Part shown: positions 1-64,000 of the stretch, piece after piece
Layout: the number at the start of each line of letters is the position of its first letter
Numbering within the stretch: position 1 is the first letter of the stretch
Source of the DNA: Novilysobacter antarcticus
Lineage (GTDB): Bacteria; Pseudomonadota; Gammaproteobacteria; Xanthomonadales; Xanthomonadaceae
Assembly (NCBI RefSeq): GCF_019802285.1
Contig: NZ_JAIEUJ010000001.1
Coordinates: 496,001 to 560,000, forward strand
DNA: 64,000 nucleotides
Reading direction: 5' to 3'
Notes under the pieces: model-generated
The model's input: the letters and a program-made list of their open reading frames with translations, nothing else
Told to the model about the DNA's origin: nothing
Database searches by the model: none
Translations under genes and position numbers: made by a program

Positions 1-21
1 CAGGGCGGACTGTTCGGCTGA
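1..21 (+). CDS. 3' tail of an upstream open frame (partial)
   Basis: The first 21 bases can be read as the last codons of a frame ending in Gly-Gly-Leu-Phe-Gly and a TGA, 11 bases before the next gene. DUF4130-UdgX genes usually follow a radical SAM DNA-repair-like gene, and this tail would suit one, but seven codons cannot prove it. The identity is inference from context only. Confidence 0.3.
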   Translation, partial: QGGLFG

Positions 22-32
22 GCGGCGCAGCC

Positions 33-1475
33 ATGTATCGCACTCAGGTGGAGCCGGGCTGGAGTCTGGACGCGTGGCGGGGACGGGCGCGCGCCGCACT
101 TGCCATTGGCGTCGCGCCTGAAGACCTGCAGTGGGACGGCGACGCGCAGCAGGGGCTGGCACTGGGCGCGCCGCTGCCGGACGCACCGGAAGCCGGCGCC
201 CAGCTGCTCGTACCGGCGCGGTTTATGGACCTGGCCAGCGCCGTGCTGTGCCACCGCGACACAGGCCGCCATGGCCTGCTGTACCGGTTGCTGTGGCGGA
301 TCGTGAAGGGTGAGCGCCGCCTGTTGGATCGCGCCACCGATCCGGACGTGGTGGCCGCCTCTACGCTGGCCGCCGCGGTGCGCCGCGACAGCCACAAGAT
401 GAAAGCATTTGTGCGCTTTCGGCAGATCGAAGAGGGCGAGGAGGCCTACGTGGCGTGGTTCGAGCCCGACCACTGGATCCTTGATCGGGTCGCGCCGTTC
501 TTCGCCAAACGCTTTGCAGGGATGCGCTGGGCGATCCTCACGCCCTACCGCAGCGTGCGCTGGGACGGCGCGGTCTTGACGTTCGGTCCCGGCGGGGTAC
601 GCGCCGACGCACCTGCCGACGACGCGCGCGAGGACCTGTGGCGCACCTACTACGCCAACATCTTCAACCCGGCCCGCCTCAACCCGACGATGATGCGGCA
701 GGAGATGCCGCAGAAATACTGGAAGGGGCTGCCCGAGGCCGCGCTGCTGCCCTCACTGATGCGCGAGGCTGGCAGCCGTGTGCGCGACATGGCCGAACGC
801 GAGGCGCAGGCGCCGCGCCGCAAAATTCCCGCGCGTCACACCGCGCCGTCGCCGGTCGACACGGGCGGACTGGTGGCAGCGCGTGCACAGGCAGCCGACT
901 GCCGTCGCTGCCCGTTGTGGGAGCCGGCCACCCAGACGGTCTGGGGCGAGGGGCCGGAGGACGCGCGCTTGATGTTCATCGGTGAACAGCCCGGAGACGC
1001 CGAGGACCTGACCGGCCGGCCGTTTGTCGGCCCCGCCGGGGCGCTGCTCGACCGTGCGTTCGCCGACGCCGGCATCGACCGGGCGGCGGCGTATCTGACC
1101 AACGCCGTCAAGCATTTCCGATTCGAACAGCGTGGCAAGGTGCGATTGCACAAGCGGCCGGACTCGGGCCACGTGCGCGCCTGCCACACGTGGCTGCAGC
1201 GAGAGCTGGCGACCGTGCGACCGGACACGGTTGTGTGTCTGGGCGCGACCGCGGCGTCGGCGGTTTTCGGTACGGGCTTCAAGCACACGCAGGAGCGCGG
1301 ACGCTGGCACACGCTGGGCAACGGCGTGCGGGCGATGGCCACCGTGCATCCGGCGTGGGTGCTCCGTCAGCCTGCAGCGGCGCGGGAGTCCGCTTACCGT
1401 GTACTGGTCGCGGACCTTGCTGCGGTTTCGTCGGGGGTCAATGAACCGACGCGAGTGAATGTCAGATCGCAGTAA
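33..1475 (+). CDS. udgX: DUF4130-UdgX fusion, uracil-DNA binding protein
   Basis: Two-part DNA repair protein of 480 residues. Residues about 1-260 match the DUF4130 type found in the putative repair family paired with radical SAM proteins. Residues about 285-465 are a family 4-like uracil-DNA glycosylase domain: GEQPGDAED at 317-325, FVGPAGALLD at 331-340, HPAW at 439-442, and cysteines C290, C293, C385 and C402 suited to a 4Fe-4S cluster. UdgX enzymes carry an inserted KRRIH loop whose histidine becomes covalently joined to the abasic site. Here the equivalent loop is GKVRLH at 368-373, so the histidine (H373) is kept while two basic/aliphatic positions differ. Function follows from the family; covalent uracil-DNA capture is inferred. 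The start at 33 is the first ATG and lies 11 bases after the previous stop. Confidence 0.9.
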   Translation: MYRTQVEPGWSLDAWRGRARAALAIGVAPEDLQWDGDAQQGLALGAPLPDAPEAGAQLLVPARFMDLASAVLCHRDTGRHGLLYRLLWRIVKGERRLLDRATDPDVVAASTLAAAVRRDSHKMKAFVRFRQIEEGEEAYVAWFEPDHWILDRVAPFFAKRFAGMRWAILTPYRSVRWDGAVLTFGPGGVRADAPADDAREDLWRTYYANIFNPARLNPTMMRQEMPQKYWKGLPEAALLPSLMREAGSRVRDMAEREAQAPRRKIPARHTAPSPVDTGGLVAARAQAADCRRCPLWEPATQTVWGEGPEDARLMFIGEQPGDAEDLTGRPFVGPAGALLDRAFADAGIDRAAAYLTNAVKHFRFEQRGKVRLHKRPDSGHVRACHTWLQRELATVRPDTVVCLGATAASAVFGTGFKHTQERGRWHTLGNGVRAMATVHPAWVLRQPAAARESAYRVLVADLAAVSSGVNEPTRVNVRSQ

Positions 1476-1606
1476 ATAGGTATCGTCAGGGATCGAATCG
1501 AAGGTTTTTATAGTGGCGCAATCAAATGGCCCAACCGCAATCCCTGTCCGGTCCGATGACTGCCTGCCGTACACTCGGTCATGCCCACCGTGCGCGAGAG
1601 GACGTC

Positions 1607-2182
1607 ATGAAAGTATCCATTTCGATAATGTCGCTATGCGTGTTCGCACTGGCTGCCTGCTCGGGCGGCGGCGCTTCGACTGATACGTCCGCGGCTGATG
1701 GCATGGCATCGGCGACAGCGGCAGCGTCAACGCCCACGCCAAATGAGTCCGTCATGGGCGACAGCGCACCGACACCGCAGGGTGACTGCGACCTGCTTTC
1801 TGCCGATGAAATCGCCGCCGCGTTCGCAGGCAAGCTCACGGTGACTCGAAATAGTGGTCACGGTGAACGGGGCGGCAGCTGCACCTACTACATCGCGGAA
1901 GTTCCCGAGGGGCAGCTCATCCTGCAGGCCGGCGATGAAGCGGCATATCTCGCGAAGAAGGAAAGCTATTCCAGCTATCGCGGGGTGAAGATGGAGCCGA
2001 TGGCTTTCGCGAAAGAAGCATTCCTCGTAAACGGCGCGCAGGCGATTGCGCTGCGAGACGACGGAAAGTCCATCAGCCTCGCACTCAGCCTGGTGGCGTT
2101 CGATACCCCCGTGCCGGTAACGCCAGAGGAGGCCGGTGCCGGCGTCTCATCGCTGGCCGAGAAAGTCACGGCTCGGCTTTAA
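1607..2182 (+). CDS. Predicted lipoprotein
   Basis: Small exported protein of 191 residues, function unknown. The start at 1607 is chosen because it gives a short hydrophobic signal ending in the lipobox LAAC (about residues 15-18) and because GAGAGG lies just upstream; the longer frame from 1526 adds 27 residues with no signal character. After the lipid-anchor cysteine comes a Gly/Ser/Ala/Thr-rich linker, then a compact domain beginning GDCDLLSADEIAAAFAG and containing a second cysteine in a GGSCTYY motif. The CDLL...E pattern resembles DUF3558-like lipoproteins, which is only a weak resemblance. The last 17 bases overlap the end of the convergent hydrolase gene. Confidence 0.7.
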   Translation: MKVSISIMSLCVFALAACSGGGASTDTSAADGMASATAAASTPTPNESVMGDSAPTPQGDCDLLSADEIAAAFAGKLTVTRNSGHGERGGSCTYYIAEVPEGQLILQAGDEAAYLAKKESYSSYRGVKMEPMAFAKEAFLVNGAQAIALRDDGKSISLALSLVAFDTPVPVTPEEAGAGVSSLAEKVTARL

Positions 2183-2954
2183 CGGCAGGTCTGGAATCAC
2201 CGGCATCCAATTCCGTCCGGTCCAGCAGCGCGCGCATCGCCGGCTTCCACAGTTTCCAGTTGTGCTTGCCGGGCAGGACGATGACGTGATCGTCTGGCAG
2301 CAGCGGCGTCATCAGTTCAATCGGATGTCGGAATGGTTCGTCGGCGCCGTACGCGACCCAGGTCGAGTCCGTGCGTTCCGGGCGTCCTGACCAGGCTTGC
2401 AGTGAGCGCCACAGCTCGTGTTGGAACGTATCGGGCCCGGCCGTCTGTGGCGGTCCCGCCTGCCATGCCGCAAGACCGCCGGCGTCGCGGATCTGCTGAT
2501 GGATCGCGTCCTCGCCCAGATACGGTGAGAGCAGCAACAGGCCGTCGATCTGGTGGGGGTACTCACTGTCGTACAGCAGTGCGCCCATCCCGCCGAGCGA
2601 GATGCCGGCCAGCCACACCTGCTCGTACCCCTTGCGTCGGGCAGGCTCGATCACTTCGTCGTGCAGCCGCTGGACAGCGCGACCCTGCCGGTAGAACGGC
2701 ATGGTGAGCCCGGTGAGCACCACGTCGGCATCGGGCCAGCTCTGCTGGATGATCCCCGCAACGTCGGTGTCCGTGAGCTTCTGCAAGCTGTCACCGCGCC
2801 CGGGCAACATCACCACCAGCCGATGCGCCGGCTGCGGTGCCGCGACGAAGGTGGTGGGGACCGGCTGGGTGACATCGCCGCCAGCGGCGCAGCCGACCAT
2901 AGCCAGCAGACACGCAACCAGTGTTGGGGCGAGTAATCGGCGGGATCGGGTCAT
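2166..2954 (-). CDS. Alpha/beta hydrolase lipoprotein
   Basis: Predicted periplasmic or membrane-anchored serine hydrolase of 262 residues. The start at 2954 gives MTRSRR followed by a hydrophobic stretch and the lipobox AMVGC; the frame can be extended 40 residues upstream but that part has no signal character. The nucleophile elbow is visible as GISLGG (G-x-S-x-G), preceded by the strand VVMLPGRGDS and followed by LLLLSPYLG and a final histidine in the GKHNW context, so a Ser-Asp-His triad is likely. Substrate cannot be told from sequence. It is convergent with the preceding lipoprotein gene, with a 17-bp overlap of the 3' ends. Confidence 0.8.
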   Translation of the reverse strand: MTRSRRLLAPTLVACLLAMVGCAAGGDVTQPVPTTFVAAPQPAHRLVVMLPGRGDSLQKLTDTDVAGIIQQSWPDADVVLTGLTMPFYRQGRAVQRLHDEVIEPARRKGYEQVWLAGISLGGMGALLYDSEYPHQIDGLLLLSPYLGEDAIHQQIRDAGGLAAWQAGPPQTAGPDTFQHELWRSLQAWSGRPERTDSTWVAYGADEPFRHPIELMTPLLPDDHVIVLPGKHNWKLWKPAMRALLDRTELDAGDSRPAVKAEP

Positions 2955-3098
2955 GGTGGCGTGCCTGTGAAGGGTGGGGGTAGGGAGGCGGAAAAGCCGG
3001 TCATGAACGTCTTGCCCCGGCAGATTTGGCGCCGCACTGAAAGTAGACTCTGACCGCCGTGTCGGCCACGACACGAATTGCCGAAAGACACCCCAGCC

Positions 3099-4307
3099 AT
3101 GCAGTCCATGAGCACCACCGAGATCTACCTGATCGCACTGCTGATCATTTTCAGCGTGCCCTATCTGATCTGGCGGCTTGGGCGCACGGACTACTTTGCG
3201 CCATTAGTCGTGGTGCAGATCATCACCGGCATTTTGCTCGGGCCGGGAGTGCTCGGCGCGGCGTTCCCCGAGTACTACGAGTTCGTCTTCAACCCCACCG
3301 TGATCGACGGGTTGAACGGCGTGGCCTGGTGGGCGGTGATGGTCTTCGTGTGGATCGCCGGGATCGAGCTGGACCTGCATCAGGCCTGGCAGCATCGCAA
3401 GGAGAGCGGCATCACCGCCGGCCTCGCGCTCAGCGTACCGCTCGCCTTCGGCAGCGCCGCCGCCATCGGCATGCTGATGTTCCCCGGATGGGTCGGGCCG
3501 AACGGTCAGCCGTGGCAGTTCGTGCTTGGCATCGGCATGGCATGCGCGGTGACGGCGTTGCCGATCCTGATCCTGCTGATGGAGAAGATCGAGATCCTGC
3601 GGCAGCCGATCGGCCAGCGCATCCTGCGCTACGCCAGCATCGACGACATAGCGATCTGGGGCGTGCTCGCCCTGATCCTGATGGACTGGGATCGGGTCGG
3701 GAAGCAGGCCGGCTTTCTGCTCGCTTTCCTTGTCGTCGGCTACGCGTTCCGCCGGCTGATGGTGCGCATTCCCGAGCGTGACCGCTGGTATTGCGGACCC
3801 ATATGGCTCGCGGCCTGCGCGCTGGGCGCTGACTGGGCGGGGCTGCACTACATGGTCGGCGCGTTCCTTGCCGGCGTGAGCATGGATTCGCACTGGTTCA
3901 AGCAGGTTGACATGGACGCACTGCGCGGTAACGTGCTGCTCGTCCTGATGCCGGTGTTCTTTCTCAGCACCGGCTTGCGCACGAATTGGGAGGTTGGCGG
4001 CACGGCGGTGTTGATCGCTGCGGCGGTGCTGCTGGTCGCATCGGTCACCGGGAAGCTGATCGGCACCAACATCGCCGGCAGGGTCCTGAAATGGCAACCG
4101 GGCGAAGCCTCGCTGATCGGCTGGCTGCTGCAGACCAAGGCGCTGATCATGATCATCTTCGCCAACATCCTGCTCGACAAGCAGATCATCACCAACGAGA
4201 CCTTCACCGCGCTGCTGCTGATGGCCGTGGCCAGCACGATGCTGACCATCCCTGTGGTTACGCCGAAGCTGGCGCGGATGAGGGAGGTCGTGTTCCGGTC
4301 AAAGTAA
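3099..4307 (+). CDS. Cation:proton antiporter, CPA2/KefB type
   Basis: Integral inner-membrane protein of 402 residues with about a dozen hydrophobic segments across the whole length. It matches the Na+/H+ exchanger domain of the CPA2 family: an early LITGILLGPGVLG-like helix pair and a glycine-rich membrane core are visible, while no C-terminal TrkA-N (nucleotide-binding) domain follows, so it is a short form compared with KefB/KefC. The start at 3099 is preferred over a TTG at 3078 because the GAAAGA stretch is well placed before it; 3108 is another option. Ion specificity (Na+ or K+ against H+) is not decided by the sequence. Confidence 0.85.
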   Translation: MQSMSTTEIYLIALLIIFSVPYLIWRLGRTDYFAPLVVVQIITGILLGPGVLGAAFPEYYEFVFNPTVIDGLNGVAWWAVMVFVWIAGIELDLHQAWQHRKESGITAGLALSVPLAFGSAAAIGMLMFPGWVGPNGQPWQFVLGIGMACAVTALPILILLMEKIEILRQPIGQRILRYASIDDIAIWGVLALILMDWDRVGKQAGFLLAFLVVGYAFRRLMVRIPERDRWYCGPIWLAACALGADWAGLHYMVGAFLAGVSMDSHWFKQVDMDALRGNVLLVLMPVFFLSTGLRTNWEVGGTAVLIAAAVLLVASVTGKLIGTNIAGRVLKWQPGEASLIGWLLQTKALIMIIFANILLDKQIITNETFTALLLMAVASTMLTIPVVTPKLARMREVVFRSK

Positions 4308-4463
4308 AAGCAGGGCTTGGCTGTCGGGCGCCACCTGATAGGCGCCATCCCGTGGCGGTGGATGGCATCTTCAGCTGGCTCGCTTTGCGGGGATCTGCGA
4401 AGTTCTCGGACGCGGCGGCGCATCGCGCTATCGTCTCCATTGAGTGCACATCGGGTTGAACAG

Positions 4464-4748
4464 TTGAGAACAACAATCGTCGGGCTGATTACGCCGCATT
4501 TTCTGAGAGTCATTGACCTTGCCAATCAGGCCGAGACAGGGGTCAGCGTCGACTGGCACCTCAGGAATGAGGTCGCAAACACCGTTTCGAGTCTCGCCGA
4601 CCAATACAACGCACGTGAATTGCTCGAGGCGTACGTGCATGGACTTGAGGCGGCGACCAACGATGCCCGACCGGGGCGTAAGCGGTACGCGGACACGCTG
4701 GAGACCGCGGCGTCGCTGGCTGCACGGGAGATCGAAAGACTGGATTGA
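4464..4748 (+). CDS. Hypothetical small protein
   Basis: About 94 residues, mostly helical by composition, beginning near LRTTIVGLITPHF and ending in AAREIERLD. No family was recognised. The open frame extends upstream to 4317, but that part is Arg/Ser-rich and looks non-coding, so a TTG at 4464 is a guess at the start with only a weak GGGTTGA upstream. It lies alone between the antiporter and putP. No signal peptide, no membrane segment. Confidence 0.4.
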   Translation: MRTTIVGLITPHFLRVIDLANQAETGVSVDWHLRNEVANTVSSLADQYNARELLEAYVHGLEAATNDARPGRKRYADTLETAASLAAREIERLD

Positions 4749-4949
4749 ATGTGGAACTTGCGAGCGAAAAAAGTACCGCGCGTCGTCGTCCAGCCGCTCC
4801 CACGGCCCGTAATCGATCTGAACAAAGCAGCGCGTCGCCGGATCGGAGATGCCACCAGTCACCGCGCAGGCGTTTGCGTCGCGTGGACGCGATGTGATTG
4901 ACTGACTCGTTTGCGGGCGCCTGCCCGCCGCAGTTGACAATGGGGTTTT

Positions 4950-6443
4950 ATGGCGATTGGTGTCTGGATCAGTTTGGGCCTGTACTTCGCGTTGATGCTC
5001 GGGATCGGCTTCTACGCGTACCGCAATTCGACCTCGTCTTCCGAGGAGTACACACTCGGCGGACGCAAGCTCTCGCCGGCCGTTGCGGCACTGTCCGCCG
5101 GCGCATCCGACATGAGCGGCTGGTTGCTGCTCGGCCTGCCGGGTGCCCTGTACGTCAGCGGTCTGGTCTCGGCCTGGATCGGGATCGGCCTGACCTTTGG
5201 CGCGCTGGTGAACTGGATCGTGGTCGCGCCGCGTCTGCGCGAGCAGACCGAGCGCTACGACAACAGCCTGACGATCCCGCAATTCCTGTCCAACCGCTTT
5301 CCCAGCCGGGCGATGGCCCTGCGCGTGGTCTCGGCGTTGATCGTGGTGGTGTTCTTCTCGGTCTATACGGCATCGGGGCTGGTGGCAGGCGGCAAGCTCG
5401 CCCAGAGCGCCTTCAGCGCGGTGATCCAGTTCGACTCGATGAGTGACTACGCGGTTGGCGTGTCGGTGACGCTTGGCGTGGTGCTGGCGTACACCGTCAT
5501 CGGAGGATTTCTGGCGGTCAGTCTCACCGACTTCGTGCAGGGTGTGATCATGATGCTGGCTCTGATCATCATGCCGTTGGTGGTGCTGATGGGTCCTGGC
5601 GGCGGCGGACTGTCTCAGGCACGCGAGACTTTGGCGGTGCTGGGACCGGACTATCTGTCGTGGTTCTCCGGTCTGTCGGTGATCGGCTTTCTGTCGGCGA
5701 TCGCTTGGGGGCTGGGGTATTTCGGCCAGCCTCATATCATCGTGCGCTTCATGGCGCTGCGCTCGGTCAAGGACGTACCCCGTGCGCGCAACATCGGCAT
5801 GTCGTGGATGGCCATCTCGGTGCTGGGCTCAATCAGCCTGGGTATCTTCGGTCGGGCGTATGCGCTCCGCAATGGCCTGGTGGTCGACGACCCCGAGACG
5901 ATTTTCATCGTGCTGGCGGACCTGCTGTTCCACCCGCTGGTGACCGGCTTCCTGTTTGCGGCGCTGCTGGCCGCGGTGATGAGCACGATCTCCAGCCAGC
6001 TGCTGGTCGCGTCGTCTTCGTTGACCGAGGACTTCTACCGGCTGTTCCTGCGCAAGGACGCCGGCGACAAGGAGACCGTTCTGGTCGGCCGCATCAGCGT
6101 GATGCTGGTCGGTATCGTCGCCGCGTTCCTGGCATGGGATCCCGATTCCAAGGTCCTGGACCTGGTCAGCCACGCGTGGGCCGGGTTCGGCGCCGCGTTC
6201 GGGCCCCTGATCGTGCTCTCGCTGACCTGGCCTCGGATGACCGGCACCGGAGCGGTCGCCGGTCTGGTGGTCGGTGCGGCCACCGTGATCGGCTGGATTC
6301 TGATGGGTTGGGATGTGAGCTTTATGGGTGCAGCCGGCATCTACGAGATCATCCCGGGCTTCGCCGCCGCCTGGGCCGCGATCTATTTCGTCAGCTTGGC
6401 AACGCAGGGCCAAGACGAATTTCGCGCGCTGCCGGAGGTTTGA
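4950..6443 (+). CDS. putP: Sodium/proline symporter PutP
   Basis: Inner-membrane Na+:proline symporter of the solute:sodium symporter family, 497 residues, close to the usual PutP length. Diagnostic features: the N-terminal helix ISLGLYFALMLGIG, the EEYTLGGRKLSP segment, the SAGASDMSGWLLLGLPG signature in the second helix, the GGFLAVSLTDFVQG segment and AWAGFGAAFGP late in the protein. It imports proline as carbon/nitrogen source or osmolyte. A short GGGG stretch lies 7-8 bases ahead of the ATG. No putA is found next to it in this window. Confidence 0.95.
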   Translation: MAIGVWISLGLYFALMLGIGFYAYRNSTSSSEEYTLGGRKLSPAVAALSAGASDMSGWLLLGLPGALYVSGLVSAWIGIGLTFGALVNWIVVAPRLREQTERYDNSLTIPQFLSNRFPSRAMALRVVSALIVVVFFSVYTASGLVAGGKLAQSAFSAVIQFDSMSDYAVGVSVTLGVVLAYTVIGGFLAVSLTDFVQGVIMMLALIIMPLVVLMGPGGGGLSQARETLAVLGPDYLSWFSGLSVIGFLSAIAWGLGYFGQPHIIVRFMALRSVKDVPRARNIGMSWMAISVLGSISLGIFGRAYALRNGLVVDDPETIFIVLADLLFHPLVTGFLFAALLAAVMSTISSQLLVASSSLTEDFYRLFLRKDAGDKETVLVGRISVMLVGIVAAFLAWDPDSKVLDLVSHAWAGFGAAFGPLIVLSLTWPRMTGTGAVAGLVVGAATVIGWILMGWDVSFMGAAGIYEIIPGFAAAWAAIYFVSLATQGQDEFRALPEV

Positions 6444-6565
6444 CTTCCCCAGACGAGACGGGTTTCGCGTTGCTTTGATTGCCAGCTCGGCACCCTGAAC
6501 GCTGACCTCGTCCATGGAGCTGGCCAATGCCGGTGCGGAATGAGATTGGCCAACGCTGACGCCGG

Positions 6566-7894
6566 ATGCCTGAGATGGTGGTAGGCGGCCATCTGGACCA
6601 GATGTTCCACTCGCTGAGGATCTTCAACTACCGGCTGTGGGCCGGTGGCGCACTGGTATCCAACGTCGGCACGTGGATGCAGCGCATCGGCCAGGACTGG
6701 CTGGTGCTGACCGTGCTGACCGATGGCAACGCCACCGCAGTGGGTACGGTGATGGCCCTGCAGTTCGGACCGCCGCTGCTGCTACTGCCCCTGAGCGGCT
6801 TTGTCGCGGACCATTGGGACAGGCGCAAGCTGCTGATCGCCACCCAGGCCGCCTCAGGACTGCTGGCTCTTGGACTGGGCCTACTGACCCTCCTCGGACT
6901 CGTCCAGCTCTGGCACGTCTATGGGTTCGCCTTGCTGCTGGGCGGCGTGACCGCGTTCGATGCACCGGCCCGGCAGGCATTCGTATCGGATCTGGTCAGT
7001 GACGACGACCTGGCCAACGCGGTGGCGCTGAACTCGGCCTCGTTCAATGCGGCGCGCATGTTGGGCCCTGCTGCGGCGGGCATCCTGATCGCGGCGGTGG
7101 GCGAAGGCTGGCTGTTTGTGATCAACGCCGGTTCCTACGCGGCAGTGCTGGTCTCGCTGTGGTTCATTCGAGTGCACGAGCTGTTTACCGAGGCCCGGCC
7201 GGAACGCTCGCGCGGCAGCGTGCTGGCCGGGTTCCGCTATGTGTGGAACCGGCCGGACCTGATGGCCGTGCTGGTGATGCTGTTCCTGCTGGGCATGCTG
7301 GGCTTCAACTTCGCCATCTTCATCTCCACCATGTCGGTCAAGGAGTTCGGCGGCGACGCGAGCCAGTTCGGCCTGCTGACCTCCGCAATGGCGGTTGGGA
7401 CCATGACCGGTGCACTGCTGTCGGCCCGGCGACCGTTGCCCGGGATGGTCTTGATGGCGGTCTCGGCGGCTGCTTTCGGCATCAGCATGGTGGTGGCTGC
7501 GGTGATGCCCGGTCCGATCCTGTTTGCCGTAGTGCTGTTCTTTGTCGGCCTGGCCGCGCTGACTTTCATGACCGCCAGCAACTCGATGATGCAGCTCACC
7601 ACCGAGCGCACCATGCGCGGCCGTGTGCTGGCACTGCGCATCGCCGTGGTCATGGGCGGCACGCCGCTGGGTGCGCCGCTGGTGGGGTGGGTGGTGGACC
7701 GATTCGGGGCGCGCTGGGCGATGGGCGTGGGCGCGCTGTCGGGTCTTGCCGCGGCCGGAGTCGCGGTCGCCTATCTGGCCCGGCATCGGCAGTTGCGGGT
7801 GAGTCGGGAGCAAGGCCGCCTACGGTTGCTCATCCAGCCCGATCCGAACCACATGACGGCTGCGCGGGTCGCGGCGGGGGAGCGGGTGACCTGA
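6566..7894 (+). CDS. MFS transporter (MFS_3 / EntS-like)
   Basis: Major facilitator protein of 442 residues with about 12 hydrophobic segments. The early GTWMQRIGQDWLVL segment and the cytoplasmic loop ADHWDRRKLL after helix 2 mark the exporter subgroup related to EntS and other MFS_3 effector/siderophore exporters; FDAPARQAFVSDLV follows helix 4. The substrate is unknown. An in-frame ATG at 6602 (beginning MFHSLRIFNYRLW) is an equally good start by family comparison. It follows putP on the same strand by about 120 bases with no clear terminator between. Confidence 0.85.
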   Translation: MPEMVVGGHLDQMFHSLRIFNYRLWAGGALVSNVGTWMQRIGQDWLVLTVLTDGNATAVGTVMALQFGPPLLLLPLSGFVADHWDRRKLLIATQAASGLLALGLGLLTLLGLVQLWHVYGFALLLGGVTAFDAPARQAFVSDLVSDDDLANAVALNSASFNAARMLGPAAAGILIAAVGEGWLFVINAGSYAAVLVSLWFIRVHELFTEARPERSRGSVLAGFRYVWNRPDLMAVLVMLFLLGMLGFNFAIFISTMSVKEFGGDASQFGLLTSAMAVGTMTGALLSARRPLPGMVLMAVSAAAFGISMVVAAVMPGPILFAVVLFFVGLAALTFMTASNSMMQLTTERTMRGRVLALRIAVVMGGTPLGAPLVGWVVDRFGARWAMGVGALSGLAAAGVAVAYLARHRQLRVSREQGRLRLLIQPDPNHMTAARVAAGERVT

Positions 7895-8054
7895 GTTAGC
7901 GCGGCTGTTGGCCGTGGCAATGGCGCGTTGGCTACCGGCCCAGCGCATCATTGCAGCGACGTGATTTCGCCGCGGGCGTGCAATGCCCCGCGCAATCCGG
8001 CCAGAGTCGAACAGGGTGTGGGTCGTCTTCACACCGCGGGCCTATGCTTCGCGC

Positions 8055-8816
8055 ATGAAAAAGCTCGCTGAAACCTTCTGGAATATCCGTGGTGTCCACC
8101 GCGTCGCGGGTGTGCTGGATATCGGTACGCACATGTCGCTGGTGAAGCGGGGCAATGGCCGCTTTGTGATCGTGGACGGTTGCGATCCCGACGATGCCGA
8201 ACGCGAGGCCATGCTGTCGCTCACCGGCGGGGGGGAGCTCGTCGATGCGGTGGTGCATGTCCACCCGTTCCACACCCTGCACGTGGAGGCGACCCAGCGG
8301 TTGTTTCCTGCGGCGACGCTGTATGGCACCGCACGACATCGCCAGAAAGCGCCGAGGTTGCCATGGTCGGACGCGCCGGTGGAAGAGTGGGGCGAGGATC
8401 ATCCTTTGGCGGATGTGTTCGATCTCTCGGTGCCAGACGGTGTCGGGTTCGTCACTGACGATGAGCGCGTCCACGTGGCGTCGGTGCTGGTGCGCCATCG
8501 CCAAAGTGGGATCGTTCACGTCGATGACACGCTCAACGTCATGGCGGCGCCGGGGTTATTGCGGCCGCTGTTTCCCCAATCATCCCTGCGCATGCATCCG
8601 ATGCTGTCGCGCGCGCTGATTCCGGCCGCGGGTGCCGCTGACGCCTACGCCGCGTGGGCGCGTGGGCTTGCCGCTCGGTGGGCCGACACCCCGGTTGTCT
8701 GCGCGGCGCATTCGGCTGTTCGCGACCTGCCAGCCGGCGGCTTCGCCAAGGAAATGGAGGCCGCACTGGAAAAGGTGGCGGGTACGCTCAATCGGCATCG
8801 AGCGCGTTACGGTTAG
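8055..8816 (+). CDS. MBL-fold-like protein, function unknown
   Basis: Cytosolic protein of 253 residues. It reads like a member of the metallo-beta-lactamase fold family in its degenerate form: strand LVKRGNGRFVIVDGC, a VHVHPFHTLHVEA stretch where the HxHxDH metal motif would be, then a later HVDDTLNVM (His-Val-Asp) that could provide further ligands. The canonical aspartate of HxHxDH is not present, so activity is uncertain. The start at 8055 (MKKLAETFW) is preferred; 24 residues upstream are Arg/Pro-rich and look untranslated. It may be co-transcribed with the following lipoprotein. Confidence 0.65.
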   Translation: MKKLAETFWNIRGVHRVAGVLDIGTHMSLVKRGNGRFVIVDGCDPDDAEREAMLSLTGGGELVDAVVHVHPFHTLHVEATQRLFPAATLYGTARHRQKAPRLPWSDAPVEEWGEDHPLADVFDLSVPDGVGFVTDDERVHVASVLVRHRQSGIVHVDDTLNVMAAPGLLRPLFPQSSLRMHPMLSRALIPAAGAADAYAAWARGLAARWADTPVVCAAHSAVRDLPAGGFAKEMEAALEKVAGTLNRHRARYG

Positions 8817-8862
8817 CGCTCCCATACAGTCGCGCTTTCTCTCAGTTCAACTGGAGTCCGGA

Positions 8863-9255
8863 ATGGCCACGCAGTTTCGTTTTCTCACCTTGGGCGCGGC
8901 TTGTACTATGGTTTTGCTCGCCGCCGTGGGATGCGCGAGCACGACGGCGCAGTCCGGATCCGCGCTGGTGGAGGGGAGCCAGGCCAGTGTGGATGGGACC
9001 ATCGCCGCGGTCGACATGCAGCCGTGGACGTATGACGGCAATGCGGTGGTGATGCTGGATACGGCGGAATACGGGCGGATCTCAGTGCAACTGCCGGCAA
9101 GATGGAACCTGTGCAAGGCCACTTCGGTCGACACCGCGTCCCTGGCTGTCGGAGCGCGCGCGCATGCGGTCGGCACCGTCACCGCCGACGGGGAAATACT
9201 TGTGTGCGAAGGCGCCGACCATCAGCTGGTGCTGGCGCCCCAGGCGAGGCCGTAG
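8863..9255 (+). CDS. Predicted lipoprotein
   Basis: 130 residues. The ATG at 8863 follows a GGAG ribosome binding site and opens a signal sequence ending in the lipobox VGC ([11 protein letters not shown]). The mature part is a small beta-rich domain with two cysteines (WNLCKATS and [11 protein letters not shown]) that could form a disulphide. Function unknown. The end of the gene overlaps the start of a DJ-1/PfpI remnant in another frame. Confidence 0.7.
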
Positions 9256-9401
9256 TCGCCGGCGCGGACGTGGTCGACGAGGAAGTGGTCACCGACAAAG
9301 GCCTGGTGTCGAGCCGGAATCCCGATGATCTGCCCGCGTTCTGCAAGAAGATCGTCGAGGAGTTTGCCGAAGGGCGTCACGAGGATCGCCGGTCGCCCTG
9401 A
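9252..9401 (+). pseudogene. 3' remnant of a DJ-1/PfpI family protein gene
   Basis: A 50-codon stretch reads [13 protein letters not shown], then [18 protein letters not shown], ending [10 protein letters not shown]. This is the well-known C-terminal signature of PfpI/YhbO-type proteins (…[24 protein letters not shown]…). The rest of that domain, including the catalytic cysteine elbow, is missing: upstream bases belong to the lipoprotein gene in a different frame and there is no start. The 3' end of such a gene has apparently been left behind by deletion or recombination. Confidence in the family match is good; that it is non-functional follows from the missing 5' part. Confidence 0.6.
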
Positions 9402-9472
9402 TTTCGAGGACCAGGACGGTGCCAACCCACGTGCCTTGCGCACTGGACACCGCCCAGAGTCGTTCCTCGCGC

Positions 9473-10195
9473 TTACGGCATCCTCGGAAGTTCGTGCGGG
9501 CGTAGGTCGAACACCAACACCTCGGCATCCTTGCCGCCGCCTAGGGTCAGTGTTTCGGGTTTGCGCATGCGTACGCCGTCGCCGGCTTCCAGCTTCTCGC
9601 CGTTGAGCGCTACGCTGCCGCGTGCGACATGGACGTACGCGTGGCGGTCATTTTCGAGCGTGAGTGTGGCGCTTTCGTCGCCGTCGAGCAGGCCGGCATA
9701 GATGCGGGTGTCCTGCTGGATGCGCAGCGACCCGTCTTCGCCATCGGGGGAGATGATCAGGCGCAGCCGGCCGCGCTTGTCTGCTTCGCTGAAGTGCTGC
9801 TGCTGATACACCGGCTTGCCACCGGTGTGGGCAGGCATGATCCAGATCTGCAGGAAGTGCACCGGCTCATCATTGGATGCGTTGAACTCGCTATGGGTGA
9901 CGCCGGTGCCGGCGCTCATGAGCTGCACGTCGCCGGGCAGTATCTTCGACCCGGTTCCCATGCTGTCGCTGTGCGCCAGCGTTCCTTCCAGGACGTAGGA
10001 AAATATCTCCATGTCGCGGTGCGGGTGGGTGCCGAAACCTTGGCCCGGGGCCACGCGATCCTCGTTGATCACGCGCAGGTCCGAGAAGCCAACCTCGTTC
10101 GGATTGCGGTAATCGGCAAATGAAAAGGTGTGGCGCGAGCTCAGCCAGCCATGCTCGGCGACGCCACGGTCGGCCGCTTTGCGTACTTGCATCAT
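9473..10195 (-). CDS. Pirin family protein (YhhW-like quercetinase type)
   Basis: Bicupin protein of 240 residues. The N-terminal cupin shows the metal-binding pattern of pirins: FGTHPHRDMEIFSYVLEG (two histidines) and later GVTHSEFN with a third histidine and glutamate. Members of this type include E. coli YhhW with quercetin 2,3-dioxygenase activity in vitro; the in vivo role is unknown. The start at 10195 (MMQVRKAAD) is set by AGGAG seven bases upstream; a frame extending to 10246 has no ribosome binding site. It lies 58 bases downstream of the glutathionyl-hydroquinone reductase gene on the same strand, suggesting joint expression in redox or quinone stress. Confidence 0.9.
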   Translation of the reverse strand: MMQVRKAADRGVAEHGWLSSRHTFSFADYRNPNEVGFSDLRVINEDRVAPGQGFGTHPHRDMEIFSYVLEGTLAHSDSMGTGSKILPGDVQLMSAGTGVTHSEFNASNDEPVHFLQIWIMPAHTGGKPVYQQQHFSEADKRGRLRLIISPDGEDGSLRIQQDTRIYAGLLDGDESATLTLENDRHAYVHVARGSVALNGEKLEAGDGVRMRKPETLTLGGGKDAEVLVFDLRPHELPRMP

Positions 10196-10253
10196 GCTGT
10201 TTCTCCTTCTCTGAGGGAGGTTCTGGAGCCGTTCCTTCCGTGGCATTCACCGC

Positions 10254-11270
10254 TTACGCGGGACGTTGCGCGTCACGGATCTCCAGCTTGCCCAGGCGCT
10301 CGCGGTCGTGCGGCGCGTTGAAATCCAGATCCGGACCGACGGACACGATGCCGTGCGGGTTGATCGTCGGGTGGCTGCGGAAGTAATGGTGGCGGATGTG
10401 GTCCATGTGCACGGTCTCGGCCACGCCGGGCATCTGGTGGATATCGCGCAGAAAGCCGTTGAGATTCGGATAATCGGCGATGCGTTTCCGGTCGCACTTG
10501 AAGTGCGTCACGTACACGGCGTCAAAGCGCACCAGCGTCGTCCATAGCCGCAGATCGGCTTCGGTCAAGGTGTTGCCCAGCAGGTAACGGCGCTCACTGA
10601 GCTGCTGCTCCAGATCCTCGAGCGTGGCGAACAGCGCGGTCTCCGCCTCGTCGTAGGCAGCCTGGCTGGTGCTGAATCCTGCCTTGTAGACGCCGTTGTT
10701 GACGTTCTCGTAAACCGTCTCGTTGATGCGGTCGATCTCTGCGCGCAGGTCGTCGGGATAGTAGTTGCCAGGACGCGCGCCGATCCCGTCGAACGCACTG
10801 TTCAACATGCGGATGATGTCGGCGGACTCGTTGCTGACGATGGTCTCGCGCTGCTTGTCCCACACGATGGGCACCGTCACGCGTCCGCTGTAATGCGGGT
10901 CGGCCTTCAGGTACAGCTGGTAGGTCTTGTCGAATCCGTACAGCGGGTCGCCGGTGGCGCCATCGAAATCCGTGCGCAGTTCCCAGCCATTGGAGATCAT
11001 CAGCGGATGCACCACCGACACGCCGACATGCAACTCCAGACCCTTCCACGCACGCATCACCAGCGTCCGGTGGGCCCACGGACAGGCGTATGAGACGTAC
11101 AGGTGGTAACGGCCGCTTTCGGCCTTGAAGCCGTCTTTGCCGGCGGGACCGGCGGAGCCGTCAGTGGTGATCCAATTACGAAACTGGCTTTTGGAGCGTT
11201 CGAAGCGCCCGCCCGTTTCCTCGGTGTCGTACCACTCGTCGTGCCACTGCCCGTCTACCAGAAGTCCCAT
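10254..11270 (-). CDS. Glutathionyl-hydroquinone reductase (YqjG/ECM4 type)
   Basis: Glutathione transferase superfamily, Xi class, 338 residues. The catalytic cysteine is in YACPWAHRT (about residue 63), preceded by RYHLYVS; the SNESADIIRMLN glutathione-binding stretch follows, and the C-terminal helical domain contains LTEADLRLWTTLVRFD. These enzymes reduce glutathionyl-hydroquinones with glutathione in the cytosol. Length and motif order match the family well. The gene is directly upstream of the pirin gene. Dimer and substrate details cannot be seen here. Confidence 0.93.
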   Translation of the reverse strand: MGLLVDGQWHDEWYDTEETGGRFERSKSQFRNWITTDGSAGPAGKDGFKAESGRYHLYVSYACPWAHRTLVMRAWKGLELHVGVSVVHPLMISNGWELRTDFDGATGDPLYGFDKTYQLYLKADPHYSGRVTVPIVWDKQRETIVSNESADIIRMLNSAFDGIGARPGNYYPDDLRAEIDRINETVYENVNNGVYKAGFSTSQAAYDEAETALFATLEDLEQQLSERRYLLGNTLTEADLRLWTTLVRFDAVYVTHFKCDRKRIADYPNLNGFLRDIHQMPGVAETVHMDHIRHHYFRSHPTINPHGIVSVGPDLDFNAPHDRERLGKLEIRDAQRPA

Positions 11271-11333
11271 GGTTGCCTCGCGTTGTTTCCATCAAGAGGT
11301 TCAGGGTAGCGGGTGCTCCGTTAAGCGGCGCTG

Positions 11334-11597
11334 CTATCCGTGATCGCGACGGCGCAGACGGCGCACGCGCTTGCGGTAGGCACGCACATTGTCCCCGTTG
11401 ATGCGTGTCTGCTGGGTGCCCTTGACCTCGTTGATCTTATGGTCGGAGCCGGTCACGGGCTTGGCCTCCACGGCCGTCTCGAGTTCGAATGCGTGCGATT
11501 TGTCGGTATTGCGGTAGAACCGGTAGAGCGCCCAATACAGTCCCACTGCACCCGCCGGGCCGAGGGAGAGAAGCCAGAGACCGCTGTCGTCGCTCAT
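11334..11597 (-). CDS. Small membrane protein, partner of the zinc-ribbon protein
   Basis: 87 residues starting MSDDSGLWLLSLGPAGAVGLYWALYRFYRN: a single N-terminal membrane segment followed by a charged, Lys/Arg-rich tail ending RRLRRRDHG. The ATG overlaps the stop of the preceding gene in an ATGA (4 bp), so it is translationally coupled to it. It stands in a trio with a zinc-ribbon membrane protein and an SPFH protein. In Bacillus, YdjG and YdjH are membrane partners of the SPFH protein YdjI; a matching role here is inference from gene order, since this short protein shows no clear homology. Function is otherwise unknown. Confidence 0.7.
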   Translation of the reverse strand: MSDDSGLWLLSLGPAGAVGLYWALYRFYRNTDKSHAFELETAVEAKPVTGSDHKINEVKGTQQTRINGDNVRAYRKRVRRLRRRDHG

Positions 11598-12907
11598 GAT
11601 GCGAATACCAGAAATGCGACGGCAAGGCCTTCGATGAAGGTGCCGACGGTGAGTGCGGCCAGCAACAGCTTCCACTGCTGTACCGGTACGCTGCCCATGG
11701 TCTCGCCGGTGCGTCCGTTCACCGCGATGTAGTGCAGCATGCCGCCGTTCCTGCCGGGCTGCTGGTAGGAATACAGCCACACTGGCAGGTACATCGACAC
11801 CCAGCGCGACCCGTGGACCTGCACGTCCTCCTCGTCCCAGCGAACGCCACGATCGTAGCGGCCCACCGACTTCTCAATCTGCGCACGGGCAATCGACAGC
11901 AGCTGGTCCTCAAGGCGCGGGTGGAGGTGGTCAACGTCGCGGTCGCGCTTCTCCGAGCTGAAGCCCGCAAGGTAGGACGCGTTCCATTTCACCGCGTTCT
12001 TGGTGTCGAACGGCAGGATCGTGTTGATGATGTTGTTGGTGTTGGCGGCGCTGTCCAGGTTGCCGCGCTCGGTGGAGGACTCCAGCGGCAGGTCGTCAAC
12101 GGTGAAGTCGACGTGGCGCTCCACCTGATAGACGTCGGCATCGTAATACGTCGTCTTCTGCTTACCGTTCTGGCGCGTGTAGCGCCGCGTCTCGATCTCG
12201 CCCTGGCCGGCGACGTCCACGCTCGCCTTGCCGTCCACGATCATGTAGGGCAGGTACACCCCGATGACGTTCTCCGGGGTGAACTCGTCCTTGAAGGCCT
12301 TCAGCGCGAACATGCGCCGCTTGTCCACGAACTGGCGGATGCGCGCGACCGCGTCGTCCTTCTTGATGTGAAAGGGCAACACCGCGTCTGGCACGGCCCC
12401 GTTGGCCACCTGTTCGTTGACGCCGAAGACGTGGCGGCACCAGTGGCACCGTGCGGTCATCGCGTTCGCCGTGTTGATGGTCACCTCGGCCCCGCAGCCA
12501 GCGCATTTGAACGTCATCAGGCTCGCAGCGTCGGCGGCGATGTTCTGCGCACCCGACGCGATGATCGTTCCCTCGAGTTCGTCCAGCCCCTCGCCGAACC
12601 CGAACTCCTCCTCGACCCGCGCGGCATGCCATTCGTTGCGGCAATACAGGCAGATCAGCAGATCCGTGCCTGGTTTCTGCTGGATCTCGGTCGCACCGCA
12701 TTTCGGGCAGCGGTTGAGGCCGTCCTTGAGCTCCTCGGCCGCGGTGTCAATGGCCACCGGGTCGGGCGCCAGCACCTCTGCGCGGATCGGATCGGGCAGG
12801 GTGTCCGGATCGATCGGGAAGCTGCCCGGGGCAGGGGGCACGTCCCGGGGTGAGCCGGGGCCGGTGACCGGAGGGACCGGCGGCGACGGAGTATCAGACT
12901 TCGACAT
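11594..12907 (-). CDS. Zinc-ribbon membrane-anchored protein (YdjG-like)
   Basis: 437 residues. A Pro-rich N-terminus is followed by two zinc ribbons: C67-x2-C70 with C86-x2-C89 (RCPKCGATE…LICLYCRNEW), and C135-x2-C138 with C154-x2-C157 (FKCAGCGAE…RCHWCRHVF). The central part is rich in beta strands with a HVDFTVDDLPLES segment, and residues about 410-437 form one C-terminal membrane helix ending LAVAFLVFAS. The large cytosolic zinc-ribbon domain tethered to membrane resembles the Bacillus YdjG type that anchors an SPFH protein. It sits 21 bases downstream of the SPFH gene and overlaps the next gene by 4 bp, so the three genes form one operon. The molecular function is unknown. Confidence 0.75.
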   Translation of the reverse strand: MSKSDTPSPPVPPVTGPGSPRDVPPAPGSFPIDPDTLPDPIRAEVLAPDPVAIDTAAEELKDGLNRCPKCGATEIQQKPGTDLLICLYCRNEWHAARVEEEFGFGEGLDELEGTIIASGAQNIAADAASLMTFKCAGCGAEVTINTANAMTARCHWCRHVFGVNEQVANGAVPDAVLPFHIKKDDAVARIRQFVDKRRMFALKAFKDEFTPENVIGVYLPYMIVDGKASVDVAGQGEIETRRYTRQNGKQKTTYYDADVYQVERHVDFTVDDLPLESSTERGNLDSAANTNNIINTILPFDTKNAVKWNASYLAGFSSEKRDRDVDHLHPRLEDQLLSIARAQIEKSVGRYDRGVRWDEEDVQVHGSRWVSMYLPVWLYSYQQPGRNGGMLHYIAVNGRTGETMGSVPVQQWKLLLAALTVGTFIEGLAVAFLVFAS

Positions 12908-12928
12908 GGGCGCTTCCGAGGTCGTGGC

Positions 12929-14089
12929 TTACAGGCCCAACGCCTTGGTTTTGACTGCGTCGTAGTCGGCCTGGGTGATCAGTCCCAGATCCAGCATCTC
13001 CTTGGCCTTGGTCAGCTTGGCAATCGGATCGTCAGCCGCCGGGGCAGCCGGCGCGGCGGGCGTTGCTGGCTGCTGCAGGCTGCCCATGCCGCCCATCATT
13101 CCCGAAGCCATGCCCAGGCCCATGATTCCGGCGGCACCGCTGTTTTCCCCGGCCGACTGCATGCCAGCTGCAACGCTGGCCTGCAGGTTGGAGTTGCCGC
13201 GCGAACCCGCCAATGCATCGGCACGCTGCACGGTCTTGAGCAGTTCCCGCGTGTTCTCGTCGTACTCGATCGATACGATGGCGGTCTTGACGATGGCCAG
13301 ACCGCGATCGGATCTCCACTGATAGCCGTCCTCCACCGCATCGGACAGGCTCTTGGCGAAACCGAGCGAATCCTGCTGCAGCTTGGTGATGCGATTGCCC
13401 TTGTCGGGGTCGTTGGTGTATCGGCTGAAGGCGGGCGCGAGCGAGCCCACGACCTCGTTGAACAGCTGGCCGGCGGCGGCATTGTCGAGGTCGGTGAAAT
13501 CGAACACCTGACCGGTCTGCAGGTAGCGCGCCGGCACAAAGTTCTTCACGAACAGGATCGGATCGATGATCTTCAGCGTGTACGAGCCGCGCGTGACCGC
13601 GCCGACCTGGGTGCCGAGGAAACCATCGTCCCAGTAGATTTCCGACTGGGTGCCGAAGCGGTTTTCCGGCAACTCCTTCAGAGAGACGAAAAATGCCGCC
13701 TGCTGAGAACCCGGCTGGCCGCCGAACTTGAAACGCTCCCAGCTCTGTTTGATCAGCGGACTGACGATGCCGTCGCCGGCAAAGATCGACTTGGAGTCCA
13801 GATGGTCAGAGCGCCACTCGTAGCCGCCCGGCTCGGCGGCGAATCCCGTGATTGCGCCATCCTGGAACAGCAGCAGGCCGTAACCTTCGGGAACGATGAT
13901 CTTCGAGCCGTTGGTGATGATGTTTTCCGAGCCACGGGTATTGGAGCCGCGCCCGGCATTGGTGCCACGCGGTACCGCTGCGAACAGGGCCGCCGTGGCT
14001 GGCAAGCCATCCGGAATCGTGTAGAAGTCCTTCCACTGGTCCGCCAGCGCACTGCCAACCGCACCCACCACTGCCTGCACAAGACCCAT
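12929..14089 (-). CDS. SPFH domain protein with C-terminal SHOCT motif (YdjI-like)
   Basis: 386 residues from the ATG at 14089, which is preceded by GGAGAG; an upstream extension to 14194 lacks support. The SPFH-like domain begins near KIIVPEGYGLLLFQDGAI and runs to about residue 290, followed by a Gly/Met/Ala/Pro-rich linker (GLGMASGMMGGMGS) and a final SHOCT motif, DPIAKLTKAKEMLDLGLITQ, up to the C-terminus. SPFH proteins assemble into membrane-bound rings or platforms; this type is often called virion core protein or YdjI. In Bacillus, YdjI works with PspA; no pspA gene is visible next to this operon. First gene of the trio. Confidence 0.85.
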   Translation of the reverse strand: MGLVQAVVGAVGSALADQWKDFYTIPDGLPATAALFAAVPRGTNAGRGSNTRGSENIITNGSKIIVPEGYGLLLFQDGAITGFAAEPGGYEWRSDHLDSKSIFAGDGIVSPLIKQSWERFKFGGQPGSQQAAFFVSLKELPENRFGTQSEIYWDDGFLGTQVGAVTRGSYTLKIIDPILFVKNFVPARYLQTGQVFDFTDLDNAAAGQLFNEVVGSLAPAFSRYTNDPDKGNRITKLQQDSLGFAKSLSDAVEDGYQWRSDRGLAIVKTAIVSIEYDENTRELLKTVQRADALAGSRGNSNLQASVAAGMQSAGENSGAAGIMGLGMASGMMGGMGSLQQPATPAAPAAPAADDPIAKLTKAKEMLDLGLITQADYDAVKTKALGL

Positions 14090-14224
14090 GCCAACTCTCC
14101 GTGATTCGTCAGCGGGTACCGTACCCGCCATTCCCGCCGAACTATACATTCCCGCATAAGCGCTCGAGTCGGCCACGCCGGTTTGCAGCCACAATACCTA
14201 TCCCCTCAAACGTCCCGCCCCCCC

Positions 14225-15118
14225 ATGGCTCCAATACGCGTCACCCTGATTTTCGTGCTGGTTGCGATCAGCACCGTGTTGCATGTCGTGCCGTTGCTGA
14301 TGGTGGCGGTGATCAAGGCGCTGCTGCCCATCGACCGGGTGCGCAAGGCCAGTAACCGCGTACTCACTGGGATCGCCGAGAGTTGGATCGGGATCAACAG
14401 CTGGGTCGTGGGCCGGTTTTCCCGCACGCGTTTTGAGGTCAGGCAGGACGGAATCCTGCAGCGCGACGGCCATTACCTGGTGCTGGCCAACCACCAAAGT
14501 TGGGTCGACATCATCGTTTTGCAGAAAGTGTTCAACCGCCGCATCCCGTTGCTGCGTTTTTTCCTGAAGCGCGAGTTGTTCTGGGTGCCGTTGCTGGGGC
14601 TGGCGTGGTGGGCGCTGGATTTCCCCTTCATGGGTCGGCATACGCCCAAGCAGATTGCGCGTCGCCCCGAGCTGGCGGGGCGGGATATCGAAGCCACCCG
14701 CCGAGCCTGCGAGAAATTCCGCGAGATCCCGGTGTCGATCATGAACTTCGTGGAAGGCACGCGGTTCACCCCGGCCAAGCACGCCAAGCAGGGCTCACCG
14801 TACCGGCACCTGCTCAAACCCAAGTCCGGCGGCGTGGCCTTCGTGCTGGACGCGATGGGGCAGGGGCTGCACGCGATCCTCGACATCACCATCGCCTATC
14901 CCGCCGGTCGACCATCGATGATGGACCTGATGGCTGACCGCGTGCCGGTGATCCAGGTGCAGGTGCGCCAGCGCGCGATCCCGGTAGACTTGCTGGGAGG
15001 CGATTACAAGAACGACCGCGCGTTTCGTATCCGCTTCCAACGCTGGATCAACAGCTTGTGGCTGGAGAAGGATCAGGACCTTGCGGCGTTGCTCGGGGAC
15101 GAGGTCCATCGCGATTGA
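14225..15118 (+). CDS. Acyltransferase, PlsC/YihG-like
   Basis: Glycerolipid acyltransferase of the 1-acylglycerol-3-phosphate type, about 297 residues. Block I is NHQSWVDII (H-x4-D), followed by block II FFLKRELFWVPLLG and block III NFVEGTRFT, then block IV-like ITIAYPAG. One N-terminal membrane helix (TLIFVLVAISTVLHVVPLL) anchors it to the inner membrane. It matches the YihG/lysophospholipid acyltransferase subgroup rather than PlsC itself. The ATG at 14225 is preferred over 14183. It is divergent from the SPFH operon. Confidence 0.88.
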   Translation: MAPIRVTLIFVLVAISTVLHVVPLLMVAVIKALLPIDRVRKASNRVLTGIAESWIGINSWVVGRFSRTRFEVRQDGILQRDGHYLVLANHQSWVDIIVLQKVFNRRIPLLRFFLKRELFWVPLLGLAWWALDFPFMGRHTPKQIARRPELAGRDIEATRRACEKFREIPVSIMNFVEGTRFTPAKHAKQGSPYRHLLKPKSGGVAFVLDAMGQGLHAILDITIAYPAGRPSMMDLMADRVPVIQVQVRQRAIPVDLLGGDYKNDRAFRIRFQRWINSLWLEKDQDLAALLGDEVHRD

Positions 15119-15226
15119 GGGATCCGAGGCCGTGACCCGAACGGCATCGCAGATAGCGACCTTGCGTTCACAGGCGCTCCGTATGCTGCGATGCAACAAG
15201 GCGTTTGCCTGATCCCGGAGTTTTCG

Positions 15227-16423
15227 TTGAAACCACTAGATAGCTTCCTCCCAGGCATCGTGCGTGCCACGCCGCGGGCCGGTGCTCCGCGCGACCGCGA
15301 TGCGCGCGGCGTTGATATATCGGCGACGATAAACGAGGCGCTGACCACTGCCGGCCTGCTGCCGCAACGCGACAATCGCTCCGCCATCGGACCTGTCGCG
15401 AGTCGACTGCCTGCCTTGACAGCGATCAGCTCAGCCGCCGCGCCGCTGACGGTAGGCAAGTTCGCGCCGACACTGCGGCCCCGTTCTGCTAAGGCGCCCG
15501 CCGCTGGCAAGATCGAGGACAAGGCGCCCGGTGGGACCTCGGTCCGGCGGAGCTACACCAACTCGGCGGGCACGCGTGATTACACCCTGTACATTCCGGC
15601 CGGGCTGGACCCAAGCACCGCGGCGCCTTTGGTGCTGATGCTCCACGGTTGCACTCAGAATCCCGACGACTTCGCCACCGGTACCCGGATGAATGCGTTG
15701 GCAGACGAGACCGGCGTGCTGGTTGCGTATCCGGCGCAGACGGCACGCGCGAACGGGTCCAACTGCTGGAACTGGTTCCGCAACCAGGACCAGGCGCGTG
15801 GCACGGGTGAGCCGTCGATCCTCGCCGGCATCGTTGCCGATATCGCGCAGGACCATCGGGTCGATGAAGCCCGCGTCTACGTTGCCGGGCTCTCGGCCGG
15901 CGCAGCGATGGCCGTTATCCTGGGACGCACGTATCCGGACGTGTTTGCCGCGGTGGGCGCGCATTCTGGGCTGCCCTTCGGCGCGGCCACGGACATGCCG
16001 GGCGCCTTCGCCGCCATGCAGGGCCGGGCGACAACGCGGAGCGCTGCGGCGGACGCAAGCCCCGGCGCTACCGGGCGAGCGAACCGGATCGTCCCCACGA
16101 TCGTGTTCCACGGCGACGCAGATCGCACCGTGAGTTCGAGCAATGGCCGGGCCATCGTCGACGACGTGCTTGGCTCGCAGCGATCGGCTGCCCGGCTCAC
16201 AGCGAAAAGCACGCGATCCGAGGCGGGCGGGCGCCCTTATACCCGGCAGACGTACGCGGATGATTCGGGCAAGCAGATCGTTGAACTGTGGGGCCTGCAT
16301 GGCGCCGGGCACGCCTGGAGCGGGGGTGATCCGGCCGGCAGTTTCACCGATGCGAGCGGGCCGGATGCATCCGCCGAGATGTTGCGGTTCTTCCTTCAGC
16401 ACACCAATGCCGGCGGCACCTGA
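15227..16423 (+). CDS. PHB depolymerase-family esterase
   Basis: Alpha/beta hydrolase of the extracellular polyhydroxybutyrate depolymerase / LpqC type. The signature MLHGCTQNPDDFATGTRMN is followed by GLSAGAAMAVIL with the catalytic serine, HGDADRTV with a probable aspartate, and a final GAGHAWSGG histidine. The N-terminal 100 residues are low in pattern (Arg/Ala-rich) and do not show a clear signal peptide. A TTG start at 15227 is chosen because CGGAG lies eight bases upstream; an ATG at 15191 would add 12 residues without ribosome binding site. Whether the substrate is a polyester or a feruloyl/acetyl ester cannot be told. Confidence 0.85.
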   Translation: MKPLDSFLPGIVRATPRAGAPRDRDARGVDISATINEALTTAGLLPQRDNRSAIGPVASRLPALTAISSAAAPLTVGKFAPTLRPRSAKAPAAGKIEDKAPGGTSVRRSYTNSAGTRDYTLYIPAGLDPSTAAPLVLMLHGCTQNPDDFATGTRMNALADETGVLVAYPAQTARANGSNCWNWFRNQDQARGTGEPSILAGIVADIAQDHRVDEARVYVAGLSAGAAMAVILGRTYPDVFAAVGAHSGLPFGAATDMPGAFAAMQGRATTRSAAADASPGATGRANRIVPTIVFHGDADRTVSSSNGRAIVDDVLGSQRSAARLTAKSTRSEAGGRPYTRQTYADDSGKQIVELWGLHGAGHAWSGGDPAGSFTDASGPDASAEMLRFFLQHTNAGGT

Positions 16424-16514
16424 TTTTTCCTGCAGGAACCCGCGAATGGGCACAAGCCACACCCCGTTCACGATCGATGCGTACAAATGGCTCATCTGTC
16501 ATCTGGAGCGCGCC

Positions 16515-17240
16515 ATGAAGCATCGAATCCGGGCTGTTGGCATGCTGATGGTCGCGAGCATGTTGCTTCTTGCCGGCTGCGTCACGCCAGGCGGTTATGG
16601 GACGCAAGGCGGCTATGGCAATCAAGGTGGCTACGGGGGTGTCCCGGGCGGCTATGAGCAGCCATCACCGGGTTACCCGTCCGGATATGGCAGCCAGTTG
16701 GAAGGCACGGTCGATGGCGTTGATCCCCGCTACGGCCGCCTTTCCGTCCTGAGTGCCGATCCGCGAACCGGGCGCAGGCAGCGAACGGACCTCCGCTACG
16801 ACCAGAACACCCGCTTGTTCTACCAAGGCAGGCAGCATGCGGTTGATGGCCTGGAGCGTGGCGACGTGATCCGCATCGATGTTGTCCAGTCCGGGCGCGA
16901 GCTGTGGGCTCAGTCGATCGAGGTCGTGCGCAATATCCGCGACAGTGGTTATGGCGGCGGATACGGCGATGAGCGCTATGGCGGTGCTTATGGAAACGAA
17001 CTGCGTGGCTCGGTCAACTTTGTCGACACACGGGCGCGGCTGATCCGCCTCGATGACGGCGGGTACCGCAACAATCGGCAAATCACCTACGACGACCGCA
17101 CGACCGTCGAGTACCAGGGAAGGCGGTACCGCCCCGAGAGCCTGCAGCGTGGCGACCAGGTGCGTATCCAGGCACGACAGGTGGGCAACAACCAGTGGCT
17201 GGCGGAGCGAGTCGTCGTGGAGCGCTCTGTCGGGAGATAG
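16515..17240 (+). CDS. Lipoprotein with two repeated beta domains
   Basis: 241 residues. The ATG at 16515 follows GGAG and opens a signal ending in the lipobox LAGC. The first 60 mature residues are a GGYG/GGYGNQGG-type low-complexity stretch, then two related domains of about 75 residues: one containing GTVDGVDPRYGRLSV…LERGDVIRIDV and the other GSVNFVDTRARLIRL…LQRGDQVRIQA. They share the order [GT/GS]V…VD…R…RGD-[VQ]-[IV]-[RI], so they look like an internal duplication, probably OB-fold-like. Separated by another glycine/tyrosine stretch. Cell-envelope location is likely; function unknown. Confidence 0.7.
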   Translation: MKHRIRAVGMLMVASMLLLAGCVTPGGYGTQGGYGNQGGYGGVPGGYEQPSPGYPSGYGSQLEGTVDGVDPRYGRLSVLSADPRTGRRQRTDLRYDQNTRLFYQGRQHAVDGLERGDVIRIDVVQSGRELWAQSIEVVRNIRDSGYGGGYGDERYGGAYGNELRGSVNFVDTRARLIRLDDGGYRNNRQITYDDRTTVEYQGRRYRPESLQRGDQVRIQARQVGNNQWLAERVVVERSVGR

Positions 17241-17286
17241 CAGGTAGCTCACGACATAACAGAGCAGCCCGCGCTGGCTGTTGGTT

Positions 17287-17309
17287 CGTTGCAATCCATG
17301 CATGCAACG
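17287..17309. promoter_or_regulatory. Inverted repeat upstream of porin gene
   Basis: CGTTGCA and TGCAACG are perfect 7-base complements separated by nine bases, about 85 bases before the porin start. The symmetry suits a dimeric repressor or activator operator. No binding protein can be named. Confidence 0.4.
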
Positions 17310-17310
17310 C

Positions 17311-17326
17311 CGTGGATTGATCCACG
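17311..17326. promoter_or_regulatory. Second inverted repeat upstream of porin gene
   Basis: CGTGGA-TTGA-TCCACG, a perfect 6-base dyad with a 4-base spacer, starting one base after the first dyad ends. Together they give two adjacent palindromes in the 154-base gap ahead of the porin gene. Confidence 0.4.
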
Positions 17327-17394
17327 TCAGGCCTCTTCCTCTGACTCTGTGGTTGAATGCGGCGCATCAACCCTTCCCCGTCGAGGAACCTGTA

Positions 17395-18588
17395 ATGCCT
17401 TCCCATTTTTCCGATCGGCGCACCCGTTCGACGATCGTGAGCAGGGCCGTTCGCGCATCGCTCCTCCTTGCGGCCACCGGACTTGTCAGTTTCGGCGCTA
17501 TCGCCGCCCCCGCCGAGTCCGATGGCTGGCAATTCAGCGGCGACTTCCGCGGCGGCTATTTCGCCAGTGAGCGAACCGCGCGCGATGGAACCGAATCCGA
17601 CGAGGACGCGTTCAATGCGCGTCTCCGCCTCGCCTTTGAGCGCAGCCTCAACGAGGAATGGCGCTTCCGGACCCGCGTCGCCGGCCGTTTCAGCAGCGAA
17701 CAGGATGATCTCGACGTTTACCTGCGCAGCTACGCGCCGACCCGCGGCGGTGCCGATTTCGGTGACATCACGCTGGATGAGGCCTATTTCGGCTATCAGG
17801 CGCCCGATGACGGACTGCGCTTCAAGGTAGGCCGCATGCAGACGGCCTTTGCCGTGCCGGGTGTCGCGTCCAAGGGCCTGGACCGCAATGACAGTCCCAA
17901 CATCGGGGTCAACTGGACCGACGGCGTGCACCTGGATATGCCTGTGGCCGGCGGCTGGCGTGGCCATGTAATCGCCCAGTACCAGGATGCAAAGGGCAGC
18001 AGCAGTGTCACTGCTGCGCCGCTGGATTTCAGCGACAGCGGCAGCCGGACCACGCTGTTCCTGGGACTGGAAAACAAGCAGCGACTGGGCGCGATCACGC
18101 AGCGGATGCTGTCGCTGACCTGGATGCCCAACAGTCTTGCCGACCTCGGCCTGGGCGACCCCTCGCGGCAGGACTACGTGACCATTGATGCCCGCATCGC
18201 CGCCGAGTGGCCGTTGGGCACGGCGGGCGCGAAGTTCGTCACCGGTGCCGAGGTCGGCTATGCCCTGAACACCCCCGTTGACGCGGTCAGTGGCACGGGT
18301 GGCACCGGCGATACGGGCGGGCTGGCATGGCAGCTTCAGGCGAGCGTCTATGACTTCGCTCCGAACCACAATATCGGCTTGGCCGTCGGTCGCGCGGACG
18401 CGGGCTGGCTGATTTCTCCCGACTACCGCCCCAACGACAGCTCGGTCGAGGTGAGGTACCAGTGGCAGTTCCTGCCGAAGACGTCGATGGAAGCGCGGGT
18501 GCGCGAACGCCGCGAGCTCGAGCATCCGACGGGCACCCGCTCGCGGGTTGACCGCGATCTCTACGTACGGGTGTCGCACAAGTTCTGA
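17395..18588 (+). CDS. Putative outer-membrane porin
   Basis: 397 residues. The ATG at 17395, preceded by GAGGAA, opens a Sec signal peptide ending in AIAAPAES. The mature chain has alternating amphipathic beta-strand composition and ends in a C-terminal phenylalanine (RVSHKF), the usual outer-membrane insertion signal. GWQFSGDFRGGYFAS, FNARLRLAFERSLNEEWRFRTRV, and FKVGRMQTAFAVPGV are strand-like segments typical of porins with a 16- or 18-strand barrel. Solute specificity is unknown. Two dyads lie upstream and may bind a regulator. Confidence 0.8.
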   Translation: MPSHFSDRRTRSTIVSRAVRASLLLAATGLVSFGAIAAPAESDGWQFSGDFRGGYFASERTARDGTESDEDAFNARLRLAFERSLNEEWRFRTRVAGRFSSEQDDLDVYLRSYAPTRGGADFGDITLDEAYFGYQAPDDGLRFKVGRMQTAFAVPGVASKGLDRNDSPNIGVNWTDGVHLDMPVAGGWRGHVIAQYQDAKGSSSVTAAPLDFSDSGSRTTLFLGLENKQRLGAITQRMLSLTWMPNSLADLGLGDPSRQDYVTIDARIAAEWPLGTAGAKFVTGAEVGYALNTPVDAVSGTGGTGDTGGLAWQLQASVYDFAPNHNIGLAVGRADAGWLISPDYRPNDSSVEVRYQWQFLPKTSMEARVRERRELEHPTGTRSRVDRDLYVRVSHKF

Positions 18589-18648
18589 CGGTGACGGGGC
18601 GTCAATCAAGGGTCTATTGTCGAGGGAACCCACCGCAACGAGGTTCCC

Positions 18649-19563
18649 ATGGCCACGCCTCCCCGCAAAACGGCTGACGATTTCGACCCGGAAGTACTGC
18701 GTTTGTTCGACCGGTACGTGCATGGACAGCTGGACCGACGCGGCTTCCTGACCTGCGCGGCGCGTTTTGCGGTTGGGGCAACCACCGCGGCCGGATTGCT
18801 GGCCGCGTTGATGCCGCGCTTTGCGGCGGCGCAGCAGGTGAAGCCCGACGACCCGCGGCTGCGGGCGGAATATCTCGAGTTCCCGTCGCCGGAAGGGTAC
18901 GGCACCGGCCGCGGCTATCTGGTGCGTCCTGCGAATGCCTCCGGCCCCTTGCCGGTGGTGCTGGTCGTGCACGAGAACCGTGGCCTGAACCCGCACATCG
19001 AAGACGTGACCCGCCGCCTGGCACTCGAGGGGTTCATCGCCTTCGCTCCCGACGCATTGTTTCCGCTGGGTGGCTACCCCGGTGACGAGGACAATGCGCG
19101 CGCCGAATTCGCCAAGCTCGACCAGGCCAGGACCCGGCAGGATTTCATCGCCGCCGCGGAGATGCTGCGGACCATCGAGGGTGGCAACGGCCGCATGGGC
19201 GTTGTGGGGTTCTGCTACGGCGGGGGCATTGCCAACTTCCTCGTCACGCAAATGCCGCAGGTACTCGCCGCCGCGCCGTTCTACGGCAGCCCGCCGCCGC
19301 TTGGGGACGTGCCGAATATCAAGGCGGAGATGCTGGTGGTTCTGGCCGCGAACGATGAGCGGATCAACACGGCCTGGCCGGAATACGAGGCTGCACTGAA
19401 GCGGGCAGATGTGCGCTACGAGCTCTACCAGCCGGCGGGGACACAACACGGCTTCAACAACGACACCACGCCGCGGTATGACGAAGCGGCCGCAGCCGAA
19501 GCATGGAAGCGAACGATCGCCCTGTTCCAGCGCGTCCTGGTAACGGAAGCGGGCGCCGGGTGA
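18649..19563 (+). CDS. Dienelactone hydrolase family protein, Tat-exported
   Basis: 304 residues. The N-terminus contains a twin-arginine motif DRRGFL followed by a hydrophobic stretch and AAA, so it is predicted to be exported folded. The mature domain shows the DLH triad: nucleophile elbow GFCYGGG (cysteine), aspartate in ANDERIN, and histidine in GTQHGFNN. The VHENRGLNPHIEDVTRRLA segment is typical for bacterial YghX/carboxymethylenebutenolidase-like proteins. Substrate unknown; the family hydrolyses dienelactones or other esters. It lies 60 bases upstream of the LD-carboxypeptidase gene on the same strand. Confidence 0.9.
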   Translation: MATPPRKTADDFDPEVLRLFDRYVHGQLDRRGFLTCAARFAVGATTAAGLLAALMPRFAAAQQVKPDDPRLRAEYLEFPSPEGYGTGRGYLVRPANASGPLPVVLVVHENRGLNPHIEDVTRRLALEGFIAFAPDALFPLGGYPGDEDNARAEFAKLDQARTRQDFIAAAEMLRTIEGGNGRMGVVGFCYGGGIANFLVTQMPQVLAAAPFYGSPPPLGDVPNIKAEMLVVLAANDERINTAWPEYEAALKRADVRYELYQPAGTQHGFNNDTTPRYDEAAAAEAWKRTIALFQRVLVTEAGAG

Positions 19564-19622
19564 ATTGTCGCTCCAGGGGCGGTTTGCTACGCTCGCCCGC
19601 ACTCCGATCGGCAGGCAGCAGC

Positions 19623-20666
19623 ATGCAAAGGCGACAGTTTCTGGGGCACGCAGCCGGCGCTGCACTTCTTCTGCCATTCCTGGGTACGTTCAACGTGCTT
19701 GCCGGTCCGTCGGCTGCCAGGTTGCTGCCCACCCCTCTGGCGAAAGGTGACTGGGTCGGGCTGGTCAGCCCCTCGTCTGCGCTCAACGACGAGTTCGACC
19801 TGCAACTGGCGCGGGAGGTCATGGAGGCCCTGGGGTTCAAGGTCAAGACCGGCGCGCACTATGCGCAGCGACGCGGTCACTTGGCCGGCACGGACGCCGA
19901 CCGTGCCGGCGACATCAACGCCATGTTTTCCGACCCCGAGGTCAAAGCCGTCATCGCCACGCGCGGAGGCTCCGGCGCGGCTCGGCTTCTGCCCCTGCTG
20001 GACTACGATGCAATCCGGCGCAATCCCAAAGCGCTGCTGGGGTTTTCCGATATCACCGCGCTGCACAATGCCATCCATGCGCGCACTGGCCTGGTCACCT
20101 TCCACGGGCCCAATGGCGCCGGCAGCTGGAACCGGTTCAACGTCGACCAGTTCGAGCGTGTGTTCTTCAAGCGCGAACTGATGCAGTACCGCAACCTCGA
20201 CGATGCCGGCGACGAGCTGGTCCAACGGCGAAACCGTACGATCACGATCACCGCCGGCAAGGCCCGTGGGGAGCTGGTCGGTGGCAATCTTACGGTGCTG
20301 GTGGCGCTGGCCGGGTCGCCGTACCTGCCCGATTTCACCGGCAAGATCCTGTTCCTCGAGGACGTCTCCGAAGCGCCGTACCGCATCGATCGCATGCTCA
20401 CCACGTTGAAGCTGATGGGGGTGCTCGACGCGATCGCCGGGGTGATCTTCGGTGATTGCAGCGACTGCGAACCGGGCAACGGCTACGGCTCGCTGACGTT
20501 GTCGCAGATCCTCGACGATCATCTCAAGCCACTGAAGATCCCCGCCTATCAGGGCGCGATGATCGGCCACATCCGCCAGCAGTTCATCGTGCCGGTGGGA
20601 GGGTTGGTGGAGATGGATGCCGACGCCGGCACGTTCCGCATGCTGGAGCCGGTGTTCCAGTCCTGA
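19623..20666 (+). CDS. LD-carboxypeptidase (S66), Tat signal
   Basis: 347 residues, a serine peptidase of the LdcA type that trims the terminal D-alanine from peptidoglycan tetrapeptides. The N-terminus MQRRQFLGHAAGAALLLPF has a twin-arginine-like RRQFLG followed by a hydrophobic core, so it is predicted exported, unlike the cytosolic E. coli LdcA. Triad candidates: serine in LLGFSDITAL, glutamate in FLEDVSEAPYRIDRM and histidine in GAMIGHIRQQ. The ATG at 19623 is the start that gives this signal; upstream codons fall inside the previous gene. A role in recycling or remodelling in the periplasm is inferred. Confidence 0.88.
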   Translation: MQRRQFLGHAAGAALLLPFLGTFNVLAGPSAARLLPTPLAKGDWVGLVSPSSALNDEFDLQLAREVMEALGFKVKTGAHYAQRRGHLAGTDADRAGDINAMFSDPEVKAVIATRGGSGAARLLPLLDYDAIRRNPKALLGFSDITALHNAIHARTGLVTFHGPNGAGSWNRFNVDQFERVFFKRELMQYRNLDDAGDELVQRRNRTITITAGKARGELVGGNLTVLVALAGSPYLPDFTGKILFLEDVSEAPYRIDRMLTTLKLMGVLDAIAGVIFGDCSDCEPGNGYGSLTLSQILDDHLKPLKIPAYQGAMIGHIRQQFIVPVGGLVEMDADAGTFRMLEPVFQS

Positions 20667-20911
20667 GCCGTGCAAGGTTTGCCGCGTGACTACACTGGCG
20701 CGCTGATCACCGCAACGATTCTTTGAACGCTGGATCTCCAGACCGCGTCGGCATCGGAGCGTCCGCGACACATTGCCTCGGGCAGTACCTTGGCGGGCCC
20801 ATCCCGTGGAACGCTGTAGGCCATGAGTGTCCGGTTTGACTCCGGCGGCGGGCGGCAGACTCGAGCCCCGGACGATTCAGTCCTCATCCTCCCCCACATA
20901 TCAGGACATCC

Positions 20912-21361
20912 ATGAGCGCACATATATTGGAAGTTGCCGCCCGCAGTCAGTGGACATCAGGCGTACAGACGGTTAACCGGATTCGTGATTTCGCGCCCTT
21001 CGTCATGGACGAGCCGGCGGCTCTCGGTGGCCAGAATGAGGGGCCGAATCCCCTGGAATTTCTCGTTGCATCGCTCAATGGCTGCAAGGGGGTGATGATC
21101 CCGTTGATTGCGCGGGAAATGGATTTCAAGTTCACCGAGTTGAGTTTCGCAAGCGAGGGTGTGATTGACGTGCGTGGACTGATGGGACAAGAGGGAATCT
21201 CGACCCACTTCCAAAGCCTCGACTTCCAGGTGACCATCAGGACCGAAGAGTCCGACGAGCGCCTGAAGGCGCTGGAGGATGCGGTTTCCGCTCGATGCCC
21301 CATCTACAATCTCCTGCGCGAGGCGAAGGTTGCGCTGCGGACGCACTGGCGGCGAGCCTAG
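20912..21361 (+). CDS. OsmC-like peroxide/thiol protein
   Basis: 149 residues. The two redox cysteines typical for OsmC/Ohr proteins are present: LNGCKGVM (about residue 58) and ARCPIYNLL (about residue 127), with the intervening fold of the family. Such proteins reduce organic hydroperoxides in the cytosol. GGNEGPNPLEFLVAS-type lead-in is present as GGQNEGPNPLEFLVASL. AGGA lies upstream of the ATG. A good terminator hairpin follows at 21423. The 245-base gap before it holds no other gene that I can support. Confidence 0.88.
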   Translation: MSAHILEVAARSQWTSGVQTVNRIRDFAPFVMDEPAALGGQNEGPNPLEFLVASLNGCKGVMIPLIAREMDFKFTELSFASEGVIDVRGLMGQEGISTHFQSLDFQVTIRTEESDERLKALEDAVSARCPIYNLLREAKVALRTHWRRA

Positions 21362-21422
21362 GAAAGGGCAACCTTCTGCTATCGTCGAAAGACGCGAAGG
21401 CGATCCATCAATGACAAACAAG

Positions 21423-21442
21423 GGCCCGCCAATGCGGGCCTT
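21423..21442 (+). terminator. Intrinsic terminator after OsmC-like gene
   Basis: GGCCCGC-CAAT-GCGGGCC, a perfect 7-base stem with a 4-base loop, followed by TTCGTCGTT. The T tract is short, so strength is uncertain. Confidence 0.6.
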
Positions 21443-21463
21443 CGTCGTTACAAGGGGAGTTGC

Positions 21464-23275
21464 ATGCTGATGTACTCGAACGTGTGGAGGGCAGGTTCGC
21501 TTGCAGTCCTGCTGGTCTTTGGAATGTCCGGCACCGCCTTGGCGCGCGACACCGGCACGACGACCGCGATCATCAATGCGTTGGTCTTTGACGGCACTGG
21601 GAAAGCGGCCTATCCAGCCACCGTACTGATCCGCGATCAGCGCATCGTGGACGTGGGCACCAGGCTGAGGGTGCCCAAGGGCGCGATAAGTGTGGACGCC
21701 GATGGCAAGACGCTCATGCCGGGGCTGTTCGACCTGCATACGCACTGGACACCCAATTCAAGTCCGTCCTCCAGCGCGGTGCTTTCGGGGGTCTATCTGG
21801 CGGCAGGCGTCACCACGGTCAATGATTTCCACCAGGCGCCGGAGTCCTATGCGCCGCGCCGCGAATGGCTGGGCAGCATTGCAGCGCCGCATGTCAACTT
21901 TGCTGCGCGCATGAGCACCCCGCTGGGTCACGGCGCCGACTGGGCCGATACGGCGACCACGCGCTGGGTGAATTCGCCCGACGCGGCGCGCGATGCCGTC
22001 CGCGAGCTGGCGCCCTACAAGCCGGACATGATCAAGGTGTTCACCGATGGCTGGCGCTATGGCCACATGCCCGACAACACCAGCATGGATCCGTGGACGT
22101 TGACGGCGCTGGTTGAGGAGGCGCATGCCAACGGACTCAAGGTGGCCGCCCACACCGTCACCGCGGAACGCGCAGGATGGGCCGGCGACGCCAAGGTTGA
22201 CCTGATTGCCCACAGCATCCAGGACCGCGTTGTGGATGCACGCACCGTCGCCCAGCTGAAAGCCGGTGGTACGTTTTACGCGCCCACCCTGGCGGTCTAC
22301 GAGCCGGTCAAGATGGGCAGTTCGCCGCCGGCCGATCCCGAGTCTCCCGCGTTTCTGAGCCGCCAACGCAACTTCCGCAACGCGATGGAAAATGTTCGCG
22401 TGCTGCACAAGGCCGGCGTACCGATCGCGCTGGGCACCGACGCCGGCATGCCGGGCACGCCACACGGTGCGGCCACTTTGCGCGAGCTGGAATTGCTTGT
22501 GCAGGCGGGTTTGAGTCCGGCCGAGGCACTGCAGGCAGGCACTGCAACCAGCGCGGCAGCCGTCGGCTTGCAGGATGACCGGGGTCGCATTGCCAAGGGC
22601 CAGCGCGCCGACCTGCTGCTGGTGGATGGCAAACCCTGGGAAAATATCCAGGACATCAAGAAGCTCAGCCGCGTCTGGGTGGACGGCCAACTGGTGCTGG
22701 GTCCGGGCGTGTCGCTGCCGGCCGGCAACTCGCGCAAGTACCCGCAGCCCGAGGTCGTGGGGCCGCTGGTGGATGATTTCGAGCGCGCGGACGAACGTAC
22801 CGCCTTGGACACACTGCGCACCACCGACAATGACGGTGGCAACGATCGCACATGGCAATTGACCCGGGTCGTGGTGCGTGAAGAAGGCGGGCGCGCGCTG
22901 CGGACCATGGCGCGGATGTCCAGCAAGGATCGCGCGTATGCCTCGGTGGTGCTGCCATTGAGCCGTGGCTCGGTAAAGCCTGTAGACCTGCGTGGCTATC
23001 GCGGAGTGCGTTTCGACATCCGCGGAGAGGACGGACGCCACGCGTTGATGGTCAAAGGACTGGAAGGCGGGCGATGGAAAACCGCCATCAACGTGCAGCC
23101 ACAATGGCAGCAGGTCAGCGTCGATTTCAGCCAGCTGGAGTACGCACCCTATCGGGCGGTCGAAGGCGAGACCCTGCCATGGCGCGGCGACGATGCCACC
23201 GATCTGCAGTTCATCGTTGATGGTGAAGGCGCTGCAATGCCATGGTTTGAACTCGACAATGTGGAGTTCTACTGA
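21464..23275 (+). CDS. Exported amidohydrolase with C-terminal CIA30-like domain
   Basis: 603 residues. After a signal peptide ending GTALARD comes a urease-superfamily amidohydrolase domain: LMPGLFDLHTHW supplies the first metal histidines, KVAAHTV and LIAHSIQ later histidines, and ALGTDAGMPGTP the catalytic aspartate. From about residue 430 a second domain begins (VVGPLVDDFERADERTAL) that ends in MPWFELDNVEFY, a pattern of CIA30 / galactose-binding-like beta-sandwiches. The combination suggests a periplasmic hydrolase with a carbohydrate- or ligand-binding tail. RBS GGGGAG precedes the ATG; a second ATG lies two codons in. It is 46 bases upstream of the next amidohydrolase gene. Confidence 0.82.
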   Translation: MLMYSNVWRAGSLAVLLVFGMSGTALARDTGTTTAIINALVFDGTGKAAYPATVLIRDQRIVDVGTRLRVPKGAISVDADGKTLMPGLFDLHTHWTPNSSPSSSAVLSGVYLAAGVTTVNDFHQAPESYAPRREWLGSIAAPHVNFAARMSTPLGHGADWADTATTRWVNSPDAARDAVRELAPYKPDMIKVFTDGWRYGHMPDNTSMDPWTLTALVEEAHANGLKVAAHTVTAERAGWAGDAKVDLIAHSIQDRVVDARTVAQLKAGGTFYAPTLAVYEPVKMGSSPPADPESPAFLSRQRNFRNAMENVRVLHKAGVPIALGTDAGMPGTPHGAATLRELELLVQAGLSPAEALQAGTATSAAAVGLQDDRGRIAKGQRADLLLVDGKPWENIQDIKKLSRVWVDGQLVLGPGVSLPAGNSRKYPQPEVVGPLVDDFERADERTALDTLRTTDNDGGNDRTWQLTRVVVREEGGRALRTMARMSSKDRAYASVVLPLSRGSVKPVDLRGYRGVRFDIRGEDGRHALMVKGLEGGRWKTAINVQPQWQQVSVDFSQLEYAPYRAVEGETLPWRGDDATDLQFIVDGEGAAMPWFELDNVEFY

Positions 23276-23321
23276 GCCTTGCCCTCGACTGTTTTGTAGT
23301 CGGCACCAAAAGGAGCCACAT

Positions 23322-24815
23322 GTGAAGGTGATGAGCAAGACCGCGGTGGCGATCATTGCCGCACTGGCACTGCAGGGTGCGGTTGTCGCTGGTCAGGGCG
23401 ACGTCGCTGACCCTGATGTGACCCGTGCCGAATCCACTGCGCCCGTGGGCCAGCCCTTGCTGCAGCGCCTGGATGCCTACGCGCCGCAGATCATCCGCAT
23501 GGCCGACCAGATGTGGCGGGAGCCCGAGCTGGGCTATCTGGAAAACGCGTCGTCGGCACTGATGCAGGACGAATTGCGTGCTCACGGTTTCCGGATCGAG
23601 GCCGGAGTGGCCGGTATGCCGACAGCCTTTGTGGCTACCGCCGGCAAGCGCGGCAAGGGACCGGTGATTGGACTGCTGGCGGAAATGGACGCGCTACCGG
23701 GAATGTCGCAGGCCGCGGTTCCGCAGCGGCAGTCCATCGCCGGTCAGGATCCGGGCCACGCCTGCGGGCATAACCTGTTTGGCGCCGGCACGGTGGGCGC
23801 GGCGGTGGCGTTGAAGGAATGGCTCGACAGCAGCGGCACCGAGGGCGAGATCCGCGTGTTCGGCACGCCGGCCGAGGAGGGCGGCTCGGGCAAGGTCTAC
23901 ATGGTTCGCGCCGGACTGTTCAACGACGTCGACGTGGCGCTGCACTGGCACCCCAACTCGCAGAATTCCGCTTCGCAGAGCATCAGTCTGGCCAACATCA
24001 GCGGCAAGTTCCGCTTCAGCGGCCAGGCCTCGCACGCAGCGATGGCGCCGGAGCGTGGACGCTCTGCGCTGGACGGAGTGGAAGCGCTTAACTACATGGC
24101 CAACATGCTTCGCGAGCACGTCCCGCAGGAAACCCGCATCCACTACATCATCAGCAACGGCGGCGGATCGGCGCCCAACGTGGTGCCGGCCTCGGCGGAA
24201 GCCTACTACTACGTTCGCCATCCCGATCCGGTGGTCGTGCGGAGCGTGTTCAATCGATTGACCGACGCCGCCGAGGGCGCGGCGCTGGGCACCGGCACCA
24301 GCTTCGAATTCGAGCAGACCGGCGGAGTGTTCAGCCTTTTGCCCAACGACACCCTGGGCAAGGTCATGCATGCCTCCCTGCAGCAGGTGGGCGGAGTGGA
24401 ATACGATCCCGCGGACGTCGCGTTCGCAAAAGAGCTGCAGAAGCAGCTCGAGCAGCAGGTCGATATCAGCGAGGCGTCCCAGGTAGCACCGTATTCGGTC
24501 GACGGCGACGGGTTTGGTTCGACCGACGTCGGTGATGTCAGCTGGGCGGTCCCCACGGTCGGCATGGGCGCTGCCACTTGGGTGCCCGGCACGCCCGCGC
24601 ACAGCTGGCAGGCGGTGGCTGCGTCGGGCATGGGCATCGGCCACAAGGGCGCAGTCGTGGCGGCAAAGGCGCTGTCACTGACGGCAATGCGGCTGTTCTC
24701 CGAGCCGGCGCTGGTGCAGCAGGCGCGCGCGGAGTTCGAACGCCGACGCGGCAAGGATTTCCGCTACGAGCCGTTGCTGCAGCGAGAGAAGCCTCCGCTG
24801 GATTACCGGAAGTAA
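23322..24815 (+). CDS. Exported M20 amidohydrolase (AbgB-like)
   Basis: 498 residues from a GTG start that is placed six bases after AGGAG; a signal peptide ending in VAGQGDV follows. The M20D fold shows the metal motif GHACGHNLFGAG and the LLAEMDALPG strand, FGTPAEEGGSGK with the general-base glutamate and HWHPNSQNS histidine, and the dimerisation stretch ASHAAMAPERGRSALDGV. These enzymes cleave amides or peptides of aminoacyl or N-acyl type. Length is about 60 residues greater than cytosolic AbgB. Downstream of another exported amidohydrolase, which suggests that the pair acts in the periplasm on a common nutrient. Confidence 0.88.
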   Translation: MKVMSKTAVAIIAALALQGAVVAGQGDVADPDVTRAESTAPVGQPLLQRLDAYAPQIIRMADQMWREPELGYLENASSALMQDELRAHGFRIEAGVAGMPTAFVATAGKRGKGPVIGLLAEMDALPGMSQAAVPQRQSIAGQDPGHACGHNLFGAGTVGAAVALKEWLDSSGTEGEIRVFGTPAEEGGSGKVYMVRAGLFNDVDVALHWHPNSQNSASQSISLANISGKFRFSGQASHAAMAPERGRSALDGVEALNYMANMLREHVPQETRIHYIISNGGGSAPNVVPASAEAYYYVRHPDPVVVRSVFNRLTDAAEGAALGTGTSFEFEQTGGVFSLLPNDTLGKVMHASLQQVGGVEYDPADVAFAKELQKQLEQQVDISEASQVAPYSVDGDGFGSTDVGDVSWAVPTVGMGAATWVPGTPAHSWQAVAASGMGIGHKGAVVAAKALSLTAMRLFSEPALVQQARAEFERRRGKDFRYEPLLQREKPPLDYRK

Positions 24816-24850
24816 TCAGAACGCGCGCCTGCCAACCGAGGCGAGCCCGC

Positions 24851-25759
24851 TTACCCGGCGCGTGCTTCCGGCGGCAATTTTGCCCCGTCCTGCGCAGCCT
24901 TCAGCCGCATCAGGTGGCCGTGGAGCATTTCCGTCGACAGGCCGTGCAGTGACAGCCGGTATCCGGCGCGCAGGGTGGACATCGGCACCAGCGGGTGCTT
25001 GTTGTTGACCAGCCCGAGGTGGTCGCCTGCGTCAAGGATCGTGGCGACGTAGATGCCGATGGTTTCATCGAGCTGCAGCGAATTGGTCGCCCGCCAGAAG
25101 TCGTCATCGCTCAGGAACAGCTGATAGACCGGGGTGAAAAGCTCGATCGCGCTCTGCAGGTCGAGGAAGTTCCGGCGCCGGTTGGGCATGTCCTCGATCC
25201 GCAGATGGTCCGGCTGGTGCATCATCGAGAAATCCGGCGTTTCGACCTTCCCGAGCTGCTTGCCGCTGGCGCGCAGCGCGCTGTTGAGCCGGATCACGAA
25301 ATTGTAGAGGTTGAGGTCGTGGACCAGATACATGTCCGGGGCGACGTCGGTGATTTTCTCCGGCCGCAACGGGTTGGTCTGGATATCGACCGGTGCATTG
25401 GCGGCAATGAAGGACAACGCCTGCGATCCGATGCAGAAGTGTCGCAGGATCAGCCAGTTGGCTTCCGGGCGGATGAAGTTCTGCATGCCCCAGGCAAGCA
25501 GCCGGTGGAGCGTGGGGGAAAACGCCAGTTTGCGTGGAGTGAACACCTTGAGTATCTGCAGCAGGATGATCGCCAGCCGCGCAAACGGGCGGATGAAGGG
25601 CAGCACGTACTGGCGTGACCTCGAGCTGGAGTCGACCAGCCAGGCGTGTTTCACCGCCGGATCAATCGGCGTGGACTGGTCCAGATACAGGGCCAGCCAT
25701 GGGCTGGGGTCGCGTGGGTCGTGCTCCCGCTCGAGGAAGTCGGGGTTGCCGCGGCTCAT
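24851..25759 (-). CDS. Unrecognised protein of the KASIII-diiron operon
   Basis: 302 residues. No confident family. Two moderately hydrophobic stretches are visible near residues 55-75 (RPFARLAIILLQILKVFTP) and around 85-120 (MQNFIRPEANWLILRHFCIGSQALSF). The rest is soluble in character, with MYLVHDLNLYNFVIRLN and PDFSMMHQPDHL containing several histidines and aspartates. The ATG at 25759 overlaps the stop of the ketosynthase-diiron gene by 4 bp, and this is the last gene of the three-gene operon. A role as an accessory enzyme or lipid-binding protein of that pathway is inference from position only. Confidence 0.75.
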   Translation of the reverse strand: MSRGNPDFLEREHDPRDPSPWLALYLDQSTPIDPAVKHAWLVDSSSRSRQYVLPFIRPFARLAIILLQILKVFTPRKLAFSPTLHRLLAWGMQNFIRPEANWLILRHFCIGSQALSFIAANAPVDIQTNPLRPEKITDVAPDMYLVHDLNLYNFVIRLNSALRASGKQLGKVETPDFSMMHQPDHLRIEDMPNRRRNFLDLQSAIELFTPVYQLFLSDDDFWRATNSLQLDETIGIYVATILDAGDHLGLVNNKHPLVPMSTLRAGYRLSLHGLSTEMLHGHLMRLKAAQDGAKLPPEARAG

Positions 25760-27669
25760 GACGAGGTTTCCCGCAATGGAGTGACGTGCTGGAACTGCAT
25801 CAGATACATCTCCGCGGTTCGTTTGGCTGTGTCCAGGATGTCCGTCGCCAGATGGCCGTCGTGGTCGTGCTCAAGTGCGATTTCCACCGCGCGCAGCCAG
25901 CGCAGCAAGTGGTGCTCGTCATTCTCGCCGTGATACTCGAGAAAGCGGAACGCATCGCGCGGAACATCCTTGAGCGTTGCCTTCATCAGCGGAAGCAGGG
26001 CGGGAATGATCCGCTGCCCCGTGCCTTCAATGATGTAGATCGCACCCAGCAGGCCGATCGGGTTTTGGGTTGCGGCAAGTGCGTGAAGGTAGGCGTTCAG
26101 TGCCTCTCCGCCGGGGTTCCGCTTGAGGTGGTCAATGTCCGCCACCGGACCACCGGCCTTGCCGTAGTCGCTGAACAGGATTTCGAAATCGTCCTGTTCC
26201 TCGCCTGCGTGCGTCTCGATCAGCGCCGCCAGCGGCTCGAAAGGAGTGGTGATACTCGCAGCACCCTCGCGCATCCAGAGGCTGCCCTCGCGAACCTGCG
26301 GGATCCAGTGGCTCATCCAGCCCAGATAGTCGGCGCGCGTCCAATCGCCGCCGCGCAAGCGCCGGACCACGGGCGTGCGCCAAACGCGCGAGCGGTAGTC
26401 ATGCCACACGCCTGCCAGCTTGCCGAGCAGGTCGCGCAAGGCTTCGGGCGCGTCCGCCGGGTCGTGGGGCGCGGGAACAGGGGTGTCCAGAGAGGGCGCG
26501 GAGGTAGTGGACGTTGCCCGCGGTATCGGAGCAGCCAACGGGCTGTCAGCTGCTTCGACCTCGATCAATACGAAGGACGCAGTAAAGCGGCCGGACTCCG
26601 GAACAAAACACAGGATCTGCTGGCCGGCGGCGATTTCGCGGGTGCGCAGGAACTCGTCGAGCATGATGAAGATCGACGCCGCCCCGGTGTTGCCGCGCGT
26701 CGCCAGGTTGCTGTACCAGCGCTCGCGCGGGATGGCCAGACCGGCTTTCTGCATCAGGTCGTCCACCACCGGTGCGAACTTTTCCGATGAGTAGTGGCAC
26801 AGGAAATGGTCGACGCGCTCCGGGTTGATATCGCCAGCCTGCACAAGGCGGACGTACTCGTGGATGCAGACGTCGAAGAGGTTCGGCAGCAGCCGGATGT
26901 CCTGCCGCAACAGCAGGGCGCCATCGGCTTCCGCGTCCTGCCAGCTGTCGTAATCCAGGTGGGAACGCGTCCTGTTTGCCGAGAGCCCCAGCTGCATGCA
27001 GACCGGGTAGTCGCCCGAAAAGGAGCGTTGGTGGATGAAGCGCAATTTCAGTCTCAGCTTGGCGTCAGCCTTGGGCCGGGACGACAGCAGTACCGCGCCG
27101 GCGCCGTCGGACAGCATCCAGCGCAGGAAGTGGGCATCGAAGTCGGCGTCGTAGCCGCAGCCGGCAAATCGAGAGCGCTTGAACAACCGCGACGGCATTT
27201 CCGCAGCGGCCACGAGTGCATGCTCGTGTGAGCCCAGCTCCACCGCACTCGCCGCCGCCTCCCAGGCCGCGATGCCCGATGCGCAGATACCGAGCGAGCT
27301 CAGGGTCTGCATCGGCGGGCCGTTGAGTTCACCCAGCACCATGTTGGCAAAGCCGGGCAGCAGGGCATCGCCGCCGCACCCGCCGGTGGCAAGCATCCCT
27401 ACGTTGTCCAACGATTGCCCGGCGCTATGCAGGCACTCGCTGATTGCGCTCGCCGCCATCGCCTCGGGCGATGTGTGAGTGGTGCCGTCCTGGTTGATGC
27501 CGTAGTGGCGTGTGACGATCCCGTTCTGATCCAGGATGCGCTGCTTGATGCGCGATGACAGCTGGTTGAGCGGGGCCACAAACGAATCCATGCCCGCGTT
27601 GTCGATCGCGGGACCGGGCAGGTGGCGGGCGTGGCCGGTGATGTAGACGTTGTTGAAGCGGGTGGTCAT
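25756..27669 (-). CDS. Ketosynthase III fused to haem-oxygenase-like diiron domain
   Basis: 637 residues in two enzymes joined by a Pro/Ala/Thr linker at about 372-408. Residues 1-370 are a KAS III: catalytic cysteine C129 (SLGICASG), histidine H292 (DHFLCHYSSEKF) and asparagine N327 (LATRGNTGAAS), so condensation activity is expected. Residues about 410-630 fit the iron-containing redox enzyme family with a haem-oxygenase/TenA-like helical fold; candidate metal ligands are E461, E485/H487/E490/E491, E548, H580, D584 and H586/H587. The family includes the alkene-forming UndA and other N- or C-oxidising enzymes. A fused carbon-chain building and oxidising protein is implied. It overlaps both neighbours by 4 bp. 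Substrates are unknown. Confidence 0.8.
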   Translation of the reverse strand: MTTRFNNVYITGHARHLPGPAIDNAGMDSFVAPLNQLSSRIKQRILDQNGIVTRHYGINQDGTTHTSPEAMAASAISECLHSAGQSLDNVGMLATGGCGGDALLPGFANMVLGELNGPPMQTLSSLGICASGIAAWEAAASAVELGSHEHALVAAAEMPSRLFKRSRFAGCGYDADFDAHFLRWMLSDGAGAVLLSSRPKADAKLRLKLRFIHQRSFSGDYPVCMQLGLSANRTRSHLDYDSWQDAEADGALLLRQDIRLLPNLFDVCIHEYVRLVQAGDINPERVDHFLCHYSSEKFAPVVDDLMQKAGLAIPRERWYSNLATRGNTGAASIFIMLDEFLRTREIAAGQQILCFVPESGRFTASFVLIEVEAADSPLAAPIPRATSTTSAPSLDTPVPAPHDPADAPEALRDLLGKLAGVWHDYRSRVWRTPVVRRLRGGDWTRADYLGWMSHWIPQVREGSLWMREGAASITTPFEPLAALIETHAGEEQDDFEILFSDYGKAGGPVADIDHLKRNPGGEALNAYLHALAATQNPIGLLGAIYIIEGTGQRIIPALLPLMKATLKDVPRDAFRFLEYHGENDEHHLLRWLRAVEIALEHDHDGHLATDILDTAKRTAEMYLMQFQHVTPLRETSS

Positions 27670-28469
27670 TCTCGGAAATCCTTGCCGGGCGACGGGGCAA
27701 CCAGGTGGTCGGCGGCGCCCGCTGCGATGGTGCTACCCGCCAGACGGTCAAACACGTCCAGCAGGAAGCCGTAGTTGCCGTGATAAACGGCGTGGTGGAG
27801 GTGATGTCGGCGGCTGGCTGCAAGGAGCCCCCGCGCGGGCGCGAGCCGACTGAACTCGTAGTTCGCGTGACCCAGATTGTTGAGGACGATGCTCATCACC
27901 GGCAGGCAGAACAGCGCGGTCGGGCTGAACTGATGCACCAGCATCGGCAGGATGGGAACGCTGCCCAGCAGCAGGGCTTCCACCGGGTGGAAGGCATAGG
28001 TGGCAAACGGTGTTGGCGTCAGCGAGCGGTGATGGTCGGCGTGGAACCGCCGCAGCGGCCGCGTGTGCAGCAGCCGGTGGCACACATAGAAGTGCAACTC
28101 GTTCCAAAGGAACAGGGCCACCAGCTCGACAACGATGCGCTGCGCCGAGGCCTCATACGCGAGTCCGGACCAACCGCTTCGCAGTAGCCACCAGGGCACC
28201 AGGACACCGACGCCGAACAGCAGGATCGAACCGCAGGATTCAACGATCTCGCGGCCAAGCTGTCCTGGCCGCAGGGGCCGCTGATCGAGCACACGGCCGA
28301 ATCCCAGTCTGGGCAGTAGCGAGCGCGTCAGCCACCACGTCAGCGTGCCGGTCACGAAGTACAGCGCGGCGAAATAGAGTGTCGCCCAGAGCACTATCTG
28401 CCATGCAGGCAGAGCGACGAAGTCAAGTGCGAGGCGCGTAATGCCGGTGAAGTCCAGTCCTGTATCCAT
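27666..28469 (-). CDS. Fatty acid hydroxylase / sterol desaturase family membrane protein
   Basis: 267 residues, with hydrophobic segments around 15-45, 78-98 and 110-125. The diiron histidine boxes of the superfamily are all present: HRLLH (131-135), HADHH (143-147), NNLGHANYE with H201, and HHLHH (222-226), plus H161. It should be an O2-dependent lipid hydroxylase or desaturase in the inner membrane. First gene of the operon; its stop overlaps the ketosynthase start by 4 bp. The substrate is probably the product or the fatty-acid precursor of that operon, which is inference. Confidence 0.88.
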   Translation of the reverse strand: MDTGLDFTGITRLALDFVALPAWQIVLWATLYFAALYFVTGTLTWWLTRSLLPRLGFGRVLDQRPLRPGQLGREIVESCGSILLFGVGVLVPWWLLRSGWSGLAYEASAQRIVVELVALFLWNELHFYVCHRLLHTRPLRRFHADHHRSLTPTPFATYAFHPVEALLLGSVPILPMLVHQFSPTALFCLPVMSIVLNNLGHANYEFSRLAPARGLLAASRRHHLHHAVYHGNYGFLLDVFDRLAGSTIAAGAADHLVAPSPGKDFRE

Positions 28470-28564
28470 CCATGGCTAGCCGGATCCGGGGCCAAAGGTT
28501 ACCCGGCGTGAGGGCCTGCGCCAAGAAGAGCTACGCCCAATCGGTTGCCGGCGTCGTGCCCCGA

Positions 28565-29083
28565 TTACCGGGGTTCGAGTTCGGCGTCGGCCGCGATGGC
28601 GTCGAGTTGCGCCGCGAAATCAAGCACGTTCGCGCGCTGGTTCTCGAGGTCGGCCGCCACAGTGAAGTCGTTGGATTCGATGGACTGTTTCAACGCCGCC
28701 ACCTTCGACAGATCGATGCCGCCCGCATCCTTCTGGATCTGGCCGAGCGCGTCGGCGGCTTCGTGCAGGCGCGTGTTGGCGATGCCGAAATTACGCTGGT
28801 CCAGATCGACGGCCGTGCGGTAGAGGTCCACTCGTGCGCGCATCAGGTAGTTGCGGTTCTGCACTTTCGCCAGATCGGCTTTGGACTCTCCCAGGATCTG
28901 GTTGCCCTGCTCGATCTGCTGCTCGTACTGCAGCTTCTGAGTCGCCAACTCCTTGCGGCCCTGGCTCAGACCGACGTAATAGAGCACGCCCGCAACCACG
29001 ATGAAAACGCCGGCGGCGATGAGCATGGCCGTGGTCGACACGAGGTGACCCTGTCGGGGCGATGTTGTAGCGGTCTCGTTCAT
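28565..29083 (-). CDS. Single-pass membrane protein with coiled coil
   Basis: 172 residues. One membrane helix near the N-terminus (MLIAAGVFIVVAGVLYYVG) is followed by a long charged helical region, QKLQYEQQIEQGNQILGES onwards, with heptad-like spacing. The C-terminal part contains LSKVAALKQSIESNDF. No family recognised. Likely anchored with the coiled coil on one side of the membrane. The neighbours do not suggest a role. Confidence 0.65.
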   Translation of the reverse strand: MNETATTSPRQGHLVSTTAMLIAAGVFIVVAGVLYYVGLSQGRKELATQKLQYEQQIEQGNQILGESKADLAKVQNRNYLMRARVDLYRTAVDLDQRNFGIANTRLHEAADALGQIQKDAGGIDLSKVAALKQSIESNDFTVAADLENQRANVLDFAAQLDAIAADAELEPR

Positions 29084-29200
29084 GGCATGTCCTGAGGTGG
29101 TGTTGATTCGACGTCCGGATCCAGACTGCGAGAGTACATCGTGCGTGACATCGAGCCCAAGATGAGTGAAAGCACGCTGGGTGATCGCTGTATTGATCGA

Positions 29201-29227
29201 AGAAGAGGCCGGTGGATTGCCGGCCTC
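29201..29227 (-). terminator. Terminator of the stress-protein gene
   Basis: GAGGCCGG and CCGGCCTC form an 8-base stem with a 7-base loop. Read on the minus strand the hairpin is followed by TTCTTC, suiting termination 30 bases after the stop of the preceding gene. Confidence 0.5.
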
Positions 29228-29257
29228 GTTGCTTATGCGGCGCTTCCTGCCGTTATA

Positions 29258-29737
29258 TCAACCCAGATCGACATCACCGGCCTTGGCCTTGTAGCTTTCC
29301 TTGGGATCGATGCCCAGAAGCAACTTCACGCCCGCCACCATCGTGTGCTCGTTGAGCCACACATGCGCGCTGTCCAGGTCCATTCGAACCAGACGAAGCT
29401 TCGGGTCGTCCTTGCCCTCGAACCATGCGCTGACGAACGGGTTCCACAGGCGCTCGATCACGGCGCGGTCGTTGTCGATCACCACGTTGCCGGAGAACGA
29501 GGCGAACACCTCGTGGTTCTTTGCGGTCAGCGTGCCGGTTGCCCGCTGCGCCGTACGTCCTTCCAGTGCGATGCCAAAATCGGTCTGGCTGGACGTGAAG
29601 AACCAAAGCGGTGAACGCTCGTCTTCAGCAATTCCGGTCATGGGTCTGGGTGAAACCGTGTCGGTGGCAAGCATCACGGTCCGGTCGCTCTTGAGCGCCT
29701 TCCAGAATTTCGCTTCAAGTTCTTTCGCGTCAGCCAT
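29258..29737 (-). CDS. General stress protein, pyridoxamine 5'-phosphate oxidase fold
   Basis: 159 residues of the split-barrel flavin-binding fold. SDRTVMLATDTVSPRPMTG and the SPLWFFTSSQTDFG strand pair, then VFASFSGNVVIDNDRAVIERLWNP, are characteristic of the general stress protein 26 (YdaG-type) family. Members bind FMN or F420-like flavins and are induced by stress; the precise reaction is not known. ERLWNPFVSAWFEG is a strong family signature. It lies downstream of the PQQ dehydrogenase gene, 103 bases apart. Confidence 0.85.
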   Translation of the reverse strand: MADAKELEAKFWKALKSDRTVMLATDTVSPRPMTGIAEDERSPLWFFTSSQTDFGIALEGRTAQRATGTLTAKNHEVFASFSGNVVIDNDRAVIERLWNPFVSAWFEGKDDPKLRLVRMDLDSAHVWLNEHTMVAGVKLLLGIDPKESYKAKAGDVDLG

Positions 29738-29840
29738 GGGGGTAATCCTTTCGGTAGGAACTCCATTGGAACAAGTTGGCTGTCAGCATCGCGAGAACAG
29801 CGGGTGCTCCAGCACCGAGCAGGCGCCCGTCCAGCGAGTG

Positions 29841-32372
29841 TCAGGGGACGGTCTTGCCGTCCGGCAGGGCGTAAGCAATCACCGAGTCACCGGTTTTGGT
29901 CCCCGTATAGCGGTGTCCACCGGCAACCACGACCAGATACTGCCGACCGTCGCGCCCAAGGTAGGTCGCCGGGGTCGACTGGCCGCCTGCGGGGAGGCGC
30001 TCCTTCCAGATTTCCCGGCCGTCCGCGATGTCATAGCCACGGACGTAGTAATCAACCGTGCCAGACAGGAATGCCACACCACCGGCAGTCACAATCGGCC
30101 CACCTATACCCGGGACGCCGGTTTTCAGCGGTAGCGGCACGGGCGCCATGTCGCGCACGGTCCCGTTGACGCGCTGATAGATCGTTTCGCCGGTGGTCAG
30201 GTCGACGCCGGCGATGTAGCCCCATGGTGGCTGCTGGCAGGGCAAGCCGACGCGGGACATGAACGGTCGGAGGACGGAGGCATAGGGCGCGCCGAAATTC
30301 TCATTGCCCATCGGCTGTCCCGGCGCGGACGCAACTTTCTCCAGCGTGTCGGGACGCGGGATCAGCTGGGCGGTGAAACCCAGATAGACCGGCATGGCGA
30401 ACATCACCTGCCGCGCCGGGTCCACCGCCACCGCACCCCAGTTGAAGACGCCGAAGCTGCCCGGATGGGTAAGCGAGCCCTGCACGCTGGGCGGAGTGAA
30501 CCGGCCTTCATACACCAGCCTGGCCAGATCGATCCGGCACAGCATCTGGTCCACCGGCGTCATCCCCCACATCTGCGCTCCGGTGACGTCCTCGGGCGCA
30601 AAGGAGATCGCGGACACCGGCTGTGTCGGTGAGACCGGTTCGCCGGCAATGGCGTTCTGCGACACCGGCATTTCCCGCACCGGGTGGACCGGCTTGCCGG
30701 TCGCACGGTCCAGGACGAAAACGTCGCCCTGCTTGGTGGGCTGGACCAAAGCGGCGATGCGTCGTCCGTCGACGGTCAGATCCACCAGGCTGGGCTGCGC
30801 GGGCACGTCGTAGTCCCAGACATCGTGGTGGACGGTCTGGAAGACCCAACGCACCTCTCCGGTCGCCACGTCCAGAGCGGTCACCGAGTTGGAGAACTTC
30901 TCGACCGCGGCCGAGCGCCCGATGCCGTACTGGTCGGGTGAGCTGGCGCCGAAGGGCAGGTAGACCAAGCCCAGCTCCGGGTCGTAGCTGGCCACGCTCC
31001 AGCTGTTGGGCGCGTTCGCGGTGTAGGTCTCGCCCGCGGCGATGGGTGTGGTTTGTTCCGGATTCGCGGCATCGAAATTCCACACCAGCGCACCGGTCTT
31101 CAGGTCGAAAGCGCGCACCACGCCCGATGGCTGGGTGGTGGAAAGATTGTCATCGATGCCGCCGCCGACCACGATCACGTCGCCGGCAACCAGTGCCGGC
31201 GATGTGCTGTAAAACGCGCCGGGCGATACGTTGGGCATCCCCTGCCACAGGTTGACCGTGCCGTCGGCACCGCCAAAGCCGGGGCAGATGACGCCGGTTT
31301 CCGCGCTCAGTGCGATCAGTCGCGCATCGCGGGTTGCCACGAAGACTCGGCGGTGGCAGTCCCGGCGCATCGGCGTATCTTCCTCGGTCGCCGTGGCCAG
31401 GACCACCGGGTTGGGATCTCCCGCAACCGCCGTGCCGGCGACGATGTTGTGGGACACGCCCGCAGCGAGCGTGGTCGCCATGGCGCGGCTTGCGGCCGTG
31501 AGTTGTCGGGCTTGGTTGCTGTCTGCCTCGGGCAGATCCGTCGGCGCGGCAGCCTCGCCGTCATCGTGATAGCTGACACCACGGCAGGTCGTATAGCGGG
31601 CGAGGGCGAGGGGCAGTTCGACCAGCTGCGGATCGAAGCGCCAGCGCTGCTCGCCGGTGACCGGATCCAGTGCGATGACCTCGCTGCGCGGCGTGCACAC
31701 GAACATCGTGTCGTTGACGATCAGCGGTGTGGCTTCTACCGCGCTTCCCGGCAGATCGGGGTGGATATCGCCGGCATGGAACTCCCACACCTTCTCCAGG
31801 TTTTTTACGTTCTCCGTGGTGATCTGGTCCAGAGGTGAGTAGCGCTGTCCTGCAGCCGTTCGCCCGTAGGCGATCCAATCGCCGGGCGCCACCGGATCCT
31901 CGCCAGGGGCACGATCCGCCATGCGGTCGGACGGCAAGGCTCCATGGATTTCGTGGGGGTTGGAGAAAAGCGAAATCCCTGCGACGACGGCACCAATGGC
32001 CAGGACGCCGATCAGACTGCCGCGATCGAGGTCGACACCACTCGCTCGTCCGCTGCGCAGCGGCAAGGAACGGCTGACCGCCGGCAAGAGCAGCAACAGA
32101 CCCAGAAGGACGATGACGCCCTCACGTGGCGCCATTGCCCACCAGTCAAATCCCACCTCCCAGACCGCCCAGACCAGGCTGGCGGCGATAGCGACTGCGT
32201 ACGCAAGCAGGCCGGCACGCCTGCGCAGCAGCAAAAGCACGCCCGATGCAATCAGCGGCAGCGAGAGGACCGCAAAGCCCCAAGAGCCTCCGAGAACGAT
32301 CAGCTGCACACCGCCGACCGCCAGGGCGAGACCGAGTACAAGGATGACGATGGCAAGCAGGGTACGGATCAT
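29841..32372 (-). CDS. gcd: Membrane-bound PQQ-dependent glucose-type dehydrogenase
   Basis: 843 residues. Residues 1-150 contain about five membrane helices (beginning LLAIVILVLGLALAVGG), as in membrane-anchored glucose/quinate/shikimate dehydrogenases. The rest is an eight-bladed beta-propeller that binds PQQ and faces the periplasm: GDWIAYGRTAAGQRYSPLDQ marks the first blade, VIALDPVTGEQRWRFDP and VWNFDAANPEQTTP are tryptophan-docking blades, and GVAFLSGTVDYYVRGYDIADG is near the end. It oxidises an aldose or cyclic polyol and passes electrons to ubiquinone. Glucose is the best guess of substrate. No pqq genes lie in the window. Confidence 0.92.
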   Translation of the reverse strand: MIRTLLAIVILVLGLALAVGGVQLIVLGGSWGFAVLSLPLIASGVLLLLRRRAGLLAYAVAIAASLVWAVWEVGFDWWAMAPREGVIVLLGLLLLLPAVSRSLPLRSGRASGVDLDRGSLIGVLAIGAVVAGISLFSNPHEIHGALPSDRMADRAPGEDPVAPGDWIAYGRTAAGQRYSPLDQITTENVKNLEKVWEFHAGDIHPDLPGSAVEATPLIVNDTMFVCTPRSEVIALDPVTGEQRWRFDPQLVELPLALARYTTCRGVSYHDDGEAAAPTDLPEADSNQARQLTAASRAMATTLAAGVSHNIVAGTAVAGDPNPVVLATATEEDTPMRRDCHRRVFVATRDARLIALSAETGVICPGFGGADGTVNLWQGMPNVSPGAFYSTSPALVAGDVIVVGGGIDDNLSTTQPSGVVRAFDLKTGALVWNFDAANPEQTTPIAAGETYTANAPNSWSVASYDPELGLVYLPFGASSPDQYGIGRSAAVEKFSNSVTALDVATGEVRWVFQTVHHDVWDYDVPAQPSLVDLTVDGRRIAALVQPTKQGDVFVLDRATGKPVHPVREMPVSQNAIAGEPVSPTQPVSAISFAPEDVTGAQMWGMTPVDQMLCRIDLARLVYEGRFTPPSVQGSLTHPGSFGVFNWGAVAVDPARQVMFAMPVYLGFTAQLIPRPDTLEKVASAPGQPMGNENFGAPYASVLRPFMSRVGLPCQQPPWGYIAGVDLTTGETIYQRVNGTVRDMAPVPLPLKTGVPGIGGPIVTAGGVAFLSGTVDYYVRGYDIADGREIWKERLPAGGQSTPATYLGRDGRQYLVVVAGGHRYTGTKTGDSVIAYALPDGKTVP

Positions 32373-32450
32373 TTGAGTGCTCCCCGGGGCGACGCCGGAG
32401 AATATCCCGGCTCGGTTGCTGCAAACCTAACCCATCACAAGCCCACATAG

Positions 32451-32485
32451 ACAAAAAAAGACAGGGGCCTCGCGGCCCCTGTCTC
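32451..32485 (-). terminator. Intrinsic terminator of the azurin gene
   Basis: GACAGGGGCC and GGCCCCTGTC form a 10-base stem with TCGC loop; on the minus strand a run of seven T follows. It lies just after the azurin stop and ahead of the PQQ dehydrogenase start, so these two genes are separately terminated. Confidence 0.85.
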
Positions 32486-32517
32486 GTCTCACATTTTCCC
32501 TATACCAGGGGTGCGAA

Positions 32518-33120
32518 TTACTCGACCGCGATGGTGCCCTTCATGATGGCCGAGTGGCCGGGGAAGCTGCAGAAGAACTCGTACGGACCGTCGCCCTTGA
32601 TCTTGCTGACATCAAAGCTCACGGAGGTCGTCTCGCCGCCGCCAATCATCTTGGTGTGGGCAATGACGCGGTCGTCGCCAGCCTTCACGTAGTCGTTCTC
32701 GATGCCGGCGCCCATGCCGTCAGCGGCGACCTTCTTCATGTCCTCCAGCTTGGTGATGACCACGTTGTGACCCATAGCGGCGACTGGCATCTTGCCAGTG
32801 TGCTTAAGGGTGATCTTGAACTCGCTGCACGACGCAGGAACGGTGATCGACTTGACGTTGAACTGCATCGCGTCATTGCCTTCGATCTCGGTCGCGCAAT
32901 CGGTGACCACTGCCGCGCCGCCGGCGGGTGCTGATGCCGTGGTGGAAGCCGGGGCCGTTTCGGCGGGCGTCGTGCTGGCCGGAGCTGCGGTCTCAGCCGG
33001 CGCAGTTGTCGCAGGCGCAGTGCTCGCAGGCGCTGCCGGAGCCGGTGGAGGCGACTTGTCACCGCAAGCGGCGAGGGCCAGCGCACAGGCAGCAGTCAGC
33101 AGGGTAATTTTGACATTCAT
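32518..33120 (-). CDS. azu: Lipid-anchored azurin (Laz-type)
   Basis: 200 residues. The start at 33120 follows GGAG and gives a signal ending in LAAC with C19 as lipid anchor. Residues about 24-70 are a Pro/Ala/Thr-rich linker with TTPAET repeats, like the H.8 linker in Neisseria Laz. The azurin domain follows: copper ligands at M116-G117-H118 (AMGHNVVI), C184 (FFCSFPGHSAIM), H189 and M193; C75 and C98 are placed for the conserved disulphide. It is a blue copper electron carrier tethered to a membrane. Its position next to nosR suggests delivery of electrons to NosZ or other oxidases; this is inference. It has its own terminator. Confidence 0.9.
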   Translation of the reverse strand: MNVKITLLTAACALALAACGDKSPPPAPAAPASTAPATTAPAETAAPASTTPAETAPASTTASAPAGGAAVVTDCATEIEGNDAMQFNVKSITVPASCSEFKITLKHTGKMPVAAMGHNVVITKLEDMKKVAADGMGAGIENDYVKAGDDRVIAHTKMIGGGETTSVSFDVSKIKGDGPYEFFCSFPGHSAIMKGTIAVE

Positions 33121-33246
33121 TGGAGAATCTCCGAGGGGTAGATAAGTACATGGTCGGCGCGCACCGCTTTGCATAATGTGAAGGTGCGGCCCGGCAGACA
33201 GCTTACGCTCACTGGCAAGCGGGTCTCAAACGCGGCTGACGCGCAT

Positions 33247-34263
33247 TCAGGGTTGACGCATCCGCAGTGAGATCTGTGAGATGCGCTCAACAACCCGGGC
33301 CATGGCGGCTGCGGCTTCGTCGAACAGTTCGCCGTCGGCGGTCGCCATGACGGTCTCGAGCATGTCCGCCATCGCCTCGAGCGGCCTTTGCGCATCCACC
33401 AGCAGGTGTCGCGGATCTTCCTTGGCGGGCAGGTCGGAAGTGTCCGCCGGCGCGGTGGTCGCCGGGGCTGCAGCAATCGGCGCTGGCGCAGTGCCGGCCG
33501 GGATGGCGCGCTCCAGCAAGTCCGCACTGGCGGCATCACCCGCACGCCGCAGTCGCGGCGCCAACGCAAGATGCTCGGCAGCGATGGCCGCTTCCCGCTG
33601 CGCCAGCGCGTCGCGCAGCATCGCGACCGAATCGATCTCGACCGTCTCGGGTCGGGAGGGGCGTCGCTCGCGGTGGTAGGCCCGGCGCCTCCATTTCCGC
33701 AGCAACGCGGCGTGGCGCAGCTCTTCACCGCCGAGCTTCTCCGCTTCTGCCCTGATCTCGTCATTTTCCGCGTGTGCGGCGAGGTATGCATAGAAGGAAA
33801 ATGCGCGCTCCTCGTTCTCGACCGCCAGAGCGAAGGCCCGATACGGCGTCAGCAGCGCGCTACCGGCCACGTTGTCCCAGGAGCTGGACAGGTCGGCAGG
33901 CAGTTGCCATTCGAAATCTTCGGCGGATACGTCGGGCTGGCCCACCGACGTCGCCCACCGATCCACGGCCTGAACGTGGCTCTGCTCTTCTTCCAGCATC
34001 ACCCGGAACGCGGCTGCGGTGGAAGTCTCTCCACGGCTTTCCATCAACTCGGCGAGGAACCTGTAGCGACGGACAGCCTCGTCCTCGATGGCCTTGGCGA
34101 TGCCCACCAGGGTGGGCATGTCGACGACGTCGATGTCGGGATCGTCGCGCAGCAGTGATCGCCGGCGCGCGTACTCCATCGGGCTGACGCGCCGCTGGTC
34201 GGGGGTGTTCTGGGCGAGCGCCAGCGGCTCGCGCGATTCGTTGTCGGTAAGCGTTCGACTCAT
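33247..34263 (-). CDS. Ferritin-like diiron protein
   Basis: 338 residues. A rubrerythrin-like four-helix part shows a repeated Glu…ExxH pattern: AIEDEAVRRYRFL with EEEQSHVQAVDRW, then AVENEERAFSFYAYLA with GGEELRHAALLRKW. These are sufficient carboxylate and histidine ligands for a diiron centre. The C-terminal third is Ala/Pro-rich (PAPIAAAPATTAPA) and ends in a helical segment, so it is not simple ferritin. A role in peroxide or oxygen removal beside nos is possible, but not shown. It is divergent from nosR with a 99-base gap. Confidence 0.7.
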   Translation of the reverse strand: MSRTLTDNESREPLALAQNTPDQRRVSPMEYARRRSLLRDDPDIDVVDMPTLVGIAKAIEDEAVRRYRFLAELMESRGETSTAAAFRVMLEEEQSHVQAVDRWATSVGQPDVSAEDFEWQLPADLSSSWDNVAGSALLTPYRAFALAVENEERAFSFYAYLAAHAENDEIRAEAEKLGGEELRHAALLRKWRRRAYHRERRPSRPETVEIDSVAMLRDALAQREAAIAAEHLALAPRLRRAGDAASADLLERAIPAGTAPAPIAAAPATTAPADTSDLPAKEDPRHLLVDAQRPLEAMADMLETVMATADGELFDEAAAAMARVVERISQISLRMRQP

Positions 34264-34362
34264 GACGGAAGCCTCGGATATACTCGCCGCGAAAGGGCTG
34301 TCGCGAGACGTGCCTGCGACAGCACGGATTCAATCATCCCACAAGCACCCCGGGGTTGGATT

Positions 34363-36690
34363 TTGAGACATCCCGCAAGCGTGTCATGGCGAGCCGTCCT
34401 TGCCATTGTGCTGTTCGCGGCACTTTCCTGGCTGCCTGCCAGTGCGCAGAAGGCAGCCACTTTCGATACGTTTGTGAATCAGGTGGCACCCGGTGAGGTT
34501 GTTCCCGGCGCCGACCGATTCGGACCCACCCAGCAGTCTCCACCCGTCGCCCAGGTGTTCCGCGGCGACGAGCTGGTCGGCTATGCGTACCTGAACTCGC
34601 AGTACGTCAACGCTGACGGCTACTCCAGCAAGCCAATCCACATCATTGTCGGGCTGGATACGACTGGCACGATCGTCGGCGTCAAGATGGTGGCCCACAG
34701 CGAACCGATCGTCCTGATCGGTATTCCTGAAAAGCGCGTGGTCGACTACATGGCCGCGTTCATCGGCTACAACCCGTTGAAGGCAGCGGCGGACGGCAGC
34801 GGCCCCCCGCGGGTCAACCTGGTCAGTGGTGCGACCGTCACCGCGCTGGTCATGGGTGAAAGCATTACCCGCTCAGCTGTGCGCGTGGCCCGGCTGCTGG
34901 GCCTGGGCGGCACGGGTGCAGGGGGCCGTGGCGCGGAGGCGGGCACTCGCTCCATTGACGCAGGCGCCGGTGAACTCCAGGGATGGCAAAGCCTGTTGGA
35001 GGAGGGCGGCGTCAAGCACCTTCATCTGACGGTGGGCGAGGTCAACCGGAAGTTCCTTGAAAGCGGCGATCCTGTGGCGGCAAAGTTCCCACAGGCGGGT
35101 GCGGCGGACGAACCCTTCATCGACCTGTATGTGGCATTGGTATCGCAGCCTGCAATCGGTCGCAGCCTGCTGGGTGACAGCGAGTACGCCAGCATGCAGC
35201 AGATGCTGGCACCCGATCAGCAGGCCATCCTGGTGGCCGGGGACGGAATCTACTCGTTCAAGGGCTCGGGCTATGTGCGCGGCGGCATCTTCGATCGCAT
35301 CGAGTTGATCCAGGGCGCGGAAACCATCCGCTTCCGTGACCAGTTGCATCGGCGCGTGGGCGCAATTGCAGCGGAGGGTGCTCCGCCGCTCAAGGAAATC
35401 GGAATATTCATCATTCCCGAGGGCAGCGAGTTCGACCCGGCAGCGCCTTGGCGCCTGCAATTGTTGGTACAGCGCGCGACCGGCGCGCTCACCAAGGTGT
35501 TCGAGTCCTTTGATCTTCCGTACGCGATTCCGGCGCGCTACACCAAGTCGGATTCGCCGGCGGTCGCAGAGTCTGGACCTGGGCGGGGAGCCGGTGTCGG
35601 CCCCGGCGCGGGCCCTGGCCCTGGACCCAGGGCGGGGCACGCGTCAACGGCGGGCCAGGCCGCGGTCGGAATGGGCGGCACTACCGCGGATGCCAACCAG
35701 TGGTTCGACGAGGAAGACGAAGGCGACCCGCTGTGGAAGCGGATATGGCAGAGCAAGGTCGTTGCCATCGCCATGCTGGGCATCATGCTCGTCGTCCTGA
35801 CCCTGATCTTCTTTTTCCAGGACGCGCTGGTAAAGCACGAGAAGGTGTATGACCGTGTTCGTCTCGCCTACCTTGCAACCACGCTGTTCTGGTTGGGCTG
35901 GGTGGCACAGGCGCAGCTCTCGGTGGTCAACGTCCTGACGTTCTTCAGTTCGCTGCGCTCGGGCTTCAACTGGTCCTCGTTCCTGATTGATCCGCTGATC
36001 TTCATCCTGTGGTGCTCGGTGGCGGTTTCGCTGCTGTTCTGGGGCCGGGGTGCGTTCTGCGGGTGGCTGTGTCCTTTCGGCGCGCTGCAGGAGCTGAGCA
36101 ACCGGATCGCGAAGGCTCTCAAGGTGCCGCAACTCAAGATTCCCTGGGCGGTTCACGAGCGCCTGTGGCCGATCAAATACATCATCTTCCTTGGTCTGTT
36201 CGCCGTGTCGCTGGGCTCGCTGGCATTCGCCGAGCAGCTGGCGGAGGTCGAGCCGTTCAAGACGGCGATCATCCTGCACTTCATGCGCGAGTGGTGGTTC
36301 GTCCTGTTCGCGGTGTCCCTGATCGTCGCCGGTCTGTTCGTTGAGCGCTTCTTCTGCCGCTACATGTGCCCGCTGGGCGCGGCGCTGGCGATTCCCGGGC
36401 GCATGCGGATGTTCAACTGGCTCAAGCGCTACCGCGAATGCGGCAATCCTTGCATGCGTTGCTTCAAGGAGTGCCCGGTGGAGGCGATCCATCCGGAAGG
36501 TCACATCAACCCGAACGAATGCATCCAGTGCCTGCACTGTCAGGTGCTTTATCACAGCGAGCAGAAGTGCCCGGTCAAGATCCAGCGCAGACTGAAGCGC
36601 GAGAAGCGCGAGGCGTTCGCCCAGCGCATTCCCATTGAGGTCCTGCCCGACAAGGAAGGACCCGCCGCCCAACCTGACGCCGTGACCTGA
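34363..36690 (+). CDS. nosR: NosR, nitrous oxide reductase maturation/electron transfer protein
   Basis: 775 residues, TTG start with a signal-like N-terminus ending PASAQ. Periplasmic FMN-binding domain: covalent flavin motif SGATVTA at 155-161. Then an unusual Gly/Pro-rich linker at about 404-440. Membrane helices follow from about residue 465 with the paired CxxxCP motifs CGWLCP (C566, C570) and CRYMCP (C665, C669). A C-terminal cytosolic ferredoxin domain has C693, C697, C700, C704 and C720, C723, C726, C736 for two 4Fe-4S clusters. NosR supports nosZ expression and transfers electrons for N2O reduction. It is the first gene of the operon, 54 bases before nosZ. Confidence 0.95.
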   Translation: MRHPASVSWRAVLAIVLFAALSWLPASAQKAATFDTFVNQVAPGEVVPGADRFGPTQQSPPVAQVFRGDELVGYAYLNSQYVNADGYSSKPIHIIVGLDTTGTIVGVKMVAHSEPIVLIGIPEKRVVDYMAAFIGYNPLKAAADGSGPPRVNLVSGATVTALVMGESITRSAVRVARLLGLGGTGAGGRGAEAGTRSIDAGAGELQGWQSLLEEGGVKHLHLTVGEVNRKFLESGDPVAAKFPQAGAADEPFIDLYVALVSQPAIGRSLLGDSEYASMQQMLAPDQQAILVAGDGIYSFKGSGYVRGGIFDRIELIQGAETIRFRDQLHRRVGAIAAEGAPPLKEIGIFIIPEGSEFDPAAPWRLQLLVQRATGALTKVFESFDLPYAIPARYTKSDSPAVAESGPGRGAGVGPGAGPGPGPRAGHASTAGQAAVGMGGTTADANQWFDEEDEGDPLWKRIWQSKVVAIAMLGIMLVVLTLIFFFQDALVKHEKVYDRVRLAYLATTLFWLGWVAQAQLSVVNVLTFFSSLRSGFNWSSFLIDPLIFILWCSVAVSLLFWGRGAFCGWLCPFGALQELSNRIAKALKVPQLKIPWAVHERLWPIKYIIFLGLFAVSLGSLAFAEQLAEVEPFKTAIILHFMREWWFVLFAVSLIVAGLFVERFFCRYMCPLGAALAIPGRMRMFNWLKRYRECGNPCMRCFKECPVEAIHPEGHINPNECIQCLHCQVLYHSEQKCPVKIQRRLKREKREAFAQRIPIEVLPDKEGPAAQPDAVT

Positions 36691-36744
36691 ACCCGCCGCG
36701 TAGACATCCATCCCCGTACCCCGCTTCAACTGGAGAGAACGAAC

Positions 36745-38739
36745 GTGACTGACGACAAGAACAAACCCATCAGCGAGGCATCGGACAAATCGGGCATGCC
36801 GGATTCCGGCCGAAGGGCCGTGTTGACGGGCGGCGTCATGGCGTTGACCGCCGGCGTTGCGGCAACAGGTTTTCTGTCCGGCTGCGGCGACAGGAGCGCG
36901 GCGCCGGCCGCCGGTGGTGCAGCCCCGGCCGGGTCGCCGCCCTCAGGTGGCAAGAACGCCACTGCCGATGCGATGGCCAAGACGCACATCGCACCGGGCG
37001 AGCTCGACGAGTACTACGGCTTCCTCTCAGGCGGACAGAGCGGCGAGATGCGCATCCTGGGCATACCGTCGATGCGCGTGCTGATGCGCGTCCCGGTGTT
37101 CAACCGCTGCAGCGCAACCGGCTGGGGTCAGACCAACGAAAGCCTCAAGATCCTCACGGAGGGGCTCACCCCGGAGACGAAAAAGTTCCTGGAAAGCCGC
37201 GGGGGCACCTACATCAACGGTGACCTGCATCACCCGCACCTGTCGTTCACCGATGGCGCGCACGACGGCCGTTATCTGTTCATGAACGACAAGGCGAATA
37301 CGCGTGTTGCGCGGATCCGCTGCGATGTCATGAAGTGCGACAAGATCATCGAGCTGCCCAACCAGCACACCGTGCACGGCCTGCGCTTGCAGAAGTACCC
37401 CAAGACGGGCTACGTGTTCTGCAACGGTGAAGACGCCGTTCCGATCCCCAACAACGGCATGAATCTGGACGATCCGTCCGAGTACCGCTGCATCTTCACC
37501 GCGGTTGACGGCGATACGATGGAGGTGGCCTGGCAGATCATCGTCAGCGGCAATCTGGACAACGTGGATTGCGATTATCAGGGGCTGTACGCATTCTCCA
37601 CCTGCTACAACTCCGAAGAGGGTGTGACCCTCGCCGAGATGACCGCAGCGGAGCAGGATTGGGTAACGGTTTTCGACCTCAAGGCTATCGAGGCAGCGGT
37701 CAAGGACGGCAAGGCCGAGATGATCAACGGCGTACCGGTGCTGGACGGCCGTAAGGAAGCCAACTCGCCGTTCACCCGTTACATCCCCGTCCCCAACAGC
37801 CCGCACGGCATCAACACCGCTCCTGACGGCATCCACGTGGTGGTCAATGGCAAGCTCTCGCCGACGTGCACCGTGTTTGACGTGCGCAAGTTCCCGGACG
37901 TCTTCTCCGGCAAGATCAAGCCGCGCGACGCCGTTGTCGCCGAGCCCGAGCTGGGCTTGGGCCCGCTGCACACGGCATTCGACGGCCGTGGCAATGCGTA
38001 CACCACGCTGTTCATCGACAGCCAGATCGTCAAGTGGGACATCGCCAAGGCCGTGGCCAAGTTCAACGGCGAGGATGTCGAGCCGATCATCCAGAAGCTT
38101 GATGTGCACTACCAGCCGGGCCACAACCACACCTCGATGGGAGAGAGCAACGAAGCCGACGGCAAGTGGCTGATGTCCCTGAACAAGTTCTCCAAGGACC
38201 GGTTCCTCAACGTTGGACCGTTGAAGCCTGAGAATGACCAGCTGATCGATATCTCCGGTGACGAGATGATCCTGGTCCACGACGGCCCGTCCTTCGCCGA
38301 ACCGCACGATCTGGAGATCATCCACCGCTCCAAGATCAACCCGGTAAACGTCTGGGATCGTGGGGACGTGATGTGGGAAGACGCGCGCAAGCAGGCCGAG
38401 GCCGACGGCGTCGACCTGGATGCGGCCGCCGACGTGATCCGTGACGGCAACAAGGTGCGCGTCTACATGACCTCGGTCGCGCCGACCTTCAGCGTCACTG
38501 ACTTCAAGGTCAAGCGTGGCGACGAAGTCACCGTTTATGTGACCAACAAGGACACCGTCGAGGACCTCACCCACGGGTTCACGATCGTCAACTACGGCGT
38601 GGCCATGGAAGTCGGCCCGCAGGCGACCGCTTCGGTGACGTTCGTCGCCGACCGTCCTGGCGTCTACTGGTACTACTGCCAGTGGTTCTGCCATGCCCTG
38701 CATATGGAAATGAAGGGGCGGATGCTGGTCGAGGCCTAA
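36745..38739 (+). CDS. nosZ: Nitrous oxide reductase NosZ, clade I
   Basis: 664 residues; GTG start after GGAGAG. Twin-arginine motif at R23-R24 ([10 protein letters not shown]) and a hydrophobic core followed by LSGC at 44-47, which also fits a lipobox. Active-site CuZ histidines are seen at DLHHPHLSF (H162, H163, H165). The CuA domain has H610 (LTHGFTI), C645, W647, C649, H653 and M656 in [12 protein letters not shown]. The enzyme reduces N2O to N2 in the periplasm as a dimer. Tat export and companion NosR mark clade I. It is normally soluble after signal cleavage; the lipobox-like cysteine is unusual and may anchor it. Electrons may come from NosR or azurin. Confidence 0.97.
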
Positions 38740-38764
38740 CCGGTTGGCGAGGGAGAGGCGTTCA

Positions 38765-40081
38765 ATGGTTCGGCTCCGACCATGGCGCCCGTTGGGCCGA
38801 GACGCCTTTGTCGTCGGGATGGCCGCGCACGCACTGGCGTGCGCGGCCATCGCCGTGGGATTCCTGGCGCTGGTGCCTGCGGCTTACGCCGCAGAGCTGA
38901 GGGTCCAGCCCGGTACGTCCTTGCAGCCGGTTATCGAGGCTGCGACGCCGGGCGACACCATTGTGCTGGCTGCCGGGCGCTACGACGGGCCTTTGCTCGT
39001 CGACCGGACACTGTCGCTGGTTGGTGAGCCCGGGGCCGTTATCGCAGGCCCGGGTACCGGTAGCGTGGTTACGGTCACGGCGCCGGAGGTCCAGATCCGG
39101 GGGATAGAGATCACGGGTTCCGGGCTGGACGTACCGGCCATGGATTCGGCGATCCTGGTACAGGAATCCGCGCCGCGTGCCGACATCCGCGACAACCAAC
39201 TGGTCGACAACCTGTTTGGCGTCTATCTGCATGGAGCTGCTGGCTCGCTCGTGGAGGACAACGTCATCACCGGGCGGAAGGACCTCCGTCTCGCAGAGGC
39301 CGGTAACGGCGTGTCCATATGGAACGCGCCGGATGCCAAGGTAATCGGCAACACCATCAGCCACGGCCGCGACGGGATTTTCGTCAAGGTCAGCAAGCAC
39401 AACACGTTTGAGAACAACACGTTTTCGGATCTGCGCTTCGCGATCCATTACATGTACACCCACGACAGCCGGATCGTGGGCAACCGCTCCCGAGGCAACC
39501 ATGTCGCGTGGGCGATCATGTACTCCGAGCGCCTGGAGATCCGCAACAACGTGTCCGACGACGACCGCGACCACGGTCTCATGCTGAATTCAACCAACGC
39601 CTCGGAGGTGGTCGGCAACACCGTCCGGGGCGGTGGGGAGAAATGCGTCTTTGTCTACAATGCGAACGTCAACCGGATCGTCGATAACTGGTTCGAAGGC
39701 TGTCCAATCGGTATCCATTTCACCGCCGGGTCAGAGGGCAACGTCATGACCGGCAATGCGTTTGTGGCCAACCGGATGCAGGTCAAATACGTGGGAACGC
39801 GTTACCTCGACTGGACGTCTGAAGGCCGTGGCAATTACTGGAGCGACAATCCAGCTTATGACCTGGATGGCGACGGCATCGCCGATCGGCCGTATCGACC
39901 GAATGACGTGATGGATGAAATCCTGTGGACGCTGCCTCAGGCCAAGGTGCTGGTCAGCAGCCCGGCCGTTCAGATGGTGAAATGGGCGCAGGCGCGTTTC
40001 CCGGCGCTTTATCCCGGTGGCGTCGTGGACAGTGCGCCGTTGATGCGTCCGCCACAGATGACCCGGCCGGACGCACTATGA
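38765..40081 (+). CDS. nosD: NosD, periplasmic CuZ assembly protein
   Basis: 438 residues. Signal peptide ending PAAYAAEL; the mature protein is a right-handed beta-helix (CASH/PbH1 repeats) seen in the repeated DNQLVDNLFGVYLHGAAG, GNTISHGRDGIFVKVS, GNRSRGNHVAWAIMYSE and GNTVRGGGEKCVFVYN segments. The C-terminal DLDGDGIADRPY stretch is usual in NosD. The start at 38765 is preferred to a TTG at 38744 because GGGAGAGG lies close before it. NosD works with the NosFY ABC transporter to deliver sulphur for CuZ. Its stop overlaps nosF in ATGA. Confidence 0.93.
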   Translation: MVRLRPWRPLGRDAFVVGMAAHALACAAIAVGFLALVPAAYAAELRVQPGTSLQPVIEAATPGDTIVLAAGRYDGPLLVDRTLSLVGEPGAVIAGPGTGSVVTVTAPEVQIRGIEITGSGLDVPAMDSAILVQESAPRADIRDNQLVDNLFGVYLHGAAGSLVEDNVITGRKDLRLAEAGNGVSIWNAPDAKVIGNTISHGRDGIFVKVSKHNTFENNTFSDLRFAIHYMYTHDSRIVGNRSRGNHVAWAIMYSERLEIRNNVSDDDRDHGLMLNSTNASEVVGNTVRGGGEKCVFVYNANVNRIVDNWFEGCPIGIHFTAGSEGNVMTGNAFVANRMQVKYVGTRYLDWTSEGRGNYWSDNPAYDLDGDGIADRPYRPNDVMDEILWTLPQAKVLVSSPAVQMVKWAQARFPALYPGGVVDSAPLMRPPQMTRPDAL

Positions 40082-41001
40082 GCGCGATTGCACAGTGGGA
40101 CGGCGTGACCAAGCGCTACGGCAGCGTGGTTGCGGTGCAGGACGTGAGCTTGGCGTTGCATCCCGGCGAGGCGACCGCGCTGGTAGGCCACAACGGCGCG
40201 GGAAAGACCACCCTGATCAAGCTGCTTCTCGGTCTTATACGACCCGAGAAGGGCGCCGTGCGTGTGTCCGGCATTGATCCGGCTGGCGCCCAAGGCGCCG
40301 ACGCGAGGCGTGCGCTGGGCTTCCTGCCCGAGAACGTGGCCTTCCACGGCGCAATGAGCGGCAAAGAGCTGATGGCCTTCTATGCTGGGCTCAAGGGGCA
40401 TTCGACCAAGCGCAACGAAGAGCTTCTGTCGCTGGTCGGCATCGCCGACGCCGCCGGTCGCCGCGTGTCGACTTATTCGAAAGGGATGCGCCAGCGGCTG
40501 GGCATCGCCCAGGCCTTGATCGGCGAGCCGCGCCTGCTGCTGTTCGACGAGCCGACCAGCGGCCTGGATCCCGCCTCGAGGATTGACGTTTTCAACACCA
40601 TCGACATGCTCCGCGGCAGCGGTGCGACGGTGCTGGTCAGCACGCACGCCCTGGCTGAAGTCGAAAACCGGGTGGACCGCGTCGCAGTCATGCATCGCGG
40701 CAATCTGTTGGCGGCCGGGACCCTGGAGGAATTGCGCGAAGGGGTTGTGCCTGACGTCGGGCTTCGGGTGCGGGTGCGCAACTGCGACACAGAACGTTTG
40801 CTTGCCGCGCTTCCTCCGGGGATCGAGTGCCAGCAACGTGCTGATGACCTCCTCATGTTGCGAGTGGCGGCCGCGGACAAGATGGCCGCGTTGCGTGCGC
40901 TGGCCTCGATGGGTGAGGCGGTCGAAGATATCCAGACCGTGACGCCTGGACTCGAGGATCTGTACCGGCGTCTGGTCCAGCAGGAGGCAAGCACGGCATG
41001 A
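40078..41001 (+). CDS. nosF: NosF, ABC transporter ATPase
   Basis: 307 residues. Walker A GHNGAGKTTL, signature YSKGMRQRLG, Walker B LLLFDEPTSGLDP, and H-loop STHALAEVENR are all intact. The start at 40078 overlaps the nosD stop by 4 bp, and its own stop overlaps nosY by 4 bp. A longer frame upstream belongs to nosD in another frame. NosF drives NosDY during CuZ sulphur supply. Confidence 0.95.
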   Translation: MSAIAQWDGVTKRYGSVVAVQDVSLALHPGEATALVGHNGAGKTTLIKLLLGLIRPEKGAVRVSGIDPAGAQGADARRALGFLPENVAFHGAMSGKELMAFYAGLKGHSTKRNEELLSLVGIADAAGRRVSTYSKGMRQRLGIAQALIGEPRLLLFDEPTSGLDPASRIDVFNTIDMLRGSGATVLVSTHALAEVENRVDRVAVMHRGNLLAAGTLEELREGVVPDVGLRVRVRNCDTERLLAALPPGIECQQRADDLLMLRVAAADKMAALRALASMGEAVEDIQTVTPGLEDLYRRLVQQEASTA

Positions 41002-41822
41002 ATGTCTTCAAGCTTGCAATGCAGGAAATACGGGCAGGATTCCGCAACCGCTGGGTGGTGGCGACCACGCTGCTGTTGGCTGCGCTGGCCCTCTCGCTGG
41101 TATTGCTGGGCAGCGCGCCAACCGGTGTGGTCAAGGCCGATCCGCTGGCCGTGGTGGTCGTCAGTCTGGCCAGCCTGACGATCTTCCTGGTGCCGCTGAT
41201 CGCCTTGTTGCTGTCCTTCGACGCGATCGTCGGTGAGCAGGAGCGCGGGACGCTGATGCTGCTGCTGTCCTATCCGATTTCGCGTTGGGAGGTGATCCTC
41301 GGCAAGGCGCTGGGGCAGATCTGCATCCTCGGGATCGCGACGTTGCTCGGCTACGGTGTCGCGGCCGGCGCGCTGGCACTGAAAAGCGAAATCGGGGCGC
41401 CGTCCTGGGGCGCCTTCGGAGCCATGGTGCTGACCTCGATCATGCTTGGCGCTGCGTTTGTGTCGATGGGCGTCCTGGCGAGTGCGATCGTTCGCGAGCG
41501 CGCCACCGCCGCCGGGTTGGCGGTCGGCATCTGGCTTTTCTTCGTGCTGCTCTATGACACGGCGCTGCTGGGCATTCTGGTTGCCGACCAGGGCAGGCAT
41601 GTGACCCAAAGCACTCTGGATCTGGTGTTGTTGCTCAATCCGGCCGACGTGTACCGGATATTCAACATGACCGCGAGCGACAGTGTTGCCATCTATAGTG
41701 GATTGGCCGGCCCCGGAAATGTGGCGACGCTGTCACCGGCGGTTCTGTTCGCTGTACTCGCCGCATGGGTAGTGGCGCCATTGGCGCTGGCCGTACTGGC
41801 CTTCAGGAGAAAATCGGTATGA
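40998..41822 (+). CDS. nosY: NosY, ABC transporter permease
   Basis: 274 residues with about six hydrophobic segments, e.g. LLLAALALSLVLLGSAP, TIFLVPLIALLLSF and LGIATLLGYGVAAGALAL. The cytosolic VGEQERGTLMLLLSYPISRW segment is the typical NosY/ABC-2 permease loop that contacts NosF. It overlaps nosF and nosL by 4 bp each. It forms the membrane part of the NosDFY complex. Confidence 0.95.
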   Translation: MNVFKLAMQEIRAGFRNRWVVATTLLLAALALSLVLLGSAPTGVVKADPLAVVVVSLASLTIFLVPLIALLLSFDAIVGEQERGTLMLLLSYPISRWEVILGKALGQICILGIATLLGYGVAAGALALKSEIGAPSWGAFGAMVLTSIMLGAAFVSMGVLASAIVRERATAAGLAVGIWLFFVLLYDTALLGILVADQGRHVTQSTLDLVLLLNPADVYRIFNMTASDSVAIYSGLAGPGNVATLSPAVLFAVLAAWVVAPLALAVLAFRRKSV

Positions 41823-42448
41823 GGATCGGGCGGATGACATGGGTCGGGATCGGCCTGGCAATGCTGATGCTGGCAGCGTGTGACAAGGCGGCGCCGGAAT
41901 CGCCACCTCCAGCGCCCGCCGAGGTCTCTGATGAGGCGACCGGCCACTACTGCGGCATGCTGCTCGCCGACCACGAGGGACCCAAGGGCCAGATTCACCT
42001 CGCCAGCCGGGATGATCCGCTGTGGTTCTCATCGGTGCGCGACACCATCGCTTTCCTGCGCCTGCCCGAGGAGGCCAAGGATGTGGTGGCGGTCTACGTC
42101 AACGACATGGGAAAGGCGCAGCACTGGGAGCAACCCGAGGCGGGCACCTGGGTGGACGCGCACGCGGCGTGGTTCGTCCTTGACAGTTCAATGCGTGGCG
42201 GCATGGGCGCCAATGAAGCGGTGCCGTTCGCGATCGAATCGGCGGCCGAAGCCTTTCGTGTCAAGCACGGCGGCACGATAGCCAGGCTCGATGACATTCC
42301 TGACAGCTACGTACTTGGTCCCGTGGATTTGTCATCCCCCATGCCGGGCATGGATGCGGGTGGGACGGCGCCGGCGGGTCAGGATGGGCCCGCCAAGGGC
42401 CACGACCCTGCGGATGCCCATGAGCATCCGCAGCATCCCGAAAAGTGA
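41819..42448 (+). CDS. nosL: NosL, copper chaperone lipoprotein
   Basis: 209 residues. Lipobox LAAC ends a short signal, giving an outer- or inner-membrane lipoprotein. The conserved GHYCGMLLADHEGPKGQI motif has the Cys and Met that bind Cu(I) in NosL. The C-terminus is His/Asp/Gly-rich (HDPADAHEHPQHPEK), which may bind extra metal. It delivers copper to apo-NosZ. Start at 41819 overlaps nosY by 4 bp. Confidence 0.93.
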   Translation: MRIGRMTWVGIGLAMLMLAACDKAAPESPPPAPAEVSDEATGHYCGMLLADHEGPKGQIHLASRDDPLWFSSVRDTIAFLRLPEEAKDVVAVYVNDMGKAQHWEQPEAGTWVDAHAAWFVLDSSMRGGMGANEAVPFAIESAAEAFRVKHGGTIARLDDIPDSYVLGPVDLSSPMPGMDAGGTAPAGQDGPAKGHDPADAHEHPQHPEK

Positions 42449-42458
42449 GGATTCCCCG

Positions 42459-43490
42459 ATGGTGAATCGCCGACGTTTTCTTTCGATCGCCGCCACTTGC
42501 GCGGTTATGGGTTCCATGCCGGTGCGGCTGGCGCTCGCTGCGTCCACGCCGGCAGTGGTGCCAACTGTCTGGAAAGGCTCGGCGATGGGCGCGCTGGCGT
42601 CGATGACGCTGGTCCACCCCGACCGAACTTACGCCCAGTCGATGATCGCGCGCTGTGTGGCCGAGATCGATCGGCTTGAATCGGTTTTCAGCCTGTACCG
42701 ACCCGATTCCGCCTTGTCCCGCCTCAACGCAGCGGGCGAGCTTGCGGAGCCGCCGTCCGAGCTGGTCGAGTTGCTCTCATTCAGCCTGTCGCTGGCGGAG
42801 CGCAGCAAGGGTGCGTTCGACCCGACCGTCCAGCCACTGCTCAGCCTCTATTTCGAGCACTTCGCCACGCCGGGTGGGTCGCCTGCGGGACCATCGGCGG
42901 CGGCCATTGCACAGGCGCGTCAGCGCATCGGGTTCGCCGATGTGGAAGTGGACCCGCGCCGGATCCGTCTGGGGCGCCCTGGCGCAGCAATCACCCTCAA
43001 CGGGGTGGCACAGGGTTTTGTTACCGACCGGGTTGCCGAACTGTTGCTGGCCAATGGCTTCGGCAACGTGTTGATCGACCTCGGGGAAGGGCGGGCGCTG
43101 GGACGTCGTGCGGATGGCCAACCTTGGCGCGCCGCTGTTGCGGACCCGGCCAGGCCTGACCGCACGCTGTTCGAACTGACACTCGGGAGCGACCAAGGGC
43201 AGAGTCCGGCGCTTGCAACCTCTGGTGGGTACGGGACGCGCTTCGGCACCGATCCACTGGTCCATCACCTGCTGGACCCGCATAGCGGACGCAGCGCCAA
43301 CCATTACGGATCGGTCTCCGTGGCCGCGCCACGTGCAACGCTCGCCGACGGGCTTTCAACGACGCTGTCCATCGTGCCACCGGCCGATCGATCGGCGCTG
43401 CTCGCAGACTACCCGCGGGCGCGCGCATGGTTTGTCGACAACGCCGGTCGCGTGACCGGTCCTGATGGCGAGCGGGTGATCCAGGCTTAG
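42459..43490 (+). CDS. nosX: NosX/ApbE, FAD:protein FMN transferase
   Basis: 343 residues. The N-terminus MVNRRRFLSIAATC has a twin-arginine signal, typical for NosX. ApbE features: AVADPARPDR region, GVAQGFVTDRVAELL with GNVLIDLGEGRALG, and HHLLDPHSGRSANHYGSVSV with the conserved His and Asp, then TLADGLSTTLSI. It transfers FMN from FAD to the SGAT threonine of NosR in the periplasm. The ATG at 42459 is ten bases after nosL, with GTGAGG upstream. Last gene of the nos operon. Confidence 0.92.
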   Translation: MVNRRRFLSIAATCAVMGSMPVRLALAASTPAVVPTVWKGSAMGALASMTLVHPDRTYAQSMIARCVAEIDRLESVFSLYRPDSALSRLNAAGELAEPPSELVELLSFSLSLAERSKGAFDPTVQPLLSLYFEHFATPGGSPAGPSAAAIAQARQRIGFADVEVDPRRIRLGRPGAAITLNGVAQGFVTDRVAELLLANGFGNVLIDLGEGRALGRRADGQPWRAAVADPARPDRTLFELTLGSDQGQSPALATSGGYGTRFGTDPLVHHLLDPHSGRSANHYGSVSVAAPRATLADGLSTTLSIVPPADRSALLADYPRARAWFVDNAGRVTGPDGERVIQA

Positions 43491-43516
43491 TTCTTGGGGC
43501 GCCTCCGCTGCGCGTC

Positions 43517-43562
43517 ACTGGGGAATACCCCAGTTGTGCGGCCCAAAATGAGTTCCTACGCT
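43517..43562 (+). promoter_or_regulatory. Candidate promoter with adjacent palindrome
   Basis: ACTGGGG-AATA-CCCCAGT is a perfect 7-base dyad (43517-43534). Overlapping its end is TTGTGC, then 17 bases and TACGCT (43557-43562), a weak sigma-70 type promoter. The dyad centre lies about 43 bases ahead of the expected transcription start, a typical place for an activator. It could alternatively be a hairpin that ends the nos operon, though no T tract follows. Confidence 0.4.
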
Positions 43563-43593
43563 GATGGCACCCCAATGCCGCGTGGAGAGAACG

Positions 43594-45201
43594 ATGGCCG
43601 ACATCCAACAGATTGCCTCCGACGTTCTCGACAAGGGCGACCGTTTCCTACGCGTTGACGACTACGAAGCGCGGATGGACTATTTCGCGCAGGAGCTCGA
43701 AAAACTCGACCCCTCTGCGCGGGCGGCGTTGTTTGATGAGGTTCTGGAGCAGGACTCCGGCGCGCCGATGTCGTGGTTGACCACCGAGAGGCTGGACACT
43801 CTGGTATCCGAAGGGCGCATCACGTCGCAAGAGCGCAGCGCGGTTATGGATGCATTCGGCCAGGCGTATGTCGACGGCGATATCGACCTGGTGGAGGCGC
43901 TGCAATTCACCAATATTTTCGGTAGCGGTGCGATCGGGCCAATGGGGATGATGTCGCCGGCGTCGGACCAGCTGGAAGCCCTCATGCAGACATTGACGGA
44001 AAGCAACAGCAGCTATTCGTCAGAGTTTATCGAGAAGTTCGCGTCCGACGTCCTGACCCAGCGCGTGTTGGCGGAACCCACAATGTTCTCGCCGACCGAG
44101 CAGGGCGCCTATGTCGGCGTGCTGCTCAACGCCCTGTCGCAGTCCGGCGGCAGCACAGCCGTGCACAACGTCGTTTCGCAGTTGTCGCCGGAGCAGCAAT
44201 CCGCGGTGCGAAGCGCTGCCGGCGGCGAGGGGCTGACGTTCGGAAACCCGGCTTACGACGGCGCCGGTGTGCGCGACCCGATGGCGATACTCACCGAGGC
44301 GGTTTCGCGTCACGGTACGTCGGCGGAGGTTCTGGACCTGGTGAAATATGCCGGCGCACACTCCAGCGGCAACGTTCTGGAGAACCAGTTCCTCGACCAC
44401 GACAACAAACCCTATGACCAGCGCGCCGAAGCGCTCGGTGAGCTGTTTGAAACCCATTCGGCCACGATCCTCAGTGACCTCACCGTCGCCAATCCGACCC
44501 AGACATCCGGGTCGAGCAATGATCGCGCGACGGTGGTCGGCGACAACCTCGCCGCGCTTTCCAACCTGGTACGACTTACGGGCCTCAACCCCGACAACAG
44601 CCATTCGGCGGCGGTCATGTCGGCGCTTGGTGATTTCTCCAGCGAGAATATCCGGGTGGGCAACATGGCGGAAAATACCGACGCCAACGGCGATGGGCGC
44701 ATCGACGATGCCGATATCCAGGCCATTGATACCGGCAACGGCCGTACAGCCATGATTGGCGCGGTCCTCCAGGACGCAGTGAGTTCGGGCTACGTCGACC
44801 TGCGCGCCGACCAGGCCGCGCGCGAGGCGTTTCTGGGTTTCGTGATTGACGTGGCGGTCTCGGCGATTCCCGTCGGAGGCAAGTTTGCCGGCAAGGCGAT
44901 CACCGAACAGGTGTCAGCGGCACTTGGCGGTTTGAACGAGCAGGCGCGCAGCGCCATCACCGATGCACTGGCCGCCATCCCCACCAAGCTGTTGACCGAT
45001 GCCCAGGGCCAGCTGACGGCCGAGGCCAAGAAGGCGATCATTGATGCGTTGCCTACCGACTACCAGTATCTGGAAGGCATCAAGGAGCAATCGAACGGCT
45101 TCATTGAGAACACGATCCTCGGGAGCACGGTGCGCGACTACCAGATCACTGAATCGATATCCGATTACCGTGGTTACATCGATAATTCCAAGGGACGCTG
45201 A
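43594..45201 (+). CDS. EF-hand protein of unknown function, effector-like
   Basis: 535 residues from the ATG at 43594 (GGAGAG upstream). No family is recognised. Residues 1-110 are strongly helical and acidic with VLDKGDRFLRVDDYEARMDY. The middle, about 215-330, contains helical repeats rich in small residues. Residues 363-374 (DANGDGRIDDAD) form a canonical calcium-binding EF-hand loop with Asp1, Asn3, Asp5, Gly6, Ile8 and Asp12. Residues about 412-435 (FLGFVIDVAVSAIPVGGKFAGK) are hydrophobic, like the pre-toxin segment of polymorphic toxins. No signal peptide is seen. It may be secreted by a one-step apparatus, but this is inference. It has its own promoter-like region and a strong terminator. 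Confidence 0.7.
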   Translation: MADIQQIASDVLDKGDRFLRVDDYEARMDYFAQELEKLDPSARAALFDEVLEQDSGAPMSWLTTERLDTLVSEGRITSQERSAVMDAFGQAYVDGDIDLVEALQFTNIFGSGAIGPMGMMSPASDQLEALMQTLTESNSSYSSEFIEKFASDVLTQRVLAEPTMFSPTEQGAYVGVLLNALSQSGGSTAVHNVVSQLSPEQQSAVRSAAGGEGLTFGNPAYDGAGVRDPMAILTEAVSRHGTSAEVLDLVKYAGAHSSGNVLENQFLDHDNKPYDQRAEALGELFETHSATILSDLTVANPTQTSGSSNDRATVVGDNLAALSNLVRLTGLNPDNSHSAAVMSALGDFSSENIRVGNMAENTDANGDGRIDDADIQAIDTGNGRTAMIGAVLQDAVSSGYVDLRADQAAREAFLGFVIDVAVSAIPVGGKFAGKAITEQVSAALGGLNEQARSAITDALAAIPTKLLTDAQGQLTAEAKKAIIDALPTDYQYLEGIKEQSNGFIENTILGSTVRDYQITESISDYRGYIDNSKGR

Positions 45202-45234
45202 TCTACCGCGCAACGCCGCAACGTCAATAGCACA

Positions 45235-45256
45235 GGCCCCGTTCGCGGGGCCTTTT
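45235..45256 (+). terminator. Intrinsic terminator after EF-hand gene
   Basis: GGCCCCG-TTCG-CGGGGCC, a 7-base stem with UUCG tetraloop, followed by four T. It ends the monocistronic EF-hand gene, 34 bases after its stop. Confidence 0.85.
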
Positions 45257-45332
45257 GCTGTCCGATCCACACTGGCGGGGACCGGGACCGGTGTAGAGTG
45301 GCCGCGTTTCGATATCAGGAGCACGCCGCATC

Positions 45333-46256
45333 ATGAACACAGATTTTTCGTATCCCATCGGTACGCCCGGAACGCCCTGGGGGCCGGCCGAGATCGCCCA
45401 ATGGCGCTCACAGCAGAAGGTCCAGCGCAGCTATGCGGAGGACGTGCTCAGCAAAATCGACCGGCTGCGTGAGCGCTTCGACGTCGAGCAATACGGGCAG
45501 TTGGACTACGGGTCGGACACCTACCCGCTCTACGCGGTCCGCAGCCGCCACTGGAACGATCAGCTTCCCAGCGTGCTGGTGACCGGCGGCGTGCATGGCT
45601 ACGAGACCAGCGGCGTCCACGGTGCATTGCAGTTTCTCGATCAGCATGCCTCGGAGTACGAGGGCCGGGTGAACCTGCTGGTTGCCCCTTGCGTGAGTCC
45701 GTGGGCGTACGAGCGGATCCACCGCTGGAACGTGGACGCGGTGGACCCGAACCGTTCGTTCGTCAGCAACAGCCCGGCACGCGAGTCCGCGGCGATCATC
45801 GAACTGGTCGCACCCTTGCGCGACAAGCTCCTGGTGCACGTTGACCTCCACGAGACCACCGACACCGACGAATCCGAGTTCCGTCCCGCTCTGGCAGCGC
45901 GTGACGGCGAACCGTCCGAGCCCGGCGAGATTCCGGACGGTTTCTACCTGGTGGGTGACAGCGAGGATCCGCAGCCGCAGTTCCAGCAGGCGATCATCGA
46001 CGCGGTGGCGAAGGTCACCCATATCGCGCCGGCCGATGCGCAAGGCCAGATCATCGGCACCCCGATGGTGGCGCCGGGCGTGATCAACTACCCGGTGAAA
46101 TCGCTGGGCCTGTGCGCCGGTGTCAGCAACGCGCGCTACCGGACCACCACCGAGGTGTATCCCGACAGCCCGCGGGCGACCCCGCAGCAGTGCAACGACG
46201 CTCAGGTCGCGGCAGTTCGCGCTGCGATTGATTACGCGCTCGCCCAGCAAGGCTGA
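45333..46256 (+). CDS. M14-family zinc carboxypeptidase
   Basis: 307 residues, cytosolic by sequence. The metal-binding His and Glu are in TGGVHGYETSG (HxxE) and the third histidine in LLVHVDLHETTD; DPNRSF is the substrate-binding arginine stretch. The catalytic glutamate is probably in TTTEVYPDSP near the C-terminus. It fits the succinylglutamate desuccinylase/M14 subgroup, substrates of which are peptide or amino-acid amides. It stands alone between terminators. Confidence 0.85.
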   Translation: MNTDFSYPIGTPGTPWGPAEIAQWRSQQKVQRSYAEDVLSKIDRLRERFDVEQYGQLDYGSDTYPLYAVRSRHWNDQLPSVLVTGGVHGYETSGVHGALQFLDQHASEYEGRVNLLVAPCVSPWAYERIHRWNVDAVDPNRSFVSNSPARESAAIIELVAPLRDKLLVHVDLHETTDTDESEFRPALAARDGEPSEPGEIPDGFYLVGDSEDPQPQFQQAIIDAVAKVTHIAPADAQGQIIGTPMVAPGVINYPVKSLGLCAGVSNARYRTTTEVYPDSPRATPQQCNDAQVAAVRAAIDYALAQQG

Positions 46257-46397
46257 TCCGAGCGCCGGGTGCGGCGCATCTCCGGCAGCCAGCCGCCGCC
46301 GCCGATGACGTCGCGCTGACGCACGCACTGCTCCACTGACGGCTCTGCCGGAGGGCATCGTGGAGCGGGGTGGGTTCTGGCAAGCACGTCCGAACTG

Positions 46398-47375
46398 ATG
46401 GTGAATACGCCCGACGGGCTGTACTGTCCGGCCGGCGATTTCCATGTTGATCCCTGGCGACCCGTGCCCCGTGCGGTGATCACGCACGGTCACGGCGACC
46501 ACGCCCGCACCGGCATGGGCTGCTACCACGTGGTCGATGCCGGCCTGCCGATCCTGCAGTGGCGCCTGGGTGATCAGAACTACCAGGTCCATGCCCACGG
46601 CGAGCGCTTCCAGCTTGGCGAGGCGACCGTCTCCTTCCACCCGGCGGGCCACGTGCTCGGCTCGACCCAGGTGCGTATCGAGGCAGATGGCCAGACTTGG
46701 GTGTTGTCGGGCGACTTCAAGCGCGATCCGGATCCGACCTGCGTGCCATTCGAAGTGGTGCCCTGCGATGTATTCGTTACCGAATCGACGTTCGGTTTGC
46801 CCGTATTCCGCTGGCCACCGGCGTCGGACGTGGCGCGCGACATCGTGGCGTGGCGCGAGGAATGTGCAGCCAACGACGAGGCCGCCATCCTCTACTGCTA
46901 TGCGTTGGGCAAGGCGCAGCGGGTGTTGGCAGAACTGATCGCCCACACCGATCGTCCCGCCTGGCTGCACGGCGCGATCGACGCCGGCGTCCAGGTGTAC
47001 CGCGCGGCCGGCGTGCCGATGCTGGAGACGCGAAAAGTCGCCGACGAGGCGCGCGGGGCGGATTTCGCCGGCGAGTTGATCATCGCTCCGCCGTCGGCCG
47101 CGGGAAGTGCGTGGACGCGCGGGTTCCGCCACGCACAGCAGGGCTTTGCGTCGGGCTGGATGCGGATTCGCGGCAACCGGCGTCGGCGCAACTACGACCG
47201 GGGCTTCGTGCTCTCCGATCACGCCGATTGGCCGTCGCTGCTGCGCACGGTGCGCGAAACCGGCGCACGCCGGGTGATTGCGACCCACGGCGACACCGAC
47301 GCGCTGGTTCGTGTGCTGCGTGAGTCCGGTATCGACGCCGGTGGATTCCAGACCGCCTATGGCGAGGAGGACTGA
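46398..47375 (+). CDS. Ligase-associated DNA exonuclease
   Basis: 325 residues, MBL-fold nuclease of the mRNA 3'-end processing / SNM1-like type. HGHGDHARTG supplies the HxHxDH metals, HPAGHVLGS and SGDFKRDPD the further ligands, and LSDHADWPSL the conserved last histidine. These proteins occur next to an ATP-dependent ligase and helicase in bacterial DNA-damage operons. It ends one base into the ligase start (TGATG), so translation is coupled. Confidence 0.92.
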   Translation: MVNTPDGLYCPAGDFHVDPWRPVPRAVITHGHGDHARTGMGCYHVVDAGLPILQWRLGDQNYQVHAHGERFQLGEATVSFHPAGHVLGSTQVRIEADGQTWVLSGDFKRDPDPTCVPFEVVPCDVFVTESTFGLPVFRWPPASDVARDIVAWREECAANDEAAILYCYALGKAQRVLAELIAHTDRPAWLHGAIDAGVQVYRAAGVPMLETRKVADEARGADFAGELIIAPPSAAGSAWTRGFRHAQQGFASGWMRIRGNRRRRNYDRGFVLSDHADWPSLLRTVRETGARRVIATHGDTDALVRVLRESGIDAGGFQTAYGEED

Positions 47376-48979
47376 TGCGGCGTTTTGCGGCGCTGTACGA
47401 GCGCCTCGACCGGACAACCGGCACCAGCGACAAACGCTCGGCGCTGGCGGAGTATTTCCGCTCCGCGCCGCCCCACGATGCGGCGTGGGCGCTGTGGCTG
47501 CTGGCCGGGGGCAAGATTGGCGGAACCCGCGCCCGTATCGCCAGCACCGGAGAGCTGCGTGCCTGGGTCGCCGAGGAGAGTGGCAATCCCGCCTGGCTGG
47601 TCGAGGCCAGCCACCACGCCGTTGGTGACCTGGCGGAAACGCTGGCGTTGCTCCTCGATGACCCGGCGCACCCCGGTGAGGATGTCGGTCTGGCTGAATG
47701 GGTGGAGCAACGGCTGGTTCCCGTCGCCAATGCCGAGCCCGAGCAGCGGCGCGAGGTCGTGGTGTCGGCGTGGCGCAGCCTGTGTTTTCGTGAGCGGCTC
47801 GCCTTCAACAAATTGCTGACGGGTGCGTTGCGGGTCGGCGTTTCCGCCGGACTGGTGCAAAAGGCGTTGGCGGAGTCGTCCGGGGTGGACGTGGCGCGGA
47901 TAGCGCAGCGGATGCTTGGGCGCTGGACGCCATCGGCGGACTTCCTTGCCAAGCTGCTCTCCGAGGATGTCCTGCCCGGAGATGCAGCGTTGCCATACCC
48001 GTTCTTCCTGGCCTCGCCGCTGGAAGGTCCGCCCGGGGAGCTCGGCCCGGTGTCTGAGTGGATCCTGGAATGGAAGTGGGACGGCATCCGCTTGCAGCTG
48101 ATCCGTCGCGGTCCCGACATCGCACTGTGGTCGCGTGGCGAGGAACGCATGGACGGGCGCTTTCCGGAAATCGAAGCCGCCGCGGCCGAACTTCCGCGCG
48201 ATGCCGTGATCGACGCGGAGCTGCTGGCCTGGCGCCCGGATGACGACATGCCGTTGCCGTTCTCCGCCCTGCAGACCCGGATCCAGCGCCTGAAGCCTGG
48301 GCCGAAGGTACTCGCAACGACGCCGGTCCGGGTGACGGCGTACGACCTGCTCGAGCTGGACGGCGAGGACCTGCGCGAGCGTCCGCTGGACGAGCGACGC
48401 AACATCCTGAAAGAGCTGCTCGAGGCGGCCGACCACCCTGTATTGCAGGTGTCCCCCGAGGTTGACGTTGCCGACTGGGAGCACGCGGCGGAACTGCGCG
48501 AGCGATCCCGCGAGCTCGGTGTTGAAGGCCTGATGCTGAAGCGACGCAACTCGCCCTACCGGCACGGACGCAAGCGCGGTGACTGGTGGAAGTGGAAGGT
48601 CGATCCGCTTTCCGTCGATGCGGTATTGATCTACGCGCAGTCAGGCTCCGGCCGGCGCAGCACGCTCTACACCGACTACACCTTCGCCCTGTGGGACGGC
48701 GACGTATTGGTGCCGGTCGCGAAGGCCTATTCGGGGCTCACCGACAAGGAGATCCTGCAACTGGACCGGTGGATCCGCGGCAACACGCTGCAGCGGTTCG
48801 GTCCGGTGCGTTCCGTACCGGCGGAGCAGGTGTTCGAGATCGCCTTCGAGGGCGTGAACCTTTCAGCGCGGCACAAATCGGGGATTGCCGTTCGCTTCCC
48901 GCGGATCGTTCGGTGGCGGTCCGACAAGCCTGCCGCCGAGGCGGATCGGGTGGATACGTTGCGGGCACTGGCCCGGTGA
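47375..48979 (+). CDS. ATP-dependent DNA ligase (LigB/C type, damage response)
   Basis: 534 residues. The N-terminal 200 residues form a helical DNA-binding domain, followed by the nucleotidyltransferase core: motif I EWKWDGIR (catalytic lysine), motif III and IV AYDLLELDGEDL and EGLMLKRRNSPY, motif V DWWKWK. The C-terminal OB-fold begins near DAVLIYAQSGSG. It is the cisplatin damage-response type that is ATP-dependent in bacteria, distinct from NAD+ LigA. It overlaps the exonuclease by one base and the helicase by four. Confidence 0.95.
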   Translation: MRRFAALYERLDRTTGTSDKRSALAEYFRSAPPHDAAWALWLLAGGKIGGTRARIASTGELRAWVAEESGNPAWLVEASHHAVGDLAETLALLLDDPAHPGEDVGLAEWVEQRLVPVANAEPEQRREVVVSAWRSLCFRERLAFNKLLTGALRVGVSAGLVQKALAESSGVDVARIAQRMLGRWTPSADFLAKLLSEDVLPGDAALPYPFFLASPLEGPPGELGPVSEWILEWKWDGIRLQLIRRGPDIALWSRGEERMDGRFPEIEAAAAELPRDAVIDAELLAWRPDDDMPLPFSALQTRIQRLKPGPKVLATTPVRVTAYDLLELDGEDLRERPLDERRNILKELLEAADHPVLQVSPEVDVADWEHAAELRERSRELGVEGLMLKRRNSPYRHGRKRGDWWKWKVDPLSVDAVLIYAQSGSGRRSTLYTDYTFALWDGDVLVPVAKAYSGLTDKEILQLDRWIRGNTLQRFGPVRSVPAEQVFEIAFEGVNLSARHKSGIAVRFPRIVRWRSDKPAAEADRVDTLRALAR

Positions 48980-51471
48980 GCGCGGCTCCTCTTCAAGCAA
49001 GCCCACGGCGACCCAAGGACGCACTGCTGGTCGATTGGTTTGCTTCCCGGGGCTGGCGGCCAGCGCCGTTCCAGCGCGAGGCATGGCGACGTTATCTGGC
49101 CGGCGAGTCGGGCCTGTTGGTGACGCCGACCGGCAGCGGCAAGACCTTGGCCGCTTTCGGTGGGCCGCTGCTACAGGCACTGACGCTGGGCGACACCCCG
49201 GCGAAAACCCGCCGTGGCGTCGCTGCGACCCCACGTCTCCGAATCTTGTGGATCACCCCTTTGCGCGCGCTGGCTGTCGATACGGTGCGCTCGATGCAGG
49301 AACCCATCGCTGCACTCGGCGTGCCCTGGACAGTGGCGATGCGTACCGGTGACGCCAGTGCGCGCGACAAGCGCCTCGCCCGCAAGGGCCTGTCGGACGT
49401 GCTGGTCACGACGCCGGAGTCGTTCGCGCTGATGCTTTCCTATCCCGACGCAACGCAGTTGCTCGCCGGCGTGCGCGGGGTGGTGGTGGATGAGTGGCAC
49501 GAGCTGTTGGGCAACAAGCGTGGAGTGCTGCTCCAGCTATGTCTGGCCAGGCTGCGCGGCATTGCGCCCGACGCCCCGATATGGGGTCTGTCCGCCACTG
49601 TGGGCAATCTGGAGGAGGCGCGGGACGTTCTGCTGCCGCACCGTCCTGATGCGGCCATCATCAGGTCTGCGCGCCGGCGACGGATGACCTTGCAGACATT
49701 GTTGCCGAGCCAGGGTGAGCGCTTTCCGTGGGCGGGGCACCTGGGCCTCTCGCAACTGGCACGGGTCTCGGCGGTGTTGCAGAAGGCGCGATCCAGCCTG
49801 TTGTTCACCAATACCCGCTCGCAGGCAGAGCTGTGGCATCGCGCGCTGCAATCGGTGTGGTTGGACGATCCCGCGACGCTGGCACTGCATCACGGATCCC
49901 TCGACGCATCCCTCCGGGCAGCTGCCGAGGCCGGCCTACGTGACGGCACCGTCCGCTGTGTGGTCGCGACGTCCAGCCTAGACCTCGGCGTGGATTTCCC
50001 GGCCGTTGACCAGGTCCTTCAGGTCGGCAGTCCGAAGGGCATGGCCCGGTTGTGGCAGCGGGGCGGGCGCGCCCGTCATCGTCCCGGTGAGGTGGGAAAA
50101 GTGATCTGTGTCCCGACGCACGCGCTGGAGCTGGCGGAGTACGCCGCCGCGCGGGTGGCGATGGCCCACGGACGGGTGGAGTCACGGCCGCCATTGCGGC
50201 TGTCGTTGGACGTGCTGGCGCAGCATTGCGTCACCCTCGCGCTGGGTGGCGGCTTCGACCCGGTGCAATTGTTGGGCGAGGTGCGCGGCACCCACGCATT
50301 TGCGCGGCTGGGCGAGGACGCGTGGACCGCGGTACTCGACTTCATCGTCCGCGGCGGCAGCGCACTGGAAAACTACCCCGACTATCGTCGCGTCATACGC
50401 GACGAGGACGGTTGCTATCGCGTCCATGATCGCCGCGTGGCATTCCGGCACCGGTTGTCGATCGGCACGATCACCAGCGACGGCAGCGTACAGGTGCGCT
50501 ACATGAAAGGCGGCTGGCTGGGCTCGGTGGAGGAGGCGTTCATCAGTCGGCTGCGACCGCGCGACCGCTTCCAGTTCGCCGGCAAGACGCTGGAACTGGT
50601 CCAGCTGCGCGACATGACGGCGTTCGTCCGCATCGCCAAGGCCGGCGAGGGCAGGGTGCCGCGCTGGCAGGGTGGCCGCATGCCGCTGTCCAGCGAGTTG
50701 GGGGCCGAGGTCGAGGCGATCCTGCATGAGCCGGCGGCAAGCCCCGAGATGCGTGCGCTGCAACCGCTGCTGCATCTGCAGGCGCGTCTTTCGGAGTTGC
50801 CGGGGCCGGATCGCCTGCTGGTCGAGGCGGTCAAGACGCGCCAGGGTTGGCATCTGTTCGCCTACCCGTTTGCCGGACGCGCGGTGCACGAAGGATTGGC
50901 CGCATTGATGGCGCTGCGCTGGGGACGTGAAACCCCCAATACCTTCAGTTGGGCGGTAAACGACTATGGGCTGGCGCTGACAGCCCAGTCCGAGGCGTGG
51001 CCAGACTCGCGGCTTATCCAGCAGCTGCTGACGCCAGAAGGTTTACTGGACGATCTGCTGGCCAGCCTCAACATTGCGGAACTGGCACGGCGGCAGTTCC
51101 GCGAGATCGCCCGGGTGGCCGGGCTTCTGCCTCCTTCCTTGCCGGGGCGGGCCGCCCGGTCACTGCGCCAACTGCAGGCGTCGAGCAGCCTCCTGTTTGA
51201 CGTGTTGCGCCAGCACGACCCCGGGCACGTGCTTCTGGCCCAGGCCGAGCGCGAGGTGATGGAGGCGCAACTCGACGTCCAGAACTTGCGGGCGGTCCTG
51301 ACGCGCTGCGGGGAAAGGCCGCTGGCACTGCACCGTCCCCGCAGCCTGACGCCGCTGGGGTTCCCGCTCTGGGCGGAGGCCATCCGTGGCCAGCTCAGCA
51401 CCGAGGATTGGCGCACCCGCGTCACGCGGGCCGCGCAACAGTTGGAGCGGCGGCATGCCCGGAGTGATTGA
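48976..51471 (+). CDS. Ligase-associated DEXH helicase (Lhr-like)
   Basis: 831 residues. GTG start at 48976 overlaps the ligase stop in GTGA. Walker A TPTGSGKTLAAFG, motif Ia ITPLRALAVDT, motif II VVVDEWHELLG (DEWH), motif III WGLSATVGNLEE and motif VI QRGGRARHR are present in the first 500 residues. The C-terminal 300 residues contain the Lhr-type winged-helix/beta-barrel part. It is a DNA-unwinding partner of the ligase and exonuclease. A longer frame upstream belongs to the ligase in another reading frame. Confidence 0.94.
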   Translation: MSAAPLQASPRRPKDALLVDWFASRGWRPAPFQREAWRRYLAGESGLLVTPTGSGKTLAAFGGPLLQALTLGDTPAKTRRGVAATPRLRILWITPLRALAVDTVRSMQEPIAALGVPWTVAMRTGDASARDKRLARKGLSDVLVTTPESFALMLSYPDATQLLAGVRGVVVDEWHELLGNKRGVLLQLCLARLRGIAPDAPIWGLSATVGNLEEARDVLLPHRPDAAIIRSARRRRMTLQTLLPSQGERFPWAGHLGLSQLARVSAVLQKARSSLLFTNTRSQAELWHRALQSVWLDDPATLALHHGSLDASLRAAAEAGLRDGTVRCVVATSSLDLGVDFPAVDQVLQVGSPKGMARLWQRGGRARHRPGEVGKVICVPTHALELAEYAAARVAMAHGRVESRPPLRLSLDVLAQHCVTLALGGGFDPVQLLGEVRGTHAFARLGEDAWTAVLDFIVRGGSALENYPDYRRVIRDEDGCYRVHDRRVAFRHRLSIGTITSDGSVQVRYMKGGWLGSVEEAFISRLRPRDRFQFAGKTLELVQLRDMTAFVRIAKAGEGRVPRWQGGRMPLSSELGAEVEAILHEPAASPEMRALQPLLHLQARLSELPGPDRLLVEAVKTRQGWHLFAYPFAGRAVHEGLAALMALRWGRETPNTFSWAVNDYGLALTAQSEAWPDSRLIQQLLTPEGLLDDLLASLNIAELARRQFREIARVAGLLPPSLPGRAARSLRQLQASSSLLFDVLRQHDPGHVLLAQAEREVMEAQLDVQNLRAVLTRCGERPLALHRPRSLTPLGFPLWAEAIRGQLSTEDWRTRVTRAAQQLERRHARSD

Positions 51472-52096
51472 ACGCGACGTGGCGGGGGAGGCGCTGCAGT
51501 TCCACGCCGATCGCGCGGTGTTCTGGCCTTCGCGCAACCGGTTGATGATCGCGGACCTGCATTTGGGCAAGGGTGATGTGATGCGGGCAGCTGGCATATC
51601 GGTACCGACAGGCGGCACCGCGCACGACCTGGCCCGGCTGGACATCCTTCTACGCGTGACTCGCGCCACCGAGCTGTGGGTTCTTGGGGACTTCCTGCAC
51701 GGCAGGCGGAGTGCTGCCGTCGAGCGCGCTTGGAGGGCACTGCTGGCGAGTCATTCGACGGTTGTAGTGAGCGTGGTGGGTGGCAACCACGATCGCGCAC
51801 TGGTGCCGGACGCTCTGGATGTGGCGTTGCTGCCGGAGGATGTCCGCGACGGCCCATTCCGGTTCCGCCATCACCCGCGGCCAGCCGGAGATGAGGCCGG
51901 GGGGCACGTGCTTTGCGGTCATCTGCATCCCGTGGTGAAGCTGCCGGGCTTGCCGGGACGCTACCCGGCGTTCGTACTCGATGCAGATGAAACGGTGTTG
52001 CCCGCGTTCTCGGCGTTTACCGGCGGTATGCGCATTGACGATCCCGCCCAGCGATGGATCGCGTGTGCGAAGGGCATGTTGGCGGGAAACGCTTAG
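51455..52096 (+). CDS. pdeM: Ligase-associated endonuclease PdeM
   Basis: 213 residues of the calcineurin-like metallophosphoesterase superfamily. Motifs: DLHLGK (D-x-H), GDFLHG (GDxxHG), GGNHDR (GNHD), and CGHLHPVV (GHxH). PdeM is named as the fourth member of the ligase-associated DNA repair operon. The ATG at 51455 overlaps the end of the helicase gene by 17 bases. The operon order exonuclease-ligase-helicase-PdeM is complete here. No terminator is seen after it. Confidence 0.92.
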   Translation: MPGVIERDVAGEALQFHADRAVFWPSRNRLMIADLHLGKGDVMRAAGISVPTGGTAHDLARLDILLRVTRATELWVLGDFLHGRRSAAVERAWRALLASHSTVVVSVVGGNHDRALVPDALDVALLPEDVRDGPFRFRHHPRPAGDEAGGHVLCGHLHPVVKLPGLPGRYPAFVLDADETVLPAFSAFTGGMRIDDPAQRWIACAKGMLAGNA

Positions 52097-52176
52097 GAAT
52101 CTGCTATCTGTGGGCGAGGGATCGGACGCCGCCGCGGCGACGCCCGTCCATCGCGTGAAGAGGTTGCCGCGGGCTA

Positions 52177-52452
52177 TCAGCCCTTGGTGCCCGTGCTGGC
52201 GGTCTTGGTGGCGGCCTTGCGCGCCGTGTTGCCGCGCGAACGGAAGGCGGTCGCGTTCACACGTGGCCGTATCGGCGTGTTGCCCAGTACTTCTACGCGC
52301 CCACCCTGCTTGCGGAATGCGGCGAGGTCGGCTGCGATGCTCTCACTTGTGATGCCATTGTTGGCGTTCTTGGCGCTACCGGTCGAGCGGCGGCGCAGCG
52401 GCGCGCTGGCGGTGCGGGTGGTTGTGGCGGTCTTGCTTGAGTTGCTTGACAT
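52177..52452 (-). CDS. Small basic low-complexity protein
   Basis: 91 residues from the ATG at 52452, preceded by AGGAGA. N- and C-terminal ends are Ser/Thr/Lys/Arg/Ala-rich (MSSNSSKTATTTRTASAPLR and NTARKAATKTASTGTKG), like histone H1 tails. The central core, about residues 30-60, has NNGITSESIAADLAAFRKQG and GRVEVLGNTPI. This pattern is suited to a small nucleic-acid-binding protein. No family is named. It is convergent with pdeM. Confidence 0.65.
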   Translation of the reverse strand: MSSNSSKTATTTRTASAPLRRRSTGSAKNANNGITSESIAADLAAFRKQGGRVEVLGNTPIRPRVNATAFRSRGNTARKAATKTASTGTKG

Positions 52453-52715
52453 TGGCTCTCCTGGAAATAGGCCGTCCCCGGGCGGGACAGCAGCCGGCGG
52501 ATAGCGGCGCGCCACCGCTGACTGCGGTGATGCCGATGCCGTGGTTCCCCGTGCCGGATCACCAGACCTCGATCTTCGATCTGGCCGGCGTCGCCTGTTC
52601 GACGAAGCCCTGGACGGCGGGGAGCTCCGTATGATAGCACAAGTTCGTTTAAAATGCAGGGAACGTCTTCCATTAGGAATCTAAGTTCGGATATTCCAGC
52701 GTCTGGTGTGCCCGC
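52453..52715. other. Gap between basic protein and adhesin terminator
   Basis: About 260 bases (330 to the adhesin stop) without a gene I can support. The segment near 52630-52680 is AT-rich compared with the surroundings (TATGATAGC, GTTTAAAATGC) and probably holds the promoter and 5' leader of the minus-strand basic-protein gene; TATCAT on the minus strand is a possible -10 element. Open frames here have poor codon use. Confidence 0.4.
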
Positions 52716-52759
52716 AATAAAAAAACGCCCCGCACCCAACCTTGGTTGAGTGCGGGGCG
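52716..52759 (-). terminator. Strong terminator of the adhesin gene
   Basis: CGCCCCGCAC and GTGCGGGGCG form a 10-base stem around an imperfectly paired loop, 24 bases after the adhesin stop. On the minus strand a run of seven T follows. Confidence 0.9.
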
Positions 52760-52782
52760 CCTGGCGTGCGCTTGGTCAGGAC

Positions 52783-55026
52783 TTACCAGCTGAAGCCGGC
52801 ACCTGCTGACACGCTGCTCTCGCCGCCGGCAATTGCACCGCCCAACGACACACTCGCACGGGCACCGATGGCTCGGCGGTAACCGATGGCCAAGGCTTGC
52901 TGCCCGCCCTGCGACCCGAGGCCGACGCCGATATTGTTGGCGCCGCCCAGCCCCGCCGTGTTGGCCGCGAGACCTGCGTATGCGGCGCTTGTGGCGCCCA
53001 TGCGATCGATACGGCGGTCGAGCGTGTGGAAGCGATCATCCATTTCCATGCGGAGCTCATCCAGGCCGTGGTTGAAACGGGCCACCTGCTGATCCGTGTA
53101 GGCGTTCGCGGACCGCAGGGTGGCGACATCGCCAGTGTCCGCGTAGGTGTTGGCAGTCTGCAGCGTCTGCGCGTCACCAGCATCCGAATAGGCGTTGGCG
53201 TCGGTCAGGGTTTGCGCATCACCGGCGTCGGCGATCGCCTGCACCTGGTTTTCGGTGATGCTGCCGGCGGATATCACCTGCGCATCGATGTAGATCTTCG
53301 CATCTGCCAGCGCCTGAGCGGTTCCCGAGTCCGTGTACGTGTACGCATCCGTCAAGGTTTGCGCGCTGCTGGCATCGGTGTAGGCATTCGCATCGGCCAA
53401 CGTCTGCGCATCGCCCGCATCGGCGATTGCCTGCACCTGCGCGGGGGTGATGCTGCCTGCAGCGATGATCTGCGAGTCGGTGTAGGCATTCGCGTCGGCG
53501 AGGGTTTGCGCATCGCCTGCATCCACCACGGTCTGCACCTGGGGCATGGTGACTCCGCCAACACCGGCAATTGCCGACTGCATCTGGCGCAGGTTGACTG
53601 CGTCGGTGGCGACAGTGGCGTCGGCGACGTTGACGATCTGCCGTTCGCCGCCTGCGGTCCCCACCGAAACCGTATTCACCCGGTCGGCGACGGAGTTCGA
53701 GCCCAGCGCGACGCTGTCAGCGACGCTTGCGTACGCCGAACTGCCCAGCGCGACGCTGCTCGCGGCGGTCGCACGTGCGCCCGAACCAAACGCAGCACTC
53801 TGCAGAGCGCTGGCGCTGGAAGCGGGGCCGATGGCGGCGCTGAGGCCGCCGCTGGCCGTGGCTTTCCCGCCGAACGCCATGCTCGCATTGCCGCTCGCTA
53901 TCGCGCCGGTACCCACAGCGCTGCTGTGGTCACCGGTGGCGCGCGCACCGCTGCCGAACGCATTGGCGTTGGCACCGCTTGCGACGGTGACTTCGTTGAC
54001 ATCGGCAATGCCATCACCGTTGTCGTCAAGCCACGTCCCGACGGCGATGCTGTTTGGCCCCATTGCAACGCTCTCCACGCCGATTGCGACTGACCGGGCG
54101 CCCTCAGCGCTGTTCACACTGCCAATTGCGACGCTGTATTCGCCAGCAGCTTCGTTGACATATCCCATCGCGCTGGCGTTCCTGCCGGTGGTCGTGTTGA
54201 CTAGGCCTATCGCCGTGCCCTGGTAGCCAGTTACCTCGTTCGTGTGCCCAAGTGCAATGCTGGCGAACCCATTTGCATAGTTTTCAAAGCCTACTGCCAG
54301 GCTGGCGTTGCCAATCGCGCTGTTATAAGCGCCCAGTGCGGTGCTGTCTCTGCCAGTCGCCTCGTTCTTGTAGCCCAGAGCGATGCTTGCAATACCTGAG
54401 GCTGAGTTAAAGGTACCAAACGAGCTGCTGGAATCACCCTCGGACTGGCTGCCATAGCCAGCCGCGATGCTGGAGGTCCCAGTGGCCAGATTCGAGATGC
54501 CAACCGCGACGCTGAAGTCGCCAGTGGCTTGGTTTCGGCTGCCAACGGCATTGCTCTCTAAACCTGCGGCCACGCTGCGGAAACCAACCGCGTTGCTGGA
54601 ATCGCCGCTGGCCCGGCTCTGATAGCCGAACGCGCTGCTCCAGTGGCCGGTGGCTTTATTCTGAACGCCGAAGGCGCTGCTGAACTGCCCGGCCGCCTCG
54701 TTCCCCATCCCGAATGCATTGCTGCTGTAGGCCATCGCATTGTTGTGCGCGCCAAACGCGTTGCTGAATGCGGCGCTGGACGAGTTGCGCAAGCCATACG
54801 CGCTGGATGAGTTGGTGCAGGTCGCGTTCTCAAAGCCGTGTTCGTAGCCCTGATTGGTGCCGGGTGGCGGAGCGACAGGTGTTCCATCTGGATTAAGACA
54901 GCTTACATCTGCCGCCGAAACCGAAAACGGCGCGCTCAGCAGAACGGCCAAAGCGAGGGCGATCGGAGTGCGATTCGCAGCGATAGGGCGCGCAACCGCA
55001 GCGCGGCGACGTGAGTGATGAACCAT
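52783..55026 (-). CDS. YadA-type trimeric autotransporter adhesin
   Basis: 747 residues from the ATG at 55026, with GGGGA upstream; an extended signal ends in FSVSAADV. Residues about 74-460 are some 25 head repeats of 14 residues with the pattern S-x-A-x-G-x-x-N-x-A-x-G, folding as a trimeric beta-roll. A calcium-like loop DDNGDGIADVNE (334-345) is inserted among them. The neck is NVADATVATDAVNLRQMQ (466-483). The stalk, 495-650, contains repeated AGDAQTLADANAYTD units. The C-terminal 97 residues are the YadA anchor, ending GAGFSW. It mediates attachment to surfaces or cells. Strong terminator after it. Confidence 0.92.
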   Translation of the reverse strand: MVHHSRRRAAVARPIAANRTPIALALAVLLSAPFSVSAADVSCLNPDGTPVAPPPGTNQGYEHGFENATCTNSSSAYGLRNSSSAAFSNAFGAHNNAMAYSSNAFGMGNEAAGQFSSAFGVQNKATGHWSSAFGYQSRASGDSSNAVGFRSVAAGLESNAVGSRNQATGDFSVAVGISNLATGTSSIAAGYGSQSEGDSSSSFGTFNSASGIASIALGYKNEATGRDSTALGAYNSAIGNASLAVGFENYANGFASIALGHTNEVTGYQGTAIGLVNTTTGRNASAMGYVNEAAGEYSVAIGSVNSAEGARSVAIGVESVAMGPNSIAVGTWLDDNGDGIADVNEVTVASGANANAFGSGARATGDHSSAVGTGAIASGNASMAFGGKATASGGLSAAIGPASSASALQSAAFGSGARATAASSVALGSSAYASVADSVALGSNSVADRVNTVSVGTAGGERQIVNVADATVATDAVNLRQMQSAIAGVGGVTMPQVQTVVDAGDAQTLADANAYTDSQIIAAGSITPAQVQAIADAGDAQTLADANAYTDASSAQTLTDAYTYTDSGTAQALADAKIYIDAQVISAGSITENQVQAIADAGDAQTLTDANAYSDAGDAQTLQTANTYADTGDVATLRSANAYTDQQVARFNHGLDELRMEMDDRFHTLDRRIDRMGATSAAYAGLAANTAGLGGANNIGVGLGSQGGQQALAIGYRRAIGARASVSLGGAIAGGESSVSAGAGFSW
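53160..53560. repeat. DNA repeats coding the adhesin stalk
   Basis: Imperfect repeats of about 45-100 bases within the adhesin gene, each coding versions of QVQAIADAGDAQTLADANAY. Variation in copy number would change stalk length. Confidence 0.7.
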
Positions 55027-55217
55027 GTTGATTTCCCCATTGGGTAGTTGGTAGGCGGAAAGCAGAAGCAACACTGGAAGGAAGAACTCCTTCGCTACCG
55101 GCCATACACGCCGCTGCAATCAGTAACCGGACATTCCGGGCGGCGTCGGGAAACGCGCCGCCCGGATCTTTCCCCATTCAACGTGGTCCGCACTCGGCGT
55201 GCGGTTGACCGCTCGTG

Positions 55218-56267
55218 TCAGGCGGCCTGCTGCGCGGCCTTACTTCCCGTCAGATGCCCAAACAGGTCTTTTGGATCTTCCATTACCGGCACCAGGTCGG
55301 TGTGGCTGCCGAGTTTGAGTTCGACCGCGCAGTCGCGCATCAGCCGCAGGGCGGAGTAGTCCTCCAGGGCGAAGCCGACGGAATCGAAGATGGTCACCTC
55401 GGTGTCGTTGCCGCGCCCACCGGCAAGCTTGGCGACGACCTGCCAGAACTCGGTCACGCTGAAAGTCTCGTCCATGTGCTGCAGCTCGCCTTCGATGCGG
55501 CTCTGCGGCTCAAACTCGACGAAGGTCCGGGTGTTGGGGCGCAGCAGGATCGCGGGATCCAGCTCGGTCTTGCCCGGGCAGTCGCCGCCGACGCAGTTGA
55601 TGTGCATGCCCGGCTCGATCATGTCAACGCGCAGGATGGTGGCGTTGGTCTTGTCGGCCGTGACCGTGGTGACGATGTCGGCGCTGCGGACGGCTTCAGC
55701 GGTGTTGGCGGCGCGAACGACCCGCAGCGACGGCGCAGCGGCAGCCAGGTTCGTGACCAGCTTGTCGGTTGCGGCCGGATCGACATCGAACAGGCGTACT
55801 TCTTCGATGCCCAGAAGCTGGTGGAAGGCCAGCGCCTGGAACTCGCTTTGCGCACCGTTGCCGATCAGCGCCATTGACTTTGCGTCCTTGCGTGCGAGCT
55901 GCTTGGCAGCCATCACGGACGTGGCAGCCGTGCGTATCGCGGTGGTCATGGTCAGCTCGCTGAGCACGGTTGGCATGCCGGTGGCGACGTCGGCCAGTGC
56001 ACCGAAGGCCATCACGGTGGGCAGGCCGAAACGGGTGTTGCCGGGATGGCCGTTGACGAACTTGAAGCTGTATTCCTTGTCGTCAGCCACCGGCATCAGC
56101 TCGATCACGCCGACGTCGGAGTGGGCGGCGGTGCGCGCGGTCTTGTCGAAATCGGTCCAGCGGGCGAAGTCGGCCTCCAGGTAGTCGACCATGCGCTCGA
56201 ACATGTGCGGCAGGCCTTTGGTAGCCACAATTTTGGCGACGTCGTGGGTCGTAAGCAGGGTGGTCAT
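55218..56267 (-). CDS. Ornithine cyclodeaminase family protein
   Basis: 349 residues. The NAD(P)-binding Rossmann part is visible in SMALIGNGAQSEFQALAF (G-x-G-x2-S) and the following VRLFDVDPAATDKL. RTAATSVMAAKQLAR and NCVGGDCPGKTELD are strong family matches; the aspartate in GGDCPGKTE is the usual catalytic site. True ornithine cyclodeaminase yields proline and ammonia; some related proteins form other imino acids, so the substrate is inferred. It is divergent from an Lrp-type regulator gene, suggesting control by amino acids. Confidence 0.9.
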   Translation of the reverse strand: MTTLLTTHDVAKIVATKGLPHMFERMVDYLEADFARWTDFDKTARTAAHSDVGVIELMPVADDKEYSFKFVNGHPGNTRFGLPTVMAFGALADVATGMPTVLSELTMTTAIRTAATSVMAAKQLARKDAKSMALIGNGAQSEFQALAFHQLLGIEEVRLFDVDPAATDKLVTNLAAAAPSLRVVRAANTAEAVRSADIVTTVTADKTNATILRVDMIEPGMHINCVGGDCPGKTELDPAILLRPNTRTFVEFEPQSRIEGELQHMDETFSVTEFWQVVAKLAGGRGNDTEVTIFDSVGFALEDYSALRLMRDCAVELKLGSHTDLVPVMEDPKDLFGHLTGSKAAQQAA

Positions 56268-56409
56268 GCAGACTCCTTTGAACGGGGCAGCGGAAAGCGC
56301 GCCCGGTCAGCCCATTGTCCCGTTGCGCGCGACAGAGCGAAACGGTATTAATGCTTTGTATTGGTCAGAAATATTGCAGATCGACAAGTAAAAGTGGCAA
56401 TGTGCACAA
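56268..56409. promoter_or_regulatory. Shared promoter region of cyclodeaminase and Lrp-type genes
   Basis: 142-base divergent gap, clearly more AT-rich (GTATTAATGC, GAAATATTGC) than the genes on both sides. On the minus strand TTGCCA followed after 18 bases by CAATAT is a possible promoter for the cyclodeaminase. Autoregulation and control by the adjacent Lrp-type protein are expected from such arrangements, but no exact operator is identified. Confidence 0.5.
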
Positions 56410-56829
56410 ATGGATGATCTTGACCACCGCCTGATCGCTGCGCTTCGGCAGGATGCACGCACCCCGATTGCCACCCTGGCCGAGCAACTTGGCGTGGCGC
56501 GAGGGACGGTTACCAACCGCTTGGGAAAGCTGGAGCGCGACGGTGTGATCGTTGGTTACACGTTGCGGCTGCGGCCGGATGCGGCGCCCGACGAGATACG
56601 CGCCTGGACCAGCATCGCCGTCAAAGGGCACCAGCGAGCGGTGGTGAGGGCGCTGCTGGGAGAGCCGGGCGTCGCCGAGTTGCATGACACCAACGGACGC
56701 TGGGATCTGGTGGCGGAGCTGCGGGTGGCTGAGCTTGCTGAGTTGTCCACCGTGCTTGAGCGGATCCGCGGGATTCCGGGCGTCAGCAGCACCGAGACCA
56801 GCGTGCACCTGCAGACGTTCCGGAGCTGA
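56410..56829 (+). CDS. Lrp/AsnC-family transcriptional regulator
   Basis: 139 residues. N-terminal winged helix-turn-helix: DLDHRLIAALRQDARTPIA, then LGVARGTVTNRLGKLERDGVI. The C-terminal RAM effector domain runs from about residue 65 and contains VKGHQRAVVRALLG and STETSVHLQTF. It should sense an amino acid, likely ornithine, arginine or proline, and regulate the divergent cyclodeaminase gene. Length is slightly shorter than Lrp. Confidence 0.92.
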   Translation: MDDLDHRLIAALRQDARTPIATLAEQLGVARGTVTNRLGKLERDGVIVGYTLRLRPDAAPDEIRAWTSIAVKGHQRAVVRALLGEPGVAELHDTNGRWDLVAELRVAELAELSTVLERIRGIPGVSSTETSVHLQTFRS

Positions 56830-56846
56830 TATGGCTGGCTGCACGC

Positions 56847-57674
56847 TCAGCCGATGGCATCGACCAGCGTCATCTCCGAGTCCGCATCGAGCTTCAGCGT
56901 CGCCAGCTCGTCGGCGCGGGTGACGCCCCGGGTGAGGATCGCCAAGGGCAATCCACGTTCATGGGCGATGCGGGCAAAGCGGAACCCCGAGTAGACCATC
57001 AGCGATGACCCAGCTACGAGCATCGCGTCGGATTGCGCTAGCGCCTCGAGCGCACGCGCCAGGCGCTGGCGGGGGACATTTTCACCGAAGAAGACGACGT
57101 CCGGCTTGAGCATGCCGCCGCAATACGGGCACACAGGTGCCTCGAAGCCGGTCAGATCGACACCTTCCAGGTCGGCATCGCCATCGGGTGCAGCGGCCGC
57201 GGTGTGCTGGCTCCACTCCGGGTATCGCAATTTCAGGTCTTCCTGGACCAGGGTCCGGTCCATGCGCTGATCGCACTGCAGACAGGCAACAACGCCAATC
57301 CGGCCGTGCAGATCGACCACGTTGCGGTGACCGGCGCGCGCGTGCAGTCCGTCCACGTTCTGGGTGACCAGCGTGGACAGTACGCCGCGCGATTCCAGTG
57401 TGGCGAGCGCCGCATGGGCACGGTTGGGCTGCGCCCCGGCAACTGCCGGCCAGCCCACGAAGCTGCGCGCCCAATATCGTGCGCGCATGGCCGGATCGCC
57501 GGTGAACTGCTGATAGGTGATCGGCGAGCGCCCCTTCCATCGGCCATCCGCACCGCGATAGTCAGGGATGCCCGAGTTGGTGCTGACGCCAGCGCCGGTG
57601 AGCACGAACACGGAACGTCGACCTTGCAACCAGGCTGACAGTTCTACCGCGGCATCGTTCGGTGAGTGGGGCAT
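56847..57674 (-). CDS. NAD-dependent protein deacylase (sirtuin)
   Basis: 275 residues. Sirtuin motifs: GAGVSTNSGIPDYRG, TQNVDGLHARAG with NAD-binding Asn-Val-Asp, and catalytic histidine in DLHGRIGVV. Zinc ribbon with C-x2-C pairs: CLQCD and CPYCGG, and GSSLMVYSGF for NAD. These are class II-like, such as SIRT4, as in many bacteria. It removes acyl groups from lysines with use of NAD+. Convergent with the Lrp gene, 17 bases apart. Confidence 0.92.
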   Translation of the reverse strand: MPHSPNDAAVELSAWLQGRRSVFVLTGAGVSTNSGIPDYRGADGRWKGRSPITYQQFTGDPAMRARYWARSFVGWPAVAGAQPNRAHAALATLESRGVLSTLVTQNVDGLHARAGHRNVVDLHGRIGVVACLQCDQRMDRTLVQEDLKLRYPEWSQHTAAAAPDGDADLEGVDLTGFEAPVCPYCGGMLKPDVVFFGENVPRQRLARALEALAQSDAMLVAGSSLMVYSGFRFARIAHERGLPLAILTRGVTRADELATLKLDADSEMTLVDAIG

Positions 57675-57966
57675 GGCGACATCCTAAACGTGGCCGGCCT
57701 GCATCGGGGGCCGGTGTTTTCGGATCGGGCGGATCCGGGTGGCGTCGGCTGCATCCACTCGGGTCGCTGCTGCGTACAGGGATTTGAAGCGTTTCAGCTG
57801 TACCCGTTTTGATGCCTGCGCCGTTGCTCCGCGGCAGGGCATCCCGGGAAGCGTGTTTCAGCTTCCCGGATCTGTTCGGGCGGTCATGCGCGCTGTCGGC
57901 CACTCCTTCCCCGGCGCGCGTGACCACCTGATTTCCCCCGTTACAAAACCCACAGGAAACCGACCG

Positions 57967-58746
57967 ATGAAAAAACTGATTGTGGCGGCGTTGCTCGGCG
58001 GCCTCGCCCTTCCCGCATTTGCGGCCCCGGCCCAGGGCGATTTTTCGTTCTCTCTCATCGGCGGCGTTGACACCGCCCTCAATGGTGATGTCCACAAGGG
58101 CGCGGTAGCGCTCATTCCCGATCTGGGGCCGTTGAATCCGGATCTCGCCGGCGTGGACGCGGAGTTGCGCATCCGCTCGCGCAGCCACAGCGAGATCTAT
58201 GACATGGCGACGGTTGCAGGTCTGGAGATGAGCTACGGGCTCAGTGACCGGGCCGAAATGTTCGGCCAGGTACGCCAGACCCGTGCGGACCAGGGCACAG
58301 TTCAGGTGGGTGGCGCTTTTGTGCCCGCGTTAAACACGGAATTGCCGGTCTACGGCACGTTTTCCGACTACAAGGCGCTCAGCGTTGAGCTGGGCTATCG
58401 GTACTACTTCCTGCAGGCCGGCTCGACCCGGCCTTACCTGGCAGCGCGAGTAGGTGGCACCCAGACCGATGCGATCACCGCAACGTTCGAGATTCCCGAC
58501 GGCGGCATCACGATTGCCAATGCCCCTTTCTACGACAAGAAGTGGGCGGTCAGCGGCGGACTCGATGTGGGCGTGATCATTCCATTGAGCGAGCGTTTCA
58601 GCCTGACCGCGGAAACCGGTGTCCGCTACGTCGATAACCTGAGTGGCAATGACAGCGCGATTGGTGGTCTGGGTCTGGCGTCCATCAACAACACAGGCAG
58701 TCGTCTGTCGATGCCGATCACCGTGTCGGCACGCTGGGATTTCTAA
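57967..58746 (+). CDS. Outer-membrane beta-barrel protein
   Basis: 259 residues. Signal peptide MKKLIVAALLGGLALPAFAAP, preceded by AGGAAA. Alternating hydrophobic/polar strand segments, e.g. SVELGYRYYFLQAG, PYLAARVGGTQTD and FSLTAETGVRYVDNL, ending in VSARWDF with terminal phenylalanine for the Bam complex. It looks like a small 8- to 10-strand barrel of the OmpA-like/YadG type; no function. The 290-base gap upstream shows no other gene. Confidence 0.75.
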   Translation: MKKLIVAALLGGLALPAFAAPAQGDFSFSLIGGVDTALNGDVHKGAVALIPDLGPLNPDLAGVDAELRIRSRSHSEIYDMATVAGLEMSYGLSDRAEMFGQVRQTRADQGTVQVGGAFVPALNTELPVYGTFSDYKALSVELGYRYYFLQAGSTRPYLAARVGGTQTDAITATFEIPDGGITIANAPFYDKKWAVSGGLDVGVIIPLSERFSLTAETGVRYVDNLSGNDSAIGGLGLASINNTGSRLSMPITVSARWDF

Positions 58747-58787
58747 GCGCGAGACACGCCCCCTGGCGACGAGCGCCCAGAGAGCTT

Positions 58788-58820
58788 GATCCAGACGCGG
58801 TTCGCAGCCGCGCCTGGATC
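58788..58820. terminator. Possible bidirectional terminator hairpin
   Basis: GATCCAG and CTGGATC (7 bp), one mismatch, then CGCGG and CCGCG with a 7-base loop. It lies between two convergent genes and could end both. No clear T tract is present on either side. Confidence 0.5.
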
Positions 58821-58836
58821 TTGCCGAAGATCCGGG

Positions 58837-59406
58837 TCACTCCAGCGGTGCGCCGACCACCAGGTCCTTGAGGTCGTAGCCGCGAGCTTCCGCGTCTGAC
58901 TTGAGCCGATTGAACAGTCCCGCGTCCATCCCAGGATCACGGGAGAGTATCCACAGGTACTTCCTGCTCGGTCCGCCAACCACCGCCCAGCGATAGTCGG
59001 GGTCGACATCCAGGACCCAGTAGTCGGCCCAGATGCCGGGGACCCAGCCCAGCCATGCGGGGGCGAAGCGCACCTTCAGCGCGCCGGGACTGCCGTCGAC
59101 CGTCTTCGCCTCACCGACCGATTCGGTTTGCGAGCCATCCTTGGTGCCGCATGCGTTGCGCACCTCGATCCGGTCGTTCTCTTTCAGCGTGTACGTAGCG
59201 GTCGTGTCGCTCACGCATTTGCGCTGGAAAAACATCGGCAGGTGCGCGATCTCGTGCCACTGGCCGAGGTACCGCTCCAGTTCCAATGTCGCGACCGGGA
59301 CATTCTCCAGAGGCGCACCTGTGCCGGTGCAGGGCGATGTCTGGGCCACGACGGCCCCGGAGGCCAGAGTCGTGGCCGCGGCGACGGCATAAGCGATTGC
59401 GCGCAT
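58837..59406 (-). CDS. Lipocalin family protein (Blc-like)
   Basis: 189 residues from the ATG at 59406, with signal MRAIAYAVAAATTLASGAVVAQ. Lipocalin motif GQWHEIAHLPMFFQRKC near residue 50 (G-x-W) and YWVLDVDPDYRWAVVGGPSRKYLWILSR are strong Blc/apolipoprotein D signatures. The signal has no evident lipobox cysteine near its end, so it may be a free periplasmic form, unlike E. coli Blc. It binds fatty acids or lysophospholipids. The ribosome binding site is weak. Confidence 0.88.
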   Translation of the reverse strand: MRAIAYAVAAATTLASGAVVAQTSPCTGTGAPLENVPVATLELERYLGQWHEIAHLPMFFQRKCVSDTTATYTLKENDRIEVRNACGTKDGSQTESVGEAKTVDGSPGALKVRFAPAWLGWVPGIWADYWVLDVDPDYRWAVVGGPSRKYLWILSRDPGMDAGLFNRLKSDAEARGYDLKDLVVGAPLE

Positions 59407-59500
59407 GGGGAGCTGCCCGGTCAGGAAAGATGCCGACCAAAGTGTCACCGAGGCCCGCGAGAGCGCGTGAACGACAAGCAGGGTAGGGCGCGGTAGTCGC

Positions 59501-59546
59501 TGCTCCGGCCATATGCTCCGGCCATACAGGGGCGGCCAACTATACT
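59501..59546 (+). promoter_or_regulatory. Tandem 13-bp repeats and -10 element before acnD
   Basis: TGCTCCGGCCATA occurs twice, end to end (59501-59526), followed after 14 bases by TATACT (59541-59546), a good -10 sequence. No -35 consensus is seen; the second repeat occupies this area. This layout suits an activator-dependent promoter for acnD-prpF. Confidence 0.45.
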
Positions 59547-59627
59547 GTCGGGTGTTCGACGACCCGTCCTCGCGCGCTGCGTGAGCGGTCGACACGCCAC
59601 CCGCCAACGAGGTACCCAACGCCAACC

Positions 59628-62279
59628 ATGAACACAGCCAACCGCAAGCCCCTGCCGGGCACCGAACTGGACTACTTCGATGCGCGCGCCGCTGTTGATG
59701 CACTCCGTCCCGGCGCCTACGCGAAGCTGCCGTACACCTCGCGGGTGTTCGCGGAAAACCTGGTGCGGCGCTGTGACCCGAAAACGCTCGACGCATCGCT
59801 GCTGCAGCTGATCGAGCGCCGGAGTGATCTGGATTTCCCGTGGTACCCGTCGCGGGTGGTCTGCCACGACATCCTCGGCCAGACCGCACTGGTGGACCTG
59901 GCTGGCTTGCGCGATGCGATCGCGGAGCAAGGGGGCGACCCCGCCCAGGTCAATCCGGTGGTGCCGACGCAGCTGATCGTCGATCACTCGCTGGCCGTCG
60001 AGGCACCCGGTTCCGACCCCCAGGCGTTTGCCAAGAACCGCGCGATCGAAGACCGGCGCAACTTTGACCGGTTCCACTTCATCGACTGGACAAAGAAGGC
60101 GTTCAAGAACATCGACGTGATTCCGCCCGGCAACGGAATCATGCATCAGATCAACCTTGAGCGGATGTCGCCGGTGATCCAGGCAGTCGATGGCGTGGCG
60201 TCTCCCGACACGCTGGTCGGCACCGACAGCCACACCCCGCACGTGAATGCATTGGGCGTGATCGCCATCGGTGTCGGCGGGCTGGAAGCCGAGAGCGTGA
60301 TGCTGGGGCGGCCTTCATGGATGCGTCTGCCAGACATCATCGGCGTGGAGCTCGCGGGCAAGCCGCAGCCAGGAATCACGGCCACCGACATTGTCTTGGC
60401 GTTGACCCAGTTCCTTCGCAGCGAGCGTGTGGTCGGCGCATATCTGGAGTTCTTCGGTGAGGGCGCCAAGGCGTTGACGCTGGGTGATCGCGCGACGATC
60501 TCCAATATGACGCCGGAGTTCGGCGCGACTGCGGCGATGTTCAACATCGACCAGCAGACCATTGACTACCTAAAGCTGACCGGCCGCGCCGACGAACAGG
60601 TCAAACTGGTGGAAACCTACGCGCGCCACACGGGGCTGTGGGCGGATGACCTGGTCACCGCCGAGTACGAGCGAACACTGCGCTTTGATCTCTCCGCCGT
60701 GGTGCGGACCATGGCCGGCCCGTCCAACCCGCATGCCCGGCTGCCGACGTCCGAGTTGGCCTCGCGCGGCATCGCCATCGACCTGGACAAGGCGCACGCC
60801 CAGGAAGCAGAAGGCCTGCTGCCCGACGGCGCGGTCATCATCGCCGCCATTACCAGCTGCACCAACACCTCCAATCCCCGCAACGTCATTGCGGCCGGCT
60901 TGCTGGCACGCAACGCCAACGCGCGTGGCCTGACGCGCAAGCCGTGGGTGAAATCCTCCCTGGCACCGGGCTCCAAGGCGGTGCAGTTGTATCTGGAGGA
61001 CGCCAAGCTGCTGCCGGAGCTGGAGCAGCTCGGCTTCGGCATCGTTGGCTTCGCGTGCACTACCTGCAACGGCATGAGCGGCGCGCTGGACCCGGTGATC
61101 CAGAAGGAAGTGGTTGAGCGTGACCTGTATTCGGTCGCCGTGCTGTCAGGCAACCGCAACTTCGACGGTCGCATCCATCCCTACGCCAAGCAGGCGTTCC
61201 TGGCCTCGCCGCCGTTGGTGGTCGCCTACGCCATCGCCGGCACGATCCGTTTCGACATCGAGAAGGACGTCTTGGGCATCGACAAGGACGGCATCGCGGT
61301 CACCCTGAAGGACCTGTGGCCGGATGATGCGGAGATCGACGCGATCGTCGCTGCCAGCGTCAAGCCCGAGCAGTTCCGCCAGGTGTATGACCCGATGTTC
61401 GCGCGCAGCGGCCTGGCCGCGCGTATGGTCGATCCACAATATGCGTGGGATCCCAAGAGCACCTACATCCGCCGTCCGCCGTATTGGGAGGGCGCGCTGG
61501 CCGGCGAGCGCACGATGACCGGGATGCGCCCGCTGGCGGTTCTGGGCGACAACATCACCACCGACCACCTGTCACCCTCCAACGCCATCCTGGCCAGCAG
61601 TGCAGCCGGTGAGTACCTGGCAAAAATGGGCCTGCCCGAGGAGGACTTCAACTCCTACGCGACGCACCGCGGCGACCACCTGACCGCGCAGCGCGCCACC
61701 TTCGCCAACCCCAAATTGCTCAACGAGATGGTCCGCAACGAGGACGGGTCGGTGCGGCAGGGCTCGCTGGCCCGGTTGGAGCCGGAAGGAAAGGTCATGC
61801 GCATGTGGGAGGTCATCGAGACCTACATGGCGCGCAAGCAGCCGCTCGTGATCATCGCCGGTGCCGATTACGGCCAAGGCAGCTCGCGCGACTGGGCGGC
61901 CAAGGGCGTGCGGCTGGCAGGCGTGGAAGTGATCGTCGCCGAAGGTTTCGAGCGCATCCACCGCACCAACCTGGTGGGCATGGGCGTGCTGCCGCTGCAG
62001 TTCCACCCCGGCACCGACCGCAACACCCTGGGCATCGACGGTACCGAGACGTTTGATGTGGTCGGCAAGCCGGCGCCGGGCGCGGAGCTCGTGCTGGTGA
62101 TCCACCGCAAAAACGGCGAGCGGGTCGAGGTGCCGGTGAGCTGCCGCTTGGACAGCGATGACGAGCTGCTGATCTACGAGGCGGGCGGGGTGCTGCAGCG
62201 GTTCGCGCAGGATTTCCTGGCGTCGTCCAGCGGCGGCGCTGGGCAGGGCGCGAATGCCGAACAGACCGCAAGCGCCTGA
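59628..62279 (+). CDS. acnD: AcnD, Fe/S-dependent 2-methylcitrate dehydratase
   Basis: 883 residues, aconitase superfamily. The 4Fe-4S cysteines are in AITSCTNTSNP and GFACTTCNGMSG. DSHTPHVNALGVIAIGVGG, GSKAVQLYLEDAKLL and the swivel-domain GADYGQGSSRDWAAKG are canonical. AcnD, with PrpF, replaces PrpD in the propionate-degrading 2-methylcitrate cycle. Identification as AcnD rather than AcnA relies on the following prpF gene and on sequence appearance. Tandem repeats lie upstream. prpB and prpC are not within the window. Confidence 0.93.
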   Translation: MNTANRKPLPGTELDYFDARAAVDALRPGAYAKLPYTSRVFAENLVRRCDPKTLDASLLQLIERRSDLDFPWYPSRVVCHDILGQTALVDLAGLRDAIAEQGGDPAQVNPVVPTQLIVDHSLAVEAPGSDPQAFAKNRAIEDRRNFDRFHFIDWTKKAFKNIDVIPPGNGIMHQINLERMSPVIQAVDGVASPDTLVGTDSHTPHVNALGVIAIGVGGLEAESVMLGRPSWMRLPDIIGVELAGKPQPGITATDIVLALTQFLRSERVVGAYLEFFGEGAKALTLGDRATISNMTPEFGATAAMFNIDQQTIDYLKLTGRADEQVKLVETYARHTGLWADDLVTAEYERTLRFDLSAVVRTMAGPSNPHARLPTSELASRGIAIDLDKAHAQEAEGLLPDGAVIIAAITSCTNTSNPRNVIAAGLLARNANARGLTRKPWVKSSLAPGSKAVQLYLEDAKLLPELEQLGFGIVGFACTTCNGMSGALDPVIQKEVVERDLYSVAVLSGNRNFDGRIHPYAKQAFLASPPLVVAYAIAGTIRFDIEKDVLGIDKDGIAVTLKDLWPDDAEIDAIVAASVKPEQFRQVYDPMFARSGLAARMVDPQYAWDPKSTYIRRPPYWEGALAGERTMTGMRPLAVLGDNITTDHLSPSNAILASSAAGEYLAKMGLPEEDFNSYATHRGDHLTAQRATFANPKLLNEMVRNEDGSVRQGSLARLEPEGKVMRMWEVIETYMARKQPLVIIAGADYGQGSSRDWAAKGVRLAGVEVIVAEGFERIHRTNLVGMGVLPLQFHPGTDRNTLGIDGTETFDVVGKPAPGAELVLVIHRKNGERVEVPVSCRLDSDDELLIYEAGGVLQRFAQDFLASSSGGAGQGANAEQTASA

Positions 62280-62325
62280 CCGCATCCACGTCATCCTCCG
62301 TCCTCGCCCGCTGCCGGAATAGTCC

Positions 62326-63513
62326 ATGAGCCACAAACCGCAGATTCGTATCCCCGCCACCTACATGCGTGGCGGCACCAGCAAGGGTGTGTTTTTTCGC
62401 CTTGACGACCTGCCCGAAGCCGCGCGCGTGCCCGGCACGGCCCGCGACGCCTTGCTGCTGCGGGTGATCGGCAGTCCCGATCCCTACGGCAAGCAGACCG
62501 ACGGGATGGGCGGCGCGACCTCCAGCACCAGTAAGACGGTGATCGTCAGCGCCAGCACGCGGCCGGACCACGATGTTGATTACCTGTTCGGCCAGGTCGC
62601 GATCGACAAGGCCTTCGTGGACTGGAGCGGCAACTGCGGCAACCTCACCGCGGCGGTCGGCTCGTTCGCGATCAGCAACGGGCTGGTGGAGGCGGCGCGC
62701 ATCCCGGCCGATGGCATCTGCACGGTGCGTATCTGGCAGGCCAACATCGGCAAGACCATCATCGCCCACGTGCCGATAACGGCCGGGCAGGTGCAGGAAA
62801 CCGGTGACTTCGAGCTGGACGGGGTGACCTTCCCGGCGGCCGAAGTGGCGGTGGAATTCCTCGACCCGGCCGACGACGGCGAGGAGGGCGGGGCGATGTT
62901 CCCCACCGGCAACGTCGTCGATGAGCTGGAGGTGCCCGGCGTCGGCACCTTCCCGGCGACGCTGATCAACGCCGGTATCCCGACGATCTTCATCAACGCC
63001 GATTCGATCGGCTACACGGGCGCCGAGTTGCAGGACGCGGTCAACGGCGACCCGAAGGCGCTGGCAATGTTCGAGACCATCAGAGCGCACGGCGCGGTGC
63101 GCATGGGCCTGATCGTGCATATCGACGAGGCCGCTGGGCGGCAGCACACGCCGAAGGTCGCGATCGTGGCGCCACCCGCGTCTTATACCGCCTCCAGCGG
63201 AAAAGTGGTTGCCGCCGACGACATCGACCTCAACGTGCGCGCCATGTCGATGGGCAAGCTGCACCACGCGATGATGGGCACCGCGGCGGTTGCGATCGGC
63301 ACCGCCGCAGCCGTTCCCGGCACCCTGGTGAACCTGGCAGCGGGCGGCGGCGATCGGACGGCGGTGACCTTCGGCCATCCGTCCGGAACCCTCCGGGTGG
63401 GGGCTGAAGCAGTGCAGGTGGACGGGAAGTGGCAGGTCACCAAGGCCATCATGAGCCGCAGCGCGCGTGTACTCATGGAAGGCTGGGTGCGGGTTCCCGC
63501 CGACGCGTTCTGA
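62326..63513 (+). CDS. prpF: PrpF, 2-methylaconitate cis-trans isomerase
   Basis: 395 residues of the diaminopimelate-epimerase fold. ATYMRGGTSKGVFFRLDDLP is the classic N-terminus, then GMGGATSSTSKTVIVS, WSGNCGNLTAAVGSFA with cysteine, and FINADSIGYTGAELQ. It isomerises the trans- or cis-2-methylaconitate made by AcnD. It starts 46 bases after acnD and completes the AcnD-PrpF pair. Confidence 0.95.
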   Translation: MSHKPQIRIPATYMRGGTSKGVFFRLDDLPEAARVPGTARDALLLRVIGSPDPYGKQTDGMGGATSSTSKTVIVSASTRPDHDVDYLFGQVAIDKAFVDWSGNCGNLTAAVGSFAISNGLVEAARIPADGICTVRIWQANIGKTIIAHVPITAGQVQETGDFELDGVTFPAAEVAVEFLDPADDGEEGGAMFPTGNVVDELEVPGVGTFPATLINAGIPTIFINADSIGYTGAELQDAVNGDPKALAMFETIRAHGAVRMGLIVHIDEAAGRQHTPKVAIVAPPASYTASSGKVVAADDIDLNVRAMSMGKLHHAMMGTAAVAIGTAAAVPGTLVNLAAGGGDRTAVTFGHPSGTLRVGAEAVQVDGKWQVTKAIMSRSARVLMEGWVRVPADAF

Positions 63514-63668
63514 GCACTCGTGCACCTGGTCGCGCCCCTCCGGGCATTGCAGGCCCCGTGTTGTTACACCATGTCCAACCCAGCCTTTGGCACTGCCGAT
63601 CGCAGCCCGTGTCGGTTAGAACAGGGCATGGCTTTTTGCGTCATCTGAATTCATTTCCGGAGATCTCC

Positions 63669-64000
63669 TTGAAGAAGACCCTGCTTTTTGCTGCGACTGC
63701 TGTCGCCTTGACCCTGGGTGCGCCGCTGGCCGCCAATGCCGATGACCGCTGCCTGGACGCCACCTGCGACCTGCGCGCGCTCTATGCAGCACCCGACAAC
63801 GCCGGCGGCAGCGCAGACACCGCGGCCGTCTCGGCCACCCGCTTCGGTAGCTGGGGCATCGACACCGATGGCATGAATCCGGACGTCCGTCCGGGCGATG
63901 ACTTCTTCGGCTATGTCAGCGGCAAATGGGCGGAAGAGACCGAAATTCCGGCCGACAAGTCGATGTACGGCTCGTTCCTCGGCCTGCGTGACCTGTCCGA
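63669..64000 (+). CDS. M13 family metallopeptidase, 5' part
   Basis: 110 codons to the window edge; the gene continues beyond. The TTG at 63669 follows GGAG and opens a signal peptide (LKKTLLFAATAVALTLGAPL) ending in ANA. The sequence FGSWGIDTDGMNPDVRPGDD with FFGYVSGKWAEETEIPADKS is the typical N-terminus of M13 (neprilysin/PepO) zinc peptidases. The zinc motif HEXXH lies outside the window. Exported peptidase predicted. Confidence 0.85.
   Translation, partial: MKKTLLFAATAVALTLGAPLAANADDRCLDATCDLRALYAAPDNAGGSADTAAVSATRFGSWGIDTDGMNPDVRPGDDFFGYVSGKWAEETEIPADKSMYGSFLGLRDLS

What the first reader, a model, noticed from the sequence alone, without database searches (positions are those of the whole stretch)
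24851..28469. Three-gene operon with a ketosynthase III-diiron oxidase fusion
Directly seen: three genes overlap by 4 bp, in the order fatty-acid hydroxylase-like, KASIII fused to a haem-oxygenase-like diiron domain, and an unrecognised protein. KASIII keeps C129, H292 and N327, and the second domain keeps a set of Glu/His/Asp residues. Established: KASIII makes C-C bonds on acyl groups; the diiron family includes UndA, which turns fatty acids to terminal alkenes. Inference: the fused enzyme extends or condenses a fatty acyl chain and then oxidises or decarboxylates it, with membrane hydroxylation by the partner, giving an unusual lipid or volatile. No carrier protein or transporter is included, so fatty acid synthesis may supply substrates.
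Basis: partly seen in the sequence, partly recalled or inferred. Interest (0 to 1): 0.8.

Follow-up and report, generated by a model that had tools for sequence, protein, structure and literature searches.

The report
Conserved ketosynthase–iron oxidase lipid operon
A bacterial operon joins an enzyme that links fatty-acid chains to an iron-type oxygen enzyme and a protein of unknown function; the three travel together in many bacteria and probably make an unknown oxidised lipid.

Summary
On the minus strand lie, overlapping by 4 bp, a fatty-acid hydroxylase (28469-27666), a 637-aa KASIII plus haem-oxygenase-like (HDO) fusion (27669-25756) and a DUF6999 protein (25759-24851). The core is KAS + HDO + DUF6999: DUF6999 marks exactly the genomes with KAS-HDO, 18 of 199 relatives and 9 of 398 in a phylum sample. 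Hydroxylase and desaturase are optional. KAS and HDO are fused in cyanobacteria and most beta/gammaproteobacterial loci read, separate neighbours in some gammas and in another class, probably Alphaproteobacteria.

The KAS is closest to StlD/DarB ketosynthases, with C129/H292/N327 kept. Seven putative HDO metal residues are invariant in 101 of 101 rows, but the first helix is non-canonical: H-x3-E-x2-D instead of E-x2-H. DUF6999 has no convincing fold match in the PDB and an invariant His/Asp/Glu set.

Most likely a lipid pathway: the KAS condenses two fatty-acid-synthase chains, the HDO oxidises the product, DUF6999 completes it. Condensation plus diiron chemistry is plausible; UndA-like alkene formation has no specific support. 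The product is unknown; ten literature searches listed no paper on it.

The parts
27666..28469 (-). Fatty-acid hydroxylase (PF04116) membrane protein, 267 aa; accessory member of the operon
   Evidence: Pfam E 1.3e-23; histidines H131, H135, H143, H146, H147, H201, H222, H225, H226 invariant in 60 of 60 rows; 5 TM-like stretches
25756..27669 (-). Fusion protein, 637 aa: StlD/DarB-like KASIII (about residues 1-375), linker (about 375-408), HDO domain (about 409-627)
   Evidence: Pfam and NCBIfam; AF2 mean pLDDT 90.0 with pLDDT under 50 at 387-396; StlD 5gk0 at Foldseek E 2e-29
25756..26472 (-). Part of the fusion gene for residues 400-637, the HDO domain, with predicted metal residues H487, E491, D494, E548, H580, D584, H587
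   Evidence: PF14518 32.1 bits, cut-off 28.9; invariant in 101 of 101 rows; compared with controls
24851..25759 (-). DUF6999 (PF22523) protein, 302 aa; constant partner with an invariant H107, H147, D148, D200, D231, H272, E277 set
   Evidence: Pfam E 5e-125; same genomes as KAS-HDO; AF2 mean pLDDT 88.6; best PDB fold match only E 0.61

Best explanation
The operon encodes a conserved module that makes or modifies a lipid. Inferred pathway: the StlD/DarB-like KAS domain takes two acyl thioesters from ordinary fatty-acid synthesis and joins them, perhaps with ring closure as recalled for StlD/DarB. The HDO domain, held on the same chain or in a neighbouring subunit, then activates O2 at a dimetal site and oxidises the condensed product (aromatising, hydroxylating or opening it), possibly in place of the DarA-type partner recalled from dialkylresorcinol pathways. 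DUF6999 carries out a further, nearly always required step, perhaps itself as a metal enzyme. The membrane hydroxylase, and the desaturase in other genomes, tailor the acyl chains. Shown: gene content, linkage, predicted domain folds and residue conservation. Inferred: every chemical step, the metals and the product.
For: The closest solved structure of the KAS by sequence and fold is StlD, and one operon KAS of five tested passes the NCBIfam StlD/DarB cut-off (L136, 461.9 against 450). The Cys/His/Asn triad is kept. HDO metal residues are invariant in 101 of 101. DUF6999 and KAS-HDO mark identical genome sets. All 7 loci read from the class of G416 have KAS, HDO and DUF6999 in that order, KAS and HDO as separate genes. 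On the KAS tree the fused state needs 3 changes, of which starred branches force 2, which fits a functional hand-over between KAS and HDO. Lipid enzymes cluster with the core: FAH beside it on the same strand in 60 of 101 loci and a desaturase in 57 of 101; Aas-type acyltransferase genes near it in L045, L083, L105, L106; PAP2 domains beside it in L100 and L134.
Against: Four of the five operon KASs tested, the window's included (304.5 against 450), are below the StlD/DarB cut-off, while the three KAS-only rows tested pass, so ring-forming chemistry may not carry over. There is no substrate or product evidence. Luteimonas and cyanobacterial loci have the core without FAH or desaturase within 4 kb; neighbours elsewhere include genes unrelated to lipids, such as a chaperonin, histidine genes and queuosine genes, so the link to lipids rests on part of the set. 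DUF6999 is missing in 2 Variovorax loci that keep KAS-HDO (L088, L102). The Aas-type link is absent from 92 of 96 loci and from 6 further ones. The proteins beside two KAS-only genes that could be DarA matched no family, so the comparison with DarA rests on recall.
Confidence: 0.45

Rival explanations
1. One reading: the KAS extends an acyl chain and the HDO, like UndA, decarboxylates it to a terminal alkene or volatile.
For: Both domains can act on acyl groups and the HDO keeps a plausible dimetal ligand set.
Against: The KAS is nearest to StlD, ahead of the FabH entries. No entry named UndA is among the 60 shown of 63 matches in the PDB profile search. The HDO has a non-canonical first helix. 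The constant partner DUF6999 is left unexplained, and so are the acyltransferase genes of the few loci that have them.
Confidence: 0.1
2. The KAS does not condense but acts as an acyl carrier or acyltransferase: it takes an acyl group from ACP onto C129 and presents it to the HDO, which oxidises the chain in place; the product is an unusual fatty acid that goes into phospholipid.
For: Genes of the acyl-ACP--phospholipid acyltransferase kind lie near the core in L045 (equivalog model passed, 1580.7 against 1349), L106, L105 and, about 3 kb away, L083. FAH and desaturase genes that act on acyl chains are frequent.
Against: The full Cys-His-Asn triad of condensing KASs is kept, and acyl-transfer-only KASs often change it (recalled). 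Only 4 of 96 loci, and none of 6 more, have the Aas-type link.
Confidence: 0.2
3. A stress or redox-protection system rather than a biosynthetic one: the HDO consumes oxygen species, as proposed for DtpC of Acinetobacter baumannii.
For: An HDO-like protein has been tied to peroxide control and desiccation survival (PMC13232832, abstract and passages).
Against: DtpC is co-transcribed with the KatE catalase as a two-gene operon. A condensing-type enzyme fused to the HDO, with membrane lipid enzymes beside it in many loci, points to biosynthesis.
Confidence: 0.08

Closest known systems
StlD/DarB ketosynthases (stilbene and dialkylresorcinol pathways)
   Same: KAS domain: closest solved fold and sequence (5gk0), catalytic residues aligned and kept
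   Different: All operon KAS rows of the tree lie on the other side of one branch (support 100) from the 11 KAS-only rows; whether either side is a clade depends on the root. Below the family cut-off in the window. Fused or linked to an HDO and DUF6999; the BtrH_N/DUF4872 and ABC-transporter genes beside two KAS-only genes did not appear among the operon neighbours that I scanned
Haem-oxygenase-like dimetal oxidases (UndA, CADD, SznF, BesC, FlcD)
   Same: PF14518 domain; E on the second core helix and H-x3-D-x2-H on the third kept
   Different: First core helix is H-x3-E-x2-D; 21 of 22 well-aligned control HDOs have E-x2-H. Fused to a ketosynthase; the 2026 HDO review holds neither 'ketosynthase' nor 'fused' in a word search
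LplT/Aas-type acyl-ACP--phospholipid O-acyltransferases
   Same: Lies near the core in 4 of 96 loci
   Different: Not in the window's operon; a related MFS-acyltransferase gene lies elsewhere in this genome (455 bits, below cut-off)
DUF6999 (PF22523)
   Same: The window protein is a full-length member (E 5e-125)
   Different: A family of unknown function by its Pfam name; no paper with its name in the library

Membership tests
StlD/DarB ketosynthase family | NCBIfam PRK06816 score over cut-off (450) | tested here: not met
   304.5 for the window; of four other operon KASs, L131, L045 and L063 fail and cyanobacterial L136 passes at 461.9; three KAS-only rows pass at 562-593
StlD/DarB ketosynthase family | Cys-His-Asn triad and KASIII fold closest to StlD | tested here: met
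StlD/DarB ketosynthase family | Condensation to a 2,5-dialkylcyclohexane-1,3-dione (recalled) | not testable with these tools
   Needs enzymology
Haem-oxygenase-like dimetal oxidase (PF14518) | Pfam gathering score passed | tested here: met
   32.1 bits against 28.9
Haem-oxygenase-like dimetal oxidase (PF14518) | Metal motif E-H-X-H-D-H or E-H-X-H-E-H (about 85% of groups, PMC11363339 section 10) | tested here: not met
   Third-helix H-D-H and second-helix E are met; the first helix has D494 where 21 of 22 well-aligned controls have His, and adds H487. By the paper the motif is common, not universal
Haem-oxygenase-like dimetal oxidase (PF14518) | Bound dimetal cofactor and O2 activation | not testable with these tools
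   Needs protein
UndA-type fatty-acid decarboxylase | Sequence kinship to UndA | tested here: inconclusive
   No entry named UndA among the 60 shown of 63 PDB matches at E <= 0.001; 3 were not shown
PF04116 fatty-acid hydroxylase | Family score and conserved histidines | tested here: met
   84.3 bits against 31; nine histidines invariant in 60 of 60
DUF6999 (PF22523) | Full-length profile match | tested here: met
   Profile positions 1-275 of 275, 416.4 bits

The most novel reading that the evidence does not exclude
KAS, HDO and DUF6999 form a new kind of oxygen-dependent lipid synthase in which two metal enzymes act on a ketosynthase-built ring: the HDO, with a rearranged H/E/D first-helix site, oxidises or opens a dialkyl-cyclohexanedione, and DUF6999, with its invariant three His and four acidic residues and no convincing solved fold relative, is a metalloenzyme fold not yet described. 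The product would be a membrane lipid shared by some proteobacteria and cyanobacteria and not yet named.
Probability: 0.2. Interest if true: 0.85.

Novelty: new variant of a known kind. Interest (0 to 1): 0.62.

Why it matters
A three-protein module found from cyanobacteria to proteobacteria, for which I found no characterised member, ties a Pfam domain of unknown function to two known enzyme chemistries and so makes its role testable. It offers an HDO with a rearranged predicted metal site and a natural ketosynthase-oxidase fusion, useful for studying how condensation and oxygen chemistry are coupled. Caulobacter vibrioides, a laboratory species, matches both PF22523 and PF14518, so a genetic test is within reach.

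Tried and rejected
Tried and rejected, or without result: (a) An Aas-type gene next to the core as a general rule: only 4 of 96 loci with matches of 35% or more over about 520-630 residues (weaker matches in L088, L095 and L102 were not counted), none in 6 further loci. (b) DUF6999 as a divergent HDO: profile-profile comparison of A2 with A3 gave a probability of 0.1%; ten of the 50 Foldseek rows shown for DUF6999 are chains of PolF, an HDO, but at E 1.4 or worse and TM about 0.12-0.16, which I treat as noise. (c) DtpC as the same system: it is co-transcribed with katE. (d) Promoter and terminator scans did not set the operon ends: 0 promoters (0.9 expected), 5 terminator-like sites (3.5 expected). 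(e) An operon-type desaturase elsewhere in this genome: it has two PF00487 genes, but neither matched the operon-type desaturases at E 1e-5. (f) Structural realignment by VIA: library absent. (g) Ten literature searches: none of the titles listed concerns this system; several lists were capped (20 of 39, 15 of 40, 25 of 5,148, 10 of 11), and the library holds open-licence papers only.

Limits of counts: the 103 stretches were mostly chosen by similarity to the fusion and so lean towards it; the genome counts do not, though their genome sets overlap in part. Genome searches with the fusion used E <= 1e-30. In one search I used 28 control HDOs of the 37 places (2 of the other 9 belong to this operon family, 7 gave no locus) and 15 of the 101 operon rows; 6 control rows (L169, L185, L186, L189, L191, L194) were wrong frames or unaligned and were left out by eye, and 17 of the remaining 22 come from one family (f49). 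Against my reading of a unique site: control L176 also has D at position 494, and L196 also has H at 487. The script printed L109 as split; one search shows its KAS and HDO in one open frame, so I count 85 fused, 15 split and 1 uncertain (L122, frame break). L047, L058, L119 and L122 were dropped before the tree, which is a quick build with midpoint root and flagged long branches.
Full report
What is there. The three minus-strand ORFs at 28469-27666, 27669-25756 and 25759-24851 are real and overlap by 4 bp. Pfam identifies a fatty-acid hydroxylase, a KASIII plus Haem_oxygenas_2 fusion, and DUF6999. The convergent plus-strand gene ending at 24815 is an M20-type peptidase. Scans found no promoter, and terminator-like sites at about the chance rate, so the operon ends are not set.

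How widely it occurs. With the fusion protein as query, 18 of 199 relatives have a match at E <= 1e-30. In a 398-genome phylum sample 20 match: 7 full-length fusions, 2 in two pieces (G416, G559), and 11 over the KAS part only. DUF6999 as query picks the same 18 of 199 and the same 9 of 398 that have both KAS and HDO. In the class of G416 6 of 289 genomes have DUF6999, in its family 2 of 99. The class is not named by the tool; I take it for Alphaproteobacteria, untested. The 7 loci read from these two searches (G416, five more of the class, and G614) all have KAS, HDO and DUF6999 in order, with KAS and HDO as separate genes. Among 14 control genomes DUF6999 rings only in Caulobacter vibrioides, which with Sulfolobus acidocaldarius also rings for PF14518; I could not read the Caulobacter locus.

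Gene order. Of 103 stretches (the window, L044-L139 and L157-L162), 101 hold KAS and HDO: 85 fused, 15 split, 1 uncertain (L122). DUF6999 follows in 98 of 101; the exceptions are L088 and L102 (Variovorax) and L128, whose contig ends soon after the HDO. The commonest order is FAH-desaturase-KAS/HDO-DUF6999 (50 of 101); FAH lies beside the core on the same strand in 60 of 101 and a desaturase in 57 of 101. In the window and the three congeners that have the operon, FAH directly precedes KAS without a desaturase. A membrane protein of about 190 aa precedes KAS in 7 split loci; two members matched no Pfam family and one no NCBIfam family. In those same 7 loci KAS and HDO lie in one frame with a single stop between them. 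Aas-type acyltransferase genes occur near the core in L045, L083 (about 3 kb away), L105 and L106; PAP2 domains in L100 and L134; an RND pump gene upstream in L127. Other neighbours look unrelated: histidine genes in L044, queuosine genes in L126, a chaperonin in L159.

Kinship. In a maximum-likelihood tree of 110 KAS rows (quick method, midpoint root, long branches flagged), the 11 KAS-only rows form one side of a branch with support 100. The midpoint drawing puts them beside the rows of G416's class, so the tree does not show that the operon KASs are a clade. The fused state needs 3 changes, of which starred branches force 2, so the fusion arose or was undone more than once if those branches hold. 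Two KAS-only loci have BtrH_N/DUF4872 and ABC-transporter genes beside the KAS; the protein where I would expect DarA matched no Pfam or NCBIfam family.

Active sites. C129 is Cys in 102 rows of 103 (one gap), and H292 and N327 are kept in 103 of 103; two of these rows are KAS-only loci. Seven HDO residues, H487, E491, D494, E548, H580, D584 and H587, are invariant in 101 of 101, as are Y579, Y622 and Q458. The FlcD paper (PMC11363339: section 10, passages) gives E-H-X-H-D-H or E-H-X-H-E-H for about 85% of HDO groups. Of 28 control PF14518 proteins 22 aligned well; 21 of them have His where the operon has D494 (L176 has Asp), and 20 have Tyr where it has H487 (L196 has His). The ligand set is thus rearranged on the first helix while keeping three His in all; which residues bind metal is inference. 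DUF6999 has 15 invariant residues in 96 rows, among them H107, H147, D148, D200, D231, H272 and E277, and one TM-like stretch at 52-70.

Structure. The fusion model has mean pLDDT 90.0 and shows two domains joined by a low-confidence linker. Foldseek against the PDB ranks StlD first; the 50 rows shown are all KAS-type hits, so the HDO fold was not tested separately. By sequence profile the HDO part matches 3dde, a structure of unknown function (E 5e-11). The DUF6999 model has mean pLDDT 88.6 and a best PDB match of E 0.61. I had no model coordinates, so metal geometry was not tested.

Interpretation. StlD/DarB enzymes are recalled to join a beta-ketoacyl and a 2-enoyl thioester into a dialkylcyclohexanedione, both being fatty-acid-synthase intermediates; that would explain why no carrier protein is encoded. 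I infer that the HDO oxidises this or a related condensed product and that DUF6999 completes it. The lipid enzymes around the core in most of the beta- and gammaproteobacterial loci read support a lipid product; their absence in Luteimonas and cyanobacterial loci suggests that they only tailor it. The UndA-like alkene reading is possible but has no specific support.

Literature. None of the papers listed by ten searches concerns the system, and no held paper names DUF6999. Of PMC13108848 (HDO review) I saw passages; of PMC13232832 the abstract, outline and passages; of PMC11363339 passages and section 10. Other papers were seen in listings only.

Noticed in passing
window 29841-32372, minus strand: Gene for a membrane-bound PQQ-dependent dehydrogenase of the glucose/quinate/shikimate family (TIGR03074, 1013 bits)
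   Followed up: no
window 21464-24815, plus strand: Two overlapping genes, an amidohydrolase and an M20 peptidase, convergent with the operon
   Followed up: no
window 28565-29083, minus strand: 172-aa ORF just upstream of the hydroxylase with no family over cut-off
   Followed up: no
L131:7429-8001 (also L044, L125, L127, L130, L132, L133): A conserved membrane-like protein of about 190 aa precedes KAS in 7 of the 15 split loci; the two members tried matched no Pfam family and the one tried no NCBIfam family
   Followed up: partly
L044, L125, L127, L130, L131, L132, L133: In these 7 split loci KAS and HDO lie in the same reading frame with a single stop codon (TAA, TGA or TAG) between them, so fusion by loss of one stop, or read-through, is conceivable
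   Followed up: no
L041 and L047 (G570): One genome holds both the fused operon (L046) and a separate KAS-only StlD/DarB-type gene with BtrH_N/DUF4872 and ABC-transporter genes beside it
   Followed up: partly
L100:10895-12283: A fatty-acid hydroxylase fused to a PAP2 phosphatase domain beside the core
   Followed up: no
L088 and L102: Two Variovorax loci keep desaturase and KAS-HDO but have no DUF6999 in the stretch
   Followed up: no
L168 (Pseudoalteromonas sp. THAF3 plasmid pTHAF3_a): The split form lies on an 801-kb plasmid, annotated as beta-ketoacyl-ACP synthase III, iron-containing redox enzyme family protein and hypothetical protein
   Followed up: no
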